A DNA stretch of 64,000 nt from Luteimonas sp. MC1825 (GTDB lineage Bacteria; Pseudomonadota; Gammaproteobacteria; Xanthomonadales; Xanthomonadaceae), in NCBI RefSeq assembly GCF_014764385.1, contig NZ_CP061714.1, forward strand, positions 1,550,001-1,614,000. The letters are read 5' to 3'. The notes under the pieces are model-generated. The model had not been told where the DNA came from. It did not search any database and saw only the letters and a program-made list of their open reading frames with translations. Every line of letters begins with the position of its first letter. Positions within the stretch are counted from its first letter, which is position 1. Positions 1-64,000 of this stretch are shown piece after piece. Made by a program: the position numbers and the translations under genes.

Positions 1-2
1 GG

Positions 3-179
3 TTTCCCGAGGATTTCCCGTTCCTCGACGACCTGCGCCACAGGAACTTCGTGGCCTCGCGCGCGATCGACGACGCCACCATGACCGGCCCCCGCCTGCG
101 CTCGGTGCTGGCCAGGGACGTGCAGGCGCTGGCCCCGTTCGTCGACTACCTGTGCGCAGCCCTGGACCTGGAGTTCTGA
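3..179 (+). CDS. DUF2461 family protein, C-terminal fragment
   Basis: The window opens inside this gene. Only the last 58 codons are present, ending in TGA at 177-179. The visible residues include FPFLDDLRHRNFVASR followed by a leucine- and alanine-rich helix ending in DYLCAALDLEF. This matches my memory of the C-terminus of the DUF2461 (TIGR02453) family, where a conserved L-(K/R)-x-K/R-D/N-F-V/I-A segment precedes a terminal helix. The function of that family is unknown. The stop overlaps the start of the next gene by one base (TGATG), so the two are probably co-transcribed and translationally coupled. The assignment is moderate because only the tail can be read. Confidence 0.6.
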   Translation, partial: FPEDFPFLDDLRHRNFVASRAIDDATMTGPRLRSVLARDVQALAPFVDYLCAALDLEF

Positions 180-727
180 TGATGGCAAAGACCAACAGCC
201 GATGGATCATCCTCGCCTGCCTGCTGCTTGCGGCGTTGCTGGCCTGGGTGGCCAGCGGGCCATACCGCACGCTGGCCGCGATCCGCGACGCGGTGAAGAC
301 CGAAGACGCAGGCGCGCTGGCGCGCCAGGTCGATTTCCCCGCGCTGCGCGCCAGCCTGAAGCTGCAGCTGCAGGACCGCATCGTCCGCGAGGCCGGCGCA
401 GGCGTGCAGGCCGATCCGTTCGGTGCGTTCGGGCTGCGCATCGCCACCGGACTCGCCGGCGGACTGGTCGATGCCATGGTCACGCCGGCCGGACTGGGCG
501 CGCTGATGGAAGGCCGCAAGAGCTGGAACCGTGCCAGCGGCATCGCGCCGCCGTCGCGCCGCGACACCACGGGGCAGTCGGAGCCGCTGCCCGATCCGCG
601 CCACCGCTTCGAGTCGCCGTCGCGCTTCACCGCCACCGTGGCCCACGCCGGCGGCGACGAGGTCGTGTTCGTGCTGACCCGGCAGGGGCTGCAGTGGAAG
701 CTGTCGGATATCCGCCTCGCGGAGTGA
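179..727 (+). CDS. DUF2939 domain-containing protein (single N-terminal membrane anchor)
   Basis: This is a 182-residue protein. Residues 8-25 form one hydrophobic segment (IILACLLLAALLAWVASG), giving a signal anchor or uncleaved signal peptide. The body then reads as DUF2939: a helix with AIRDAVKTEDAGALARQVDF and ALRASLKLQL, a middle region with GLAGGLVDAMVTPAGL, and a C-terminal strand pair ending QGLQWKLSDIRL. DUF2939 proteins are common in Xanthomonadaceae and have no known function. The start at 179 overlaps the upstream stop (TGATG) and has GGAG five bases before it; a second ATG follows at 182. A longer frame opens at 152 inside the upstream gene, but no RBS supports it. Predicted location is the inner membrane facing the periplasm. 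Confidence 0.75.
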   Translation: MMAKTNSRWIILACLLLAALLAWVASGPYRTLAAIRDAVKTEDAGALARQVDFPALRASLKLQLQDRIVREAGAGVQADPFGAFGLRIATGLAGGLVDAMVTPAGLGALMEGRKSWNRASGIAPPSRRDTTGQSEPLPDPRHRFESPSRFTATVAHAGGDEVVFVLTRQGLQWKLSDIRLAE

Positions 728-751
728 GCTGCGCCGGAAATGGGTGAAGCG

Positions 752-1657
752 TCAGGCGTTGGAGACGCCGTGCGGCACGTGCCCGGTGGTGACGTGCTGG
801 CGCGCCGACTCGATGTTGTGCTGCGAATCGTCGAAGAAGATGTCCGCGCCGAACACATCCAGGAACGGACCCTTGGCGCGGCCGCCCAGGAACAGCGCCT
901 CGTCCAGGCGCACGCCCCACTCGCGCAGCGTGCGGATCACGCGCTCGTGCGCGGGCGCAGAACGCGCTGTGACCAGCGCCGTACGGATCGGCGAGGCCTC
1001 GCCCGGCGGATAGGCCGCCTGCAGGTGGTGCAGCGCATCGAGGAAGCCGCGGAACGGACCGCCCGACAGCGCCTCGCGGGCGCGCTCGCGCTCGTGCTTG
1101 TGGAAGGCCTCGATGCCGCCTTCGCGCGACACCCGCTCGCCTTCGTCGCCGAAGATCACCGCGTCGCCGTCGAACGCGATGCGCAACTGGTCGTGGCGGT
1201 GCGCCGGCGCCTTGGCCGGCAGGATGGTGGCCGCGGCCACGCCGTTTTCCAGCGCCGCGCGCACCGAATCGGGATTGGCCGACAGGAACAGCTGCGCGCC
1301 GAACGGACGGATGTAGGGCCAGGTCGGCTCGCCGGAGGTGAACGTGGCGCGCGAGATGGCCAGGCCGTGGTGCTGGATGGCGTTGAAGATGCGCAGCCCG
1401 GTGTCGGCGGAGTTGCGCGACAGCAGGATCACCTCGACCCGCGGGGCATCGGGCGCGGCGCCCTCGTTGAGCCCCAGCAGCTTGCGCACCAGCGGGAACG
1501 CGATGCCCGGCTCGAGGATGTCGTCCTCGTTGGCGCGCTGGTGCTCGGCGTAGGCCTCGATGCCGTCACGCTCGAACAGCGCATGGCTGTCCTCGAGGTC
1601 GAACAGGGCGCGGGAGGAAATGGCGACGGTGAGCGGCGGGAGCACGGTGGATGGCAT
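752..1657 (-). CDS. 5'-nucleotidase (bacterial cytosolic 5_nucleotid family)
   Basis: The 301-residue protein matches the 5'-nucleotidase family PF06189, a HAD-like group that dephosphorylates nucleoside monophosphates. Recognisable segments are LTVAISSRALFDLEDSHALF near the N-terminus, EVILLSRNSADTGLRIFNAI around residue 75, ISRATFTSGEPTWPYI, a central IAFDGDAVIFGDE aspartate motif, and a C-terminal FGADIFFDDSQHNIESA that resembles the last acidic HAD motif. The start at 1657 (MPSTVLPPL) is preferred over the in-frame ATG at 1699, because the family begins just before the first strand and the extension is not conserved-looking. It converges with the DUF2939 gene and lies downstream of nadK in the same direction, so NMP turnover and NADP synthesis may share a transcript. 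Confidence 0.85.
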   Translation of the reverse strand: MPSTVLPPLTVAISSRALFDLEDSHALFERDGIEAYAEHQRANEDDILEPGIAFPLVRKLLGLNEGAAPDAPRVEVILLSRNSADTGLRIFNAIQHHGLAISRATFTSGEPTWPYIRPFGAQLFLSANPDSVRAALENGVAAATILPAKAPAHRHDQLRIAFDGDAVIFGDEGERVSREGGIEAFHKHERERAREALSGGPFRGFLDALHHLQAAYPPGEASPIRTALVTARSAPAHERVIRTLREWGVRLDEALFLGGRAKGPFLDVFGADIFFDDSQHNIESARQHVTTGHVPHGVSNA

Positions 1658-1727
1658 GCCGCCAGTATGCGCGAGCGCCGTCGCAGGACGCGAGACCACG
1701 CGCCGCGGCCTGCACGCGTTGGCGCGA

Positions 1728-2513
1728 TCAGGCCTCGAACTGCTCGCTGAGGATGCGTTCTTCGAGGTTGTGCTCCGGATCGAACAGCAGGGTCACCGTG
1801 CGCTCGTGCGACTCCTGGATGGTCACCTCGACCACGTCGCGCACCTCGTGCGAGTCCGCCGTGGCGCTGACCGGGCGCTTGTAGGGATCAAGTACGCGGA
1901 AGCGCACCAGGGTGTCGGCCTTCAGCAACGCGCCGCGCCAGCGCCGCGGCCGGAACGGCGCGATCGGCGTGAGCGCCACCACGCTCGAGCCCAGCGGCAG
2001 GATCGGCCCGTGCGCGGAATAGTTGTAGGCGGTGCTGCCGGCGGGCGTGGCGACCATCACGCCGTCGCAGACCAGCTCGTCCAGGCGCACCTGGCCGTTG
2101 AGCTCGATGGCCACGTGCGCCGCCTGGCGCGTCTGGCGCAGCAGCGACACCTCGTTGTAGGCGAGCGAACCGACGCTCACCCCGGATTCGGTGGACGCCA
2201 CCATTTCCAGCGGGCGCAGCACGGCCGGCTCCGCGGCCTGCAGCCGCACCATCAGGTCGGGCACGACCCCCTCGTTGCCATGATGGTGGTTCATCAAGAA
2301 GCCGACGCTGCCAAGCTTCAGCCCGTACACCGGCTTGCCCAGCGCGCCGTGGCGATGCAGCGTCTGCAGCATGAATCCATCGCCGCCGAGCGCACAGATG
2401 ATGTCCGCGTCCTCGGGTCGCTGCTGGCCATGGCGGGAGGTGAGCTGCGCCAGTGCCTGCTGGGCGTCGGCCGTCTGGCTGGCGAGGAAGGCGATGCGGG
2501 GCGATCCGGTCAT
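1728..2513 (-). CDS. nadK: NAD kinase
   Basis: This 261-residue enzyme phosphorylates NAD to NADP in the cytoplasm using ATP. The diagnostic GGDG motif is at residues 43-46 ([11 protein letters not shown]), followed by NHHHGN, the conserved AYNEVSLLR strand, [15 protein letters not shown] and the HGPILP loop. The length fits the short gammaproteobacterial type. The start at 2513 ([13 protein letters not shown]) gives the correct nucleotide-binding first strand; the frame is open to 2726 only because it runs antisense through the end of the glutamate dehydrogenase gene. A GC-rich perfect hairpin lies immediately upstream, between this gene and that one. Confidence 0.95.
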
Positions 2514-2550
2514 GTCGCCAGCATACCCGCAGGCCCGCCCTGCAACGCGG

Positions 2551-2575
2551 CCCTCCCCCGCATCGCGGGGGAGGG
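2551..2575. repeat. Perfect 11-bp GC hairpin between gdh and nadK
   Basis: The arms are CCCTCCCCCGC (2551-2561) and GCGGGGGAGGG (2565-2575), with a three-base loop. Neither strand has a T-tract directly after the stem, so a classical intrinsic terminator is unlikely. Similar C-rich/G-rich hairpins are frequent intergenic repeats in Xanthomonadaceae genomes. I cannot count other copies from one window. Confidence 0.6.
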
Positions 2576-2590
2576 GGAAACGCCCGGCCC

Positions 2591-5500
2591 TCAGCCGGCG
2601 CTGGCCAGCTGCGCGAGCCGGCGCACCGCCACCGACGCCGTCGGATAGTCCAGCGTCTTCTGCGCCGCCAGCTCGGCGAGCATGGCGAGGGTGAACTTCA
2701 ACGCCGCGTCGTCGCGCGCGAGCCAATGCGCGACCTTGGCATCGGCATCACGGGCCGGCATCGACAGCACCTGGCCCACCAGCGCGCGGTGCTGCGCGGC
2801 GAGTTCGTCGCGCAGGGCGCCGTGCGCGACCGCATGCCAGCGCCCATCCACGGCCAGCGCATCGATCTGCGCGACCAGCCACGGCAGGTTGAGCGCATCG
2901 GCGAGGCGGAAGTGCACGCGTGCGACCTCGGCCGGCTTGCGCTTGCGCTCGCGCGAAAGCTCGATGATGTCCGGGCTCGCCTCCAGGTACGGCAGCGCCG
3001 CCAGCTGGCCGCCGAGCTCGGCCGGCACGCCCTTGGCGCGCCAGTCAGCCAGCGACTGCTCGTAGGCCGGGCGCTGCGCGGCGGTGAGGATGTCCTCGCC
3101 GGCGCGGATGGCCTGGAAGCCGTCGTGGTAGCGCTCGACCGCGCTGGTGATGGTGGGCAGCGCGCCCGGCCGTGCCAGCAGCCAACGCGTGAACGAGCGC
3201 TGCAGCGACCAGATCACCTGCAGGGCGTCGATCTGCACCGATTCGGCGACCTTGCCGTCGAGCGCGTCGATCTGCGCCCACAGCGTGCGGGCTTCCAGCG
3301 TCTCGCGCGTCACGGTGAACGCCTTGGCGACCTCGGCCGGCGTGCGCCCGCTGTCCTCCTGCATGCGCAGCAGGAAGGTCGCGCCCATGCGGTTGATGGT
3401 GGAGTTGGTGACCGCGGTGGCGATGATCTCGCGCTTCAGGCGGTGCTGCTCCATCGCCTTGGCGTACTTGGCCTGCAAGGGCTGCGGGAAGTAGCGCTGC
3501 AGCTCACGCGAGAGGTACGGGTCTTCGGGGATGTCGGAATTGAGCAACTGCTCGAAGGCCACCAGCTTGGAGTACGAGAGCAGGATGGCGAGCTCCGGGC
3601 GGGTGAAGCCCTGGTTGCGCGCCTTGCGCTCGGCGATCTCCGCATCGCTGGGCAGGAACTCGATCTGGCGATCGAGCAGGCCCTGCGATTCCAGGGTGCG
3701 GATGAAGTGCTGCTTGGAGCCCAGGCGCGGCACGCTCATCCGCTCCATCAGGCTCAGCGCCTGGTTCTGGCGGTAGTTGTCGTGCAGCACGAGGCCGGCG
3801 ACCTCATCGGTCATCGCCTTGAGCAGGCTGTTGCGGTCGGCGAGCTTGAGCTTGCCGGCCTGCACCTGCGCGTTGAGCAGGATCTTGATGTTCACCTCGT
3901 GGTCGGAGGTGTCCACGCCGGCGGAGTTGTCGATGAAGTCGGTGTTGAGCAGCACGCCGGCCAGCGCGGCCTCGATGCGGCCGCGCTGGGTCATGCCCAG
4001 GTTGCCGCCCTCGCCCACCACGCGGCAGCGCAGCTCGCCGCCATTGACGCGGATGGCGTTGTTGGCACGGTCGCCGACGTCGGCGTGGGTCTCCGCGGCG
4101 CCCTTGACGTAGGTGCCGATGCCGCCGTTCCAGAGCAGGTCGACCGGCGCCTTCAGCACCGCCGCCATCAGCTCGTTCGGGGTCATCGCGGTGACGGCCG
4201 CGTCCAGGCCCAGCGCGGCGCGCATTTCCGGCGAGACCGGGATCGACTTCAGGCTGCGCGCGAACACGCCGCCGCCCTGGCTGATGAGGCCCTTGTCGTA
4301 ATCGTCCCAGCTCGAGCGCGGCACCTTGAACAGGCGCTGGCGCTCCTTGAACGAGCTTGCCGAATCCGGGTTCGGGTCGATGAAGATGTGGCGGTGGTCC
4401 ATCGCCGCGACCAGGCGGATGTGCTTCGACAGCAGCATGCCGTTGCCGAACACGTCGCCGGACATGTCGCCGATGCCGGCCACGGTGAAGTCCTGCTTCT
4501 GGCTGTCATGCCCGAGCGCGCGGAAGTGGCGCTTGACCGACTCCCATGCACCGCGCGCCGTGATGCCCATGCCCTTGTGGTCATAGCCCACCGAGCCGCC
4601 GGACGCGAACGCGTCGTCGAGCCAGTAGCCGTAGTCGCGGGAGATGCCGTTGGCGATGTCGGAGAAGGTCGCGGTGCCCTTGTCGGCGGCCACCACCATG
4701 TAGGGATCGGGATCGTCGTGGCGCACCACGTTCGCCGGCGGGATCACCTTGCCGTCCACGGTGAGGTTGTCGGTGACGTCGAGCAGGCCGCTGATGAAGC
4801 GGCGGTAGCAGGCGATGCCTTCCGCCTGCATCGCGTCGCGGTCGCCGCCCACGGGCGGGCGCTTGACGATGAAGCCGCCCTTGGAACCGACCGGCACGAT
4901 CACCGTGTTCTTCACCATCTGCGCCTTCACCAGGCCCAGCACCTCGGTACGGAAATCCTCGCGGCGGTCGGACCAGCGCAGGCCGCCGCGCGCCACCGGG
5001 CCAAAGCGCAGGTGGGTGCCCTCGACGTGCGGGCCGTAGACGAAGATCTCGCGGTAGGGGCGCGGCTTGGGCAGGTCCGGCACGGCGGCGGAGTCGAACT
5101 TGAAGGCCATGTAGTCCTTCGCCGCGCCGTCGGCGCCCAGCTGGTAGTAGCTGGTGCGCAGGGTGGCGTCGATCACGCCGACGTAGCTGCGCAGGATGCG
5201 GTCCTCGTCGAGGCTGGCCACGTCCTCGAGCATGTCGCGGATCGAGGCGCGCGCGGCGTCCATCGCGGCCGCCCTGCCCTTGTCGGCGGCGGGGTCGAAG
5301 CGCGCCTCGAACAGCGCCACCAGCAGGCGTGCCAGCGCCGGGTAACGCACCAGCGTCGCCTCGACGTAGCTCTGCGAGAACGGCACGCCGACCTGCAGCA
5401 GGTATTTGCAGTAACCGCGCAGCACGGCCACTTGGCGCCACTCCAGCCCGGCCACCGCGACCAGGCGGTTGAAGCCGTCGTTCTCGGCATCGCCGCGCCA

Positions 5501-7480
5501 GATGCTGACGAACGCCTCCTCGAACTTCGCCGCATCGGGCTCGGCGCCACCGACGACCTCGACCTCGAAGTCCTGGATCCAGGCCACGCGCGGCGCGTCC
5601 GCGCCAACCGGCCGCCCTTCGAGGCGGTGCGGATGCTCGGCAATCACGCGCAGCCCCATGTTCTCCATCATCGGCAGCACGTCCGACAGCGGCACGTCAT
5701 GGTCGGCACGGTAGAGCTTGAGGCGCAGCGGGCCCTCGCCTGGCTGCGCGCGCATGGCGCGCTGCAGGCTCAGGCGCAGGTCGTCCGGGCCGGCCAGCGC
5801 GTCGAGATGCACGACATCGGCAGCGGCGCCCTCGGGCGTCGCACGTTCGATGTACTGCACCGGAAGCGCGCGCCCCCAGCCGGACGCCAGCGCGAGGCCA
5901 CGCGCCTCGCCCTTTGCGCCGATCAGCGTCTCGCGCAGGTCGTCCTGCCAGTTGCGCACGATCGCGGCCAGCCCGTCCTGCAGCGCGGCCTCGTCCACGT
6001 CGACCGCCTCGCCGGTGCGCGGGCGCACCAGCATGTGCAGCTGCGCCAGCGGCGACTCGCCGAGGGTCACGTTGGCGTCGACATGGTCGGCGCCCAGCGC
6101 GTCCTTCAGCAACGCCTCCACGCGCAGGCGCACCTCGGTGTTGTAGCGGTCGCGCGGCACGTAGGCGAGCACGGAATAGAAACGGCCGTAGTGGTCGCGG
6201 CGCAGGAACAGGCGGCTGCGCACGCGCTCCTGCAGGCCGAGGATGCCGCTGGCGACCCGCTGCAGTTCGCCGCTCGAAGCCTGGAACAGCTCGTCGCGCG
6301 GCAGGCTCTCGAGGATGTGCTTGAGCGCCTTGCCGCTGTGGCCGGTATCGGCCAGGCCCGAGGCACCCATCACCTGCTCGTGGCGCTGGCGCACGATCGG
6401 GATGTCCCAGGGGCGGCGGTTGTAGGCGCTGGAGGTGTACAGGCCGAGGAAGCGCTTCTCGGTCGTGGCCTTGCCGCTCTTGCCGTCGAAGCCGAGCACG
6501 CCGATGTAATCCATGTAGCCGGGGCGGTGGATCGTGGAGCGGGCATTGGTCTTGGTGAGGATCAGCGGCTCGACGGTGCGCTCCGAGCGCTGCGCGCCGA
6601 CCGTGCTCAGCAGGCGCGGCTTGCCGACGTCACGTCCGCGCAGCAGGCCCAGGCCGGTGCCGTCGATCGCCTGCAGCACGTCGTCGCGGCCCTTGCGCAC
6701 GACTTCGTACTCGCGGTAGCCGAAGAATGTGAAGTGGTTGTCCGCTGCCCAACGCAGGAAGGCGCGGATCTCGGCGCGTTCCTCGTCGGACACCGGCAGC
6801 GGCGCGTCGGCAAGGCCGTCGGCCACCAGTTCCATGCGCGTGCGCATCGCGGCCCAGTCGTCGACGATGCTGCGGACATCCTCGAGCACGCCGCGCAGGG
6901 CCGCCTCGATACGCGCGCAGCCGTCCGGTGCCTGGCGGTCGATCTCCATGTGGATCAGGGACTCCGGCGCGCCCTCGCCCACGCCCTGCAGCTTGCCGGC
7001 GCGGTCGCGCCCGAGCTTCACCACGGGGTGTCCGAGCACGTGCACGCCGACGCCGAGTTCGGCCAGCGCCATGGTCACCGAATCGACCAGGAACGGCATG
7101 TCGTCATTGGCGATCTGCAGCACGGTGTGCTGCGTTTCCCAGCCGTGGCTGGCCAGGGTCGGGTTGAACAGGCGGACGCTCGCGACGCCCGGCTTGCGCT
7201 TGCCGAGGAAGCCGAGGAAGTCGGCGGCCAGCGCCGCCCAGCCATCGGCCTCATGCATGGCGATCTCGTCCTCGCCCATGCGCTGGTAGAACGCCGCCGC
7301 GAACGCGCTGGCGTCATCGCCGGCGGCCTTGCCCACGCGCTTGCGCAGCGCGGCCAGCACCGGGTCAAGGAGCCTTGCGTCGCGTGCGCCGGCGCGGCGT
7401 TCGCCGCTGGCGGGTGCGCGCGGCGCGTCCTGCTTCGCGTTGGTGTCGGGGGCGGGAGCCTTCTTGCGTGCGTTACTCAT
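2591..7480 (-). CDS. NAD-specific glutamate dehydrogenase (large type)
   Basis: This is a 1629-residue protein of the very large NAD-glutamate dehydrogenase family, which oxidatively deaminates glutamate to 2-oxoglutarate in the cytoplasm. The core is unmistakable: [19 protein letters not shown], then [20 protein letters not shown] and [10 protein letters not shown] in the middle of the chain, with [14 protein letters not shown] and [12 protein letters not shown] further on. The roughly 700-residue N-terminal part and the helical C-terminal part are the regulatory flanks seen in Streptomyces and Pseudomonas relatives. The start at 7480 ([11 protein letters not shown]) is chosen over the ATG at 7498; the first 40 residues are low-complexity and poorly constrained. 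It follows the acyl-CoA dehydrogenase gene in the same direction, separated by a hairpin. A 1682-codon frame antisense to it is a composition artefact. Confidence 0.95.
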
Positions 7481-7501
7481 GTCGTCATCCGGATGCAATG
7501 A

Positions 7502-7521
7502 GGCCCGCGCAGGCGCGGGCC
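7502..7521 (-). terminator. GC hairpin between acyl-CoA dehydrogenase gene and gdh
   Basis: Inverted repeat GGCCCGCG...CGCGGGCC with a four-base loop, read on the minus strand just after the acyl-CoA dehydrogenase stop and followed by TCATTG rather than a full T-run. It could be a weak terminator or an attenuating hairpin in the gdh leader. Confidence 0.45.
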
Positions 7522-7546
7522 AGGGAGTTGTGCCTGCAGGGGTGCG

Positions 7547-8695
7547 TCAGCGCAGCCCGGTTTCCTGCCTGGCGATGACCAGCCGCTGGATCTCGCTGGT
7601 GCCTTCGTAGATTTCGGTGATCTTGGCGTCGCGGAAATAGCGCTCGATGGGCATTTCCTTGGAGTAGCCCATGCCACCGTGGATCTGCACGGCCTGATGG
7701 GCGATCCACATCGCGGCCTCGGAGGCGGTGAGCTTGGCCACGGCAGCCTCCGTGGTGAAGCGCTTGCCCTGCCCCTTCAGCCATGCCGCGCGCAGCGTGA
7801 GCAGCAGCGACGCATCGAGCTTGCACTTCATGTCCGCGATCTTGGCCTGGGTCATCTGGAACGCGCCGATGGGCTGGCCGAACGCCTTGCGCTCCTTCAC
7901 GTATTCCAGCGTCGCCTCGTAGGCGGCGCGGCCAATGCCGATCGCCTGCGAGGCGATGCCGATGCGGCCGGCGTCGAGCACGCCCATGGCGATCTTGAAC
8001 CCCTGGCCTTCCTCGCCGAGCACGTCGTCGGCGCTGGCCACGTAGTCCTGGAATTCGATCTCGCAGGTGGCCGAGGCGCGGATGCCGAGCTTGGGCTCGG
8101 TCTTGCCGCGGTGGAAACCGGCGCGGTCGCCGTCGACCATGAACGCGGTGATGCCGCGCGCGCCCTTTTCCGGGTCGGTCATGGCGAACAGCACGAAGTA
8201 CTTCGCCACCGGGCCGGAGGTGATCCAGCTCTTCTTGCCGTTGATCACGTAGCTGCCGTCGGCCTGCTTCGCGGCGCGGCAGCGCATGGCGGTGGCGTCG
8301 GAGCCGGACTGCGGCTCGGTCAGGGCGAAGGCGCCGATCTCGCGGCCCTCGGCGATCGCGCGCACGTACTGCTGCTTCTGCGCCTCGGTGCCGTGGGTCA
8401 GGATGCCGTTGCAGAACAGCGAGTTGTTGACCGACATGATGGTGGAGTGCGCGGCATCGGCCGCGGCGATCTCGATCATCGCCAGCACGTAGGCCACCGG
8501 GTCCATGCCCGCGCCGCCGTATTCGGTCGGCACTTCGATGCCCATCAGGCCGTTCTCGCCGAGCAGGCGCATGTTCTCCAGCGGGAACTCGCCGCTGCGG
8601 TCGAAGCCCTCGGCGCTGGGCGCGATCTTCTCCTTCGCGATGCGCCGGGCCACGTCCTGGATCATCAACTGCTCTTCGGTAAGGCTGAAATCCAC
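7547..8695 (-). CDS. Acyl-CoA dehydrogenase
   Basis: This 382-residue flavoprotein carries out the first oxidation of acyl-CoA beta-oxidation. Family marks are the FAD-binding segment AFALTEPQSGSDA, the WITSGP strand, the glycine-rich IQIHGGMGYS-type segment (here VQIHGGMGYSKEMP) and the catalytic glutamate in EIYEGTSEIQ, about Glu364. This resembles short- or branched-chain (SCAD/BCAD) enzymes. The start is GTG at 8695 (VDFSLTEEQ), with AGGAG six bases upstream. The 49 additional codons back to 8842 lie in the promoter region of the divergent regulator and look non-coding. It may be co-transcribed with the downstream glutamate dehydrogenase. Confidence 0.92.
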   Translation of the reverse strand: MDFSLTEEQLMIQDVARRIAKEKIAPSAEGFDRSGEFPLENMRLLGENGLMGIEVPTEYGGAGMDPVAYVLAMIEIAAADAAHSTIMSVNNSLFCNGILTHGTEAQKQQYVRAIAEGREIGAFALTEPQSGSDATAMRCRAAKQADGSYVINGKKSWITSGPVAKYFVLFAMTDPEKGARGITAFMVDGDRAGFHRGKTEPKLGIRASATCEIEFQDYVASADDVLGEEGQGFKIAMGVLDAGRIGIASQAIGIGRAAYEATLEYVKERKAFGQPIGAFQMTQAKIADMKCKLDASLLLTLRAAWLKGQGKRFTTEAAVAKLTASEAAMWIAHQAVQIHGGMGYSKEMPIERYFRDAKITEIYEGTSEIQRLVIARQETGLR

Positions 8696-8843
8696 GCTTC
8701 GCTCCTGCTGTGCGCCGCGCGAATGCGGCGGCCGCTCCGGAGCGCATTCTAGCCAGCCCGCCGGGCCGCGGCCATCGAACACGCACGCGCGGCCGTCGCG
8801 CATTGGCATCGCATGCCCCGCGCGGGCGCCGGGGCGTCGCAAC

Positions 8844-8872
8844 TTGACCCTGTGCGCGACGCCGCAGACAAT
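8844..8872 (+). promoter_or_regulatory. Sigma70-type promoter of the ArsR-metH operon
   Basis: TTGACC (8844-8849) and GACAAT (8867-8872) are separated by 17 bp, the optimal spacing. The predicted start of transcription falls near 8879, inside the palindrome at 8874-8891. The GTG start of the regulator is 30 bp downstream of the -10 box. Confidence 0.6.
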
Positions 8873-8873
8873 G

Positions 8874-8891
8874 CATCGCTATATCGCGATG
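8874..8891. promoter_or_regulatory. Candidate operator of the ArsR-type methionine regulator
   Basis: CATCGC and GCGATG arms are separated by six bases (TATATC), and an 8-bp self-complementary core ATCGCGAT sits at 8883-8890. The element covers the predicted +1 and touches the GGGGAG ribosome-binding site at 8891-8896. That position fits repression by the adjacent ArsR-family protein. Binding by that protein is inferred. Confidence 0.5.
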
Positions 8892-8901
8892 GGGAGATAC
8901 C

Positions 8902-9827
8902 GTGGATCTTGAAGCCTGGTCGAGCCACCTGAAAGTGCTCGCCGATCCCACCCGCGTGCGGCTGCTGGCCCTGCTGGATGGCGACGAGATGACCGTGGCC
9001 GAGCTGTCCGCGATCACCCAGCTGGCGCAGCCACGCGTGTCCACCCACCTCGCCCGCCTCAAGGAAGCCGGACTGGTGCGCGACCGGCGCGCCGGTGTGT
9101 CCGCCTACTATCGCTTCGACGAGGAGCGTCTGGACCCCGCGCAACGCGCGCTCTGGGGCACGCTGCGCGACGGGAGTGACGACCCGCTGCTGCGCCAGGA
9201 TGCCGAACGCGTGGCCGGGGTGCTGGCGATGCGCGCCGCCGACCAGAACTGGGCGGATTCGGTGGCCGGCGACATGGAGCGCCATTACTCGCCCGGCCGG
9301 ACCTGGGAGGCGATGGCGCGCTCGGCGCTGCCCCTGCTCGAAACCGGCGACGTGCTCGACATCGCCTCCGGCGATGGCGTGCTGGCCGAACTGCTGGCGC
9401 CGCACGCCAAGCGCTACGTGTGCATCGACGCGAGCCCGCGCGTGGTCGCCGCCGCGCGCGAACGCCTGCGCCGCTACCGCAACGTGGAGGTCAGCGAGGC
9501 GGACATGCACGCGCTCCCGTTCGACGACGCAAGCTTCGACCTGGTGGTGCTGATGCATGCCCTGACCTACGCCAGCAAGCCCGCGGCGGCGGTGGCCGAA
9601 TCCGCGCGGGTGCTGCGCCCGGGCGGGCGACTGCTGTTGACCAGCCTTGCGCGACACGAACACCGCGGTGCGGTCGATGCCTTCGGCCACGTGAACCTGG
9701 GGTTCACCGACAAGGAACTGAAGCGCTTCGTCGACAAGGCCGGCCTGTCGCTGCAGTCGTGCGAGACGGTCACCCGCGAAAAGCGCCCGCCCCACTTCGA
9801 AGTCATCTCGCTCATCGCAGGCAAGCC

Positions 9828-9831
<4 letters not shown>
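8902..9831 (+). CDS. ArsR-family regulator fused to a SAM-dependent methyltransferase domain
   Basis: The 309-residue protein has two domains. Residues 1-90 form an ArsR winged helix-turn-helix ([42 protein letters not shown], then the wing with VSAYYRF). Residues 130-305 are a class I methyltransferase fold with motif [16 protein letters not shown], an acidic residue in YVCIDAS, and [16 protein letters not shown]. The cysteine pair of metal-sensing ArsR proteins is absent from the helix-turn-helix, so metals are unlikely to be the signal. It heads the split metH operon with ATGA coupling, so SAM or S-adenosylhomocysteine is the obvious candidate ligand. The SahR family is the known precedent for an ArsR-type methionine-cycle regulator. 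The start is GTG at 8902 after GGGGAG. Confidence 0.9.
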
Positions 9832-13588
<3,757 letters not shown>

Positions 13589-13598
13589 AGCCGCGCGC

Positions 13599-14756
13599 TT
13601 GAACGCATTGCCGATCGCGAGACTGTCGAGCTTCTACTTCTTCTATTACGCCGCGCTAGGCGCCTTCACGCCGTACTGGAGCCTGTACCTGCAGTCGCGC
13701 GGCATGGGCATCACCGCGATCAGCGTGATGATGAGCCTGTGGTACGCCACCCGCGTGGTGGCGCCGAGCACCTGGGCCACGCTCGCGGCCGCCTCGCCGC
13801 GCCCCATCCGCTGGCTGCGCGCGGGCAGCGTGCTGACGGTGCTGGCATTCGCCTGTTTCCTGCCGGCGCAGCCCGCCTGGGCGATGTTCGTGGTGATGGT
13901 GGCGTTCTGCTTCTTCTACAACGCGGTCATGCCGCAGTTCGAGGCGATCACCCTCGGACACCTTGGCGATGACAGCCATCGCTACGGCACCATCCGGGTC
14001 TGGGGCTCCATCGGCTTCATCCTGGTGACGGCGAGCTTCGGCTGGCTGATCGAGCGCCACGGGGCCGGGAAGCTGCCGTGGCTGATGCTTCCGCTGTTCG
14101 CGCTGATGGCCGCCAGCGCCTTCGCCAACCGCCAGCCGCACCTGGTCGAAGTGCGCAGCGAGGCCGCGAGCGGCTTCTGGCCGATCGTGCGCCAGCCACC
14201 GGTGCTGGCGTTCTTCGCGGCGGCCTTCCTGGAACAGCTGTCGTTCGGCCCCTACTACACGTTCTTCTCGGTCTACATGGACGCGCACGGCTACGCGACC
14301 TCGACGCTGGGGCTGCTGTGGACGGTCGGCGTGGTGTTCGAGGTCGCGGTGTTCTTCTCCATCGCCGGGTTCTTCCGGCGCTGGGACGCGAGCTGGCTGC
14401 TGCTGCTGTCGATGGCCAGCGCCGTGCTGCGCTGGTGGGCCACCGCGCTCTGGCCGGGCGACATGGCGGTCATGCTGGTCGCGCAGGCCACGCATGCGCT
14501 GAGCTTCGCGGCGTTCTTCGCCGCGTCGATGCAGCTGTTGGCGCGCTACTTCCCCGGCAAGCTCAATGGCCACGCGCAGGGACTGTTCTACGGCTTCTCG
14601 TCGGGGCTGGGCGGCGTGCTCGGCGCGCTCATCGCCGGCCAGCTGTGGCGTTTCGGCGATGGCCGCGTCGCGTTCCTCGCGGCCGGCGGGTTCGCGCTGG
14701 CGGGCACGCTCATCGCCTGGTGGTGGCTGGTGCCGCGCAGCGATGCGAGGCGCTGA
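13599..14756 (+). CDS. MFS transporter (MFS_1_like / HcaT-type)
   Basis: This is a 385-residue integral inner-membrane protein with about 12 hydrophobic segments. It begins SFYFFYYAALGAFTPYWSLYL, typical of the MFS_1_like group that includes the E. coli phenylpropionate permease HcaT and nucleoside symporters. The signature RVWGSIGFILVTASFG is near residue 130. The substrate cannot be told from the sequence. The start is TTG at 13599, eleven bases after metH; another TTG follows at 13608 and no strong RBS distinguishes them. Location right behind metH may mean co-transcription, but a role in methionine transport is not supported by any motif. Confidence 0.82.
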   Translation: MNALPIARLSSFYFFYYAALGAFTPYWSLYLQSRGMGITAISVMMSLWYATRVVAPSTWATLAAASPRPIRWLRAGSVLTVLAFACFLPAQPAWAMFVVMVAFCFFYNAVMPQFEAITLGHLGDDSHRYGTIRVWGSIGFILVTASFGWLIERHGAGKLPWLMLPLFALMAASAFANRQPHLVEVRSEAASGFWPIVRQPPVLAFFAAAFLEQLSFGPYYTFFSVYMDAHGYATSTLGLLWTVGVVFEVAVFFSIAGFFRRWDASWLLLLSMASAVLRWWATALWPGDMAVMLVAQATHALSFAAFFAASMQLLARYFPGKLNGHAQGLFYGFSSGLGGVLGALIAGQLWRFGDGRVAFLAAGGFALAGTLIAWWWLVPRSDARR

Positions 14757-14786
14757 GCGCGTGGGCGGCGCTGCGCGGCGCGCCGG

Positions 14787-15506
14787 TTACCAGACCAGGT
14801 CGTCGGGCACCTGGAAGCGCGGGTCGGCATAGGGATCGTCGCCCGCGGGCGCCGCCGGATCGACCTTGAGCGCGACGGCGGCCGGATAGATCGCTTCCGC
14901 TTCCGCCATGACCGCGATATCCACCAGCACATAGCGGCCGTTGAGCTGCAGCACGCCGAGCTCGCCGGCATTCAGCGCCCGCAGCTGCTCCGCGGTGACG
15001 TGCACGCGCTTGATCTTGCCGCCGTAGTCGAAGTGCCGGACATGGTCGGCGTCGGCGGCATTCAGTGCCTTGCCCTCGAGCATGGCGGCGAGCTTGACCA
15101 GCGCCTCGCGGCGCAGGCGCGCGGCTTCCTGCTTCTGGCGCTCGGCCTCGATGCGCTCGTCCTTCTCGCGCTGCGCGCGGATGGCATACGCCTTCGCCAG
15201 GTCGATGTCGCCCTGGGAGCGGTTGCCGCGTGGTTTCGCGGCATCGTCCTGGCCGGTCCGGGCACCCGGCGGGCGACCCGGTCGGGTCTGCTGGCCCGGC
15301 CGGGCGTCGTTCCGCGCGCCGGGCTGGCCACGCTGCGCGCCGCGGCCGGCATCACCCGTACGGCCGCCGGCGGCGGGCTTGCCGCCACGCGGCGGCCCAC
15401 CCGCGCCGGGGCGCACGTTGCGCGCGGCGGCGGGCTTCGGACGGTCGGGTTCCGGCGCCGGCTTGAAGCCCAGGCCAAGCAGCTGGTCTCGCAGGGAGTC
15501 GGTCAT
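14787..15506 (-). CDS. DUF2058 domain-containing protein with RG-rich linker
   Basis: The 239-residue protein begins MTDSLRDQLLGLGF, as DUF2058 (E. coli YaiL-like) proteins do. It then has a disordered Gly/Arg/Pro/Ala stretch (about residues 25-100) with many RG and RP pairs, a charged helix (QREKDERIEAERQKQEAARL) and the C-terminal DUF2058 core with GKIKRVHVTAEQ and LNGRYVLVD. The family has been linked to nucleoprotein or RNA association but is not characterised. The RG-rich region would suit nucleic-acid binding. It lies six bases downstream of slyX and converges with the MFS gene. Confidence 0.85.
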   Translation of the reverse strand: MTDSLRDQLLGLGFKPAPEPDRPKPAAARNVRPGAGGPPRGGKPAAGGRTGDAGRGAQRGQPGARNDARPGQQTRPGRPPGARTGQDDAAKPRGNRSQGDIDLAKAYAIRAQREKDERIEAERQKQEAARLRREALVKLAAMLEGKALNAADADHVRHFDYGGKIKRVHVTAEQLRALNAGELGVLQLNGRYVLVDIAVMAEAEAIYPAAVALKVDPAAPAGDDPYADPRFQVPDDLVW

Positions 15507-15512
15507 GCTGGC

Positions 15513-15728
15513 TCAGTAATGCGGTGGAGGCGGCTCGAGGCCGGGGTCGCCGCCGGAGCCGGGGCGCGAAGCCCGCAGTTCCTCCAGCGCCCCGCGCAGC
15601 GTTTCGCTGGTACGTGACAGTTCGATGCGCGCGGCGGCGAGCGCATCGTTGAGTTCGTTCAAGGCGTGCTCCTGGAACGCCAGGCGCGTCTCCAGCTCAA
15701 CCACGCGTGCCTCAAGATCGTGCGGCAC
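15513..15728 (-). CDS. slyX: SlyX family protein
   Basis: This is a 71-residue coiled-coil protein. LEARVVELETRLAFQEHAL and LNDALAAARIELSRT give continuous heptads, and the chain ends PPPPHY, the usual SlyX tail. SlyX proteins are small, cytoplasmic and of unknown function. It is followed by the DUF2058 gene and preceded three bases upstream by ugd, so all three read as one transcript. Confidence 0.9.
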   Translation of the reverse strand: MPHDLEARVVELETRLAFQEHALNELNDALAAARIELSRTSETLRGALEELRASRPGSGGDPGLEPPPPHY

Positions 15729-15731
15729 GGC

Positions 15732-17075
15732 TCAGCCCGCGCGCAGCGAACGGCCGCGACCGATGCCGTAGTAGGCGATGCCGGCGTCCTCGACGGCTTC
15801 CGGCTGGTACAGGTTGCGGCCGTCGAACAGCACGCGATCGGCGAGCTGCGCGTGCAGGGTGTCGAAGTCGGCGCCGCGGAACTGCTTCCACTCGGTGACC
15901 ACGATCAGCGCATCGGCACCGTCGAGCGCATCACCGGCCGATCCGCACAGCACCAGGTCGTCGCGCTCGCCGAAGATGCGCCGCGCCTCGTCGCTGGCCT
16001 CGGGGTCATAGGCGCGCACGCGCGCACCCGATTCCCAGAGCTGCGCCAGCAGGCGCCGGCTCGAAGCTTCGCGCATGTCGTCTGTGTCGGGCTTGAACGC
16101 CAGCCCCCACACCGCGAACGTCTTGCCGGCGATGCCGCCGGCACCGTAGTGGCGCAGCACGAGTTCGTGCAGGTGGCCCTTCTGGCGCTCGTTGACCGCC
16201 TCCACGGCCTCGAGCAGCAGCGGCGCATGGCCATGCTGCTGTGCGGTGCGCGCCAGGGCCTGCACGTCCTTGGGGAAGCACGAACCGCCGTAACCGGCGC
16301 CCGGATAGATGAAGTGCCAGCCGATGCGCGGATCCGAGCCGATGCCCTTGCGCACCATCTCCACGTCGGCGCCGACCCGCTCGGCGATGTTGGCGATCTC
16401 GTTCATGAAGCTGATCTTGGTCGCCAGCATCGCGTTGGCGGCGTACTTGGTCAGTTCGGCGGATCGCACGTCCATGACCACGAAGCGGTCGCGGTTGCGG
16501 TTGAACGGGGCATACAGGCGCTTGAGCGTCCCGGCGGCGGCCGGGTTGTCGACGCCGAGGACGATGCGGTCGGGACGCATGCAGTCGTCAACGGCCGCGC
16601 CTTCCTTCAGGAACTCGGGATTGGAGACCACGTCGAACGCGACCTCCACCCCGCGCGCTGCCAGCGCCGCGGCGATGCTTTCACGCACGCGGTCGGCGGT
16701 GCCCACCGGCACCGTCGACTTGCCGACCACCACGGCCGGACGCGTGAGGTACTGGCCGATCGTGCGCGCCACGGCCAGCACGTATTGCAGGTCGGCGCTG
16801 CCGTCCTCGTCCGGCGGCGTGCCGACCGCGATCAGCACCACCTCGCCGTGCTCGACCGCGGGCCCCGCCTCGGTGGTGAAGCGCAGCCGGCCCGACGCGT
16901 GGTTGGAGCGCACCAGCGGCTCGAGTCCGGGCTCGTAGATCGGGATGATGCCCCGCTCCAGGCGCTCGACCTTGCCGGCGTCGACATCGACGCAGATCAC
17001 ATCGTGGCCCACCTCGGCAAGGCAGGCACCCGTGACGAGACCCACGTAGCCCGTGCCGAAGATGCTGACGCGCAT
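15732..17075 (-). CDS. ugd: UDP-glucose 6-dehydrogenase
   Basis: The 447-residue enzyme oxidises UDP-glucose twice with NAD to UDP-glucuronate, a precursor of polysaccharides and lipid A modifications. The N-terminal Rossmann motif is [43 protein letters not shown] and SNPEFLKEG follow, and the catalytic cysteine is Cys266 in [12 protein letters not shown]. The C-terminal UDP-binding domain contains [15 protein letters not shown]. It lies six bases downstream of an FKBP-type isomerase gene on the same strand, which suggests an operon with no obvious functional link. Confidence 0.96.
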
Positions 17076-17081
17076 GCCTGA

Positions 17082-17876
17082 TTACTCCGCCGGGGCGCCG
17101 AGGATCTCGAGCAGCTCGACCTCGAACACAAGCGTGCTGTTCGGCGCGATCGGGCCACCCGGCGTGCCGGCTTCGCCGTAACCCAGCGACGCCGGGATCC
17201 ACAGCTTGTACTTGCTGCCCACCGGCATCAGCTGCAGGCCTTCGTTCCAGCCGGGGACGACCTGTGAGAGTTGGAACGTCGCCGGCTCGCCGCGATCGTA
17301 GGAGCTGTCGAACGTGGTGCCGTCGAGCAGCGCGCCCTTGTAGTGCACGCTCACGCGATCATCCGGACCGGGCTTGGCGCCGGTGCCCGGCTGCAGCACC
17401 TGGTACTGCAGGCCGGACGCCGTGACCTGCACGCCCTCGACCTTGGCATTGCCTTCCAGGAACGCCGCGCCCTCGGCGAGGTTGGCGGTGGCCTTCTTGC
17501 CGGCTTCGGCCGCCATCTTGGCCTGCATGCGCTGGCCAAAGGCCTCGAACACCGTGCGCGCCTGTTCCTCGGTCATCAGCGGGTCGGTGCCGTCGACCTT
17601 GCTGCGCATCGCCTTGACCATGGAATCGAAATCGATCTCGTCCTTGATCTCCTCCAGCGACGAACCGACCTGCAGGCCGATCGCATAGCCGGCCTGCTGC
17701 TTCTCGGTCTTCAGCCCCTTGATGTCCAGCGCGGGCGCGGCATCGGTGGCGGCGGTGGCGGCGGTGGTGCCGTCGGCAGTGGCGGCATCCTTGTCGATCT
17801 TCTTGCAGGCGCCCAGTGCGACCAGGAGCGAAGCGGCCAGCAGGCTGGTCGCGGCGACGCGTACGACATGGTTCAT
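17082..17876 (-). CDS. FKBP-type peptidyl-prolyl isomerase, lipoprotein
   Basis: The 264-residue protein has a lipoprotein signal peptide with the lipobox LGAC (Cys24), so it should be anchored to a membrane facing the periplasm. A low-complexity Ala/Thr linker follows, then the FKBP_N dimerisation domain (QAGYAIGLQVGSSLEEI to FGQRMQAKM) and the C-terminal FKBP domain (VSVHYKGALLDGTTFDSSYDRG, GWNEGLQLMPVGSKYKLWIP, LGYGEAG, LVFEVELLEI). This is the FkpA/Mip arrangement of periplasmic folding helpers. The start at 17876 follows GAGGAAA on the minus strand. The longer frame reaching 19295 is produced by chance fusion with antisense sequence. Confidence 0.93.
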   Translation of the reverse strand: MNHVVRVAATSLLAASLLVALGACKKIDKDAATADGTTAATAATDAAPALDIKGLKTEKQQAGYAIGLQVGSSLEEIKDEIDFDSMVKAMRSKVDGTDPLMTEEQARTVFEAFGQRMQAKMAAEAGKKATANLAEGAAFLEGNAKVEGVQVTASGLQYQVLQPGTGAKPGPDDRVSVHYKGALLDGTTFDSSYDRGEPATFQLSQVVPGWNEGLQLMPVGSKYKLWIPASLGYGEAGTPGGPIAPNSTLVFEVELLEILGAPAE

Positions 17877-17932
17877 TCGGTGTTTCCTCGGGGAATACGT
17901 GGGATGCGGGAAGGCGTGCGGCAAACCGGCGC

Positions 17933-18874
17933 TCAGAGTACCTGCAGCAGCTCGACGTCGAACACCAGCGCGGAGTTCGGCGGGATCGAGCCGGGCGAGC
18001 CGTTGCGGCCGTAGGCGAGCTCGGCCGGGATCCAGAAGCGGTATTTGGCGCCCACCGGCATCAGCTGCAGGCCCTCGGTCCAGCCGGCGATGACCTGGTT
18101 CAGGCCGAAGGTGGCCGGATCGTTGCGCTCGTAGGAGCTGTCGAACACGGTGCCGTCGAGCAGCGTGCCCTGGTAATGCACGCGCACGCGCGAGTCGGCC
18201 ATCGGCCGCTGGCCGGCGCCTTGGCGCAGCACCATGTACTGCAGCCCGGATGCGGTACTCACCACGCCCTTGGCGGCCTTGTTGGTGGCCAGGAACGCCA
18301 CGCCCTCGGCGGCGCCCTTCTGCGCGGCGGCCTCGGTCTCCAGGCGCATGCGCTCCTGCATGCGCTTGCCGAAGGCTTCGCGCAGCACGGCCTGCTCGGC
18401 GTCCGGGATGACCGGCGTGCCGCGGTCCAGGGTCACCGCCAGGCCCTGCTCGAACATGGCCATGTCGACCTCGTCCTTGATCGGCGCCAGGGAACGGCCG
18501 ACGTCGGCGCCGACCAGCAGGCCGACCTTGTCCTTCGCCACCTTCGGCGGTTCGGTGCCCGGGGCCACGCCCTGCAGCGGCTGCCCGCTGCGCACCGCGA
18601 CGCGCTGCATCAGCGCCGGGCCGATCTCGGCGGCCTCGGCTTCGGTCACCAGCGGCTTGCCGCCGGCGAAGGCATTGTCGATGGCGCGGCGGAACGCGGC
18701 GCGGTCGAGGTCGGGGCCGACCTGCTCGATCGAGCGGCCGACATCCATGCCGATCAGATAGCTGTTCTTCTCGCGCTCGGTGGACGGCACGGTCTTCTCC
18801 TGGGCGTGTGCGGGGGCGTGGGACAGGGCCGCAGCAATGGACAGCGCAGCCAGGCCGCGCAGCATGGAATTCAT
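17933..18874 (-). CDS. FKBP-type peptidyl-prolyl isomerase with two FKBP_N domains
   Basis: This 313-residue secreted paralogue of the downstream isomerase has a type I signal peptide (cleavage near APAHAQ, residue 25). It carries two copies of the N-terminal FKBP_N unit: residues 37-91 (SYLIGMDVGRSIEQVGPDLD ... ALMQRV) and 116-173 (VGLLVGADVGRSLAPIKDEV ... FGKRMQER). A long helix and one catalytic FKBP domain follow (VRVHYQGTLLDGTVFDSSYE, GWTEGLQLMPVGAKYRFWIP, LAYGRNG). FkpA-type proteins normally have one such unit, used for dimerisation. The start at 18874 has a second Met four codons in. It shares a 206-bp divergent region with the GntR operon. Confidence 0.92.
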   Translation of the reverse strand: MNSMLRGLAALSIAAALSHAPAHAQEKTVPSTEREKNSYLIGMDVGRSIEQVGPDLDRAAFRRAIDNAFAGGKPLVTEAEAAEIGPALMQRVAVRSGQPLQGVAPGTEPPKVAKDKVGLLVGADVGRSLAPIKDEVDMAMFEQGLAVTLDRGTPVIPDAEQAVLREAFGKRMQERMRLETEAAAQKGAAEGVAFLATNKAAKGVVSTASGLQYMVLRQGAGQRPMADSRVRVHYQGTLLDGTVFDSSYERNDPATFGLNQVIAGWTEGLQLMPVGAKYRFWIPAELAYGRNGSPGSIPPNSALVFDVELLQVL

Positions 18875-19014
18875 CCGGGGAAACTCCTGGGGCTTGGGCG
18901 CGCATCGCGCGACACGAAGCCCCCATTGTCGCGGGCTGGGCCCGCCCGGGCAATCTCCCCCATGCCCCGCCGGCACCCCTGCCTTCAGTTGGGTCGGCGC
19001 GATCGCGGCGGTGC

Positions 19015-19042
19015 TTGACGCGACGTGATCTGGTGTTATAGT
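19015..19042 (+). promoter_or_regulatory. Promoter of the GntR-ABC operon
   Basis: TTGACG (19015-19020) and TATAGT (19037-19042) are spaced 16 bp apart; TTATAG one base earlier is an alternative -10. The -10 box lies inside the inverted repeat at 19032-19055. Confidence 0.6.
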
Positions 19043-19055
19043 TACATACAACACC
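19032..19055. promoter_or_regulatory. Candidate operator of the GntR (YtrA-type) regulator
   Basis: Arms GGTGTT (19032-19037) and AACACC (19050-19055) form a 24-bp imperfect palindrome with 9 of 12 half-site positions matching. It covers the -10 box, the expected place for autorepression by a GntR-family dimer. Ownership by the adjacent gntR gene is inferred from proximity. Confidence 0.55.
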
Positions 19056-19080
19056 GACTATCCAGAGCAGGACGTTCGCC

Positions 19081-19365
19081 ATGAACCGCAAGCTCCGCGA
19101 CACCCTGATCGCCCTGTCCACCTCCGGCCTGCTGCTGGTCGTCGGGCTGTTGGCCGGCAATCCGCAAACCATCGACTCCGCCGGCCCCGCGCCGGCCACG
19201 CTGGCGTCGGCCGCCGACCGGGGCGAGGGCGCCGAAGCCGGCGCCGGGCAGGCCCTGCCCCGGGTGCTGCGCCACGAAGCGCCGGGCCGGCGCACCTCCG
19301 GTCATCGCAAGTTCGCGCTGCCCTATTTCTCGTTCGCGCGGGACACGCGCCGCGGCAGGAGCTGA
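19081..19365 (+). CDS. Small signal-peptide or membrane-anchored hypothetical protein
   Basis: I do not recognise this 94-residue protein. Residues 8-26 are hydrophobic (TLIALSTSGLLLVVGLLAG) after a positively charged start, giving a signal peptide or single anchor. The rest is Ala/Gly/Arg-rich and ends with FALPYFSFARDTRRGRS, an aromatic segment followed by a basic tail. It is the first gene after the operator and ends three bases before gntR, so it belongs to the regulated operon. It may be an accessory or sensor piece of the ABC system. No domain supports a specific role. Confidence 0.65.
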   Translation: MNRKLRDTLIALSTSGLLLVVGLLAGNPQTIDSAGPAPATLASAADRGEGAEAGAGQALPRVLRHEAPGRRTSGHRKFALPYFSFARDTRRGRS

Positions 19366-19368
19366 ACC

Positions 19369-19731
19369 ATGACCGCCATCCAATGGAGCGACGGCGCTCC
19401 CATCTACCGCCAGCTGAAGGAAAAGGTCATCGCCATGATGCTCGACGGCCTGCTCAAGCCCGGCGACGCGCTGCCCTCGGTGCGCCAGGTGGCCGCCGAA
19501 TACCAGCTCAACCCGATCACCGTCTCGCGCGCCTACCAGGAGCTCGCCGACGAAGCGCTCGTCGAAAAACGCAGGGGACTTGGCATGTACGTCACTGAAG
19601 AAGCGTCGAAGAAGCTGCTGAAGAACGAACGCGAACGGTTCCTCACCGAAGAGTGGCCGCTGGTCCTGGAACGGATCCAGCGCCTCGGCCTGGCCGCCAA
19701 AGACCTGCTGCCCCAGGGAGACAAGGCATGA
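19369..19731 (+). CDS. GntR family transcriptional regulator, YtrA subfamily
   Basis: The 120-residue protein has an N-terminal winged helix (PIYRQLKEKVIAMMLDGLL, LPSVRQVAAEYQLNPITVSR, AYQELADEALVEKRRGLGMYV) and only a short helical C-terminus (about residues 78-120) in place of a large ligand domain. That is the YtrA subfamily layout; these regulators typically repress a linked ABC transporter operon and respond to envelope stress or antibiotics. The stop overlaps the ATPase start by ATGA. The likely site is the palindrome at 19032-19055 upstream of the operon. Confidence 0.93.
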   Translation: MTAIQWSDGAPIYRQLKEKVIAMMLDGLLKPGDALPSVRQVAAEYQLNPITVSRAYQELADEALVEKRRGLGMYVTEEASKKLLKNERERFLTEEWPLVLERIQRLGLAAKDLLPQGDKA

Positions 19732-20600
19732 ATGCCGTCGACACACCCGTCATCCAGGCCCGCGGCCTGCGCAAGTCCTACCGCGGCAAGCCGGCGCTCG
19801 ACGGCACCAGCTTCAGCATCGCCCCGGGCCGCATCGTCGGCCTGATCGGCCCCAACGGCGCCGGCAAGACCACCGCGCTGAAGGCGATCCTGGGGCTGGT
19901 CGGCTTCGACGGCGACCTCGAGGTGCTCGGGCGTGACCCGCGCCGCGAGCGCGACGCGCTCATGAACGACGTCTGCTTCATCGCCGACGTCGCCGTGCTG
20001 CCGCGCTGGATGCGCGTCCGCGAGGCGATCGCCTTCGTCGAGGGCGTGCACCCGCGTTTCGACCGCGCCCGCTGCGAACGCTTCCTGGCCAACACCAAGC
20101 TCGACCCGAAGATGCGCGTGCGCGAAATGTCCAAGGGCATGATCGTGCAGCTGCACCTGGCGCTGGTGATGGCGATCGACGCGCGCCTGCTGGTGCTCGA
20201 CGAACCCACGCTCGGCCTCGACATCCTCTACCGCAAGGAGTTCTACCAGCGACTGCTGGAGGACTACTTCGACGAGGAGAAGACCATCATCGTCACCACC
20301 CACCAGGTGGAGGAAATCGAGCACATCCTCACCGACGTGCTGTTCATCCGCGACGGGAAGATCGTCGTCGACGCGCCGATGGATACGCTCGCCGAGCGGT
20401 TCACCGAAGTGCTCGTGGATACCGGACAGCTTGATGCGGCCCGCGCACTTGCACCCATCGAAGAGCGCGCCCTTCCCTTCGGAAAGACCGTGATGCTGTT
20501 CGACGGCGTCGCGCGCGCCTCGCTCGCCGCCTTCGGCGAAACCCGTACCCCCGGCCTCGCCGACCTGTTCGTGGCCACCATGAAAGGAACCTACGCATGA
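19728..20600 (+). CDS. ABC transporter ATP-binding protein (YtrB-like)
   Basis: The 290-residue cytoplasmic ATPase has Walker A GPNGAGKTT (about residues 44-52), Walker B LLVLDEPTLGLD and the H-loop TTHQVEE. The signature region reads MSKGMIVQLHLALVMA, so the usual LSGGQ is degenerate: the Ser is kept and the first Gly of the GG pair is Lys. Such deviations occur in the CcmA/YtrB-type group. It is coupled by ATGA to both the regulator before it and the permease after it, giving a half-transporter with the permease. Substrate unknown. Confidence 0.93.
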   Translation: MNAVDTPVIQARGLRKSYRGKPALDGTSFSIAPGRIVGLIGPNGAGKTTALKAILGLVGFDGDLEVLGRDPRRERDALMNDVCFIADVAVLPRWMRVREAIAFVEGVHPRFDRARCERFLANTKLDPKMRVREMSKGMIVQLHLALVMAIDARLLVLDEPTLGLDILYRKEFYQRLLEDYFDEEKTIIVTTHQVEEIEHILTDVLFIRDGKIVVDAPMDTLAERFTEVLVDTGQLDAARALAPIEERALPFGKTVMLFDGVARASLAAFGETRTPGLADLFVATMKGTYA

Positions 20601-21643
20601 ACGCCCACGCCGACACCCCCGTGGTGCGCACCCCGGCCCACCGCACGCACCGCTTCGCCCTGCTGCTGCGCCGCGAGTTCTGGGAGCACAAGGGCGGGTT
20701 CCTGTGGGCGCCGTTCATCGCCGGTGCCATCTCGGTGTTGCTGACGCTGGTGTTCATTGTCATCGCCCACGTCGCCGCGGGCAGGGTCTCGTCCGATGCC
20801 CAGATCATGCTCGACGACGGGTCTTCGATGTCGATCAACGGCCTCGACCTTGGCGCGCTGACCTCGCAGATGAGCGCGCAGGACAAGCTGGAACTGGCCA
20901 ACGGCATCGACGTGACCATGCTGCTGTCGTCGAGCTGGCCGTTCATCGTGCTGGCGTTCGTGATGTTCTTCTATTGCCTGGGCGCGCTGTACGACGAGCG
21001 CAAGGACCGCAGCGTGCTGTTCTGGAAGTCGCTGCCGGTCTCGGATGGCGAAACGGTGCTGTCCAAGGTCGTCAGCGTGGCGCTGGTGGCGCCGCTGCTG
21101 GCCACCCTGGCCGCGATCGCCACCATGCTTGTATTCCTCACCCTGCTGAGCGCGGTGGTGATGTTCCACGGCGGCAACGCCTGGGAGCTGATCTGGGGCC
21201 CGGGCAGTCCCGCGCTGATGGCGGTCCAGTTGCTGGCGGCGATCCCGGTGTATGCGGTCTGGGCGCTGCCGACCATCGGCTGGCTGATGCTGTGCTCGGT
21301 GTGGTCGCGCAGCAAGCCGTTCCTGTGGGCGCTGATGGTCCCGGTACTGGCGGGCACCTTCGTCAGCATGTTCGGCGTGATGCGCCTGTTCAACGCCGAC
21401 GCCAGCTGGTTCTGGGGACACGTGGTGGCGCGCATGCTGCTGGGCGTGGTGCCGATCACGCCGATGGACATCGCCCGGCTGGACGGCGCGGCCCTGGACG
21501 GTCCCGGCGGCATGTCGCTGCTGCTCGGCGTGCCCCAGGTGTATTCCAACCTGCAGTCGCCATCGATGTGGATCGGCGCCGCGGCCGGCATCGCGATGCT
21601 CTACGCCGCCACCCGCCTGCGCCGCTGGCGCGACGACGGCTGA
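20597..21643 (+). CDS. ABC-2 type transporter permease
   Basis: This 348-residue inner-membrane protein has six or more hydrophobic segments. It has an N-terminal cytoplasmic stretch (FALLLRREFWEHKGGF), a first membrane segment at about residues 37-60, a periplasmic loop (about residues 65-105), then a cluster of segments including MFFYCLGALYDERKDRSVLF, the typical ABC-2 loop where the ATPase couples. It overlaps the ATPase gene by ATGA and is the last gene of the operon, followed by a strong hairpin. Together they form a YtrBC-like exporter, plausibly for drugs, peptides or envelope damage. Confidence 0.9.
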   Translation: MNAHADTPVVRTPAHRTHRFALLLRREFWEHKGGFLWAPFIAGAISVLLTLVFIVIAHVAAGRVSSDAQIMLDDGSSMSINGLDLGALTSQMSAQDKLELANGIDVTMLLSSSWPFIVLAFVMFFYCLGALYDERKDRSVLFWKSLPVSDGETVLSKVVSVALVAPLLATLAAIATMLVFLTLLSAVVMFHGGNAWELIWGPGSPALMAVQLLAAIPVYAVWALPTIGWLMLCSVWSRSKPFLWALMVPVLAGTFVSMFGVMRLFNADASWFWGHVVARMLLGVVPITPMDIARLDGAALDGPGGMSLLLGVPQVYSNLQSPSMWIGAAAGIAMLYAATRLRRWRDDG

Positions 21644-21663
21644 CGCCATCGCGTGCAGATCGA

Positions 21664-21694
21664 GGCCGCGCGTGTCCTGTCACGCGCGGCCTTT
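21664..21694. terminator. Bidirectional terminator between ABC operon and fumC
   Basis: An 11-bp perfect stem (GGCCGCGCGTG at 21664-21674, CACGCGCGGCC at 21681-21691) with a six-base loop is followed by TTT on the plus strand. It sits between two convergent genes, where it can end both transcripts. Confidence 0.75.
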
Positions 21695-21717
21695 GGCGTT
21701 GCGGCGCTGCCGTGGCG

Positions 21718-23112
21718 TCAGTCGGCGCCGTGGATCCCGCCACGGGTGAGGGCCAGCGGATCAAGCAGCGCGCGCAGGCGCGCTTCGGGCATCCCGGTTG
21801 CTTCCATCGCCACCTCCAGCACCGGCCTGCCCTCGCGGTAGGCCTGCTTTGCGATCGCCGCAGCCTTTTCGTAGCCGATCACCGGGTTGAGCGCGGTCAC
21901 CAGGATCGGATTGCGGCCCAGCGCGGCATCGACCACGTCGCGACGGACCTTGAGCCCGGCGATGCTGCCGTCCGCCAGCAGCAGCGACACGTTGGCCAGC
22001 AGGCCGATCGACTCCAGCAGGTTGCTCGCCACCAGCGGCAGGGTGACGTTCAACTGGAAGTTGCCGGTCTGGCCGGCGATCGTGATCGCCACGTGGTGGC
22101 CCATCACCTGCGCGCAGACCATGACCGTCGCTTCGGGGAGCACCGGATTGACCTTGCCGGGCATGATCGAGCTGCCTGGCTGCAGGGCCGGCAACTCGAT
22201 CTCGCCAAGCCCGGCCAGCGGCCCGGCGTTCATCCAGCGCAGGTCGTTGGCGATCTTCATCAGCGCCACCGCCAGCGCGTTGAGCTGGCCGGACAGCTCC
22301 ACCGCGTCGTCCTGGCAGGCAATGCCCTCGAACTTGTCGGCGGCGGACTCGAACTTCGTCTTCGTGGCCTGCGACAGGGCCTTGGCCATCTCGCGGCCGA
22401 AACGCGGGTCGGCGTTGATGCCGGTGCCGATCGCGGTGCCGCCGATCGGCAGCCGGCGCAGGCGCTTGAGCGCGTCGCCAAGCCGCGCCTCGGCCGAGGC
22501 CAGCTGCGACGACCAGGCGCCGAACTCCTGGGCGAAGGTCAGCGGCATGGCATCCATCAGATGCGTGCGGCCGGTCTTGGCGACCTTGCCGAGCGCGCGG
22601 CCGCGACGGTCGATGGTGCGGCGCAGGTGGGCGACCGCCGGCAGCAGGTCCTCGACCACCGCCAGCTGCGCGCTCACCCGGAGCGCGGTGGGGATGACGT
22701 CGTTGGAGCTCTGGCCGAGGTTCACGTGGTCGTTGGGATGCACGACGCGCGTCAGGGCGCGGCCGGCCAGCGTGGCGATCACCTCGTTGGCGTTCATGTT
22801 GGACGAGGTCCCGGAGCCGGTCTGGTAGATGTCGACCGGAAAATGGGCGTCGTGGGTGCCGGCCGCGACCTCCTTCGCGGCGCGTGCGATGCCGCGGGCC
22901 ACGCCCTTCGGCAGCAGGCCGAAGCCGGCATTGACCTCGGCCGCGGCGCCCTTCACCAGGCCGAGCGCGCGGATGAAGCCGCGCGGCATCGGCCTGCCGC
23001 TGATCGGGAAGTTGTCGACCGCGCGCTGCGTCTGTGCGCCCCACAGCGCGTCGGCGGGCACCTGCAGCTCGCCCATGCTGTCGTGTTCGGTGCGGAATTT
23101 CTGTCGCGCCAT
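21718..23112 (-). CDS. fumC: Class II fumarate hydratase
   Basis: This 464-residue tetrameric, oxygen-stable fumarase converts fumarate to malate. Key segments are QTGSGTSSNMNANEVIA, VHPNDHVNLGQSSND, TGRTHLMDA and the superfamily signature GSSIMPGKVNP. The length matches FumC. The start at 23112 (MARQKFRTEHDSMGEL) is the first Met before the conserved N-terminus; a longer frame reaching 24732 is antisense to purB. It is transcribed away from purB, and the 147 bp between them must hold both promoters. Confidence 0.95.
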   Translation of the reverse strand: MARQKFRTEHDSMGELQVPADALWGAQTQRAVDNFPISGRPMPRGFIRALGLVKGAAAEVNAGFGLLPKGVARGIARAAKEVAAGTHDAHFPVDIYQTGSGTSSNMNANEVIATLAGRALTRVVHPNDHVNLGQSSNDVIPTALRVSAQLAVVEDLLPAVAHLRRTIDRRGRALGKVAKTGRTHLMDAMPLTFAQEFGAWSSQLASAEARLGDALKRLRRLPIGGTAIGTGINADPRFGREMAKALSQATKTKFESAADKFEGIACQDDAVELSGQLNALAVALMKIANDLRWMNAGPLAGLGEIELPALQPGSSIMPGKVNPVLPEATVMVCAQVMGHHVAITIAGQTGNFQLNVTLPLVASNLLESIGLLANVSLLLADGSIAGLKVRRDVVDAALGRNPILVTALNPVIGYEKAAAIAKQAYREGRPVLEVAMEATGMPEARLRALLDPLALTRGGIHGAD

Positions 23113-23226
23113 CGTGTCGGCCCGTTGCGGTGGGGATGCCGCGAGCATACGCCGCGCATCGCGAGGCCCGCGTCGGGCACGGGCCGCGCGCCGGCGCCTC
23201 GCGGGGCCGTCCGCAGGCGCGGCGGG

Positions 23227-24630
<1,404 letters not shown>

Positions 24631-24664
24631 CGCGCGCCCGCCCCTCTCCACGGAACCTGCACAG

Positions 24665-25894
24665 ATGGCTGCATCCCGCGCCAAGCCCCTCCCCTTCGAA
24701 GTCCAGGGCAAGCCCGGACGCCTGCTGGGCATGACGCCGCGCGCGTTCCTGCGCGACTACTGGCAGAAGCGCCCGCTGCTGGTGCGCGGCGCCTTCCCGG
24801 GCTACACCTCGCCGGTCGAACCCGACGACCTGGCCGGGCTGGCCTGCGAGGACGGCGTGCTGGCGCGCCTGATCCAGCACGACCGCGCGAGCGACGGCTG
24901 GCAGGTCAGCAGCGGGCCCTTCCCGGAAGAGGTGTTCGCCGGCCTCGGCGAGCGCGACTGGACCCTGCTTGTGCAGGACATGGACAAGTGGGATCCGGAC
25001 ATCGCCGCGCTGGTCGATGCCTTCGATTTCCTGCCGCGCTGGCGCATCGACGACGTGATGGTGAGCTTCGCCGCCACCGGCGGGTCGGTCGGCGCGCACG
25101 TCGACCAGTACGACGTGTTCCTGCTGCAGGCGCAGGGCCACCGACGCTGGCAGATCGACGCCGGCGACGCGCTGGGCCGGGGCGTGCCCAGCCTGGCATT
25201 CCGCGACGATGTCGAACTGAAGCTGCTGCGCGAGTTCGTGCCGACCCACGACTGGGTGCTGGCGCCGGGCGACATGCTCTATTTGCCGCCCAACGTGCCG
25301 CACAACGGCGTCGCCGAGGATCCCTGCCTGACGTTCTCGCTCGGCATGCGCGCGCCGGCCACCGCCGAACTGATGGGCGACTACATCGACACCTTGGCCG
25401 CCGAAGCCGACGAGTCGCTGCGCTACACCGATCCCGACCTGGCACCGCCGCGCGATGCCAACGAGATCGATGCGACTGCGATGGGTCGGGTGGTCGAGGC
25501 GCTGAACGCGATCCGCATGGCCGATGGCGATGCGCTTGGCGACTGGTTCGGGCGCTTCATCACCACCTATCGCAGCGCCGCGGGCCCCGGGCTTGCGGTA
25601 CAGCCGCCGCGCTCGCGGATCGAGATCGAATGGGACCTGCAGCATGGGGCCACGCTGGTCCGCCACCCGTGGACACGCGTGGCGTGGCGCCGCGCCGCGC
25701 GTGGCGCGCGCCTGTATGTCGCCGGCCACTGCCACGCCCTGCCCGTGCGCGATGCGCAGCGCCTGTGCGCGGCCGCAGTGCTCGACGCCGCTACCTGGGA
25801 CGCCTTGTCCGCACCAGGTCGCGACTGCGTCATGGCGCTGGTGGCGGAAGGCCACTACCGCCTGGACATGGATGGCGACGGGGACGCGCCGTGA
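24665..25894 (+). CDS. roxA: Ribosomal protein uL16 3-arginine hydroxylase (JmjC/cupin oxygenase)
   Basis: This 409-residue protein is of the YcfD/RoxA family, Fe(II)- and 2-oxoglutarate-dependent oxygenases that hydroxylate an arginine of ribosomal protein uL16. The iron triad is visible: His145 and Asp147 in GAHVDQYDVFLLQ, and His213 in PPNVPHNGV. The N-terminus has FLRDYWQKRPLLVRGAF, typical of the family. The C-terminal part (from about residue 290) forms the winged-helix dimerisation portion, which is longer and arginine-rich compared with E. coli. It overlaps the following GNAT gene by GTGA, so the two products are made together. Confidence 0.92.
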   Translation: MAASRAKPLPFEVQGKPGRLLGMTPRAFLRDYWQKRPLLVRGAFPGYTSPVEPDDLAGLACEDGVLARLIQHDRASDGWQVSSGPFPEEVFAGLGERDWTLLVQDMDKWDPDIAALVDAFDFLPRWRIDDVMVSFAATGGSVGAHVDQYDVFLLQAQGHRRWQIDAGDALGRGVPSLAFRDDVELKLLREFVPTHDWVLAPGDMLYLPPNVPHNGVAEDPCLTFSLGMRAPATAELMGDYIDTLAAEADESLRYTDPDLAPPRDANEIDATAMGRVVEALNAIRMADGDALGDWFGRFITTYRSAAGPGLAVQPPRSRIEIEWDLQHGATLVRHPWTRVAWRRAARGARLYVAGHCHALPVRDAQRLCAAAVLDAATWDALSAPGRDCVMALVAEGHYRLDMDGDGDAP

Positions 25895-26802
25895 ACCCGA
25901 CATCGGTGTTCCGCGTCGACATCGTCGGCTGGGATGACGCCGGCCGCGCGCTCTCGGCGGTGCGCAACGCCGTGTTCGTCGACGAGATGGGCATCGACGC
26001 CAGCCTCGAGGACGACGGCCAGGACACCCGCTGCTGGCACGTGCAGGCGCGCGACCAGGACGGGCACACCATCGGCGCGGGCCGGCTGGACCCGGATGGC
26101 CGGATCGGGCGCATGGCCGTGCTCCCCGGGTGGCGCGACCGCGGCGTGGGCAACGCCATGCTGCAGGCGCTGCTGCGGCAGGCGCGGAGTGCCGGGCGCG
26201 GTGACGTGTTCCTGCATGCCCAGGTCGATGCGGTGCCCTTCTACCAGCGCAACGGTTTCACCGCCGAAGGCCCGCGTTTCCACGAAGCCGGCATCACCCA
26301 CCAGACCATGCGCCTGGCATTCGATCGCGCGCAGTCGATCAGCGACCGCGAGGGCGCCGTGGCAATCACCACGGTGCTGGTGGCCTCGGCACGCCGGCGC
26401 CTGCGCATCTTCAGCCGCGCGCTCGATCCCGGGCTGTACGACGACCCGCGCGTGCTGGCCGCCCTGCGCAGCCTCGCCACCGGCACCAGCGGCGTCGACA
26501 TCCAGGTGCTGCTGTTCGACGCCGGGGCCGCGCAGCGCGCCCATTCGCCGCTGGTGGCGCTGGCCCAGCGCCTGCCGAGCGTATTCGCCTTCCGCGAGGT
26601 CGACGACCCCGTTGACCGTGCCCGTGCCGACGCGTTCGTCGTCAACGATGCCGGCGGCTATTACCACCGCGGCCTGGGCCACCGGTTCGACGGCGAGGCG
26701 CAACGCGAAGGCGCGGGGCGCGCCCGCCAGCTGGCCGAAGGCTTCGACCCGGTCTGGGAACGCTCGCGCCCCTGCAGCGAACTGCGCGCACTTGGGCTCT
26801 GA
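25891..26802 (+). CDS. GNAT family N-acetyltransferase with extra C-terminal domain (DUF7931-like)
   Basis: The 303-residue protein has an N-terminal GNAT fold (residues 8-150) with RNAVFVDEMGI, GAGRLDPDGRIGRMAVLPGW and the acetyl-CoA loop RDRGVGNAM (82-90), then PFYQRNGF. Residues 165-300 form a second alpha/beta domain (TTVLVASARRRLRIFSRALD, VDIQVLLFDAG, ADAFVVNDAGGYYHRG). It resembles phospholipase D-like or nuclease-type repeats without an HKD motif, and I believe it corresponds to DUF7931. The acyl acceptor is unknown. The start is GTG at 25891, overlapping the roxA stop (GTGA). The tight coupling suggests a role around the ribosome or translation, which is inference. Confidence 0.85.
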   Translation: MNPTSVFRVDIVGWDDAGRALSAVRNAVFVDEMGIDASLEDDGQDTRCWHVQARDQDGHTIGAGRLDPDGRIGRMAVLPGWRDRGVGNAMLQALLRQARSAGRGDVFLHAQVDAVPFYQRNGFTAEGPRFHEAGITHQTMRLAFDRAQSISDREGAVAITTVLVASARRRLRIFSRALDPGLYDDPRVLAALRSLATGTSGVDIQVLLFDAGAAQRAHSPLVALAQRLPSVFAFREVDDPVDRARADAFVVNDAGGYYHRGLGHRFDGEAQREGAGRARQLAEGFDPVWERSRPCSELRALGL

Positions 26803-26836
26803 AGCAGGCGTGATGCGCCGCGGCAGCCGCTGCGGC

Positions 26837-26842
26837 TATAAT
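26837..26842 (+). promoter_or_regulatory. -10 box of the suc operon
   Basis: A perfect TATAAT stands 92 bp upstream of the sucA GTG, an unusually good match in this GC-rich region. No consensus -35 is seen at 17 bp (TGCGCC there). GCCGC and GCGGC arms (26817-26821 and 26832-26836) flank the spacer and might bind an activator. Confidence 0.55.
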
Positions 26843-26934
26843 TGCCGTTCTGCATCCGCACTGCGCCACTGCCGCCCCACATGGTGCGTGCCAGGCGCGG
26901 CCAATCCCCCGAAACGAGCCCGACAAGACCAGAC

Positions 26935-29802
26935 GTGGACAGTCTACTGAAGCAGTTTGCGCAGTCCTCCCAGCTTGGCGCCAATGCCGCCTATATCGAG
27001 GACCTGTACGAGCAGTATCTCGTGGACCCCGACGTCGTCGGCGACACATGGAAGGCCTGGTTCGACGCCTTCAAGGGGCGCGAGGCCGGTGACATTCCCC
27101 ACTCGGTGGTGATCGACGCGGTCGCCCGCGCCGGCCGCGACGCCGCCGCCGGCACGTACAGCGCCGCCAGCCCGGTCGACATGGAGGCGCAGCGCAAGCA
27201 GGGCTCGGTGCTCAAGCTGATCACCGCGTACCGCTCGCGTGGCCACCTGCGCGCCGAGACCGACCCGCTGGCGATGGCCACCAAGCCGGAGGCACCGGAT
27301 CTCGAGCTGCCGTTCCATGGCCTGTCCGATGCCGACCTCGACACCGAGTTCGCCACCGGGCCGGGCGTCAATGCCACCAGCACCTTCGGCGGCGCGGCGC
27401 GGATGCGCCTGCGCGACCTGCTTGGCATGCTGCGCGCAACCTATACCGGCCCGATCGGCGCCGAGTTCATGCACATCCCCGAAGCCGACCAGCGGCGCTG
27501 GATGTACGAGCGCATGGAGACCGCCAGCGGCCGCTTCAACCACGCCGCCGACGAGCAGCGCCGGATCCTCGAGCGCCTGACCGCGGCCGAAGGCCTGGAA
27601 CGCTACCTGCACACCAAGTACGTCGGCCAGAAGCGCTTCTCGCTGGAAGGTGGCGACTCGCTCATCCCGCTGCTCGACACCGTGATCCAGAACGCGGGTT
27701 CGGACGGCGTCAAGGACGTGGTGATCGGCATGGCCCACCGCGGCCGCCTCAATGTACTGGTCAATACCCTCGGCAAGAGCCCGCGCAAGCTGTTCGACGA
27801 GTTCGAGGGCAAGTTCGAGCACCACGACCGCGCCCACGCCGGCGACGTGAAGTACCACATGGGCTTCTCGGCCGACGTGGTCACGCCGGGCGGCCCGGTG
27901 CACCTCGCGCTGGCCTTCAACCCCTCGCATCTCGAGATCGTCGACCCGGTGGTCGCGGGCTCCGTGCGTTCGCGCCAGGAGCGCCGCGGCGACACCGCCC
28001 GCAAGCAGGTGATGCCGATCCTCATCCACGGCGACGCGGCGTTTGCCGGCCAGGGCGTGGTGATGGAGCTGTTCCAGATGTCGCAGGCGCGCGGATTCGC
28101 GGTCGGCGGCACGCTGCACATCGTCATCAACAACCAGGTCGGCTTCACCACCAGCCACCGCGAGGACGCGCGCTCCACGCTGTACTGCACCGACGTCGCC
28201 AAGATGATCGGCGCGCCGGTGCTGCACGTGAACGCCGACGATCCCGAAGCGGTCGCGTTCGCCGCGCGCCTGGCCTACGACTTCCGCCAGCAGTTCAGCA
28301 AGGACGTGGTCATCGACCTGGTCTGCTACCGCCGCTGGGGCCACAACGAGGCCGACGAGCCCGCCATCACCCAGCCGGTGATGTACCAGGTGATCCGCAA
28401 GCACAAGACCACCCGCGAGCTGTATGCCGCGCGCCTCGAGGCCGAGGGCGTGCTGCCCGCCGATGGCGGCAAGGCGCTGGTCGACAGTTTCCGCGACCGG
28501 CTCGATGCCGGCGAAGTGACCACCGAACTGGCACCGGTCGAGAAGACCCCGCCGGGCAGCGCGATGTTCGTCGACTGGGGCAAGTACCTGGCCGGCGCGC
28601 TGTCGGACGAGATCAGCACCGCGATCGACGGCGCGCGCCTGCGCGCGCTGGCTACGTCCATCACCACGATCCCGGACGATGTGGAGCTGCATTCGCGCGT
28701 CGCCAAGGTCTACGAGGAGCGCCGCAGGATGGCCGCCGGCGAGGTGCCCGCGGACTGGGGCTTCGCCGAGAACCTCGCCTACGCCACCATCCTCGACGAG
28801 GGCTACGGGCTGCGCCTGGTGGGCCAGGACGTCGGCCGTGGCACGTTCACCCACCGCCACGCGATCCTCCACGACCAGAAGACCGACGCGTACTACCTGC
28901 CGCTGGCCAAGCTGGCCACGTCGCCGGAACGCGCCAGGATCATCGACTCGCTGCTCAGCGAGGAAGCGGTGATGGCCTACGAGTACGGTTTCTCCACCAC
29001 CGACCCCAACACCCTGTGCATCTGGGAGGGCCAGTTCGGCGACTTCGCCAACGGCGCGCAGGTGGTGATCGACCAGTTCATCGCCTCCGGCGAAGCCAAG
29101 TGGGGCCGCATCACCGGCCTGACCCTGCTCCTGCCGCACGGCTACGAAGGCCAGGGCCCCGAGCACAGCTCGGCGCGCCTGGAGCGCTTCCTGCAGCTAT
29201 GCGCGCTCGACAACATGCTGGTCTGCGTGCCGTCCACGCCTGCGCAGGCATTCCACATGCTGCGCCGGCAGATGCTCATGACCACGCGCAAGCCGCTGGT
29301 GGTGATGTCGCCGAAGTCGCTGCTGCGCCACAAGCTCGCGGTGTCGACACTTGACGAGATGGCCGGTGGCGAGTTCCAGCCCCTCATCGGCGATGCCAAC
29401 GCCAAGCCGGCGAAGACCAGGCGCGTGGTTCTGTGCTCGGGCAAGGTCTACTACGACCTCATCGAGGACCAGGCCAAGCGCGGCCAGGACGATGTGGCCA
29501 TTGTCCGCGTCGAGCAGCTCTATCCCTTCCCGCGCGTCGCGCTCGGCGCCGAGCTGGAAAAGTACGGCAAGGCCGCCACCGTGGTCTGGTGCCAGGAAGA
29601 GCCGCAGAACCAGGGCGCGTGGTACCAGATCCGCCACCACCTGCAGGCCTGCCTGGCGTCCGGCCAGGAGCTGCACTACGCCGGACGCCCGCGTTCGCCG
29701 TCGCCGGCTGCCGGGCACTTCGCCGACCACGTGGTCGAGCAGCAGAAGCTGGTCGCCGACGCCCTCATCGAACCTGCCGGCAGCGTTTTCGCAGCCGACT
29801 GA
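26935..29802 (+). CDS. sucA: 2-oxoglutarate dehydrogenase E1 component
   Basis: This 955-residue thiamine-diphosphate enzyme decarboxylates 2-oxoglutarate and passes the succinyl group to SucB. It begins [20 protein letters not shown], with [12 protein letters not shown] as in other SucA proteins. The ThDP and substrate segments [52 protein letters not shown] and GEGQ-type [21 protein letters not shown] (shortened here as FSTTDPNTL) are present. The GTG at 26935 matches the family N-terminus; the ATGs at 26842 and 26881 would add a non-conserved leader, and the first overlaps the -10 box. First gene of sucA-sucB-lpd. Confidence 0.95.
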
Positions 29803-29843
29803 CCCCTACACGCCAAAAGCCAAGACCAGGACGCACCCAGACC

Positions 29844-31082
29844 ATGGCCACCGAAATCAAGGTACCGGTACTCCCCGAATCCGTTTCCGACGCGACCATC
29901 GCCACCTGGCACAAGAAGGTGGGCGACGCCGTCGCGCGCGACGAGAACATCGTCGACCTGGAGACCGACAAGGTCGTCCTCGAAGTGCCCTCCCCCGTCG
30001 AGGGCGTGATCAAGGAGCTCAAGTTCGAAGAGGGCGCCACGGTCAACAGCCAGCAGGTGATCGCGATCATCGAGGAAGGCGCCGCCGCCGCGAAGGCCGA
30101 CGCCGCCCCGGCTGCCGGTGCCGCCAAGGGCGAGCCCGCCGCCGGCGCGCAGGAAGTGATGCCCAAGGCCGAAGCCGCCAAGCTCGAAGCCAAGGCGCCC
30201 GCCTCCACGCGTCCCGCGCCCGTCGGTGGCACCGACGCCCTGCCCCCGGGCGCGCGCTTCACCGCGGTCAAGGACGGCATCGATCCGTCGCAGGTCGAAG
30301 GCACCGGCCGCCGTGGCGCGGTGACCAAGGAAGACCTGGTCAACTACGCCTCCGGCAAGAGCGCCGGCGTCTCCGGTGGTGCGCGCCCCGAGGAACGCGT
30401 GCCGATGACGCGCATCCGCAAGCGCATCGCCGAGCGCCTGATGCAGTCCAAGAATTCCACCGCCATGCTGACCTCGTTCAACGAGGTCAACCTGGGCAAG
30501 GTGATGGCGATGCGCAAGGAGCTGGGCGAGGCGTTCCAGAAGCAGTACGGCGTGAAGCTCGGCTTCATGAGCTTCTTCGCCAAGGCCGCGGCCAACGCGC
30601 TGCAGAAGTACCCGGTGGTCAACGCGTCGGTCGACGGCGACGACATCATCTACCACGGCTATTCCGACATCTCGATCGCGGTGTCCACCGAAAAGGGGCT
30701 GGTGACGCCGGTGCTGCGCAACGTCGAGCGCATGGGCTTCGCCGACATCGAGCTGCAGATCGGCGACTACGCGAAGAAGGCGCGCGACGGCAAGCTGTCG
30801 CTGGAAGACCTGCAGGGCGGCACGTTCACGATCACCAACGGCGGCACCTTCGGCTCGCTGATGTCGACGCCGATCGTCAACCCGCCGCAGTCGGCGATCC
30901 TGGGCATGCACACCATCAAGGAGCGTCCGATCGTCGAGAACGGCGCCGTGGTCGCCGCGCCGATGATGTACATCGCACTCAGCTACGACCACCGCATCAT
31001 CGACGGCAAGGACGCGGTGCTGTTCCTGGTCGACATCAAGGACCAGCTGGAAAACCCGCATCGCATGCTGTTGGGCATGTAA
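29844..31082 (+). CDS. sucB: Dihydrolipoyllysine-residue succinyltransferase (E2 of 2-oxoglutarate dehydrogenase)
   Basis: The 412-residue core of the complex has three parts. The lipoyl domain (residues 1-78) carries the lipoylated Lys43 in [11 protein letters not shown]. An Ala/Pro/Lys linker holds a peripheral-subunit-binding domain ([32 protein letters not shown]). The catalytic domain ends with the [13 protein letters not shown] active-site motif (His and Asp). It lies 41 bases after sucA with no terminator between. It transfers succinyl from lipoate to CoA. Confidence 0.96.
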
Positions 31083-31097
31083 CGAAAAGGAACGGAC

Positions 31098-32534
31098 ATG
31101 GCTGAACAGTTTGATGTTGTTGTCATCGGTGCGGGCCCCGCCGGCTACCACGCCGCGATCCGCGCCGCGCAGCTCGGCATGAAGGTCGCCTGCATCGACG
31201 CCGGGCTGGGCAAGGACGGCAAGCCCGCGCTCGGCGGCACCTGCCTGCGCGTGGGCTGCATCCCGTCGAAGGCGCTGCTGGATTCATCGCGCCAGTTCCA
31301 CAACCTGCAGCACATCTTCAGCCAGCACGGCATCACCGCGACCGACCCGAAGATCGACGTCGGCACCATGGTCGGCCGCAAGGACGCCATCGTGAAGCAG
31401 TTCACCGGCGGCATCGCGCAGCTGTTCAAGGCCAACAAGGTCGCGCCGTTCTACGGCTTCGCCACCCTGCATGCCGATCGGCGGGTGTTGGTGAAGCAGC
31501 ACGACGGCAGCGAGGTCGAGCTCACCGGCACCAACGTCATCATCGCCGCAGGCTCCGATTCCATCGAGCTGCCGTTCGCGAAGTTCGACGGCGACACGAT
31601 CGTCGACAACGTCGGCGGCCTGGACTTCACGGAGTTGCCCAAGCGCCTGGCGGTGATCGGCGCGGGCGTGATCGGCCTGGAGCTCGGCAGCGTATGGAAG
31701 CGCCTCGGTGCCGAGGTCGTGATCCTGGAAGCCCTTCCCGACTTCCTGGCCGCGGCCGATGCCGAAGTGTCGAAGCTCGCGGCGCGCGAGTTCAAGAAGC
31801 AGGGCCTGGACATCAAGCTCGGCGCCAAGGTGTCGAAGGCCGAAGTGACCACCAAGGGCAAGACCAGGGAAGTCCAGGTCACCTACGCCGACAAGAACGG
31901 CGAGCAGACCATCACCGTCGACAAGCTGCTGGTGGCCGTGGGCCGCCGTGCCGCGTCGAAGGGGCTGCTGGCCGAGGGTTCCGGCGTGAAGCTCACCGAG
32001 CGTGGGCAGATCGAGGTCGACGAGCATTGCCATACCGGCGTCGACGGCGTCTGGGCGGTCGGCGACTGCGTACGCGGGCCGATGCTGGCGCACAAGGGCT
32101 TCGAGGAGGGCATCGCGGTGGCGGAGCTTATCGCCGGCCTGCCCGGCCACGTCAACTTCGACACCATTCCCTGGGTCATCTACACCGAGCCGGAGCTCGC
32201 CTGGGTCGGCAAGACCGAGCAGCAGCTCAAGGAAGAAGGCATTCCGTACAAGTCCGGCAGCTTCCCGTTCGCCGCCAACGGCCGCGCCGTGGCGATGGTC
32301 GAGCCGGCCGGCTTCGTGAAGGTGCTGGCGCACGCCGAGACCGACCGCGTGCTCGGCATGCACCTGGTCGGCGCGAACGTGTCGGAGCTGGTGCACGAGG
32401 GCGTGCTGACCATGGAGTTCAAGGGCTCGGCCGACGACCTGGCGCGCATCTGCCACGCGCATCCGAGTCTCTCGGAAGCGATCCACGACGCCGCGATGGC
32501 GGTCGACAAGCGCGCCATCCACAAGGCGAACTGA
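31098..32534 (+). CDS. lpd: Dihydrolipoyl dehydrogenase (E3)
   Basis: This 478-residue FAD protein reoxidises dihydrolipoyl groups of the 2-oxoglutarate complex (and possibly others) using NAD. FAD motif VVVIGAGPAGYHAAIRAAQL is at the N-terminus and the redox disulfide Cys49/Cys54 is in GGTCLRVGCIPSK. The NAD-binding motif VIGAGVIGLELGSVW is in the middle, and the C-terminal dimer-interface catalytic pair is in CHAHPSLSEAIHDA. The start at 31098 follows AAAAGGAACGGAC, a good RBS. It is the last gene before a hairpin terminator. Confidence 0.96.
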   Translation: MAEQFDVVVIGAGPAGYHAAIRAAQLGMKVACIDAGLGKDGKPALGGTCLRVGCIPSKALLDSSRQFHNLQHIFSQHGITATDPKIDVGTMVGRKDAIVKQFTGGIAQLFKANKVAPFYGFATLHADRRVLVKQHDGSEVELTGTNVIIAAGSDSIELPFAKFDGDTIVDNVGGLDFTELPKRLAVIGAGVIGLELGSVWKRLGAEVVILEALPDFLAAADAEVSKLAAREFKKQGLDIKLGAKVSKAEVTTKGKTREVQVTYADKNGEQTITVDKLLVAVGRRAASKGLLAEGSGVKLTERGQIEVDEHCHTGVDGVWAVGDCVRGPMLAHKGFEEGIAVAELIAGLPGHVNFDTIPWVIYTEPELAWVGKTEQQLKEEGIPYKSGSFPFAANGRAVAMVEPAGFVKVLAHAETDRVLGMHLVGANVSELVHEGVLTMEFKGSADDLARICHAHPSLSEAIHDAAMAVDKRAIHKAN

Positions 32535-32584
32535 GAACAGCGGCAGGTGGCCGATGCCACCGCGCCGCACACAGCTGGAACACG

Positions 32585-32614
32585 CGCCGGGCATTGCCCG
32601 GCGTCGTCCTTTCC
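32585..32614 (+). terminator. Intrinsic terminator after sucAB-lpd
   Basis: An 8-bp perfect stem CGCCGGGC/GCCCGGCG (32585-32592 and 32596-32603) with an ATT loop is followed by TCGTCCTTTCC. The U-tract is interrupted, but the position 50 bp after the lpd stop fits. Confidence 0.65.
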
Positions 32615-32636
32615 GGCCCATACGGAATCAACACAG

Positions 32637-33230
32637 ATGAAAAGCCTTTGCGTGTACTGCGGCTCCAATACCGGCGCGCACCCCGCCTACCTCCGGCATG
32701 CGATCGCCCTGGGGACGCGCATGGCGCAGGACGGCATCCGCCTGGTCTATGGCGGCGGCAACATCGGCCTGATGGGCGCGGTGGCCGACGCGGTGCTCGC
32801 CGCGGGCGGCGAGGTGGTGGGCGTGATCCCGAAGCAGCTGGTCGACATGGAAGTGGCGCACCTCGGGCTTACCGAGCTGGAAGTCGTGGCATCGATGCAC
32901 GAGCGCAAGTCGCGGATGTTCGACCTTGCCGACGCCTTCGTCGCCCTGCCCGGCGGTTTCGGCACGCTGGAGGAGATCGTCGAGATGCTCACCTGGCGGC
33001 AGCTCGGCATCAGCGACAAGCCGTGCGCGATCCTCGACGTCGAAGGCTACTACCAGCCGCTGATCGCGATGATGGACACGATGGTGGCCGAGCGGTTCCT
33101 GCACCCCGGCCAGCGCGAGGACCTGTGGACCGGCGGCGACATCGACGCCATGCTGGCGTGGATGCGCAACTACCGGCCGGCGCAGGCGTCGAAGTGGCTG
33201 GACGAGAAACGCAGCCGCGAGCTGCGCTGA
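32637..33230 (+). CDS. LOG family protein (cytokinin riboside 5'-monophosphate phosphoribohydrolase type)
   Basis: This 197-residue Rossmann-fold protein has the LOG signature: SLCVYCGSNTGAHPAY at the N-terminus, LVYGGGNIGLMG, HERKSRMFDLADAFVALPGG, then PGGFGTLEEIVEMLTW. The PGGxGTxxE motif holds the catalytic glutamate. Family members hydrolyse nucleoside 5'-monophosphates to base and ribose-5-phosphate; many bacterial ones act on AMP or pyrimidine nucleotides and may have housekeeping roles. The start at 32637 is the first Met before the conserved strand. It is nine bases before the following oxidoreductase gene. Confidence 0.92.
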   Translation: MKSLCVYCGSNTGAHPAYLRHAIALGTRMAQDGIRLVYGGGNIGLMGAVADAVLAAGGEVVGVIPKQLVDMEVAHLGLTELEVVASMHERKSRMFDLADAFVALPGGFGTLEEIVEMLTWRQLGISDKPCAILDVEGYYQPLIAMMDTMVAERFLHPGQREDLWTGGDIDAMLAWMRNYRPAQASKWLDEKRSRELR

Positions 33231-33239
33231 GGAGACACC

Positions 33240-34232
33240 ATGACCATTCCCGGCCGCTTCAACGCCTTCCGCATCCACAACGACGACGCGGGCTATCGCA
33301 GCGGCATCGAGCAGGTCGGGGTCGACGACCTCGCCGCCGGCGAGATCGTCATCCGCGCGGCGTACTCCTCGGTCAACTTCAAGGACGCGCTGGCCGGCAC
33401 CGGCAAGGGCAAGATCCTGCGGCGGTTCCCCCTGGTCGGCGGCATCGACGTCGCCGGCCACGTGGTGGCGTCCAGTGACGCAGCGTTCAAGGAAGGCGAC
33501 GCGGTGCTGGTCACCGGCGGCGGCCTGGGCGAGACCCGCGACGGCGGCTACAGCGAGTACGCGCGCATCCAGTCGGCGACGGCCATCGCGCTGCCGGCGG
33601 AGCTGTCGCTGCGTGACGCGATGGTGCTCGGCACGGCCGGGTTCACCGCGGCGCTGGCGCTGCTGCGCATGACCGAAAACCGCCAGCATCCGGGCCTCGG
33701 CCCGATCGCGGTCACCGGGGCCAGCGGCGGCGTCGGTTCGCTCGCGGTCGACATCTTCTCGTCGGCCGGTTACGAGGTGCACGCGGTCAGCGGCAAGCCC
33801 GGACAGGCGGAGTACCTCGCGGCGATCGGCGCCAGCAAGGTGCTGGGCCGCGACGCGCTGGCCACCACGCGTCCGCTGGAGTCCGAGCGCTTCGGTGGCG
33901 GCCTCGACACGGTCGGCGGCGGCATGCTCGCCAGCCTGCTGGCGCAGACCGTCGCCTACGGCAACGTCGCCAGCACCGGGCTTGCCGCAAGCCACGAACT
34001 GACGACTACCGTGATGCCCTTCATCCTGCGCGGCGTCTCGCTGCTCGGCGTGGCCTCGACCAGTCCCGCGCGCGACATCCGCGAAGAAGTCTGGCGCCGC
34101 CTCGCCTCGGACTGGAAGCCGCGCCACCTGGACCGCATCTGCACCCGCGAGGTGCGCATGGAGCAGCTGGCCGAGGTGTTCGACGGCATGCTCGCGGGCG
34201 GTTCGCACGGGCGCACGCTGGTCGCGATCTGA
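33240..34232 (+). CDS. acuI: Acrylyl-CoA reductase / YhdH-AcuI family MDR oxidoreductase
   Basis: The 330-residue medium-chain reductase contains AYSSVNFKDALAGTGKGKI, FPLVGGIDVAGHVV, VLGTAGFTAALAL and the NADPH motif VTGASGGVGSLAVDI. It lacks the structural zinc cysteines, as the YhdH/AcuI group does. Characterised members reduce acrylyl-CoA to propionyl-CoA with NADPH and protect against toxic acrylate. The AAGGAG-like GAGGAGAC precedes the start at 33240. Function is assigned at family level. Confidence 0.88.
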   Translation: MTIPGRFNAFRIHNDDAGYRSGIEQVGVDDLAAGEIVIRAAYSSVNFKDALAGTGKGKILRRFPLVGGIDVAGHVVASSDAAFKEGDAVLVTGGGLGETRDGGYSEYARIQSATAIALPAELSLRDAMVLGTAGFTAALALLRMTENRQHPGLGPIAVTGASGGVGSLAVDIFSSAGYEVHAVSGKPGQAEYLAAIGASKVLGRDALATTRPLESERFGGGLDTVGGGMLASLLAQTVAYGNVASTGLAASHELTTTVMPFILRGVSLLGVASTSPARDIREEVWRRLASDWKPRHLDRICTREVRMEQLAEVFDGMLAGGSHGRTLVAI

Positions 34233-34250
34233 GCAGCCGCGCACGGTGGC

Positions 34251-34278
34251 TTGCAGGTCCCACCGCGACGGCTACAAT
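34251..34278 (+). promoter_or_regulatory. Promoter of the CheY-like regulator gene
   Basis: TTGCAG (34251-34256) and TACAAT (34273-34278) are spaced 16 bp apart and lie 25 bp before the ATG, so the gene has its own promoter with a short leader. Confidence 0.55.
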
Positions 34279-34302
34279 CGCGGGCACACACCGGGGGACA
34301 AC

Positions 34303-34692
34303 ATGGCGCGCATCCTGATCGTCGACGATTCGCCGTCGCAACTGATGGGCATCCGTCGCATCGTCGAGAAGCTTGGGCACGAGGCCTTGACCGCCGAAGA
34401 CGGCGCGGCCGGTTTCGAGGCCGCCAAGCGCGAACTTCCCGACCTTGTGCTGATGGACGTGGTGATGCCGAACCTCAACGGCTTCCAGGCCACGCGCTCG
34501 ATCACCCGCGAGCCGACCACGCGCCACATCCCGGTGATCCTGGTGACCACCAAGGACCAGGAAACCGACAAGGTCTGGGGCATGCGCCAGGGCGCGCGCG
34601 CCTACCTGACCAAGCCGTTTTCCGAGGCCGAACTGGCCGACGCGATCGTCCGCGTGATCGCACCGGAACCCGCGCCGCCGACCGCGGCCTGA
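34303..34692 (+). CDS. Single-domain response regulator (CheY/PilH-like)
   Basis: This 129-residue receiver has the acidic pair in VDDSPSQLM (Asp8, Asp9), the phosphoacceptor Asp52 in VLMDVVMPNLNG, the threonine in LVTTKDQETDK and Lys104 in YLTKPFS. No output domain is attached. Sequence is close to the PilH/PilG type used by twitching-motility chemosensory systems, but no other pil genes are visible here, so it is an orphan in this window. A GGGGGA ribosome-binding site is seven bases upstream. A weak hairpin follows at 34700-34717. Confidence 0.9.
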   Translation: MARILIVDDSPSQLMGIRRIVEKLGHEALTAEDGAAGFEAAKRELPDLVLMDVVMPNLNGFQATRSITREPTTRHIPVILVTTKDQETDKVWGMRQGARAYLTKPFSEAELADAIVRVIAPEPAPPTAA

Positions 34693-34699
34693 GCACCGC

Positions 34700-34717
34700 G
34701 CGCGGCGCTGGCCGCGC
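34700..34717. terminator. Hairpin between convergent response-regulator and cbpA genes
   Basis: GCGCGGC and GCCGCGC arms (7 bp) with a GCTG loop sit between two convergent stop codons. There is no T-tract, so it is a weak candidate terminator. Confidence 0.4.
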
Positions 34718-34726
34718 CCGACACAG

Positions 34727-35611
34727 TCACCCGCCCGCGAACGCGTCGCGCAGGGCCGCGTAGGCCGCGCGCTGGGCGTCATCGCGCGGCGCCGGCGCCT
34801 GGATCTCGATCTCGACGATCTGGTCCCCATCGGCCTGGCCGCCGCTGCCCGGCAGTCCACGGCCACGCAGCCGCAGTCGACGCCCCGCCTCGGAGCCCGC
34901 AGGCACCTTCAGTTCCACCGTGCCACCGAGCGTCGGCACGCTGACACTGGCGCCCAGCGCGGCATCCCAGGGCGCCACCTGCAGGGCATAGATGATGTTG
35001 CGGCCATCGACCTCGAAGCGCGGGTCGGTGGCGTATTCGACCTCGAGCAGCAGGTTTCCGCCGCGTTCGCCCTGCCCGGCCAGGCGGATCACCTGCCCCG
35101 GGCGGATGCCACGCGGCACCCTGACCTGCAGCGTGCGCCCGCCGACCGAGATGCGCATCGCATCGCCGCGGTGCACGACGTCCAGCGGCACCGCCAGGCG
35201 TGCGCGGATGTCGCCGCGCGGCGGCGCGGAATAGCCCGGCCCACCGCGTTGGCCCTGGCGCCTGAACATGCTTTCGAAGAAGTCGCTGAAGCCGCCGTTG
35301 CCGCCGCCGCCGAATACCTCCTCGTAGTCGAAGCCCTGTCCGCCGCCACCACCGAAGCCGCCCGGGGGCGCCTGCACCTCGTCACCCGGGCGGTAGCCAC
35401 GCGCGCGCAGCTGGTCGTAGGACTTGCGCCGCTCGGGATCGCGCAGCGCTTCGTAGGCCTCGTTGACGGCCTTGAAACGCGCTTCCGCGTCGCGCTCCTT
35501 GCTCACGTCCGGGTGGTACTTGCGGGCCAGCCGCCGGTAGGCGGTCTTGAGCTCGGCCTCGCCCGCCGTGGGCTCGACGCCGAGGGTGTCGTAGTAGTCC
35601 TTGAACTGCAT
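34727..35611 (-). CDS. cbpA: DnaJ-type co-chaperone, CbpA-like
   Basis: The 294-residue protein has an N-terminal J domain (residues 3-70) with the HPD triad at 33-35 (KYHPDVSKE). A Gly/Phe-rich linker (about residues 88-135, GGFGGGGGQGF and DFFESMFRRQG) follows, then the C-terminal DnaJ substrate-binding domains (RVPRGIRPGQVIRLAGQG, VPTLGGTVELKVPAGSEAGRRLRL). The zinc finger of DnaJ is absent, which makes it CbpA-type. It stimulates the DnaK ATPase and presents substrates. The start at 35611 (MQFKDYYDTLGV) is the family start, after GGAG. It diverges from the peroxiredoxin gene across 128 bp. Confidence 0.93.
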   Translation of the reverse strand: MQFKDYYDTLGVEPTAGEAELKTAYRRLARKYHPDVSKERDAEARFKAVNEAYEALRDPERRKSYDQLRARGYRPGDEVQAPPGGFGGGGGQGFDYEEVFGGGGNGGFSDFFESMFRRQGQRGGPGYSAPPRGDIRARLAVPLDVVHRGDAMRISVGGRTLQVRVPRGIRPGQVIRLAGQGERGGNLLLEVEYATDPRFEVDGRNIIYALQVAPWDAALGASVSVPTLGGTVELKVPAGSEAGRRLRLRGRGLPGSGGQADGDQIVEIEIQAPAPRDDAQRAAYAALRDAFAGG

Positions 35612-35739
35612 CGCTGCTCCGGGAACGCCCGCCGTAAAGGGGGTCACGGCCTGCGGCAGGTTACCAAGATCGGTACGCGCCGTCGTGGCATCCTGTGCGC
35701 CTGCGGCAACGCCGCCGCCATCCCCACAGGAGCACGCGC

Positions 35740-36219
35740 ATGTCCATCCAGCCCGGTGACACCATTCCCGAGGTCACGCTCAAGCACATCAACGACGGCG
35801 TGCAGACCATCGACACCCCGACCCTGTTCGCCAACAAGAAGGTGGTGCTGTTCGCCGTCCCCGGCGCGTTCACGCCGACCTGCTCCGACCACCACCTCCC
35901 GGGCTTCGTGCAGAACTTCGACAGGTTCCGCCAGCGCGGCATCGAAGTCGCCTGCATGGCGGTCAACGATCCCTTCGTGATGCAGGCCTGGGGCACGAGC
36001 CAGCACGTGCCGGACGGGCTGCGCATGCTGTCCGACGGCAACGGTGATTTCGCGCGCGCGCTCGGCCTGGAAATGGACGCCAGTGCGTTCGGCATGGGCA
36101 CGCGCAGCAAGCGCTTCGCGCTCTATGCCGAGGACCGCGTGGTCAAGGCGCTGTTCGTCGAGGCCCCGGGCGAGTTCAAGGTGTCGGCCGCGGAGCACGT
36201 GCTCGACGCGATCGGCTGA
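35740..36219 (+). CDS. Peroxiredoxin (Prx5 / glutaredoxin-dependent type)
   Basis: This 159-residue thiol peroxidase reduces hydroperoxides. The peroxidatic Cys48 is in PGAFTPTCSDHHLPGF, and a second cysteine, Cys72, is in IEVACMAVND. FALYAEDRVVKALFVE and the C-terminal SAAEHVLDAI place it in the Prx5 group, whose bacterial members are commonly reduced by glutaredoxin and glutathione. AGGAG lies seven bases before the start. It converges with pbpC, with only three bases between the stop codons. Confidence 0.93.
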   Translation: MSIQPGDTIPEVTLKHINDGVQTIDTPTLFANKKVVLFAVPGAFTPTCSDHHLPGFVQNFDRFRQRGIEVACMAVNDPFVMQAWGTSQHVPDGLRMLSDGNGDFARALGLEMDASAFGMGTRSKRFALYAEDRVVKALFVEAPGEFKVSAAEHVLDAIG

Positions 36220-36222
36220 GCT

Positions 36223-38583
36223 TCAGCGGCCGACGTCGAACGCGAGGCTCGACCACGCGCCACTGTCGGCGAGCGCGGTCAGCTGCTGGCGTCCGGGCAC
36301 AGCGAACTCGCGCTGCAGCACCTGGCCGGCGCGCGTCTCGCCGATCCAGCGGCCGTTGAGCAGCCACTGCACGCGGCCCGCTGCGCCGACCGCGCGAAGG
36401 GCCAGGCGCGGCGGGCGCGCGGCCCCGGGCGGGCGCACCAGGAGCGCGCCGTCATTGACGCCCTCGATGCGCAACGACGCCACGGCTTCACGGCCGTCGT
36501 CACGGCAATCCGCTGCCAACGGTGGCAGTTCCGAACGCGCACGTTCGGCTGCCGTGAGCCAGGGCGTGGCCAGCGCGGGCCAGCGCGCCAGCACCCGCGC
36601 CTCGCGCCGGTGCGCCTGCGTGCACTCGGCCGACAGGCGCTGGCCGCTTGCGGCATCGATCTCGAAACGTTCCAGCCCGCCGGCCCACGCGCGGGCCTCG
36701 CGTTCGGGCAGCGTCGGCGGCACCGCGCCATCCAGCACCCAGGCCTGCATCGACCGCTGGCAGGCAGCCGCTGGCTGCGCGCTCGCCGACGTTCCCAGCG
36801 GCCAGCAGACGGTCTCGCGGCCCACGCTTGCCGGGGCGGCTTGGCGCGCGCCGTCGCCCGGGCGACGCGGCAGGCTGTCGATCACCTCGAACATCAGCGG
36901 CAGCGCGGTCACCGCGCCGTACTGGCCCGGCAGCGGCGTGCCGTCGGGCCGTCCGACCCACACGCCGACCGTGTGCCGGCGCGTTGCACCCAGCGCCCAG
37001 GCGTCGCGAAACCCGTAGCTCGTGCCGGTCTTCCACGCCACCCGCGGCCGCTGTCCGGTATCGAACGTGTCGATGCGCTCGCCGGGACGCGGATTGGCGG
37101 CGAGGATCTCGTTGACGATCCACGCCGCACCGGGTGACAGCAGTCGCCGCTCGACCTGCGGCGCATCCGGCATGTAGCGCACGCGGCCGGCGACGCCGCC
37201 ACGCGCGAGCGACGCGTGCGCCCCGACCAGGTCCTCGAGCCGCGCACCGGTGCCACCCAGGATCAGCGACAGGTTGGGCTGCACCCCGCGCGGGAACCGC
37301 AGCGCGATCCCGGCGTGGTCGAGCCGCGCCGCGAAGCGCGTGGCGCCGACACGGTCGAGCAGGTCCACCGCCGGCACGTTGAGCGACAGGCGCAGCGCGG
37401 TGGCCAGCCCGACCGGGCCGTTGAAGGCGGCATCGAAGTTGCCGGGACGGTAGCCGCCGAACGACTGCGGCGCGTCGAGCAGCAGGCTTTCCGAATGCAC
37501 GATGCCGTCGTCGAGCGCCATGCCGTACAGGAATGGCTTCAGGGTCGATCCGGGCGAACGCCAGGCCTGCACCATGTCGACATGGCCCAGCCGCGGGGCG
37601 TCGCCGAACGCCGCCGAGCCCACGTAGGCCTGCGCTTCCATGCTGGCGTTGTCGACCACCAGCAGCGCCGCCGACGTGCGCTCGGGCAGGCTGGCGAAGT
37701 ACGCGGTGACGCGTTCCTCGAGGGTGCGCTGCAGGGCGGCGTCGATGGTGGAGGTGATGCGCTCCTTGCCCGGCTGCGCGCTCCTCAGGCGCTGCGCGAG
37801 CAGCGCGGCGAGCAGCGGCGGGCGCAGCGCGCGCGCGACCACCGGCTCCACCATGGCGTCGTCGACCAGCGCCTGGTCCCAGCGGCCCAACGCCACCATC
37901 CGCGCCAGCACCTTGTCGCGCGCGCGGCGAGCGGCCTCCGGCTCGCGGTCCGGGCGCAGCCGCGTCGGCGCCTGCGGGAGCACGGCGAGCAACGCCGCTT
38001 CGGCGTGCGACAGGCGCGCCGCCGGCTTGCCCAGGTACGCCCAGCTCGCGGCCTCCACGCCTTCGATGGTGCCGCCGAACGGTGCGCGTTCCAGGTACAG
38101 GGCGAGGATCGCGCGCTTGGACAGATGCGCTTCGAGCTGCAGCGCGCGCAGCAGCTGCCGCAGCTTGCCGGGCAGCGTGCGCGGATGCGGGTCGAGGATG
38201 CGCGCCACCTGCATGGTCAGGGTGGAGCCGCCGGAGACGATGCGGCGATTACCCGCCATCTGCCAGCCGGCGCGCAGCAGCGCCACCGGGTTTACGCCGG
38301 GATGCCGCCAGAACCAGCGGTCCTCGTAGGCGAGCAGCGCTTCCAGGTACAGCGGAGAGACCGACTCCGGCGTGGCCGGGTGTCGCCAGATGCCGTCGGC
38401 GTCGGCGAATGCACGCAGTGGCGTGCCGTCGCGCGCGGTCACCAGCGTGCTGGTGTCGCGGGCGCGCGGCAGCGGCGGCGGGAACAGCTGGTCGAGCACC
38501 AGCAGCATGAGCAGCACGGCCACGGTGCCCCACCGCAGCCAGGGCAGCACGCGTCGCCAGCCGCGCCCGCGTGCTTCAGCCAT
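36223..38583 (-). CDS. pbpC: Penicillin-binding protein 1C
   Basis: This 786-residue bifunctional envelope enzyme has one N-terminal membrane anchor (about residues 17-34). The GT51 transglycosylase follows, with the catalytic glutamate in LLAYEDRWFWRHPGVNP (Glu87) and SGGSTLTMQVAR. The transpeptidase domain has Ser346-x-x-Lys349 in SPGSTLKPF and KTGTSYGFRDAWALG. The C-terminus is the PBP1C-specific BiPBP_C domain (from about residue 690). It lies 55 bases downstream of the alpha-2-macroglobulin-like gene, the pairing known from E. coli yfhM-pbpC. The lipoprotein is thought to trap proteases and PBP1C to repair peptidoglycan. Confidence 0.96.
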   Translation of the reverse strand: MAEARGRGWRRVLPWLRWGTVAVLLMLLVLDQLFPPPLPRARDTSTLVTARDGTPLRAFADADGIWRHPATPESVSPLYLEALLAYEDRWFWRHPGVNPVALLRAGWQMAGNRRIVSGGSTLTMQVARILDPHPRTLPGKLRQLLRALQLEAHLSKRAILALYLERAPFGGTIEGVEAASWAYLGKPAARLSHAEAALLAVLPQAPTRLRPDREPEAARRARDKVLARMVALGRWDQALVDDAMVEPVVARALRPPLLAALLAQRLRSAQPGKERITSTIDAALQRTLEERVTAYFASLPERTSAALLVVDNASMEAQAYVGSAAFGDAPRLGHVDMVQAWRSPGSTLKPFLYGMALDDGIVHSESLLLDAPQSFGGYRPGNFDAAFNGPVGLATALRLSLNVPAVDLLDRVGATRFAARLDHAGIALRFPRGVQPNLSLILGGTGARLEDLVGAHASLARGGVAGRVRYMPDAPQVERRLLSPGAAWIVNEILAANPRPGERIDTFDTGQRPRVAWKTGTSYGFRDAWALGATRRHTVGVWVGRPDGTPLPGQYGAVTALPLMFEVIDSLPRRPGDGARQAAPASVGRETVCWPLGTSASAQPAAACQRSMQAWVLDGAVPPTLPEREARAWAGGLERFEIDAASGQRLSAECTQAHRREARVLARWPALATPWLTAAERARSELPPLAADCRDDGREAVASLRIEGVNDGALLVRPPGAARPPRLALRAVGAAGRVQWLLNGRWIGETRAGQVLQREFAVPGRQQLTALADSGAWSSLAFDVGR

Positions 38584-38638
38584 TCCCGTGCACCAGTGCG
38601 CGTACGTCAGCGAGCGGGCGCGCGTCCACGCGGCCCGC

Positions 38639-41600
38639 TCACGGCTGCACCACCGTCATCTGCGCCGGTTGCGCATGGCCCACGCCGCGCAGCTCCGGCC
38701 TGTACATGTCCTCGACCAGCGGCGGCGGCACGGTGTAGCGACCGGGGGTAACCGCGCGCACCAGGTAGAACACATGCGCCGCGTTGCCGGCATCGAGCGA
38801 CAGCGCGGCGACGTAGCGGTCGTCGCGGAATTCCTCGTGGCGCAGCTCTGCGGCGCTGGCGCGCTCCGACAATGCGATGCCGCCGATCACGACCTCGGCC
38901 CACTGCCCGGCGTCCCCGAGGTTCATGTTCTCGACCTCCAGCCCCGCCGGCAGCAGGTCGGTAAGCAGCGCATCGGGCATGTCGCGGTCGGCGGTGACCG
39001 ACACCCGCGCCACCAGCGCCTCGCCTTCCTTCAGCGGACGCGGTGTCCACGGCTTGCCGTCGGTCGCGAACCAGGCGCGCTCCACCCGGATCGCGCTCGC
39101 GTCGGGCGCGGGTGCGCTGCGCGGAATGCCGGCGACTTCGATGCTGGCGTACAGCGGCGATGTGCCCTGCGGCACGAAACGCACGCCCTTGGCCAGTGCG
39201 TCATGGCCGTAGCTGCGCGAGACGTACCGCACCGGCGCAATCGCCTCGTCCACGCCACCCTCGGTCAGGGTGCCCGACACCTCGCGGCCCGGCCCGGCGG
39301 CGAGCGTCTTGCCCAGGCGTGCAATCGCGGCCTGTTCCTGCGTGCTGAGGTGGAACCAGCGCGCCTTGCGCCGCGCCTCCAGCTCGCGCCCCAGCGCCAC
39401 CAGCCGCGCGTCCCAGGACTTCGGCACCAGCTCGTGCCTGCGCGCGAGCGCGAGCATCAGCGCGGCATCGCGCAACGGCGTGCCGTAGTCGCCCAGGTAA
39501 CCCGGCCGCTGGCCGGATGCGACGAAGGCTTCGTCGAGCGCCTTCTGCCCGCGCGCCTTGTCGCCCTGCAGCGACAGCGCCAGGCCGAGGTGTGCCAGCG
39601 GCATCGGTCCGCGCAGCACCTTGCGCTCGTTGTCGTACATCGCGCGCAACGTGCCCAGCGGCGCGCGGCCGACGCGCGCCAGCACGTAGCCAGCGTGCGC
39701 CTTGTAGGCGAAGCGCAGGTGCTCGCGGTTGTCCTGCCCGTAGAACTGCTGGCCGTCGGACAGCAGGTCCTCGGACAGGCGCGACAGCGCCTTCTGCAGC
39801 ATCGCCTCGGGCACGTCGAAGCCGGCCTCGCGCGCATCGAGCATGAACTCCGCCGCGTACGGGGTGAGCATGGCATCGGTGCCGTCGGCACCACCCCACA
39901 TCGAAAAGTGGCCGGACGACGCCTGCAGCGCCGCAAGCCTGCCGAGCGCGCCTTCCATGCGCCTGGTGCGGTCGTTGGCGGGCAGCGGAGTCATGCCGTA
40001 GGTCGCGGCGGTCGAGGCATCGAGCACGAGGGCCGCGTAGCCCTTGCTGGTCGTCTGCTCGGCGCAGCCGTAGGGATAGTCGAGGGCGCCCTGCAGGGCG
40101 CTGGCGAACGGAATCGGCGGCAGCGCGCCGACGCCGAGGCGCGCCTGCACCGAGCCGGGCAGCAGGCCTTCGGCAAGGTCGGTGCCCAGCACCACCGGCG
40201 CCAGCGGATCGAGGGTCATGGCACGCGTCCGCACCACCTGCGGCCACGGCGCGCGGATCGGCAGGTCATGGCGGCGGTCGACCTTCACCCCCGGGCCGTC
40301 GACGCGCACGCGCACCCTGGCGACGGCATGGCCGTCGCGCGCGAGCAGCGGGAACGACAGCGTCGTCTTGCCTTCCGCGGCAAGCGCGACATCGCGCGTG
40401 CCCTCGCCGACGTCGAGTGGGCCTTCGCCCTCCACGCGCACGCGGAACGTGCCCGGCTTGCCGGTGAAGTTGGCAAGGTCGAGCGTCACCGTGGCGCTGT
40501 CGCCCGGCGCCATCACCCGGGGCATGCCGGCCTCGGCGACCAGCGGCGCACGCACCAGCAGTTCGGCATCGCGGTTGCCATAGCGGGTGTCGCCATAGAC
40601 CAGCGCCGAGACCCGCAGCGTGCCGTTGAAGTCCGGCATGGTGAATTCGACGCGTGCGTTGCCCTTGGCATCCAGCCGCACCGGGCCGGAGAACAGGTCC
40701 ACGGTCTGCACCCGCGCGGTCGGCCGCCGCGCCTGCGGCAGCGCCGCCAGCCCCACGTCGCCGCCAAAACGCAGGCGCGCGCTGCCGCCGTCGAAGCTCT
40801 CGATCACGCGGCCGTAGATGTCGTAGGCATCGGTGCCCAGCCGGCGCTGCGCGAAGAAGTGGCGATTCGCGTCCGGCACCGGATAGCGGGTGATGTTGAG
40901 GATGCCGACGTCCACCGCCGACACCGTGGCGTGGGCCAGCTGTCCGGCCAGCGCCGGCGCGCTCACGGTGACCTTGAGCAGTTCGCCCGGCACGGCCCTG
41001 GTCGGCAACGACATGCCGACCGCGGCGCGACGGTCGCCGCGCGCCATCGGTACATGCGCCACGCCCACCGCGCGCGCCGGGGTGACCTTGCTGGTCGCGC
41101 TGCCGCCGCGGAACACGAGCGCGGTCACGTACACGTCGTGGCGCTCCCAGTCTTCGCCCACCGGGATCCGGAACGTGCTGCCGGCCTTGGCGTCGATCGC
41201 CTGCACGTACAGCAGCCTGTCGCTCTCCACCAGCAGCAGGCCCTTGCCGGCGTGCGGGGGCGTGACCGTGACCTCGAGCGTGTCACCGGCGCGGTAGCCG
41301 GTCTTGTCGAGCGACAGCTTGACCTTGTCGGGACGCGCGTCGGGGCCGCGGTTCTCGTCGCCCCAGCTCCAGCCGGCGCGGAACGGATAGCGCATGACCA
41401 GGCCCGTGGCCGGGTCGCGCACCTCGATGCGGTATTCGCCCCACTCCACCGGAAAATCGAAACGCGCGGCGGTCGTGCCGGCGTCGATGCCGCGCTTCTC
41501 CACCACCTCGAAGCGGCGCGTGAAGTCGTAGTTCCAGCCGCCGTCGTCGTTGAAATTCCAGTGGTAGTCGCGGTGCTCGCGCACCAGGCTCAGCTCGAGT

Positions 41601-43576
41601 CCCTTCACCGGGCGCGGCGTGCCGTCGGCAGCCACGCGCACCAGCTCGAAGCGGGCACTGGCGTTGGCGTCGCTGCCTTCCTTGTCGTCGAACAGCGGGC
41701 GCACACCGACCAGCGCATCGGCTGGCCACAGCACGCGCTTGAGGCTGCGGTTGACGCTGCGTCCGCCGCTCTCGTACAGGCTGGCGGCAACCACCACCGC
41801 CACCGGCGTCGTCGCGGCCACCTCCGCGGGCAGCGCGATGTCGTGCGCCAGCGCGCCCTTGGCATCAAGGCTGGCGTCGATGACGTCGCGCGCGTCGCGC
41901 GGCAGCTGCACCGTGGGGTCGCCGAAGAAGTAACCCGGCAGGCCATCCAGTGGATGCTGCTCCACGGCGACGGACATCTTGGCGGTGAGGCGGTTGCCGG
42001 CCGCCGGCGCGCCGTACAGGTAGGCGCCGCTGGCGCGAAGTCGCAGCGGCTCGCCCGGTTTCAGCAGCGCCTGCGCGCTGTCGAGCTCGAGCTTCATGCG
42101 CTCGGGCAGGAATTCCTCGATGCGCAGCGCCATGCCCTGCACCGCTTCGCGGCTGGCGGGATCGGTGCGGAATTCGAGCTGCCAGCGCCCGGTGGCAGCC
42201 TCCACCGGGATCTCGCGTTCGAAACGGTAGTAGCCCTGGGCACCGGCCTCGAGCCGGGACTCGATGAACGTCTTGCCGTCCGGCTGCTTGAGGCGTGCGA
42301 ACAGCGGCTGGGCCTTGCCGTCCTTCGCAGCCGGCACCGGCCTGCCGTCGGCATCGCGCAACAGCGCGGAGACGCGCACGGTCTCACCCGGGCGGTACAG
42401 GTCGCGGCCGGACCAGGCGAAGACGTCGAACCAGGCGTTGCCGCGGCCCGCGACCGCAAACTCCGACAGGTCCAGCGCCGGCTGGTTGAACGGCAGCAGC
42501 GACACATCCTTGCCACGGGTGGCGACCAGCACCTGCGCCGCGACGAGCTTGTGGTCGAGCACGGCATTGCCGTTGCCGTCGGTCTCGGACTTGAAGACCG
42601 CCTCGCCGTTCGCGCCGAGCACGCGCAGCTCCACCCCGCCAAGCGCGGCACCTGTCTGCAGCGATGCGGTGTGCACGAACAGCTGGTCCCTGTAGGCGCG
42701 CAGGTGCAGGCCGATGTCGCTGACGGTGAAGAACGCGGTCTCGAACATGTCGCCGAAACGGCCGGCCTTCTTCATGACCGCGAAGTACAAGCCCGGCTCC
42801 TGCAGTTCGGGGATCGACTGGATCGGCAGGTAGGTCAGCACGCGCTCGTTGCGCTCGCCGCCCAGCACGAAGCGGTTGACGTACACCGGCTCGGCGAGCC
42901 TGGCGACGGACTTGCCCTGGCGGTAGTCGTTGTCGAGCTCCCAGCCGCTGCGGCGGCCGCCACGCTGGTACTCGGCATAGAAGCGCGGCAGCGACGCCTC
43001 GGGCACGCGCAGGAATTCGACGTCGACCTCCTCGACGTTCACCGATACCACCGGCAGCCCGCGCGATTCGCGCGCCGGCAGCACGCTGCCCTGCGAGGCG
43101 AAGCCGACGACCGGCGCGAGTTCGCCCGTGGAGACCGTGCGCTGGATGTCCTGGCCCAGCGTGCTGCCGTCGGCAGCCGTCAATGCGCCGGAGATGCGCA
43201 AGGTGTATTCGCGGTTCGCTTCGGCGAACGGAAAGCGCAGCACGCGGCCGTCATCGTCCAGGCTCCAGCTGCTGTCGCCGGCGACCGGCTCGGCGAAGGT
43301 CAGCAGGCGATCGAAATCCTGGGTGCCAACCAGCGGCCGGGAAAACTCCACCGCCAGCGACAGCGAGCCTTCGGACTGGTCGGGCCAGGCGCGCACCAGA
43401 CCGAAACCTTCGACTTCGGCGCGTTCGGCCTGGATGGCTTCGCCACCGGCAGCCGGCAGTTGCCCGCCCTCGTCGCGCTTGCAGCCGCCGAGGGCCAGTA
43501 GCGCCAATGCGGCGACCATGGCCACCACGTGCAGCACGGCGCGGCCCGTCCGCAGGGTGTCCTTCCCGTTGCGCAT
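38639..43576 (-). CDS. Alpha-2-macroglobulin family lipoprotein (YfhM-like)
   Basis: The 1645-residue protein has a lipoprotein signal peptide with lipobox ALGGC (Cys32). A series of macroglobulin-like beta domains follows (for example [51 protein letters not shown]). The bait-type middle region precedes the thioester domain, with Cys1171 in [13 protein letters not shown], so the CxEQ thioester is intact. The size and order match bacterial A2M proteins that trap attacking proteases in the periplasm. The start at 43576 follows GGGAGGTGAC; the upstream ATG at 43684 is in the gyrA tail region. pbpC follows on the same strand. A 1709-codon frame antisense to it is an artefact. Confidence 0.96.
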
Positions 43577-43669
43577 GTCACCTCCCGGAGTTGCCGGCAG
43601 TATAGACAGCGCCGGCGTACCGCAGGCCAACGCGCGGGGGCCCGGAAGAGGGTCGACAGGGCCGTGCCG

Positions 43670-43685
43670 CGTGTCGCGCGACACG
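43670..43685. repeat. 16-bp perfect palindrome after gyrA
   Basis: CGTGTCGCGCGACACG is completely self-complementary and lies eight bases beyond the gyrA stop codon (minus strand), between gyrA and the A2M gene. No T-tract follows. It could fold into a hairpin that slows transcription or protects the gyrA 3' end, or be a protein-binding site. Confidence 0.5.
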
Positions 43686-43693
43686 GCCTGCGG

Positions 43694-46417
<2,724 letters not shown>

Positions 46418-46470
46418 CAGGCGGTTGTTCCCTGCATGTCCGACCAGCCCCGCGCACGGCGCGCGACGCC

Positions 46471-46491
46471 TTCCGCGAGCGGTTCGCGGAA
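46471..46491 (-). promoter_or_regulatory. 8-bp inverted repeat in the gyrA leader
   Basis: TTCCGCGA and TCGCGGAA arms are separated by five bases. The element lies between the candidate -10 box (46499-46504) and the gyrA ATG, near the predicted start of transcription, so it could be an operator or an mRNA hairpin. Confidence 0.5.
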
Positions 46492-46498
46492 CCTCGGG

Positions 46499-46504
46499 AT
46501 TGTA
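46499..46504 (-). promoter_or_regulatory. Candidate -10 box of gyrA
   Basis: Read on the minus strand this is TACAAT, in the context GTGATACAATCC, 82 bp before the gyrA ATG. The hexamer 17 bp upstream is GGCAGG, a poor -35, so activity or activator need is uncertain. Confidence 0.45.
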
Positions 46505-46566
46505 TCACGAACGGGCGCTCCCCTGCCCGCTTTTCTCCCGCTGAAACAACAACTTGCCGCCGACCA

Positions 46567-47625
46567 TCAGCCGCCGAACAGTGCCCGCATGGACGCCTCG
46601 TCCGGACGCTCGACAACACCCTTCTCGGTCACGATGGCGTCGATCAGCGCGGCGGGGGTCACATCGAACACCGGGTTCCACGCCTTGATGCCGTCGGCCG
46701 CGACGCGCTGGCCGGCGACGCCGAGCAGTTCGCCCGGATCGCGCTCCTCGATTTCGATGAAGTCGCCCGAAGGCGTGGCCATGTCCACCGTCGACGCCGG
46801 CGCCACCACCATGAACCTGCGGCCATGGAAGCGCGCCGAAATCGCCAGCTGGTAGGTGCCGATCTTGTTGGCGACATCGCCGTTGGCGCAGATGCGGTCG
46901 GCACCGACCACCACCCAGTCGACCTCGCCCCCCTTGAGCAGATGCGAGGCCGCCGCGTCTGCAATGAGCGTGGCATCGATGCCATCCTCCTGCAGCTCCC
47001 AGGCGGTGAGACGCGAGCCCTGCATCCACGGCCGTGTCTCGTCGGCGAACACGCGCTCGATGCGCCCCTGCGCCACACCGGCGCGGATCACGCCGAGCGC
47101 GGTGCCGAAGCCGGCGGTTGCCAGCGAGCCGGTATTGCAGTGGGTCAGCACGCCACTGCCGGGCGCGATCAGCGCCGCGCCGAGCGCGCCCATGCGGCGG
47201 TTGGCGGCGAGGTCCTCGGTTTCGATGGCGCGCGCCTCATGCTCCAGCACCTCGCGCCAGTCGGATCCCGCGACCACGAGCGCGCCGCGCATGCGCGCCA
47301 ACGCCCAGGCCAGGTTGACCGCTGTCGGACGCGCGGCATTGAGGCGCTGCATCGCCGGCGCCAGCGCGGCGGCGGCGGCGACACCGTCGCCCGCCGCGAC
47401 CTGCTGCCCGGCGAGCACCACGCCCCAGGCCGCGGCGATGCCGATCGCGGGCGCCCCACGCACGGCCAATGCGTGGATCGCGGCGGCGACCGCGTCGCTG
47501 TCGCCGCAGGACAGGTATTCGACCACGAGCGGCAGCTTGCGCTGGTCGAGGAGTTCCAGCGCGCTGCCGGTCCAGCGGATCGGGCGGATGCGGTCGTAGC
47601 GGGCGTAATCGATCGTGGTGTCCAT
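46567..47625 (-). CDS. mtnA: S-methyl-5-thioribose-1-phosphate isomerase
   Basis: The 352-residue enzyme isomerises methylthioribose-1-phosphate to the ribulose form in the methionine salvage pathway, recycling the methylthio group left by polyamine synthesis. Family segments are [20 protein letters not shown], the catalytic cysteine in [20 protein letters not shown] and the catalytic aspartate in [20 protein letters not shown]. It resembles eIF2B subunits in fold, as expected. It stands between epmA and gyrA, all on the minus strand. With the metH operon at 9-13.6 kb, this makes two methionine-cycle loci in one window, far apart. Confidence 0.95.
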
Positions 47626-47654
47626 GCGGCCAGTTTACCGGCTGCGGCGCGACC

Positions 47655-51749
<4,095 letters not shown>

Positions 51750-51768
51750 CGTGCTCTCCGGTACAGGT

Positions 51769-54700
51769 TCAGGCGGCGCCGGCCAGGCGGGCCGCCTCGG
51801 CGAGGTCGACCGAGACCAGCCTGCTCACGCCGGGCTCACGCATGGTAACGCCCGACAGCTGCGTCGCGGCCTCCATGGTCGCCTTGTTGTGGGTGACGAA
51901 CAGGAACTGCACCTTCTGGCTCATCTCGGACACCATCGCCGTGAAGCGGCCGACGTTGGCTTCGTCGAGCGGTGCGTCCACTTCGTCCAGCAGGCAGAAG
52001 GGCGCCGGATTGAGCTGGAAGATCGCGAACACCAGCGCCACCGCGGTCATCGCCTTCTCGCCGCCGGACAGCAGGGAGATGTTCGACACGCGCTTGCCCG
52101 GGGGCCGCGCCATGATCGCCACGCCGGTGTCCAGCAGGTCCTCGCCGGTGAGCTCCAGGTAGGCGTGCCCGCCGCCGAAGAGGCGCGGATAGATCTCCTG
52201 CACGCCGGAATTGACGCGGTCGAAGGTGTCCTTGAAACGGCCGCGCGTCTCGCGGTCGATCTTGCGGATCGCGTCCTCGAGGGTGTCGAGCGCCGAGGTG
52301 AGGTCGGCGTCCTGGCTGTCGAGGTATTCCTTGCGCTGCGCGGCTTCGGCATGCTCCTGGATCGCGGCCAGGTTGACCGGTTCCAGGCGGCGCAGGCGGT
52401 TGTCGAAGTCCTGCACCTGCTTGCCGGCGGCCTCGACCTCGGCATCTTCGGCGAGGCCTGCGACCACGTCCTCGAGCACGAAGCCGGCCTCGACGACCGC
52501 GGCGGCCAGCTGCTCGGCGTGGATCACCAGCGCCTGCTGGTCGAGCCGGCGCTGGGCGATGGCTTCACGCTGGGTAATGGCCTGCTCGTCGCGCTGGTGG
52601 CGGACCTGTTCGTACTCGCGCAGGCCGGCATCGACGCCTTCCAGCGCGCTGCGCGCCTGGGCCAGCGTCTGTTCGGCGCGGACGCGCTCGGCGAGGGCCA
52701 GCTGGCGCTGCTGCTCGAGCGTTTCGACCGGGGTGTCGCCTTCGGCGAGCTGCGCGGCGATCTCGCCCAGGCGGGTATCGAGCTGGCCGCGCTGCCCCCC
52801 CATGCGCAACAGCGCCTGGCGCAGCGCGGTCACCTGGGTGCGCTGCGATTCCAGCTGCAGGGCCAGCGCGTGGGCCTGCTCGCGTGACTCGCGGGCCGCA
52901 CTGCGCGCGGCATCGCGGGCCTCGCTGAGGCGCGCGCGCTCGGCGTCGAGCTCGCGCCGCGTGGCTTCCAGGTCGCCCATGCGCGTGACCGCGTCTTCCA
53001 GGCGGCCACGGGCCTCGCGCGCCTGTTCGCCGCTGGTCGCGAGCGTTTCGGCGAGTTGCGCCAGCTCGACGTCGATGTTCCCGATGCGGTTGCGCGCGGC
53101 GTCCAGGCGGCCCTGCTGGCCCTGCATCTGGCCGGCGAGCTCCGAGACCGTGCGATGCGCCTGGTAGACCTGGCGCTGCACGTCCTCGCGCGCCTGTTCG
53201 GCCGCGAGCAGGCGCTCGCGGCCGCTGCCCTGGGCTTCCTCGAGCTCCGCCTCGCGGGCCTGCAATTCTTCGATGCGCTCGCGCAGGCCCTGGATCTCGC
53301 GCTCGCGCAGCAGCGCGCCCTGGCGCGCGGCGCCCGAGCGCAGCACGCGCAGCCAGCCGGCGCCGAAGCGCTCGCCGTCGCGGGTGATCACCGAGTCGGC
53401 GGGATCCAGTCGCGCCTGGAGTGCTCGCGCTTCGTCGAGCGACTCGGCCACGTGCAGGCGCGATAGCAGGCGACGGATCGCCAGCGGGCCGCGCACGCGG
53501 GCGGCGAGCGAGGTCGGCGCGAAATCCACATCGCCGGCCGCCGACGACACCAGCGCGATGCGCCCGTCGCCGAGATCGGCCAGCGCTTCCACCAGCGACT
53601 CCGGGCTGTCGACCAGCACGCCTTCGATCATCTGCCCGAGCGCGCCCTCGACCGCGTTCTCCCAGCCGGCCTCGACCTGCAGTGCCTCGCCGACGCGGGT
53701 GCCGGAATCCAGGCCGTGCTGGCGAAGCCAGGCCATGGCCGCGCCCTGCTCCTGGCCGAGCGCGGCGTGCTGCAGGGTTTCCAGCGAGGACAGCCGGCCG
53801 CGCGCTTCCTGCGCCTCCTTGCGCACGTCCGACAGCGCCTGCTGACCGGCGCGCTGCTGGTCCTGGAGTTCGAGCGCGGCCTGCTTGCGCGCCTCCAGGC
53901 CTTCACCCAGGGCCTCGATGGCGATGGTCTGTGTTTCGTGCTGGGCGGCCGCGGCTTCAAAGGCTTCGGCAAGCGCATCGAGGTCGAGCGCGGCACGCTC
54001 GGCGGACAGCTGCCCGCGACGGCGATCGGCTTCGAGCGACTGGCGGTCGAGATAATCGACGCGGGTGCGCTCGACGTCGCCGGCACGCGCGGCCTCGGAC
54101 TGGCCGCGGCTGTGCGCATCCCAACGCTCCTGCCAGCCGGCCAGCGCGGCTTCGGCGTCGCGCAGCGCGTCCTGGCGGGCGCTGTCGTCCTCGCGCAGCA
54201 TCTCCAGCGCGGGTTCGGCCTCGGCCACGGATTCCGCCAGGATCGCGAGTCGCTCCTCGTCGCCGCTGATGTGCTGGCCGATCTCCGCCAGCGCGTCCTC
54301 GGCCTCTTCGCGGGCGCGCAGCAGGCGCTGCGACAGCTCGCGCTGGTGCGCGATCTGCTGCTCGACGCGCGCCAGCATGCCGCCGACCTCGTAGCCGGCG
54401 GCCTGCGCCGCGTTGAGCGCCTCCATGGCCTCCTCGCGCCGCACGCGCCCGCTCTCGATCTCGCGCTCGGCTTCGCGCTGCTCGGCGATCAGCTGCTGCA
54501 GGCGGGTCTCTTCCTGCGACAGCCCTTCGCGCAGGCTGGACAGCTTCGCGTCCAGCGCGCGGAATTCCAGCGCCTTCCACTCGGCATCGCGGATCCGGCG
54601 CTCGGCCTGGATGGCGGTGTACTGCTCGGCCTGGCGCGCCTGGCGCGCCAGGTGGCCGAGCTGCTTGCCGACCTCCTCGCGCAGGTCGCCGAGGCGATCC

Positions 54701-55272
54701 AGGTTCTCGCGGGTGTGGCGGATGCGCGTCTCGGTCTCCTTGCGCCGCTCCTTGTACTTGGAGATGCCGGCGGCCTCCTCCAGGTACACGCGCAGGTCCT
54801 CGGGCTTGGCCTCGATGATCTGGCTGATCATCCCCTGCTCGATGATCGAATAGCTGCGCGGCCCCAGGCCGGTGCCCAGGAACAGATCGGTGATGTCGCG
54901 GCGCCGGCACTTCGCCCCGTTCAGGTAATAGCTGCTCTGGCCGTCGCGCGACACCAGGCGCTTGACCGAAATTTCGTTGAAGGCGGCGAACTCGCCGGTG
55001 ATGGTGTGGTCGCTGTTGTCGAAGACCAGCTCTACGGTGGCCTGCGAAACCGGCTTGCGGGCGGTCGATCCGGAGAAGATCACGTCGGTCAGCGAGTCGC
55101 CGCGCAGGCGGCTGGCCGAGCTCTCGCCCATCACCCAGCGCACGGCGTCGATGATGTTCGACTTGCCGCAGCCGTTCGGACCGACCACGCCGGTCATGTT
55201 GGTCGGCAGGTGCAGCGTGGTGGGATCGACGAAGGATTTGAAGCCGGAAAGCTTGATCGTGGACAGGCGCAT
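51769..55272 (-). CDS. smc: Chromosome segregation protein SMC
   Basis: This 1167-residue ATPase compacts and separates chromosomes. The N-terminal head has Walker A GPNGCGKSNIIDAVRWVMGE (31-50). Two long coiled coils (about residues 165-500 and 660-1010) flank the hinge around 510-640 (QHGLDSGTRVGEALQVEAGW). The C-terminal head carries the signature LLSGGEKAMTAVAL and Walker B FCLLDEVDAPLDEANV. The start at 55272 is fixed by MRLSTIKLSGFKSF. The gene starts a run of eight same-strand genes ending with pbpC. scpA and scpB are not in the window. Confidence 0.96.
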   Translation of the reverse strand: MRLSTIKLSGFKSFVDPTTLHLPTNMTGVVGPNGCGKSNIIDAVRWVMGESSASRLRGDSLTDVIFSGSTARKPVSQATVELVFDNSDHTITGEFAAFNEISVKRLVSRDGQSSYYLNGAKCRRRDITDLFLGTGLGPRSYSIIEQGMISQIIEAKPEDLRVYLEEAAGISKYKERRKETETRIRHTRENLDRLGDLREEVGKQLGHLARQARQAEQYTAIQAERRIRDAEWKALEFRALDAKLSSLREGLSQEETRLQQLIAEQREAEREIESGRVRREEAMEALNAAQAAGYEVGGMLARVEQQIAHQRELSQRLLRAREEAEDALAEIGQHISGDEERLAILAESVAEAEPALEMLREDDSARQDALRDAEAALAGWQERWDAHSRGQSEAARAGDVERTRVDYLDRQSLEADRRRGQLSAERAALDLDALAEAFEAAAAQHETQTIAIEALGEGLEARKQAALELQDQQRAGQQALSDVRKEAQEARGRLSSLETLQHAALGQEQGAAMAWLRQHGLDSGTRVGEALQVEAGWENAVEGALGQMIEGVLVDSPESLVEALADLGDGRIALVSSAAGDVDFAPTSLAARVRGPLAIRRLLSRLHVAESLDEARALQARLDPADSVITRDGERFGAGWLRVLRSGAARQGALLREREIQGLRERIEELQAREAELEEAQGSGRERLLAAEQAREDVQRQVYQAHRTVSELAGQMQGQQGRLDAARNRIGNIDVELAQLAETLATSGEQAREARGRLEDAVTRMGDLEATRRELDAERARLSEARDAARSAARESREQAHALALQLESQRTQVTALRQALLRMGGQRGQLDTRLGEIAAQLAEGDTPVETLEQQRQLALAERVRAEQTLAQARSALEGVDAGLREYEQVRHQRDEQAITQREAIAQRRLDQQALVIHAEQLAAAVVEAGFVLEDVVAGLAEDAEVEAAGKQVQDFDNRLRRLEPVNLAAIQEHAEAAQRKEYLDSQDADLTSALDTLEDAIRKIDRETRGRFKDTFDRVNSGVQEIYPRLFGGGHAYLELTGEDLLDTGVAIMARPPGKRVSNISLLSGGEKAMTAVALVFAIFQLNPAPFCLLDEVDAPLDEANVGRFTAMVSEMSQKVQFLFVTHNKATMEAATQLSGVTMREPGVSRLVSVDLAEAARLAGAA

Positions 55273-55317
55273 GCGACGGTCTGGGGGCCTCGGCGGCGGC
55301 AGGCCGCAACAATCTCG

Positions 55318-55323
55318 AGTATA
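55318..55323 (-). promoter_or_regulatory. Candidate -10 box of smc
   Basis: On the minus strand this reads TATACT, 45 bp before the smc ATG. The hexamer 17 bp upstream is GACTCG, so a consensus -35 is missing. Confidence 0.4.
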
Positions 55324-55487
55324 GCGGCACCTCCGCGGCGCGAGTCCGCCCCCCCGCGGCCCTTGCCGGCCCCGGCGGCCGGCCTGCAGGTGCGGCACTC
55401 CCCGACCGCCGGCCGCGCCTGCAGCCGATACGCGCCCTGACCGGGGACGACGCAGGCTGGCACGGCGCCCGAACGGAGAACCGCGCC

Positions 55488-56390
55488 ATGATACGTCGCC
55501 CTACACGCCGCCCCGACACCCTGCGCGTGGCCGTGCTGGCCTGGGCCTGTGCCTGTGCCTCGGCCGCCGCACCGGTGCCAGCCGCGCAGCCCGGCCTGAT
55601 GCAGGCCGCGGCCGTCAACGATGCGCCCGCGGACGCCCCTCCGGGTGACATCGCCGGCTACTGGATCAGCGAGAAGCTCGACGGCGTTCGCGGTCGCTGG
55701 GATGGCCGCCGGCTGTGGACGCGCGCGGGGCATGCCATCGATCCGCCCGACTGGTTCACGGCCGGCTGGCCGCAAAAGGCCATGGACGGCGAACTCTGGC
55801 TGGGCCGCGGACGCTTCGACGAGGTCGCCGCCCTGCTGCGCCGCAGCAGCAACGACGACGCCTGGCGCGCGGTCCGCTTCCTGGTGTTCGATCTCCCCGG
55901 ACACGGTGGACCGTTCGCCGCGCGGGTCGAGGCCATGCGCACGCTGCCGGGCGCCGGCGCGCCGCCCTGGCTGCGCGCAGTGGCGCAATCCCAGGTGGCC
56001 GATGCAGCGGGCCTGCAGGCGCGGCTGGCGGCGGTGCTGGCCGCCGGAGGCGAAGGACTGATGCTGCACCACGGGGCCGCCCTGTACACCGCCGGACGCA
56101 GCGAAGGCCTCCGCAAACTCAAGCCGCATGACGATGCCGAGGCGCGTGTGCTGGCCCACCTGCCCGGCAACGGCAAATACGCCGGCATGCTTGGAGCGCT
56201 GCTGGTGGAGCGGGCCGACGGGGCGCGTTTCCGGTTGGGCAGCGGCTTGAGCGATGCCGAACGCGCCACGCCGCCGCCCGTGGGCAGCCTCGTCACCTAT
56301 CGCTACAACGGCTACACCGGCAACGGACTACCTCGGTTCGCGCGCTTCCTGCGCATCCGCACGCCCGCGGAAGCGCCCGGGCAGCGTTGA
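55488..56390 (+). CDS. ATP-dependent DNA ligase with signal peptide (Lig E type)
   Basis: This 300-residue minimal ligase keeps only the adenylation and OB-fold domains. The active-site Lys63 is in SEKLDGVRGRWDG, with MDGELWLGRG, VFDLPGH, GGEGLMLHH and the second lysine pair in LRKLKPHDDAEA. Residues 1-33 form a Tat-less Sec-type signal peptide (RVAVLAWACACASAAAPVPAA), so the enzyme is probably periplasmic. Lig E-type enzymes are known to carry such leaders and have been proposed to act on DNA outside the cytoplasm, for example during uptake or in biofilms. It diverges from smc. Confidence 0.9.
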   Translation: MIRRPTRRPDTLRVAVLAWACACASAAAPVPAAQPGLMQAAAVNDAPADAPPGDIAGYWISEKLDGVRGRWDGRRLWTRAGHAIDPPDWFTAGWPQKAMDGELWLGRGRFDEVAALLRRSSNDDAWRAVRFLVFDLPGHGGPFAARVEAMRTLPGAGAPPWLRAVAQSQVADAAGLQARLAAVLAAGGEGLMLHHGAALYTAGRSEGLRKLKPHDDAEARVLAHLPGNGKYAGMLGALLVERADGARFRLGSGLSDAERATPPPVGSLVTYRYNGYTGNGLPRFARFLRIRTPAEAPGQR

Positions 56391-56414
56391 CCCGAATACG
56401 CCGCGCGCACCGCG

Positions 56415-57533
<1,119 letters not shown>

Positions 57534-57586
57534 CTCCCATGCGTGGAAACAGGCGCGCGAAGCAGCGTCGCGCGTCGCGCCCGGCC

Positions 57587-57618
57587 TTGACAACGCACCG
57601 GACGGCTTCCGCTATTCT
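57587..57618 (+). promoter_or_regulatory. Candidate promoter of the GH1 gene
   Basis: TTGACA (57587-57592) is a perfect -35 hexamer. The best -10 (TATTCT, 57613-57618) is 20 bp away, wider than optimal. A LacI-type operator begins five bases further downstream. Confidence 0.45.
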
Positions 57619-57622
57619 GGCA

Positions 57623-57636
57623 TGTAACCGCTTCCA
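57623..57636. promoter_or_regulatory. LacI-family operator
   Basis: TGTAACCGCTTCCA fits the TGnAAnCGnTTnCA pattern of LacI/GalR-family operators at every fixed position, with the central CG. It lies just downstream of the predicted -10 and 28 bp before the beta-glucosidase ATG, so a LacI-type repressor should control that gene and perhaps the divergent ATPase. The repressor gene is not in the window. Confidence 0.75.
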
Positions 57637-57663
57637 GCCCGCACGACTCCGGACCTGCCAACG

Positions 57664-59043
57664 ATGCCGACCGATGCTCCCCCGACCCGCGACCTGCGCT
57701 TCCCGGAGGGCTTCCTCTGGGGCGCCGCCACCGCCGCGCACCAGATCGAGGGATCGCCCATGGCCGACGGCGCCGGCCCGAGCATCTGGACGCGCTTCGC
57801 GCATACCCCGGGCATGACCTTGAACGGCGACACCGGCGATGTCGCCTGCGACCACTACAACCGCTGGAAGGAAGACGTGGCGCTGATGCGCGAGCTCGGC
57901 CTGAAGGCCTACCGCTTCAGCGTGTCGTGGTCGCGGATCCATCCCGAGGGCATCGGCCGCGTCAACCAGGCCGGCGTGGATTTCTACTCGCGGCTGGTCG
58001 ACGAACTGCTGGCCAACGACATCGAGCCCTTGCTCACGTTGTTCCACTGGGACCTGCCCGCGGCCCTGGACGACAGGGGCGGCTGGCTCAACCGCGACTG
58101 CGCCGACTGGTTCGCCGAATACGGCACCACCCTGTACCGCGCGCTCGACGGGCGGGTGAAGAAGTGGGTGACGCTCAACGAGCCGTGGGTGATCACCGAT
58201 GGAGGCTACCTGCACGGCGCGCTGGCACCCGGCCACCGCAGCCGCTACGAGGCACCCATCGCCTCGCACAACCTGATGCGCGCGCATGGCGCCGCGGTGC
58301 AGGCGTACCGCGCGGAGGGCCGGCACGAGATCGGGCTGGTGGTCAACATCGAGCCCAAGCATCCGGCCAGCGACTCGACTGAAGACGCCGCCGCGGTCAT
58401 GCGCGCGCACGCCTACATGAACGAGCAGTACCTGCACCCCGCCCTGCTCGGCTGCTACCCACCCGAGCTTGCCGAGGTGTTCGGCGACGCCTGGCCCGAG
58501 ATCGATGCCGCCGACTTCGAACTGATCCGCCAGCCGCTGGATTTCGTCGGCATCAACTACTACACGCGCAGCGTGACCCGCGCCGACGCCAGCTACCCGC
58601 TGCGCGCCGGCGCCGTGCGCCAGCCGGGTGCCACCTACACCGAAACCGGCTGGGAAGTGTTCCCCAAGGCGCTCACCGAACTGCTGCTCTGGTTCAAGGA
58701 CACCTACGGCGACCTGCCCCTGTACATCACCGAGAACGGCGCGGCGTTCTTCGACCCGCCGGTGGCGGAGGGCGGCCGCGTGCGCGACCCGTTGCGCATC
58801 GATTACCTGCGCAAGCACATCAGCGCGGTGCACGACGCCATCGCCGCGGGCGTCGACGTGCGTGGCTACATGGCCTGGTCGCTGCTCGACAACCTGGAAT
58901 GGTCGTTGGGCTACTCCAAGCGCTTCGGCATCGTGCACGTCGACTACGCCACCCAGCAGCGCACGCCGAAGGACAGTGCGCGCTGGTACTCGGGGGTCAT
59001 CGCCAGCAACGGGCGTGCACTCGCCGACCCGCTGCCCTACTGA
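57664..59043 (+). CDS. GH1 family beta-glucosidase
   Basis: The 459-residue (beta/alpha)8 hydrolase has the acid/base Glu173 in WVTLNEPWV and the nucleophile Glu357 in LYITENGAAFF, plus the N-terminal signature FPEGFLWGAATAAHQIEGS and the C-terminal GYMAWSLLDNLEWSLGYSKRFG. No signal peptide is present, so it acts in the cytoplasm on imported beta-glucosides such as cellobiose. It is controlled from the LacI-type operator upstream. The 6-phosphogluconolactonase downstream on the same strand would take glucose-derived carbon into the Entner-Doudoroff or pentose phosphate route. Confidence 0.95.
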   Translation: MPTDAPPTRDLRFPEGFLWGAATAAHQIEGSPMADGAGPSIWTRFAHTPGMTLNGDTGDVACDHYNRWKEDVALMRELGLKAYRFSVSWSRIHPEGIGRVNQAGVDFYSRLVDELLANDIEPLLTLFHWDLPAALDDRGGWLNRDCADWFAEYGTTLYRALDGRVKKWVTLNEPWVITDGGYLHGALAPGHRSRYEAPIASHNLMRAHGAAVQAYRAEGRHEIGLVVNIEPKHPASDSTEDAAAVMRAHAYMNEQYLHPALLGCYPPELAEVFGDAWPEIDAADFELIRQPLDFVGINYYTRSVTRADASYPLRAGAVRQPGATYTETGWEVFPKALTELLLWFKDTYGDLPLYITENGAAFFDPPVAEGGRVRDPLRIDYLRKHISAVHDAIAAGVDVRGYMAWSLLDNLEWSLGYSKRFGIVHVDYATQQRTPKDSARWYSGVIASNGRALADPLPY

Positions 59044-59057
59044 CCCACGGAGGCGCC

Positions 59058-59084
59058 GACATGCACGACATGTACGACATGCAC
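59058..59084 (+). repeat. Triple 9-bp tandem repeat at the start of the small ORF
   Basis: Three head-to-tail copies of GACATGYAC occur, each carrying an in-frame ATG that codes for M-H/Y-D units. They provide three alternative start codons for the 31-codon ORF. Confidence 0.7.
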
Positions 59085-59156
59085 CCGCTGTCCGGCGCCC
59101 ACGCCCACCCTGCACCGCTGCCGGCACTCGCCACGCCGCGTCGGCGCGCCGTGTGA
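59061..59156 (+). CDS. Small Met/His-rich ORF coupled to pgl
   Basis: This is a 31-codon ORF starting MHDMYDMHPLSGAHAHPAP, then a Pro/Ala tail ending RRRAV. GGAGG lies seven bases before the first ATG, the best ribosome-binding site in this region. Its stop overlaps the GTG start of the 6-phosphogluconolactonase gene (GTGA), so translation of this ORF would bring ribosomes to pgl. Four His and three Met fall in the first 16 residues. I recognise no family. It may be a coupling leader peptide, a real small protein or the eroded N-terminus of something else. The function, if any, is unknown. Confidence 0.5.
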   Translation: MHDMYDMHPLSGAHAHPAPLPALATPRRRAV

Positions 59157-59896
59157 GCGGACGCGGCGCCGTGCACGCCGGTGACACCCTGCTCGAGGGC
59201 CGCGTGCAGTTCCAGGCGTTCCAGGACGCCACGCAATGGGCCTGGGCGGCCGCGGTGTCGATCTCCGCGGCGCTCAAGCGCGACCTGGAGCAGCAACCGC
59301 GCGCCCGCCTGCTGCTGTCGGGCGGCCACACCCCGGGCCCGGCCTATGACGCGCTGTCGCGGGCACCGATCGAATGGGATCGCGTCGATGTGGCGCTGGT
59401 GGACGAACGCTGGCTGCTGCCCGAAGACGCTGACAGCAATGCCCGCCTCGTGCGCGACACGCTGCTGCGCAATCACGCCGCGCGCGCGCGCTTCGAAGCG
59501 ATCACCCGCGCCGGGCGCAGCATCGAGGAGGCGGTGACCACCGCCAACATGCACGCGCGGCAGGCCGCGGGCGTGGTCGTGCTGGGCATGGGCGAGGACG
59601 GGCATACGGCGTCGCTGTTCCCGGGCATGCGCGGGCTGGACGACGCGCTCGCATCGACGCGCGCCTACGTCGCGGTGGACGCCCGCGGTTGCGCGGCTGC
59701 CGGCGAATGGCCGCGCCGCATCAGCATGACGCCGGCCGGCATGGCGCCAGCGCACAGCCGCTTCCTGCTGATCCGCGGCCTGCACAAGCGCGCCCTGCTC
59801 GAGCGAGTGCTGGACGGCGACGACCCCGCGGAGTTCCCCGTGCGCATCGCGTTCCTGACCCCGGGCGCACCGCTGCGCATCCTGTGGTGTCCCTGA
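59153..59896 (+). CDS. pgl: 6-phosphogluconolactonase
   Basis: The 247-residue enzyme hydrolyses 6-phosphogluconolactone to 6-phosphogluconate. The family signature GMGEDGHTASLFPGM is near residue 144, with ARLLLSGGHTPGPAYDAL, VDVALVDERWL and ADSNARLVRDTLL earlier. These match the glucosamine-6-phosphate isomerase/6PGL superfamily and specifically the bacterial Pgl (DevB) type. The start is taken as GTG at 59153, overlapping the stop of the small ORF; no RBS lies right before it, which favours coupling. A much longer frame from 58628 is antisense-free but overlaps the GH1 gene and is spurious. It follows the GH1 gene on the same strand. Confidence 0.88.
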   Translation: MSGRGAVHAGDTLLEGRVQFQAFQDATQWAWAAAVSISAALKRDLEQQPRARLLLSGGHTPGPAYDALSRAPIEWDRVDVALVDERWLLPEDADSNARLVRDTLLRNHAARARFEAITRAGRSIEEAVTTANMHARQAAGVVVLGMGEDGHTASLFPGMRGLDDALASTRAYVAVDARGCAAAGEWPRRISMTPAGMAPAHSRFLLIRGLHKRALLERVLDGDDPAEFPVRIAFLTPGAPLRILWCP

Positions 59897-59923
59897 CCGC
59901 GCGCGGCGCTCCCTCGTGGCGAC

Positions 59924-60973
59924 TCACAGCACCGCAAGCGCGCGGTTGTCGAAATGCCCCGGGAAGCCCGCGGCCACTTCCAGCTTGCGTTCGATCGACG
60001 CCACGATCCGCTCCGCGAAGTTGACCCCGGCCAGCGCGCTGCACGAGCCGAGGTTTCCGGGCGAGAACACGTTCACCTCGAGGATGGTGTCGCCGATGAT
60101 GTCGATGCCGACCAGGAACATGCCATCTCGCACCAGCTTCGGCCGGATCAGTTCGGCGACGCGCAGTTCGCGCTCGGTGATGCGCACCGGCTTGGCCTTG
60201 CCACCGGCGTGGATGTTGCTGCGGATGTCCTCCTTGGCGCCGACGCGGCGCATCGCCGCGTACTTGCCGTCGACTTCGAGCGGCACGCCATTCATCAGGA
60301 ACAGGCGGATGTCGCCCTTCTCCGCTTCGGGCACCCACGCCTGGGCGATGATGTAGCCGTCGCGGCCGATCGCCTCGATCATCTGGTTGAGGTTGCCGCC
60401 GGACTTCTGGTCCACCAGGAACACACCCTGCCCGCCCGAGCCCTGCAGCGGCTTGAGCACGATGTTGCCGGCATGCCGCTTGGCGAAGGCCTTGATGTCT
60501 GACGCCTGGCGGCTGATCAGGGTCTCGGCCCGCACCGCGCGCGGGAACGACTGGAAGTACAGCTTGTTGGCTGCCTTCGCCAGCGCGTCGGGGTCGTTGA
60601 GTACCAGGCAGCCACGCATGGCCGCCAGTCGGCCGAACTGGACGCCCACCGATTCCGCCCAAGGCCGCGTCGCCGCGTCGTTCGACGGGTCGCTGCGCAG
60701 CATCAGCACGTCGATGTCGGTGATGTCGACCAGCTTCTTGCGGGTGACGGCCTGCAGGTCGGCGAAGAACTTCTCCTGCGTGCGCTTGCCGGTTTTCTGC
60801 GCCGGCACGAGGTGCACGTGTGCGCGCATGCGGTCGTCGTTGCCGAGCACGAAATCGCCCGGCGTCATGTAGCAGACGTCGTGGCCACGGCGAGATGCCT
60901 CGTGGGCGAGCACGGTGGTGGTGTAGCCGGCGTACTCGGTTTCGAGGTCGTTGACATAGAAGGCGATCAGCAT
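59924..60973 (-). CDS. Glutathione-synthase-like ATP-grasp ligase
   Basis: The 349-residue protein follows the GshB layout: an N-terminal domain (FYVNDLETEYAGYTTTVLAH, LMLRSDPSND), then the ATP-grasp domain with NIVLKPLQGSGGQGVFLVD and the Mg-binding FLVGIDIIGDTILEVNVFSP. Automatic annotation would call it glutathione synthase. It differs from E. coli GshB in the substrate-binding loops (AKEDIRSNIHAGG, and NVFSPGNLGSCSALAG in place of NVTSPTCIREIE), is about 30 residues longer, and is adjacent to the DUF1704 gene (four bases apart). It may therefore ligate a different amino-acid pair or a peptide. A true gshB could exist elsewhere in the genome. Confidence 0.85.
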   Translation of the reverse strand: MLIAFYVNDLETEYAGYTTTVLAHEASRRGHDVCYMTPGDFVLGNDDRMRAHVHLVPAQKTGKRTQEKFFADLQAVTRKKLVDITDIDVLMLRSDPSNDAATRPWAESVGVQFGRLAAMRGCLVLNDPDALAKAANKLYFQSFPRAVRAETLISRQASDIKAFAKRHAGNIVLKPLQGSGGQGVFLVDQKSGGNLNQMIEAIGRDGYIIAQAWVPEAEKGDIRLFLMNGVPLEVDGKYAAMRRVGAKEDIRSNIHAGGKAKPVRITERELRVAELIRPKLVRDGMFLVGIDIIGDTILEVNVFSPGNLGSCSALAGVNFAERIVASIERKLEVAAGFPGHFDNRALAVL

Positions 60974-60977
60974 GGTT

Positions 60978-62855
60978 TCAGCCCTGCACAAGTTCGAGGA
61001 AGGGTTCGCCGCCGCGCACGCGCGCCAGCCGGGCACGCGCCTCCGGCCGCGAGAGGAATTCGGGTAGCACGGCCGGCTCGCGCAGGATTCCGCGCGCGCG
61101 CAACTCATCGACCACCGGGACATGGGAGGCGGCGATCTTGCCGGTCCAGAACGCGTCCAGCGGCTTTCCACCGGCGACCCAGGCAAAGACCTCGTTCAGC
61201 CCGCGCAGGTAGATCGCGTCCTTGGCGAGGCCACCGGAGCGGAACACACGGGCGACGACGGTGAACGCGGCACGCGCACCGAAGCCGTGATCGCGGCGCA
61301 GCATGCGATCGCAGTCGACGAACCCCGCGCCGTCGAGCATCGCATCGACCACCACCACCCGCGCCGCGAGCAGCCGCAGGCGCGACCGACCCAGGCCGCC
61401 GACAAGGAACTCCGCGAACACGCCAAGGCCTTCCTGGATACCCTCGTAGCCGGCAAGGCCGCTGCCGAAGATCGACAGGCCCTGCGCGCCGCCGTTGACG
61501 CAGGTGAGCACGTGCACGCCGATTTCGTGCTGCAGCAGCGCATCCAGCCGCCAGCGGCGCATGCGCGTGGCGGTGGACACCAGCACCGAGCGCCCCGACA
61601 CCATCAGCCCGGGGGCGATGTCGTCGCGCAGGCAGACCTCGGCCTTGAACAGCGGCGCCTTGTGCCGGTAGCCGGCAATCACGGCTTCCGCGGCTTCGCG
61701 CACCGCGTGGCAATCGACACAGGCGGTGTCTTCGCGATCGTCGGTGGCGTCGACGCGCGCGAGGATCCCGCGCGCCTCCTCCAGCAGTGGTGCCTCGATG
61801 GCGCCGTACTGGATGATCGAGGCGTATTTGAACGCCGGCGTGTTGCGGCCCTGGAGCATGGTCAGCTGCAGGTCGAGCTCGCGTTGTTTCTGCAGGAACA
61901 GCTGTTCAAGCACGGGATCTTCCACTGCGCGGACGTCGATCGAGTACAGCGCGCGCTTGGAGAGTTCGGGACTGACCGTCAACGGCCGGTAGCGGAACTC
62001 CGGCGCATGCTCGCGTCCGGCAGCGTGGTAGCGCTCCATGGCCTCGACGGTGTTGATCGGCGAGACCGAGAGCAGGAAATCGAACGACGCGCTGATGGCC
62101 GCCAGTTCGCGGTCGACGGCCACCGCGGCCTTGATGAAGCGGCTGCGCCCCAGGGTGCGGTGCGGAACGCGGATGCCTGGCGTGGCGGCCTCGACGAATG
62201 CCGCCAGGGCCTGCAACACGGCATCGAAGGCGAGCGTTTCCAGCTCCTGGAACACCTGCGGATAGACCGCATCGCTGCCCGGGGCGAGGTAGATCCGCGG
62301 CAGACCCAGCGACAGCACGCCGATGCCGTCGCTGCGTTCCACCAGGGCGGCGAGCGCCGCAGGCAGGTCGGGCACGCCGGACTCTTCGATCACGGCTTCA
62401 CGAAGCTCGATGCAGGCCCCGGCCAGCGCGACCCGCAGGCGGCGTGCGGCGGCGTGGGCCGCAGCCCCGCCGCTTGCCGACACGGTGAAGCGGAACGGCT
62501 CCAGGCGTGTGCTGTCCTCGGCGATCGAAGCATCGCGTGGCAGGTCGTGCAGCCACAGCAGCAGGTAGTTCGGGAAGTCACGGACCTGGTGCGCCAGCAC
62601 CGCATCGAGGCGCGTGACCGCGCCGGCATCGGCGTCGCCACCCTCCGGCCACACCAGGTGCGCCGCGCTGATGGTGGCCAGCCGGCGCGCGATGCTCGCG
62701 GCGGCGTCGGCATGGCGGTTCAGCACCAGGAACGGCAACGGCCGGTCGATGTGCACGCGCCCGCCGGCGTCGAGCTCGCGGCGCCAGGCGCCCTGGCCGA
62801 AGTCGGGTGCCGGCGGCTTCTGCACGCGCGGCGCGGGGTGCGCGGGCTCAGGCAT
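60978..62855 (-). CDS. DUF1704 / QEGLA-motif protein, putative zinc metallopeptidase
   Basis: This is a 625-residue protein of the DUF1704 (TIGR02421, flavohemoglobin-expression-modulating QEGLA motif) family. The zinc site is visible: HExxxH at 443-448 (LLQHEIGVHVLT) and QEGLG at 474-478, whose glutamate should be the third ligand. VEAMERYH, YNR-like KYASIIQYGAIEAP and GYRHKAPLFKAEV belong to the same domain. Eukaryotic DUF1704 proteins (MATCAP) are peptidases that remove C-terminal tyrosine from tubulin. The start at 62855 (MPEPAHPAPR) overlaps the upstream amidohydrolase-like gene by eight bases; the frame continuing to 63998 is antisense noise. Substrate in bacteria is unknown. Confidence 0.88.
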   Translation of the reverse strand: MPEPAHPAPRVQKPPAPDFGQGAWRRELDAGGRVHIDRPLPFLVLNRHADAAASIARRLATISAAHLVWPEGGDADAGAVTRLDAVLAHQVRDFPNYLLLWLHDLPRDASIAEDSTRLEPFRFTVSASGGAAAHAAARRLRVALAGACIELREAVIEESGVPDLPAALAALVERSDGIGVLSLGLPRIYLAPGSDAVYPQVFQELETLAFDAVLQALAAFVEAATPGIRVPHRTLGRSRFIKAAVAVDRELAAISASFDFLLSVSPINTVEAMERYHAAGREHAPEFRYRPLTVSPELSKRALYSIDVRAVEDPVLEQLFLQKQRELDLQLTMLQGRNTPAFKYASIIQYGAIEAPLLEEARGILARVDATDDREDTACVDCHAVREAAEAVIAGYRHKAPLFKAEVCLRDDIAPGLMVSGRSVLVSTATRMRRWRLDALLQHEIGVHVLTCVNGGAQGLSIFGSGLAGYEGIQEGLGVFAEFLVGGLGRSRLRLLAARVVVVDAMLDGAGFVDCDRMLRRDHGFGARAAFTVVARVFRSGGLAKDAIYLRGLNEVFAWVAGGKPLDAFWTGKIAASHVPVVDELRARGILREPAVLPEFLSRPEARARLARVRGGEPFLELVQG

Positions 62856-63669
62856 CCGCCAGCCACTCGCGGGCATGGGCCGCCGCGGCATCGACCAGGC
62901 GGCGCATGCCCGCAAGCTCCGCAGGATCCGGAACGCCGGTCCATTCGTCCATGAAGGTCTTCTTGAACTCCAGCGCGATCGCGCAGCCGGTTTCCGGATA
63001 GCGCGCATGCACGAAGCGCGCGAGCTCGCCTCGTCCCTGGAAGGCGATGTTCTCGCGCACGTCGGCCTGGCGGCCGTTGAAGTCGACCGCGCGCATGGTG
63101 TCCATGAGCGGGTCGAGCAGGCCCGCCCAGCGCCCGCGCGGCATCGACCAGCTGCCGATGTTGACCTCGGGCGCATCCTCCGCCGGCGTCGCCGCGGCGG
63201 CCGGGCCATCGCGTCGATGGTTGTAGCTGTGCACGTCGAACACCACGAACCGGCCGTGATGGCGCACGAGGTCGTCGAACACGGTGGCGAGGGTGCGATA
63301 GAAGGCGTGGTGCAGGCGCAGCGACTGCTGCACGAAGGCCTCGTCCGGCGGCGCGTCCCACAGGCGAAGGCCCCAGCACTGTTCCGGCACGCGGTACACG
63401 GCCTGCTCCACCCCGCGGTTGAGGTCGACCTCGAACCGCGAGCGGTGCACCACCACACGGCCCGGCACGCCGGCGATCGCCTGCCCGGTGAACGGGTCCT
63501 CTTCGCGCAGGCGCTCGTCGTCTGGCAGGCGCATCGCGGCCGCGACCTCCGGGCGCAGTGCGTGCCCGTCGTGGATGGCGGTGGCGAACACCGGGTCATC
63601 GGCGCGCTGCAGCGTCCACCAGGCGGTGGCATGCGGCGACAGGGGCGCGGACGGATCGACGGTGGCCAG
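62848..63669 (-). CDS. N-formylglutamate amidohydrolase-like protein
   Basis: The protein belongs to the PF05013 family of zinc amidohydrolases. Visible metal or active-site candidates are His in ATAIHDGHALRPEV and His in FDVHSYNHRR; ALEFKKTFMDEWTG ends the core. The coding signal (WWTLQRADDPVF) extends upstream of the only conventional in-frame start, GTG at 63591, back to the previous stop at 63754. A CTG at 63669 has GGAG with a six-base spacer and is given here as the start (273 residues); the GTG would give 247. It overlaps the DUF1704 gene by eight bases, so the two are coupled. The usual substrate N-formylglutamate arises in histidine breakdown, but no hut genes are near. Confidence 0.78.
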   Translation of the reverse strand: MATVDPSAPLSPHATAWWTLQRADDPVFATAIHDGHALRPEVAAAMRLPDDERLREEDPFTGQAIAGVPGRVVVHRSRFEVDLNRGVEQAVYRVPEQCWGLRLWDAPPDEAFVQQSLRLHHAFYRTLATVFDDLVRHHGRFVVFDVHSYNHRRDGPAAAATPAEDAPEVNIGSWSMPRGRWAGLLDPLMDTMRAVDFNGRQADVRENIAFQGRGELARFVHARYPETGCAIALEFKKTFMDEWTGVPDPAELAGMRRLVDAAAAHAREWLADA

Positions 63670-63753
63670 GGCGGGCTCCAGGTTTTCGCGCCGCGATGGC
63701 GCGGCACCGCCTGTTCTATCCGCCGCGACGTGATCGGGATGTGGCCGCGGGAC

Positions 63754-64000
63754 TCAGCGCAGCGCCACCTCCACGCGTGCGGGCAGCTCGCGAATGCGCA
63801 GCTCGCCGTCCTGCCACGCAGCCGGCACGCCGTTGATCGTCGTGGCACCGGGCGTGGACCCGCGACAGGGCCAGGGCAGGACAAGACCGCCCGCCGGCGG
63901 CTGCAGGCCGTCCGCGACCTCGAGCACCAGCGCCCCGCCTTCGCGGCGCAGCGCGTAGCCGAGCGTGCCCTGCGGCGTCCGCAGGCCGTGGATGGCAACG
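63754..64000 (-). CDS. C-terminal fragment of a probable glycoside-hydrolase-related protein
   Basis: The last 82 or so codons of a gene running off the window's right edge are readable on the minus strand and stop at 63754. The chain has AIHGLRTPQGTLGYALRREG, GGLVLPWPCRG, TTINGVPAAW and ELRIRELPARVEVAL. The beta-rich pattern and the G-x-P-x-x-W loop resemble the terminal sandwich domain of large carbohydrate-active proteins (discoidin- or GH-associated), which is only an impression. The stop is followed directly by the open frame of the amidohydrolase-like gene, so they may be co-transcribed. Confidence 0.45.
   Translation of the reverse strand, partial: VAIHGLRTPQGTLGYALRREGGALVLEVADGLQPPAGGLVLPWPCRGSTPGATTINGVPAAWQDGELRIRELPARVEVALR

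Follow-up and report, generated by a model that had tools for sequence, protein, structure and literature searches.

Channel-gene neighbors of a conserved ligase–MATCAP–amidohydrolase module hint at an undescribed bacterial system for coping with salinity changes

Results

A GshB-like ATP-grasp ligase, a MATCAP/DUF1704 protein, and a protein of the N-formylglutamate amidohydrolase family (FGase-like) are encoded by three genes that form one conserved enzymatic module, marked by conserved co-localization, a gene fusion, intact motifs, and the position of the ligase in a clade separate from GshB. Osmotic and ion genes surround the module in many phyla, and these channel-gene neighbors hint at a so far undescribed means of coping with salinity changes. 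We judge the chances to be about even that the module is a ligase/hydrolase cassette that assembles a short amino-acid chain, trims it, and is connected with low-salt and ion homeostasis. The trio was not found described in the open-access literature; an earlier mention is possible, for example in a 2009 amidoligase survey, reportedly by Iyer and others.

A compact operon with intact motifs

In the window, the 64,000-nucleotide stretch of Luteimonas sp. MC1825 DNA that was analyzed, the ligase, MATCAP, and FGase-like genes form a compact operon, and their motifs are intact. All three are carried on the minus strand. The FGase-like ORF overlaps the MATCAP ORF by 8 bases, and a 4-base gap separates the MATCAP stop from the ligase ATG (60,973), with the ligase ending at 59,924. 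The features are as follows.

59,924 to 60,973, minus strand: ligase, GshB-like ATP-grasp, 349 aa, noncanonical clade (NF009110), from family profiles, tree, and alignment
60,044 to 60,073, minus strand: ligase signature NVFSPGNLGS (canonical GshB: NVTSPTCIRE), from alignment
60,200 to 60,226, minus strand: ligase loop signature IRSNIHAGG (canonical GshB: TRGNLAAGG), from alignment
60,425 to 60,454, minus strand: ligase glycine-rich loop KPLQGSGGQG, conserved, from alignment
60,978 to 62,855, minus strand: MATCAP/DUF1704 (QEGLA) predicted zinc metallopeptidase, ~625 aa, from family profiles and alignment
61,422 to 61,436, minus strand: MATCAP QEGLG, residues 474–478, with the Glu as putative third metal ligand, from alignment
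61,512 to 61,529, minus strand: MATCAP HExxxH (HEIGVH), residues 443–448, from alignment
62,848 to 63,669, minus strand: FGase-like predicted zinc amidohydrolase (N-formylglutamate amidohydrolase family), probable CTG start, from Pfam and alignment

A first-pass annotation of this DNA had described three genes that overlap or lie four bases apart, a GshB-like ligase with altered substrate loops, a DUF1704 protein with an intact HExxxH (443–448) and QEGLG Glu, and an N-formylglutamate amidohydrolase-like third gene, and had proposed setting the ligase against true GshB in a phylogeny. The gene spacing is as it described, and its other descriptions are borne out by the alignments, profiles, and tree given in the next two sections.

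The ligase lies apart from canonical GshB

The ligase has the domain order of GshB (PF02951/PF02955, TIGR01380), scores 170 bits against PF02955 in a profile search, and keeps the glycine-rich loop as well as acidic and Asn residues near the C terminus, which we take to have a metal-site role. Its nearest solved relative is E. coli GshB (1gsa), and its score of 435 bits passes the cut-off of 408 for NF009110, a family named glutathione synthetase. However, it falls below the cut-offs of the GshB equivalogs TIGR01380 (206 versus 299 bits) and NF003573 (221 versus 272 bits), and it lacks the GshB motifs RGNLAAGG and SPTC, having IRSNIHAGG and SPGNL instead. R-S-N..GG and S-P-G are invariant across the 36 aligned clade ligases, whereas the canonical GshB rows shown in the alignment read RGNLAAGG and SPTC at these segments.

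A tree was built with 45 of the 89 whole-length module ORFs from neighborhood clustering, six proteins, and the window ligase, and 1 of its 93 rows (a 942-aa ORF) was dropped. It places 52 module rows on one side of a branch (support 100/100) and sets 27 canonical GshB rows apart (support 100/98). The tree consists of three groups with no outgroup, which leaves the Vibrionaceae-type branch unplaced, and treekit warned of long branches meeting; here and below, Luteimonas-type, Vibrionaceae-type, and Magnetococcales-type denote inferred affiliations of the relatives' genomes. Judged by tree and signatures, the ligase is noncanonical and lies outside the GshB clade. A better GshB match at C1:2207917 in the host genome rules out the ligase as its sole gshB, and a second, canonical-GshB-like match was present in all 25 of the same-genus genomes searched.

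One reading of the module is that the ligase makes a low-molecular-weight thiol similar to glutathione, or serves the cell as an additional or alternative glutathione synthetase, with the hydrolases recycling the product. We regard this as highly improbable, since the passed NF009110 cut-off and the proximity to the E. coli GshB structure are set against the failed equivalog cut-offs, the second match in 25 of 25 genomes, the separate clade, and the changed signatures.

Two predicted zinc hydrolases

The MATCAP protein scores 263 bits against PF08014 (cut-off 27) in a profile search and marginally passes TIGR02421 (340 bits, cut-off 338.65). All 34 aligned sequences, the one from the window included, share H443, E444, H448, and E475. 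Among 76 clustered MATCAP ORFs, some of them incomplete, a motif scan recovered HExxxH in 73 and a QEG-type motif in 60. A PDB-sequence profile search matched the protein to human MATCAP (7z5g) with 43 bits; the single-sequence comparison gave 13.5 bits (E 0.2). The HExxxH, (Q/E)EG Glu, and KDxxYL motifs align with human MATCAP, a member of the MATCAP/TMCP tubulin carboxypeptidases (KIAA0895L, PF08014), but the bacterial protein differs from this group by an extra N-terminal region of ~275 aa that precedes the Pfam domain and by its linkage or fusion to FGase. The bacterial MATCAP is predicted to be a zinc metallopeptidase with an HExxxH motif and a QEG/EEG Glu. Human MATCAP is reported to have tubulin carboxypeptidase activity (PMC10499314).

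The FGase-like protein exceeds the Pfam cut-off of the N-formylglutamate amidohydrolase family (PF05013; 72.4 bits, cut-off 28.9), and H33, D145, H147, and E234 are invariant in 33 aligned FGase-like sequences. It was matched neither by NCBIfam nor in PDB-sequence searches. It differs from that family in adjoining the ligase and, in Vibrionaceae-type genomes, in being fused to MATCAP. We predict that it is a zinc amidohydrolase. Its start at 63,669 is a CTG codon, and ATG, GTG, and TTG are absent from the upstream stop (63,756) down to a GTG at 63,591. Because a start at that GTG would lose a stretch conserved in relatives, the CTG start is probable.

The genes are linked in many phyla

In 41 relatives, every one of the 23 clade ligase copies (22 whole and one contig-edge fragment) has a same-strand MATCAP match 44 to 254 bp upstream. 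A wider survey with a Magnetococcales query gave at least 571 relatives, of which the 80 with the highest scores, not a random sample, were taken. Both MATCAP and FGase lie within 5 kb of the ligase in 57 of these best 80 loci, from many phyla, with MATCAP on the opposite strand in four of the 57. A ligase with MATCAP and no FGase was found in nine loci (seven with less than 4.5 kb of upstream DNA), a ligase with FGase and no MATCAP close by in six, and a ligase with neither partner in eight (four with short upstream DNA). MATCAP was absent from all five genomes searched among the six that carry ligase and FGase without it, and four Poribacteria loci lack both partners despite ample upstream DNA. 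Recurrence in dozens of genomes excludes chance as the source of the linkage. The trio is not obligate, given the six loci without MATCAP and the four Poribacteria loci without both partners. In Vibrionaceae-type genomes, FGase and MATCAP are fused as a single ORF and the gene order is changed. Tandem ligase copies occur in 11 of the best 80 loci, as expected if amino acids were added in succession.

The first-pass annotation had looked to consistent linkage of DUF1704 to the ligase and to co-occurrence of the amidohydrolase. The latter is upheld by FGase as a frequent, and at times fused, partner, and the former stands for module-type MATCAP but not for the family as a whole. Of the outcomes that it had named as refuting its proposal, a ligase inside the GshB clade that is the genome's only gshB and an absence of consistent linkage, neither was observed. 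A high-scoring standalone MATCAP subfamily had 26 of 26 matches in the 41 relatives unlinked to a ligase, which rules out linkage of all DUF1704 proteins to it. Among 29 further MATCAP loci with ~1.5-kb flanks, taken from a 299-genome search, the ligase adjoins MATCAP in five (L165, L166, and L168–L170), a weak 47-bit ligase-like match lies on the other strand in L156, and no ligase falls within the flanks of the remaining 23, the module-type L167 among them.

Across phyla, the module neighborhoods share no recurrent partner protein, nor any recurrent small substrate gene among ORFs of at least 55 aa present in at least four loci. A YtxH-like small protein recurs in six loci, all from Poribacteria.

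Osmotic and ion-gene neighbors

The osmotic and ion-gene context had been missed by the first-pass annotation. Of 27 candidate MscS ORFs from 16 of 44 loci, 26 are PF00924-positive, against an expectation of 0.78 that derives from 192 PF00924 matches across those 44 genomes; the kind of Pfam scan differed between the observed and the expected number, and a 58-aa edge ORF in L077 is left out. CorA is present in 7 of the 44 loci (expected 0.23). Both expectations apply to 44 of the 80 loci (44 of the 45 that span at least 15 kb), assume uniform gene density, and ignore kinship. Among 84 loci, neighbor clusters with an APC/SLC12-like transporter at their head are represented in 15, an MgtE cluster that also holds shorter ORFs in 11, and a CNNM cluster in 6, each cluster being named from a single representative. 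The SLC12-like representative has a strong PF00324 match and reaches the SLC12 domain only below its cut-off.

The window's own flanks hold sugar genes, not channels: a GH1 gene, a 6-phosphogluconolactonase-family protein, and a UgpC-type ATPase, followed beyond the window by a solute-binding protein, a glucoamylase, and a LacI regulator. By tblastn, none of the recurrent ion-gene families was found in the window or in five Vibrionaceae-type loci (L173–L176 and L038), and their sole match in six Luteimonas-type loci (L046 and L177–L181) was an incomplete MscS at the outer edge of L178.

Two alternatives turn on these neighbors. In E. coli, the Kef potassium channels respond to gating by glutathione adducts, and the module could likewise make and destroy a small peptide that gates neighboring channels. 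The GshB-like chemistry and the MscS, CorA, and MgtE neighbors fit this idea, but the recurring channel families differ, with no single obligate partner, and no channel was found beside the module in this window; we consider it quite unlikely. The other alternative, a catabolic or unrelated cassette for N-acyl peptide breakdown in which the ligase is a salvage step and the osmotic neighbors are general stress islands, strikes us as very improbable. Tandem ligases and wide conservation fit synthesis better, and MscS and CorA stand far above genome density, although the FGase family takes its name from an amidohydrolase that acts in amino-acid catabolism and the module adjoins sugar-utilization genes in the window.

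A further link to osmotic adaptation comes from Photobacterium damselae, in which consecutive locus tags annotated as GshB and a QEGLA protein are 38.4- and 27.5-fold higher in 1% than in 3% NaCl in one RNA-seq comparison (PMC10308900). This low-salt-induced pair appears to be the module pair, judged by locus tags and product names rather than by sequence. That comparison also shows a 52-fold rise of RimK at low salt (PMC10308900).

RimK-RimB and the RloA-RloB-RloC system of Pseudomonas likewise pair an ATP-grasp ligase with a hydrolase. The rlo genes act in hypo-osmotic tolerance: P. aeruginosa mutants without the RloA proteases do not withstand hypo-osmotic stress but are rescued when the ATP-grasp protein RloC is lost as well (PMC12239564). 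Genes resembling rloABC lie directly downstream of the module in Magnetococcales-type loci (L045 by Pfam; L064 and L065 by tblastn). They were rejected as a general partner because they are confined to such loci and, ~8 kb off, to L080. The module differs from both systems in that its hydrolases are MATCAP and FGase, not retropepsins, and its ligase is GshB-like; no retropepsin (PF05618) is among the window module's three genes, whereas one adjoins the module in Magnetococcales-type loci.

Proposed function

Which reactions the enzymes carry out, in what order, on which acceptor, and to what physiological end in this host, we infer as follows. The ligase would form an amide bond that joins one amino acid, or a succession of them, to the carboxyl group of an acceptor. 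MATCAP, from a metallo-carboxypeptidase family, and FGase, from a zinc amidohydrolase family, would break such bonds or shorten the ligation product. As the acceptor we consider a small peptide or metabolite more probable than a protein, and the cycle of ligation and trimming may serve low-osmolarity adjustment and ion balance.

A protein acceptor is central to a competing scheme, in which one or more residues are attached by the ligase to a protein C terminus or Glu side chain and taken off by MATCAP, much as tubulin is detyrosinated, with FGase doing the trimming. The first-pass annotation had drawn this parallel with tubulin, which holds at the fold level only. The scheme is favored by the peptidase, whose family includes the human tubulin carboxypeptidase (7z5g, 43 bits; PMC10499314), by the pairing of ATP-grasp ligases with proteases in RimK-RimB and rlo, by the rloABC-like genes that adjoin the module at Magnetococcales-type loci, and by the RimK induction in P. 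damselae (PMC10308900). Against it, the PDB-sequence profile matches of the ligase are GshB, RimK, and alpha-glutamate ligases, with GshB nearest among solved structures and no tubulin-tyrosine ligase (TTL) at E values up to 1. Moreover, MATCAP cannot be a universal eraser because ligase and FGase occur without it in 6 of the best 80 loci, and no protein partner recurs across phyla. We view protein modification as unlikely and prefer the cassette that acts on a small acceptor.

More broadly, we suggest only tentatively that the module is a pan-bacterial, previously undescribed ligation/trimming system, spread over many phyla, that attaches and removes an amino-acid tag, carried by a small peptide or by envelope or channel proteins, and so sets turgor and ion flux when salinity drops. 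If true, proteins now named "glutathione synthetase" and "flavohemoglobin expression-modulating QEGLA motif protein" would belong to one system, and their names would be misleading. The module would be a third ligase/hydrolase pairing tied to low-osmolarity adaptation, beside RimK-RimB and Rlo, and the MATCAP peptidase family would gain a bacterial context in which to seek its original substrate.

A LysR gene at Vibrionaceae-type loci

A LysR regulator accompanies the module in all 12 of the Vibrionaceae-type loci L047–L058 and is absent from L038, and it was rejected as a module part. In four regions this gene stands beside a DUF413 gene and therefore probably marks insertion at that site, which we take to be hdfR-maoP.

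The module ligase and its place relative to GshB

The module in the window comprises three genes, transcribed from the minus strand in the order FGase, MATCAP and ligase.

62848-63669, minus strand, FGase-family protein (PF05013, 72 bits)
60978-62855, minus strand, MATCAP/DUF1704 protein (PF08014, 263 bits; TIGR02421, 340 bits)
59924-60973, minus strand, GshB-like ATP-grasp ligase (PF02955, 170 bits; NF009110, 435 bits)

The first-pass annotation described these genes as overlapping or four bases apart, and indeed FGase and MATCAP overlap by 8 bases and four bases separate MATCAP from the ligase. The HExxxH motif (443-448) and QEG glutamate (475) of MATCAP, likewise called intact, are both present and are invariant among 34 aligned sequences, the window's included. 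Because no ATG, GTG or TTG start covers the conserved FGase N-terminus (window 63669-63681), CTG is probably the start codon of this gene. Sugar genes flank the module.

On sequence criteria, the window ligase is not a canonical GshB. It scores below both GshB equivalog cut-offs (206 versus 299 bits and 221 versus 272 bits). Nor is it the only gshB candidate of the 2.9-Mb, single-contig host genome, which carries a separate, better match at C1:2207917; a second, canonical-GshB-like match was found in all 25 same-genus genomes searched. In a maximum-likelihood tree of 92 proteins, 52 module ligases, including that of the window, form one side of a branch with support of 100/100, and fall outside the branch of 27 canonical GshB proteins (100/98). 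A third branch, holding 13 Vibrionaceae-type ligases (100/99), is unplaced because the tree has no outgroup. The altered loops claimed earlier for this GshB-like enzyme are evident from the alignment, where RGNLAAGG and SPTC in the displayed GshB rows give way to RSN-HAGG and SPG in the module and Vibrionaceae-type rows; 36 aligned module ligases show no variation at R, S, N, GG or SPG. Work on E. coli GshB indicates that both segments shape the active site.

Linkage and spread of the three genes

In 41 relatives, every clade ligase (22 whole copies and one contig-edge fragment) is preceded on its own strand by a MATCAP match, at a distance of 44-254 bp. PF08014 matches below 300 bits include 24 linked to a ligase, two being pieces of one broken gene in genome G001, whereas all 26 matches above 350 bits are unlinked. 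This split defines two MATCAP/DUF1704 subfamilies, and the anticipated DUF1704-ligase linkage holds for the first and fails for the second. A search of 299 genomes from the phylum found a ligase scoring above the NF009110 cut-off in 8 of them and MATCAP of either kind in 29.

Several single loci deserve mention. The G001 gene (C15:6818-7779) is broken or misassembled, since it is matched as two pieces with an internal stop. The short stretches flanking the module-type MATCAP of locus L167 hold no ligase, and two genomes (G019:C5 and G003:C2) each carry two module copies ~42 kb apart. The host has a second, standalone MATCAP paralogue (L005:1117-2616; C1:333572-334645), whose ORF overlaps a preceding ORF recognized by eye as resembling the GTPase RsgA; of 29 MATCAP loci retrieved, five (L158-L161 and L164) also contain a homologue of this RsgA-like ORF.

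A scan of named genome contigs with a Magnetococcales copy yielded at least 571 relatives, of which the best 80 loci carry the labels Poribacteria, Acidobacteria, Planctomycetes, Verrucomicrobia, Gemmatimonadetes, Calditrichaeota, Bacteroidota, Chloroflexi, Actinobacteria, Deltaproteobacteria, Magnetococcales and others. Within these best 80, MATCAP and FGase both lie within 5 kb of the ligase in 57, with MATCAP on the opposite strand in four (L116, L125, L139 and L143). MATCAP is the sole partner in 9 (7 having <4.5 kb of upstream DNA), FGase is the sole partner in 6 (MATCAP being absent from the five such genomes searched), and 8 have neither (4 with short upstream DNA). The expected co-occurrence of all three families is common in this set, but the trio is not obligate. 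Tandem ligase copies occur in 11 of the 80. Four Poribacteria ligases of module type (L089, L102, L124 and L136) are orphans with neither partner within 5 kb, and their genomes gave no MATCAP match.

In Vibrionaceae-type loci the ligase comes first, followed by FGase-MATCAP. A single ORF encodes the latter in L038, where it has 661 aa, and in L173, where it has 668 aa and matches both Pfam domains; L176 has two ORFs instead. Of 61 genomes in the family of genome G282, 13 carry a ligase scoring above the cut-off, and all 11 from genus g173 are among them. A LysR gene adjoins the module in all 12 loci L047-L058 and not in L038, and a DUF413-family gene lies beside it in L173-L176 (L173:7621-8989 and equivalents; Pfam-tested in L173). 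We take this neighbourhood to be, probably, the hdfR-maoP site.

A possible pathway of residue addition and removal

ATP-grasp ligases of this family form amide bonds at the expense of ATP, and MATCAP and FGase belong to zinc-type hydrolase families. Their co-occurrence, the FGase-MATCAP fusion and the repetition of the ligase gene in tandem suggest that they serve one pathway, where the ligase would add residues and the hydrolases would remove them. The acceptor may be a protein, a reading akin to the tubulin tyrosine cycle invoked in the first-pass annotation. That parallel survives at the level of folds only, because tubulin-tyrosine ligase is not among the listed solved-structure matches of the ligase and the window MATCAP resembles human MATCAP at 43 bits by profile. 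Our preferred acceptor is a small peptide or metabolite, given that the ligase is nearest to GshB and that no protein partner recurs across phyla in the module neighbourhoods.

Osmotic and ion-transport genes near the module

We favour a role for the module in low-osmolarity and ion homeostasis. ORFs from 84 loci were clustered, and a Pfam search with a single representative gave each cluster its name. Next after the module genes themselves come an MscS mechanosensitive channel (22 of 84 loci), an APC/SLC12-like transporter (15), CorA (12), MgtE (11) and CNNM/CorC (6), alongside families of a general kind, for example ABC ATPases (14) and sigma-54 activators (cluster 7; 12 loci). For a subset of 44 loci, which together cover 881 kb, the 192 MscS matches in the 44 whole genomes predict 0.78 matches; the domain was confirmed by Pfam in 26 of 27 ORFs from 16 of these loci, a count that ignores kinship. 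The MscS-bearing loci span seven phylum-level labels, but four of these loci are from Poribacteria. CorA, with 53 matches in the same genomes (0.23 expected), was seen in 7 loci. Magnetococcales-type loci combine MscS with CorA (L040 and L041) or CorA with MgtE (L042). Against such a role stand the sugar genes beside the window's own module, and queries with the recurrent ion genes gave no match in the window, in Luteimonas-type L046 and L177-L181 (except a partial MscS at the L178 edge), or in Vibrionaceae-type L038 and L173-L176. Small lysine-rich proteins without a Pfam match lie near the module at L042:3576-3914 and L039:11563-11802. The component families are already known; we found no description of the trio, its spread or its osmotic neighbourhood in open-access papers.

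Directly downstream of the ligase in Magnetococcales-type loci are homologues of rloA, rloB and rloC, whose products are a retropepsin, an inactive transglutaminase with 7 TM helices and an ATP-grasp protein.

L045:4765-7777, rloABC-like genes by Pfam (PF05618; PF14400 and PF14402; PF14397)
L064:1120-4117, rloABC-like genes by tblastn
L065:2685-5673, rloABC-like genes by tblastn

Locus L066 has weak partial matches only. According to one study (PMC12239564), P. aeruginosa mutants without the three RloA proteases fail under hypo-osmotic stress but are rescued when RloB or the ATP-grasp RloC is lost as well. Another report (PMC10308900) gives expression in Photobacterium damselae at 1% versus 3% NaCl as 38.4-fold higher for A0J47_RS17020 ('GshB'), 27.5-fold higher for A0J47_RS17025 ('QEGLA motif protein') and 52-fold higher for RimK. 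Matched by locus tags and product names, the consecutive tags fit the order of ligase followed by FGase-MATCAP. An aquatic genome survey finds glutamate-modification genes, including K05844 (RimK), to be commoner in brackish than in marine genomes (PMC10219603).
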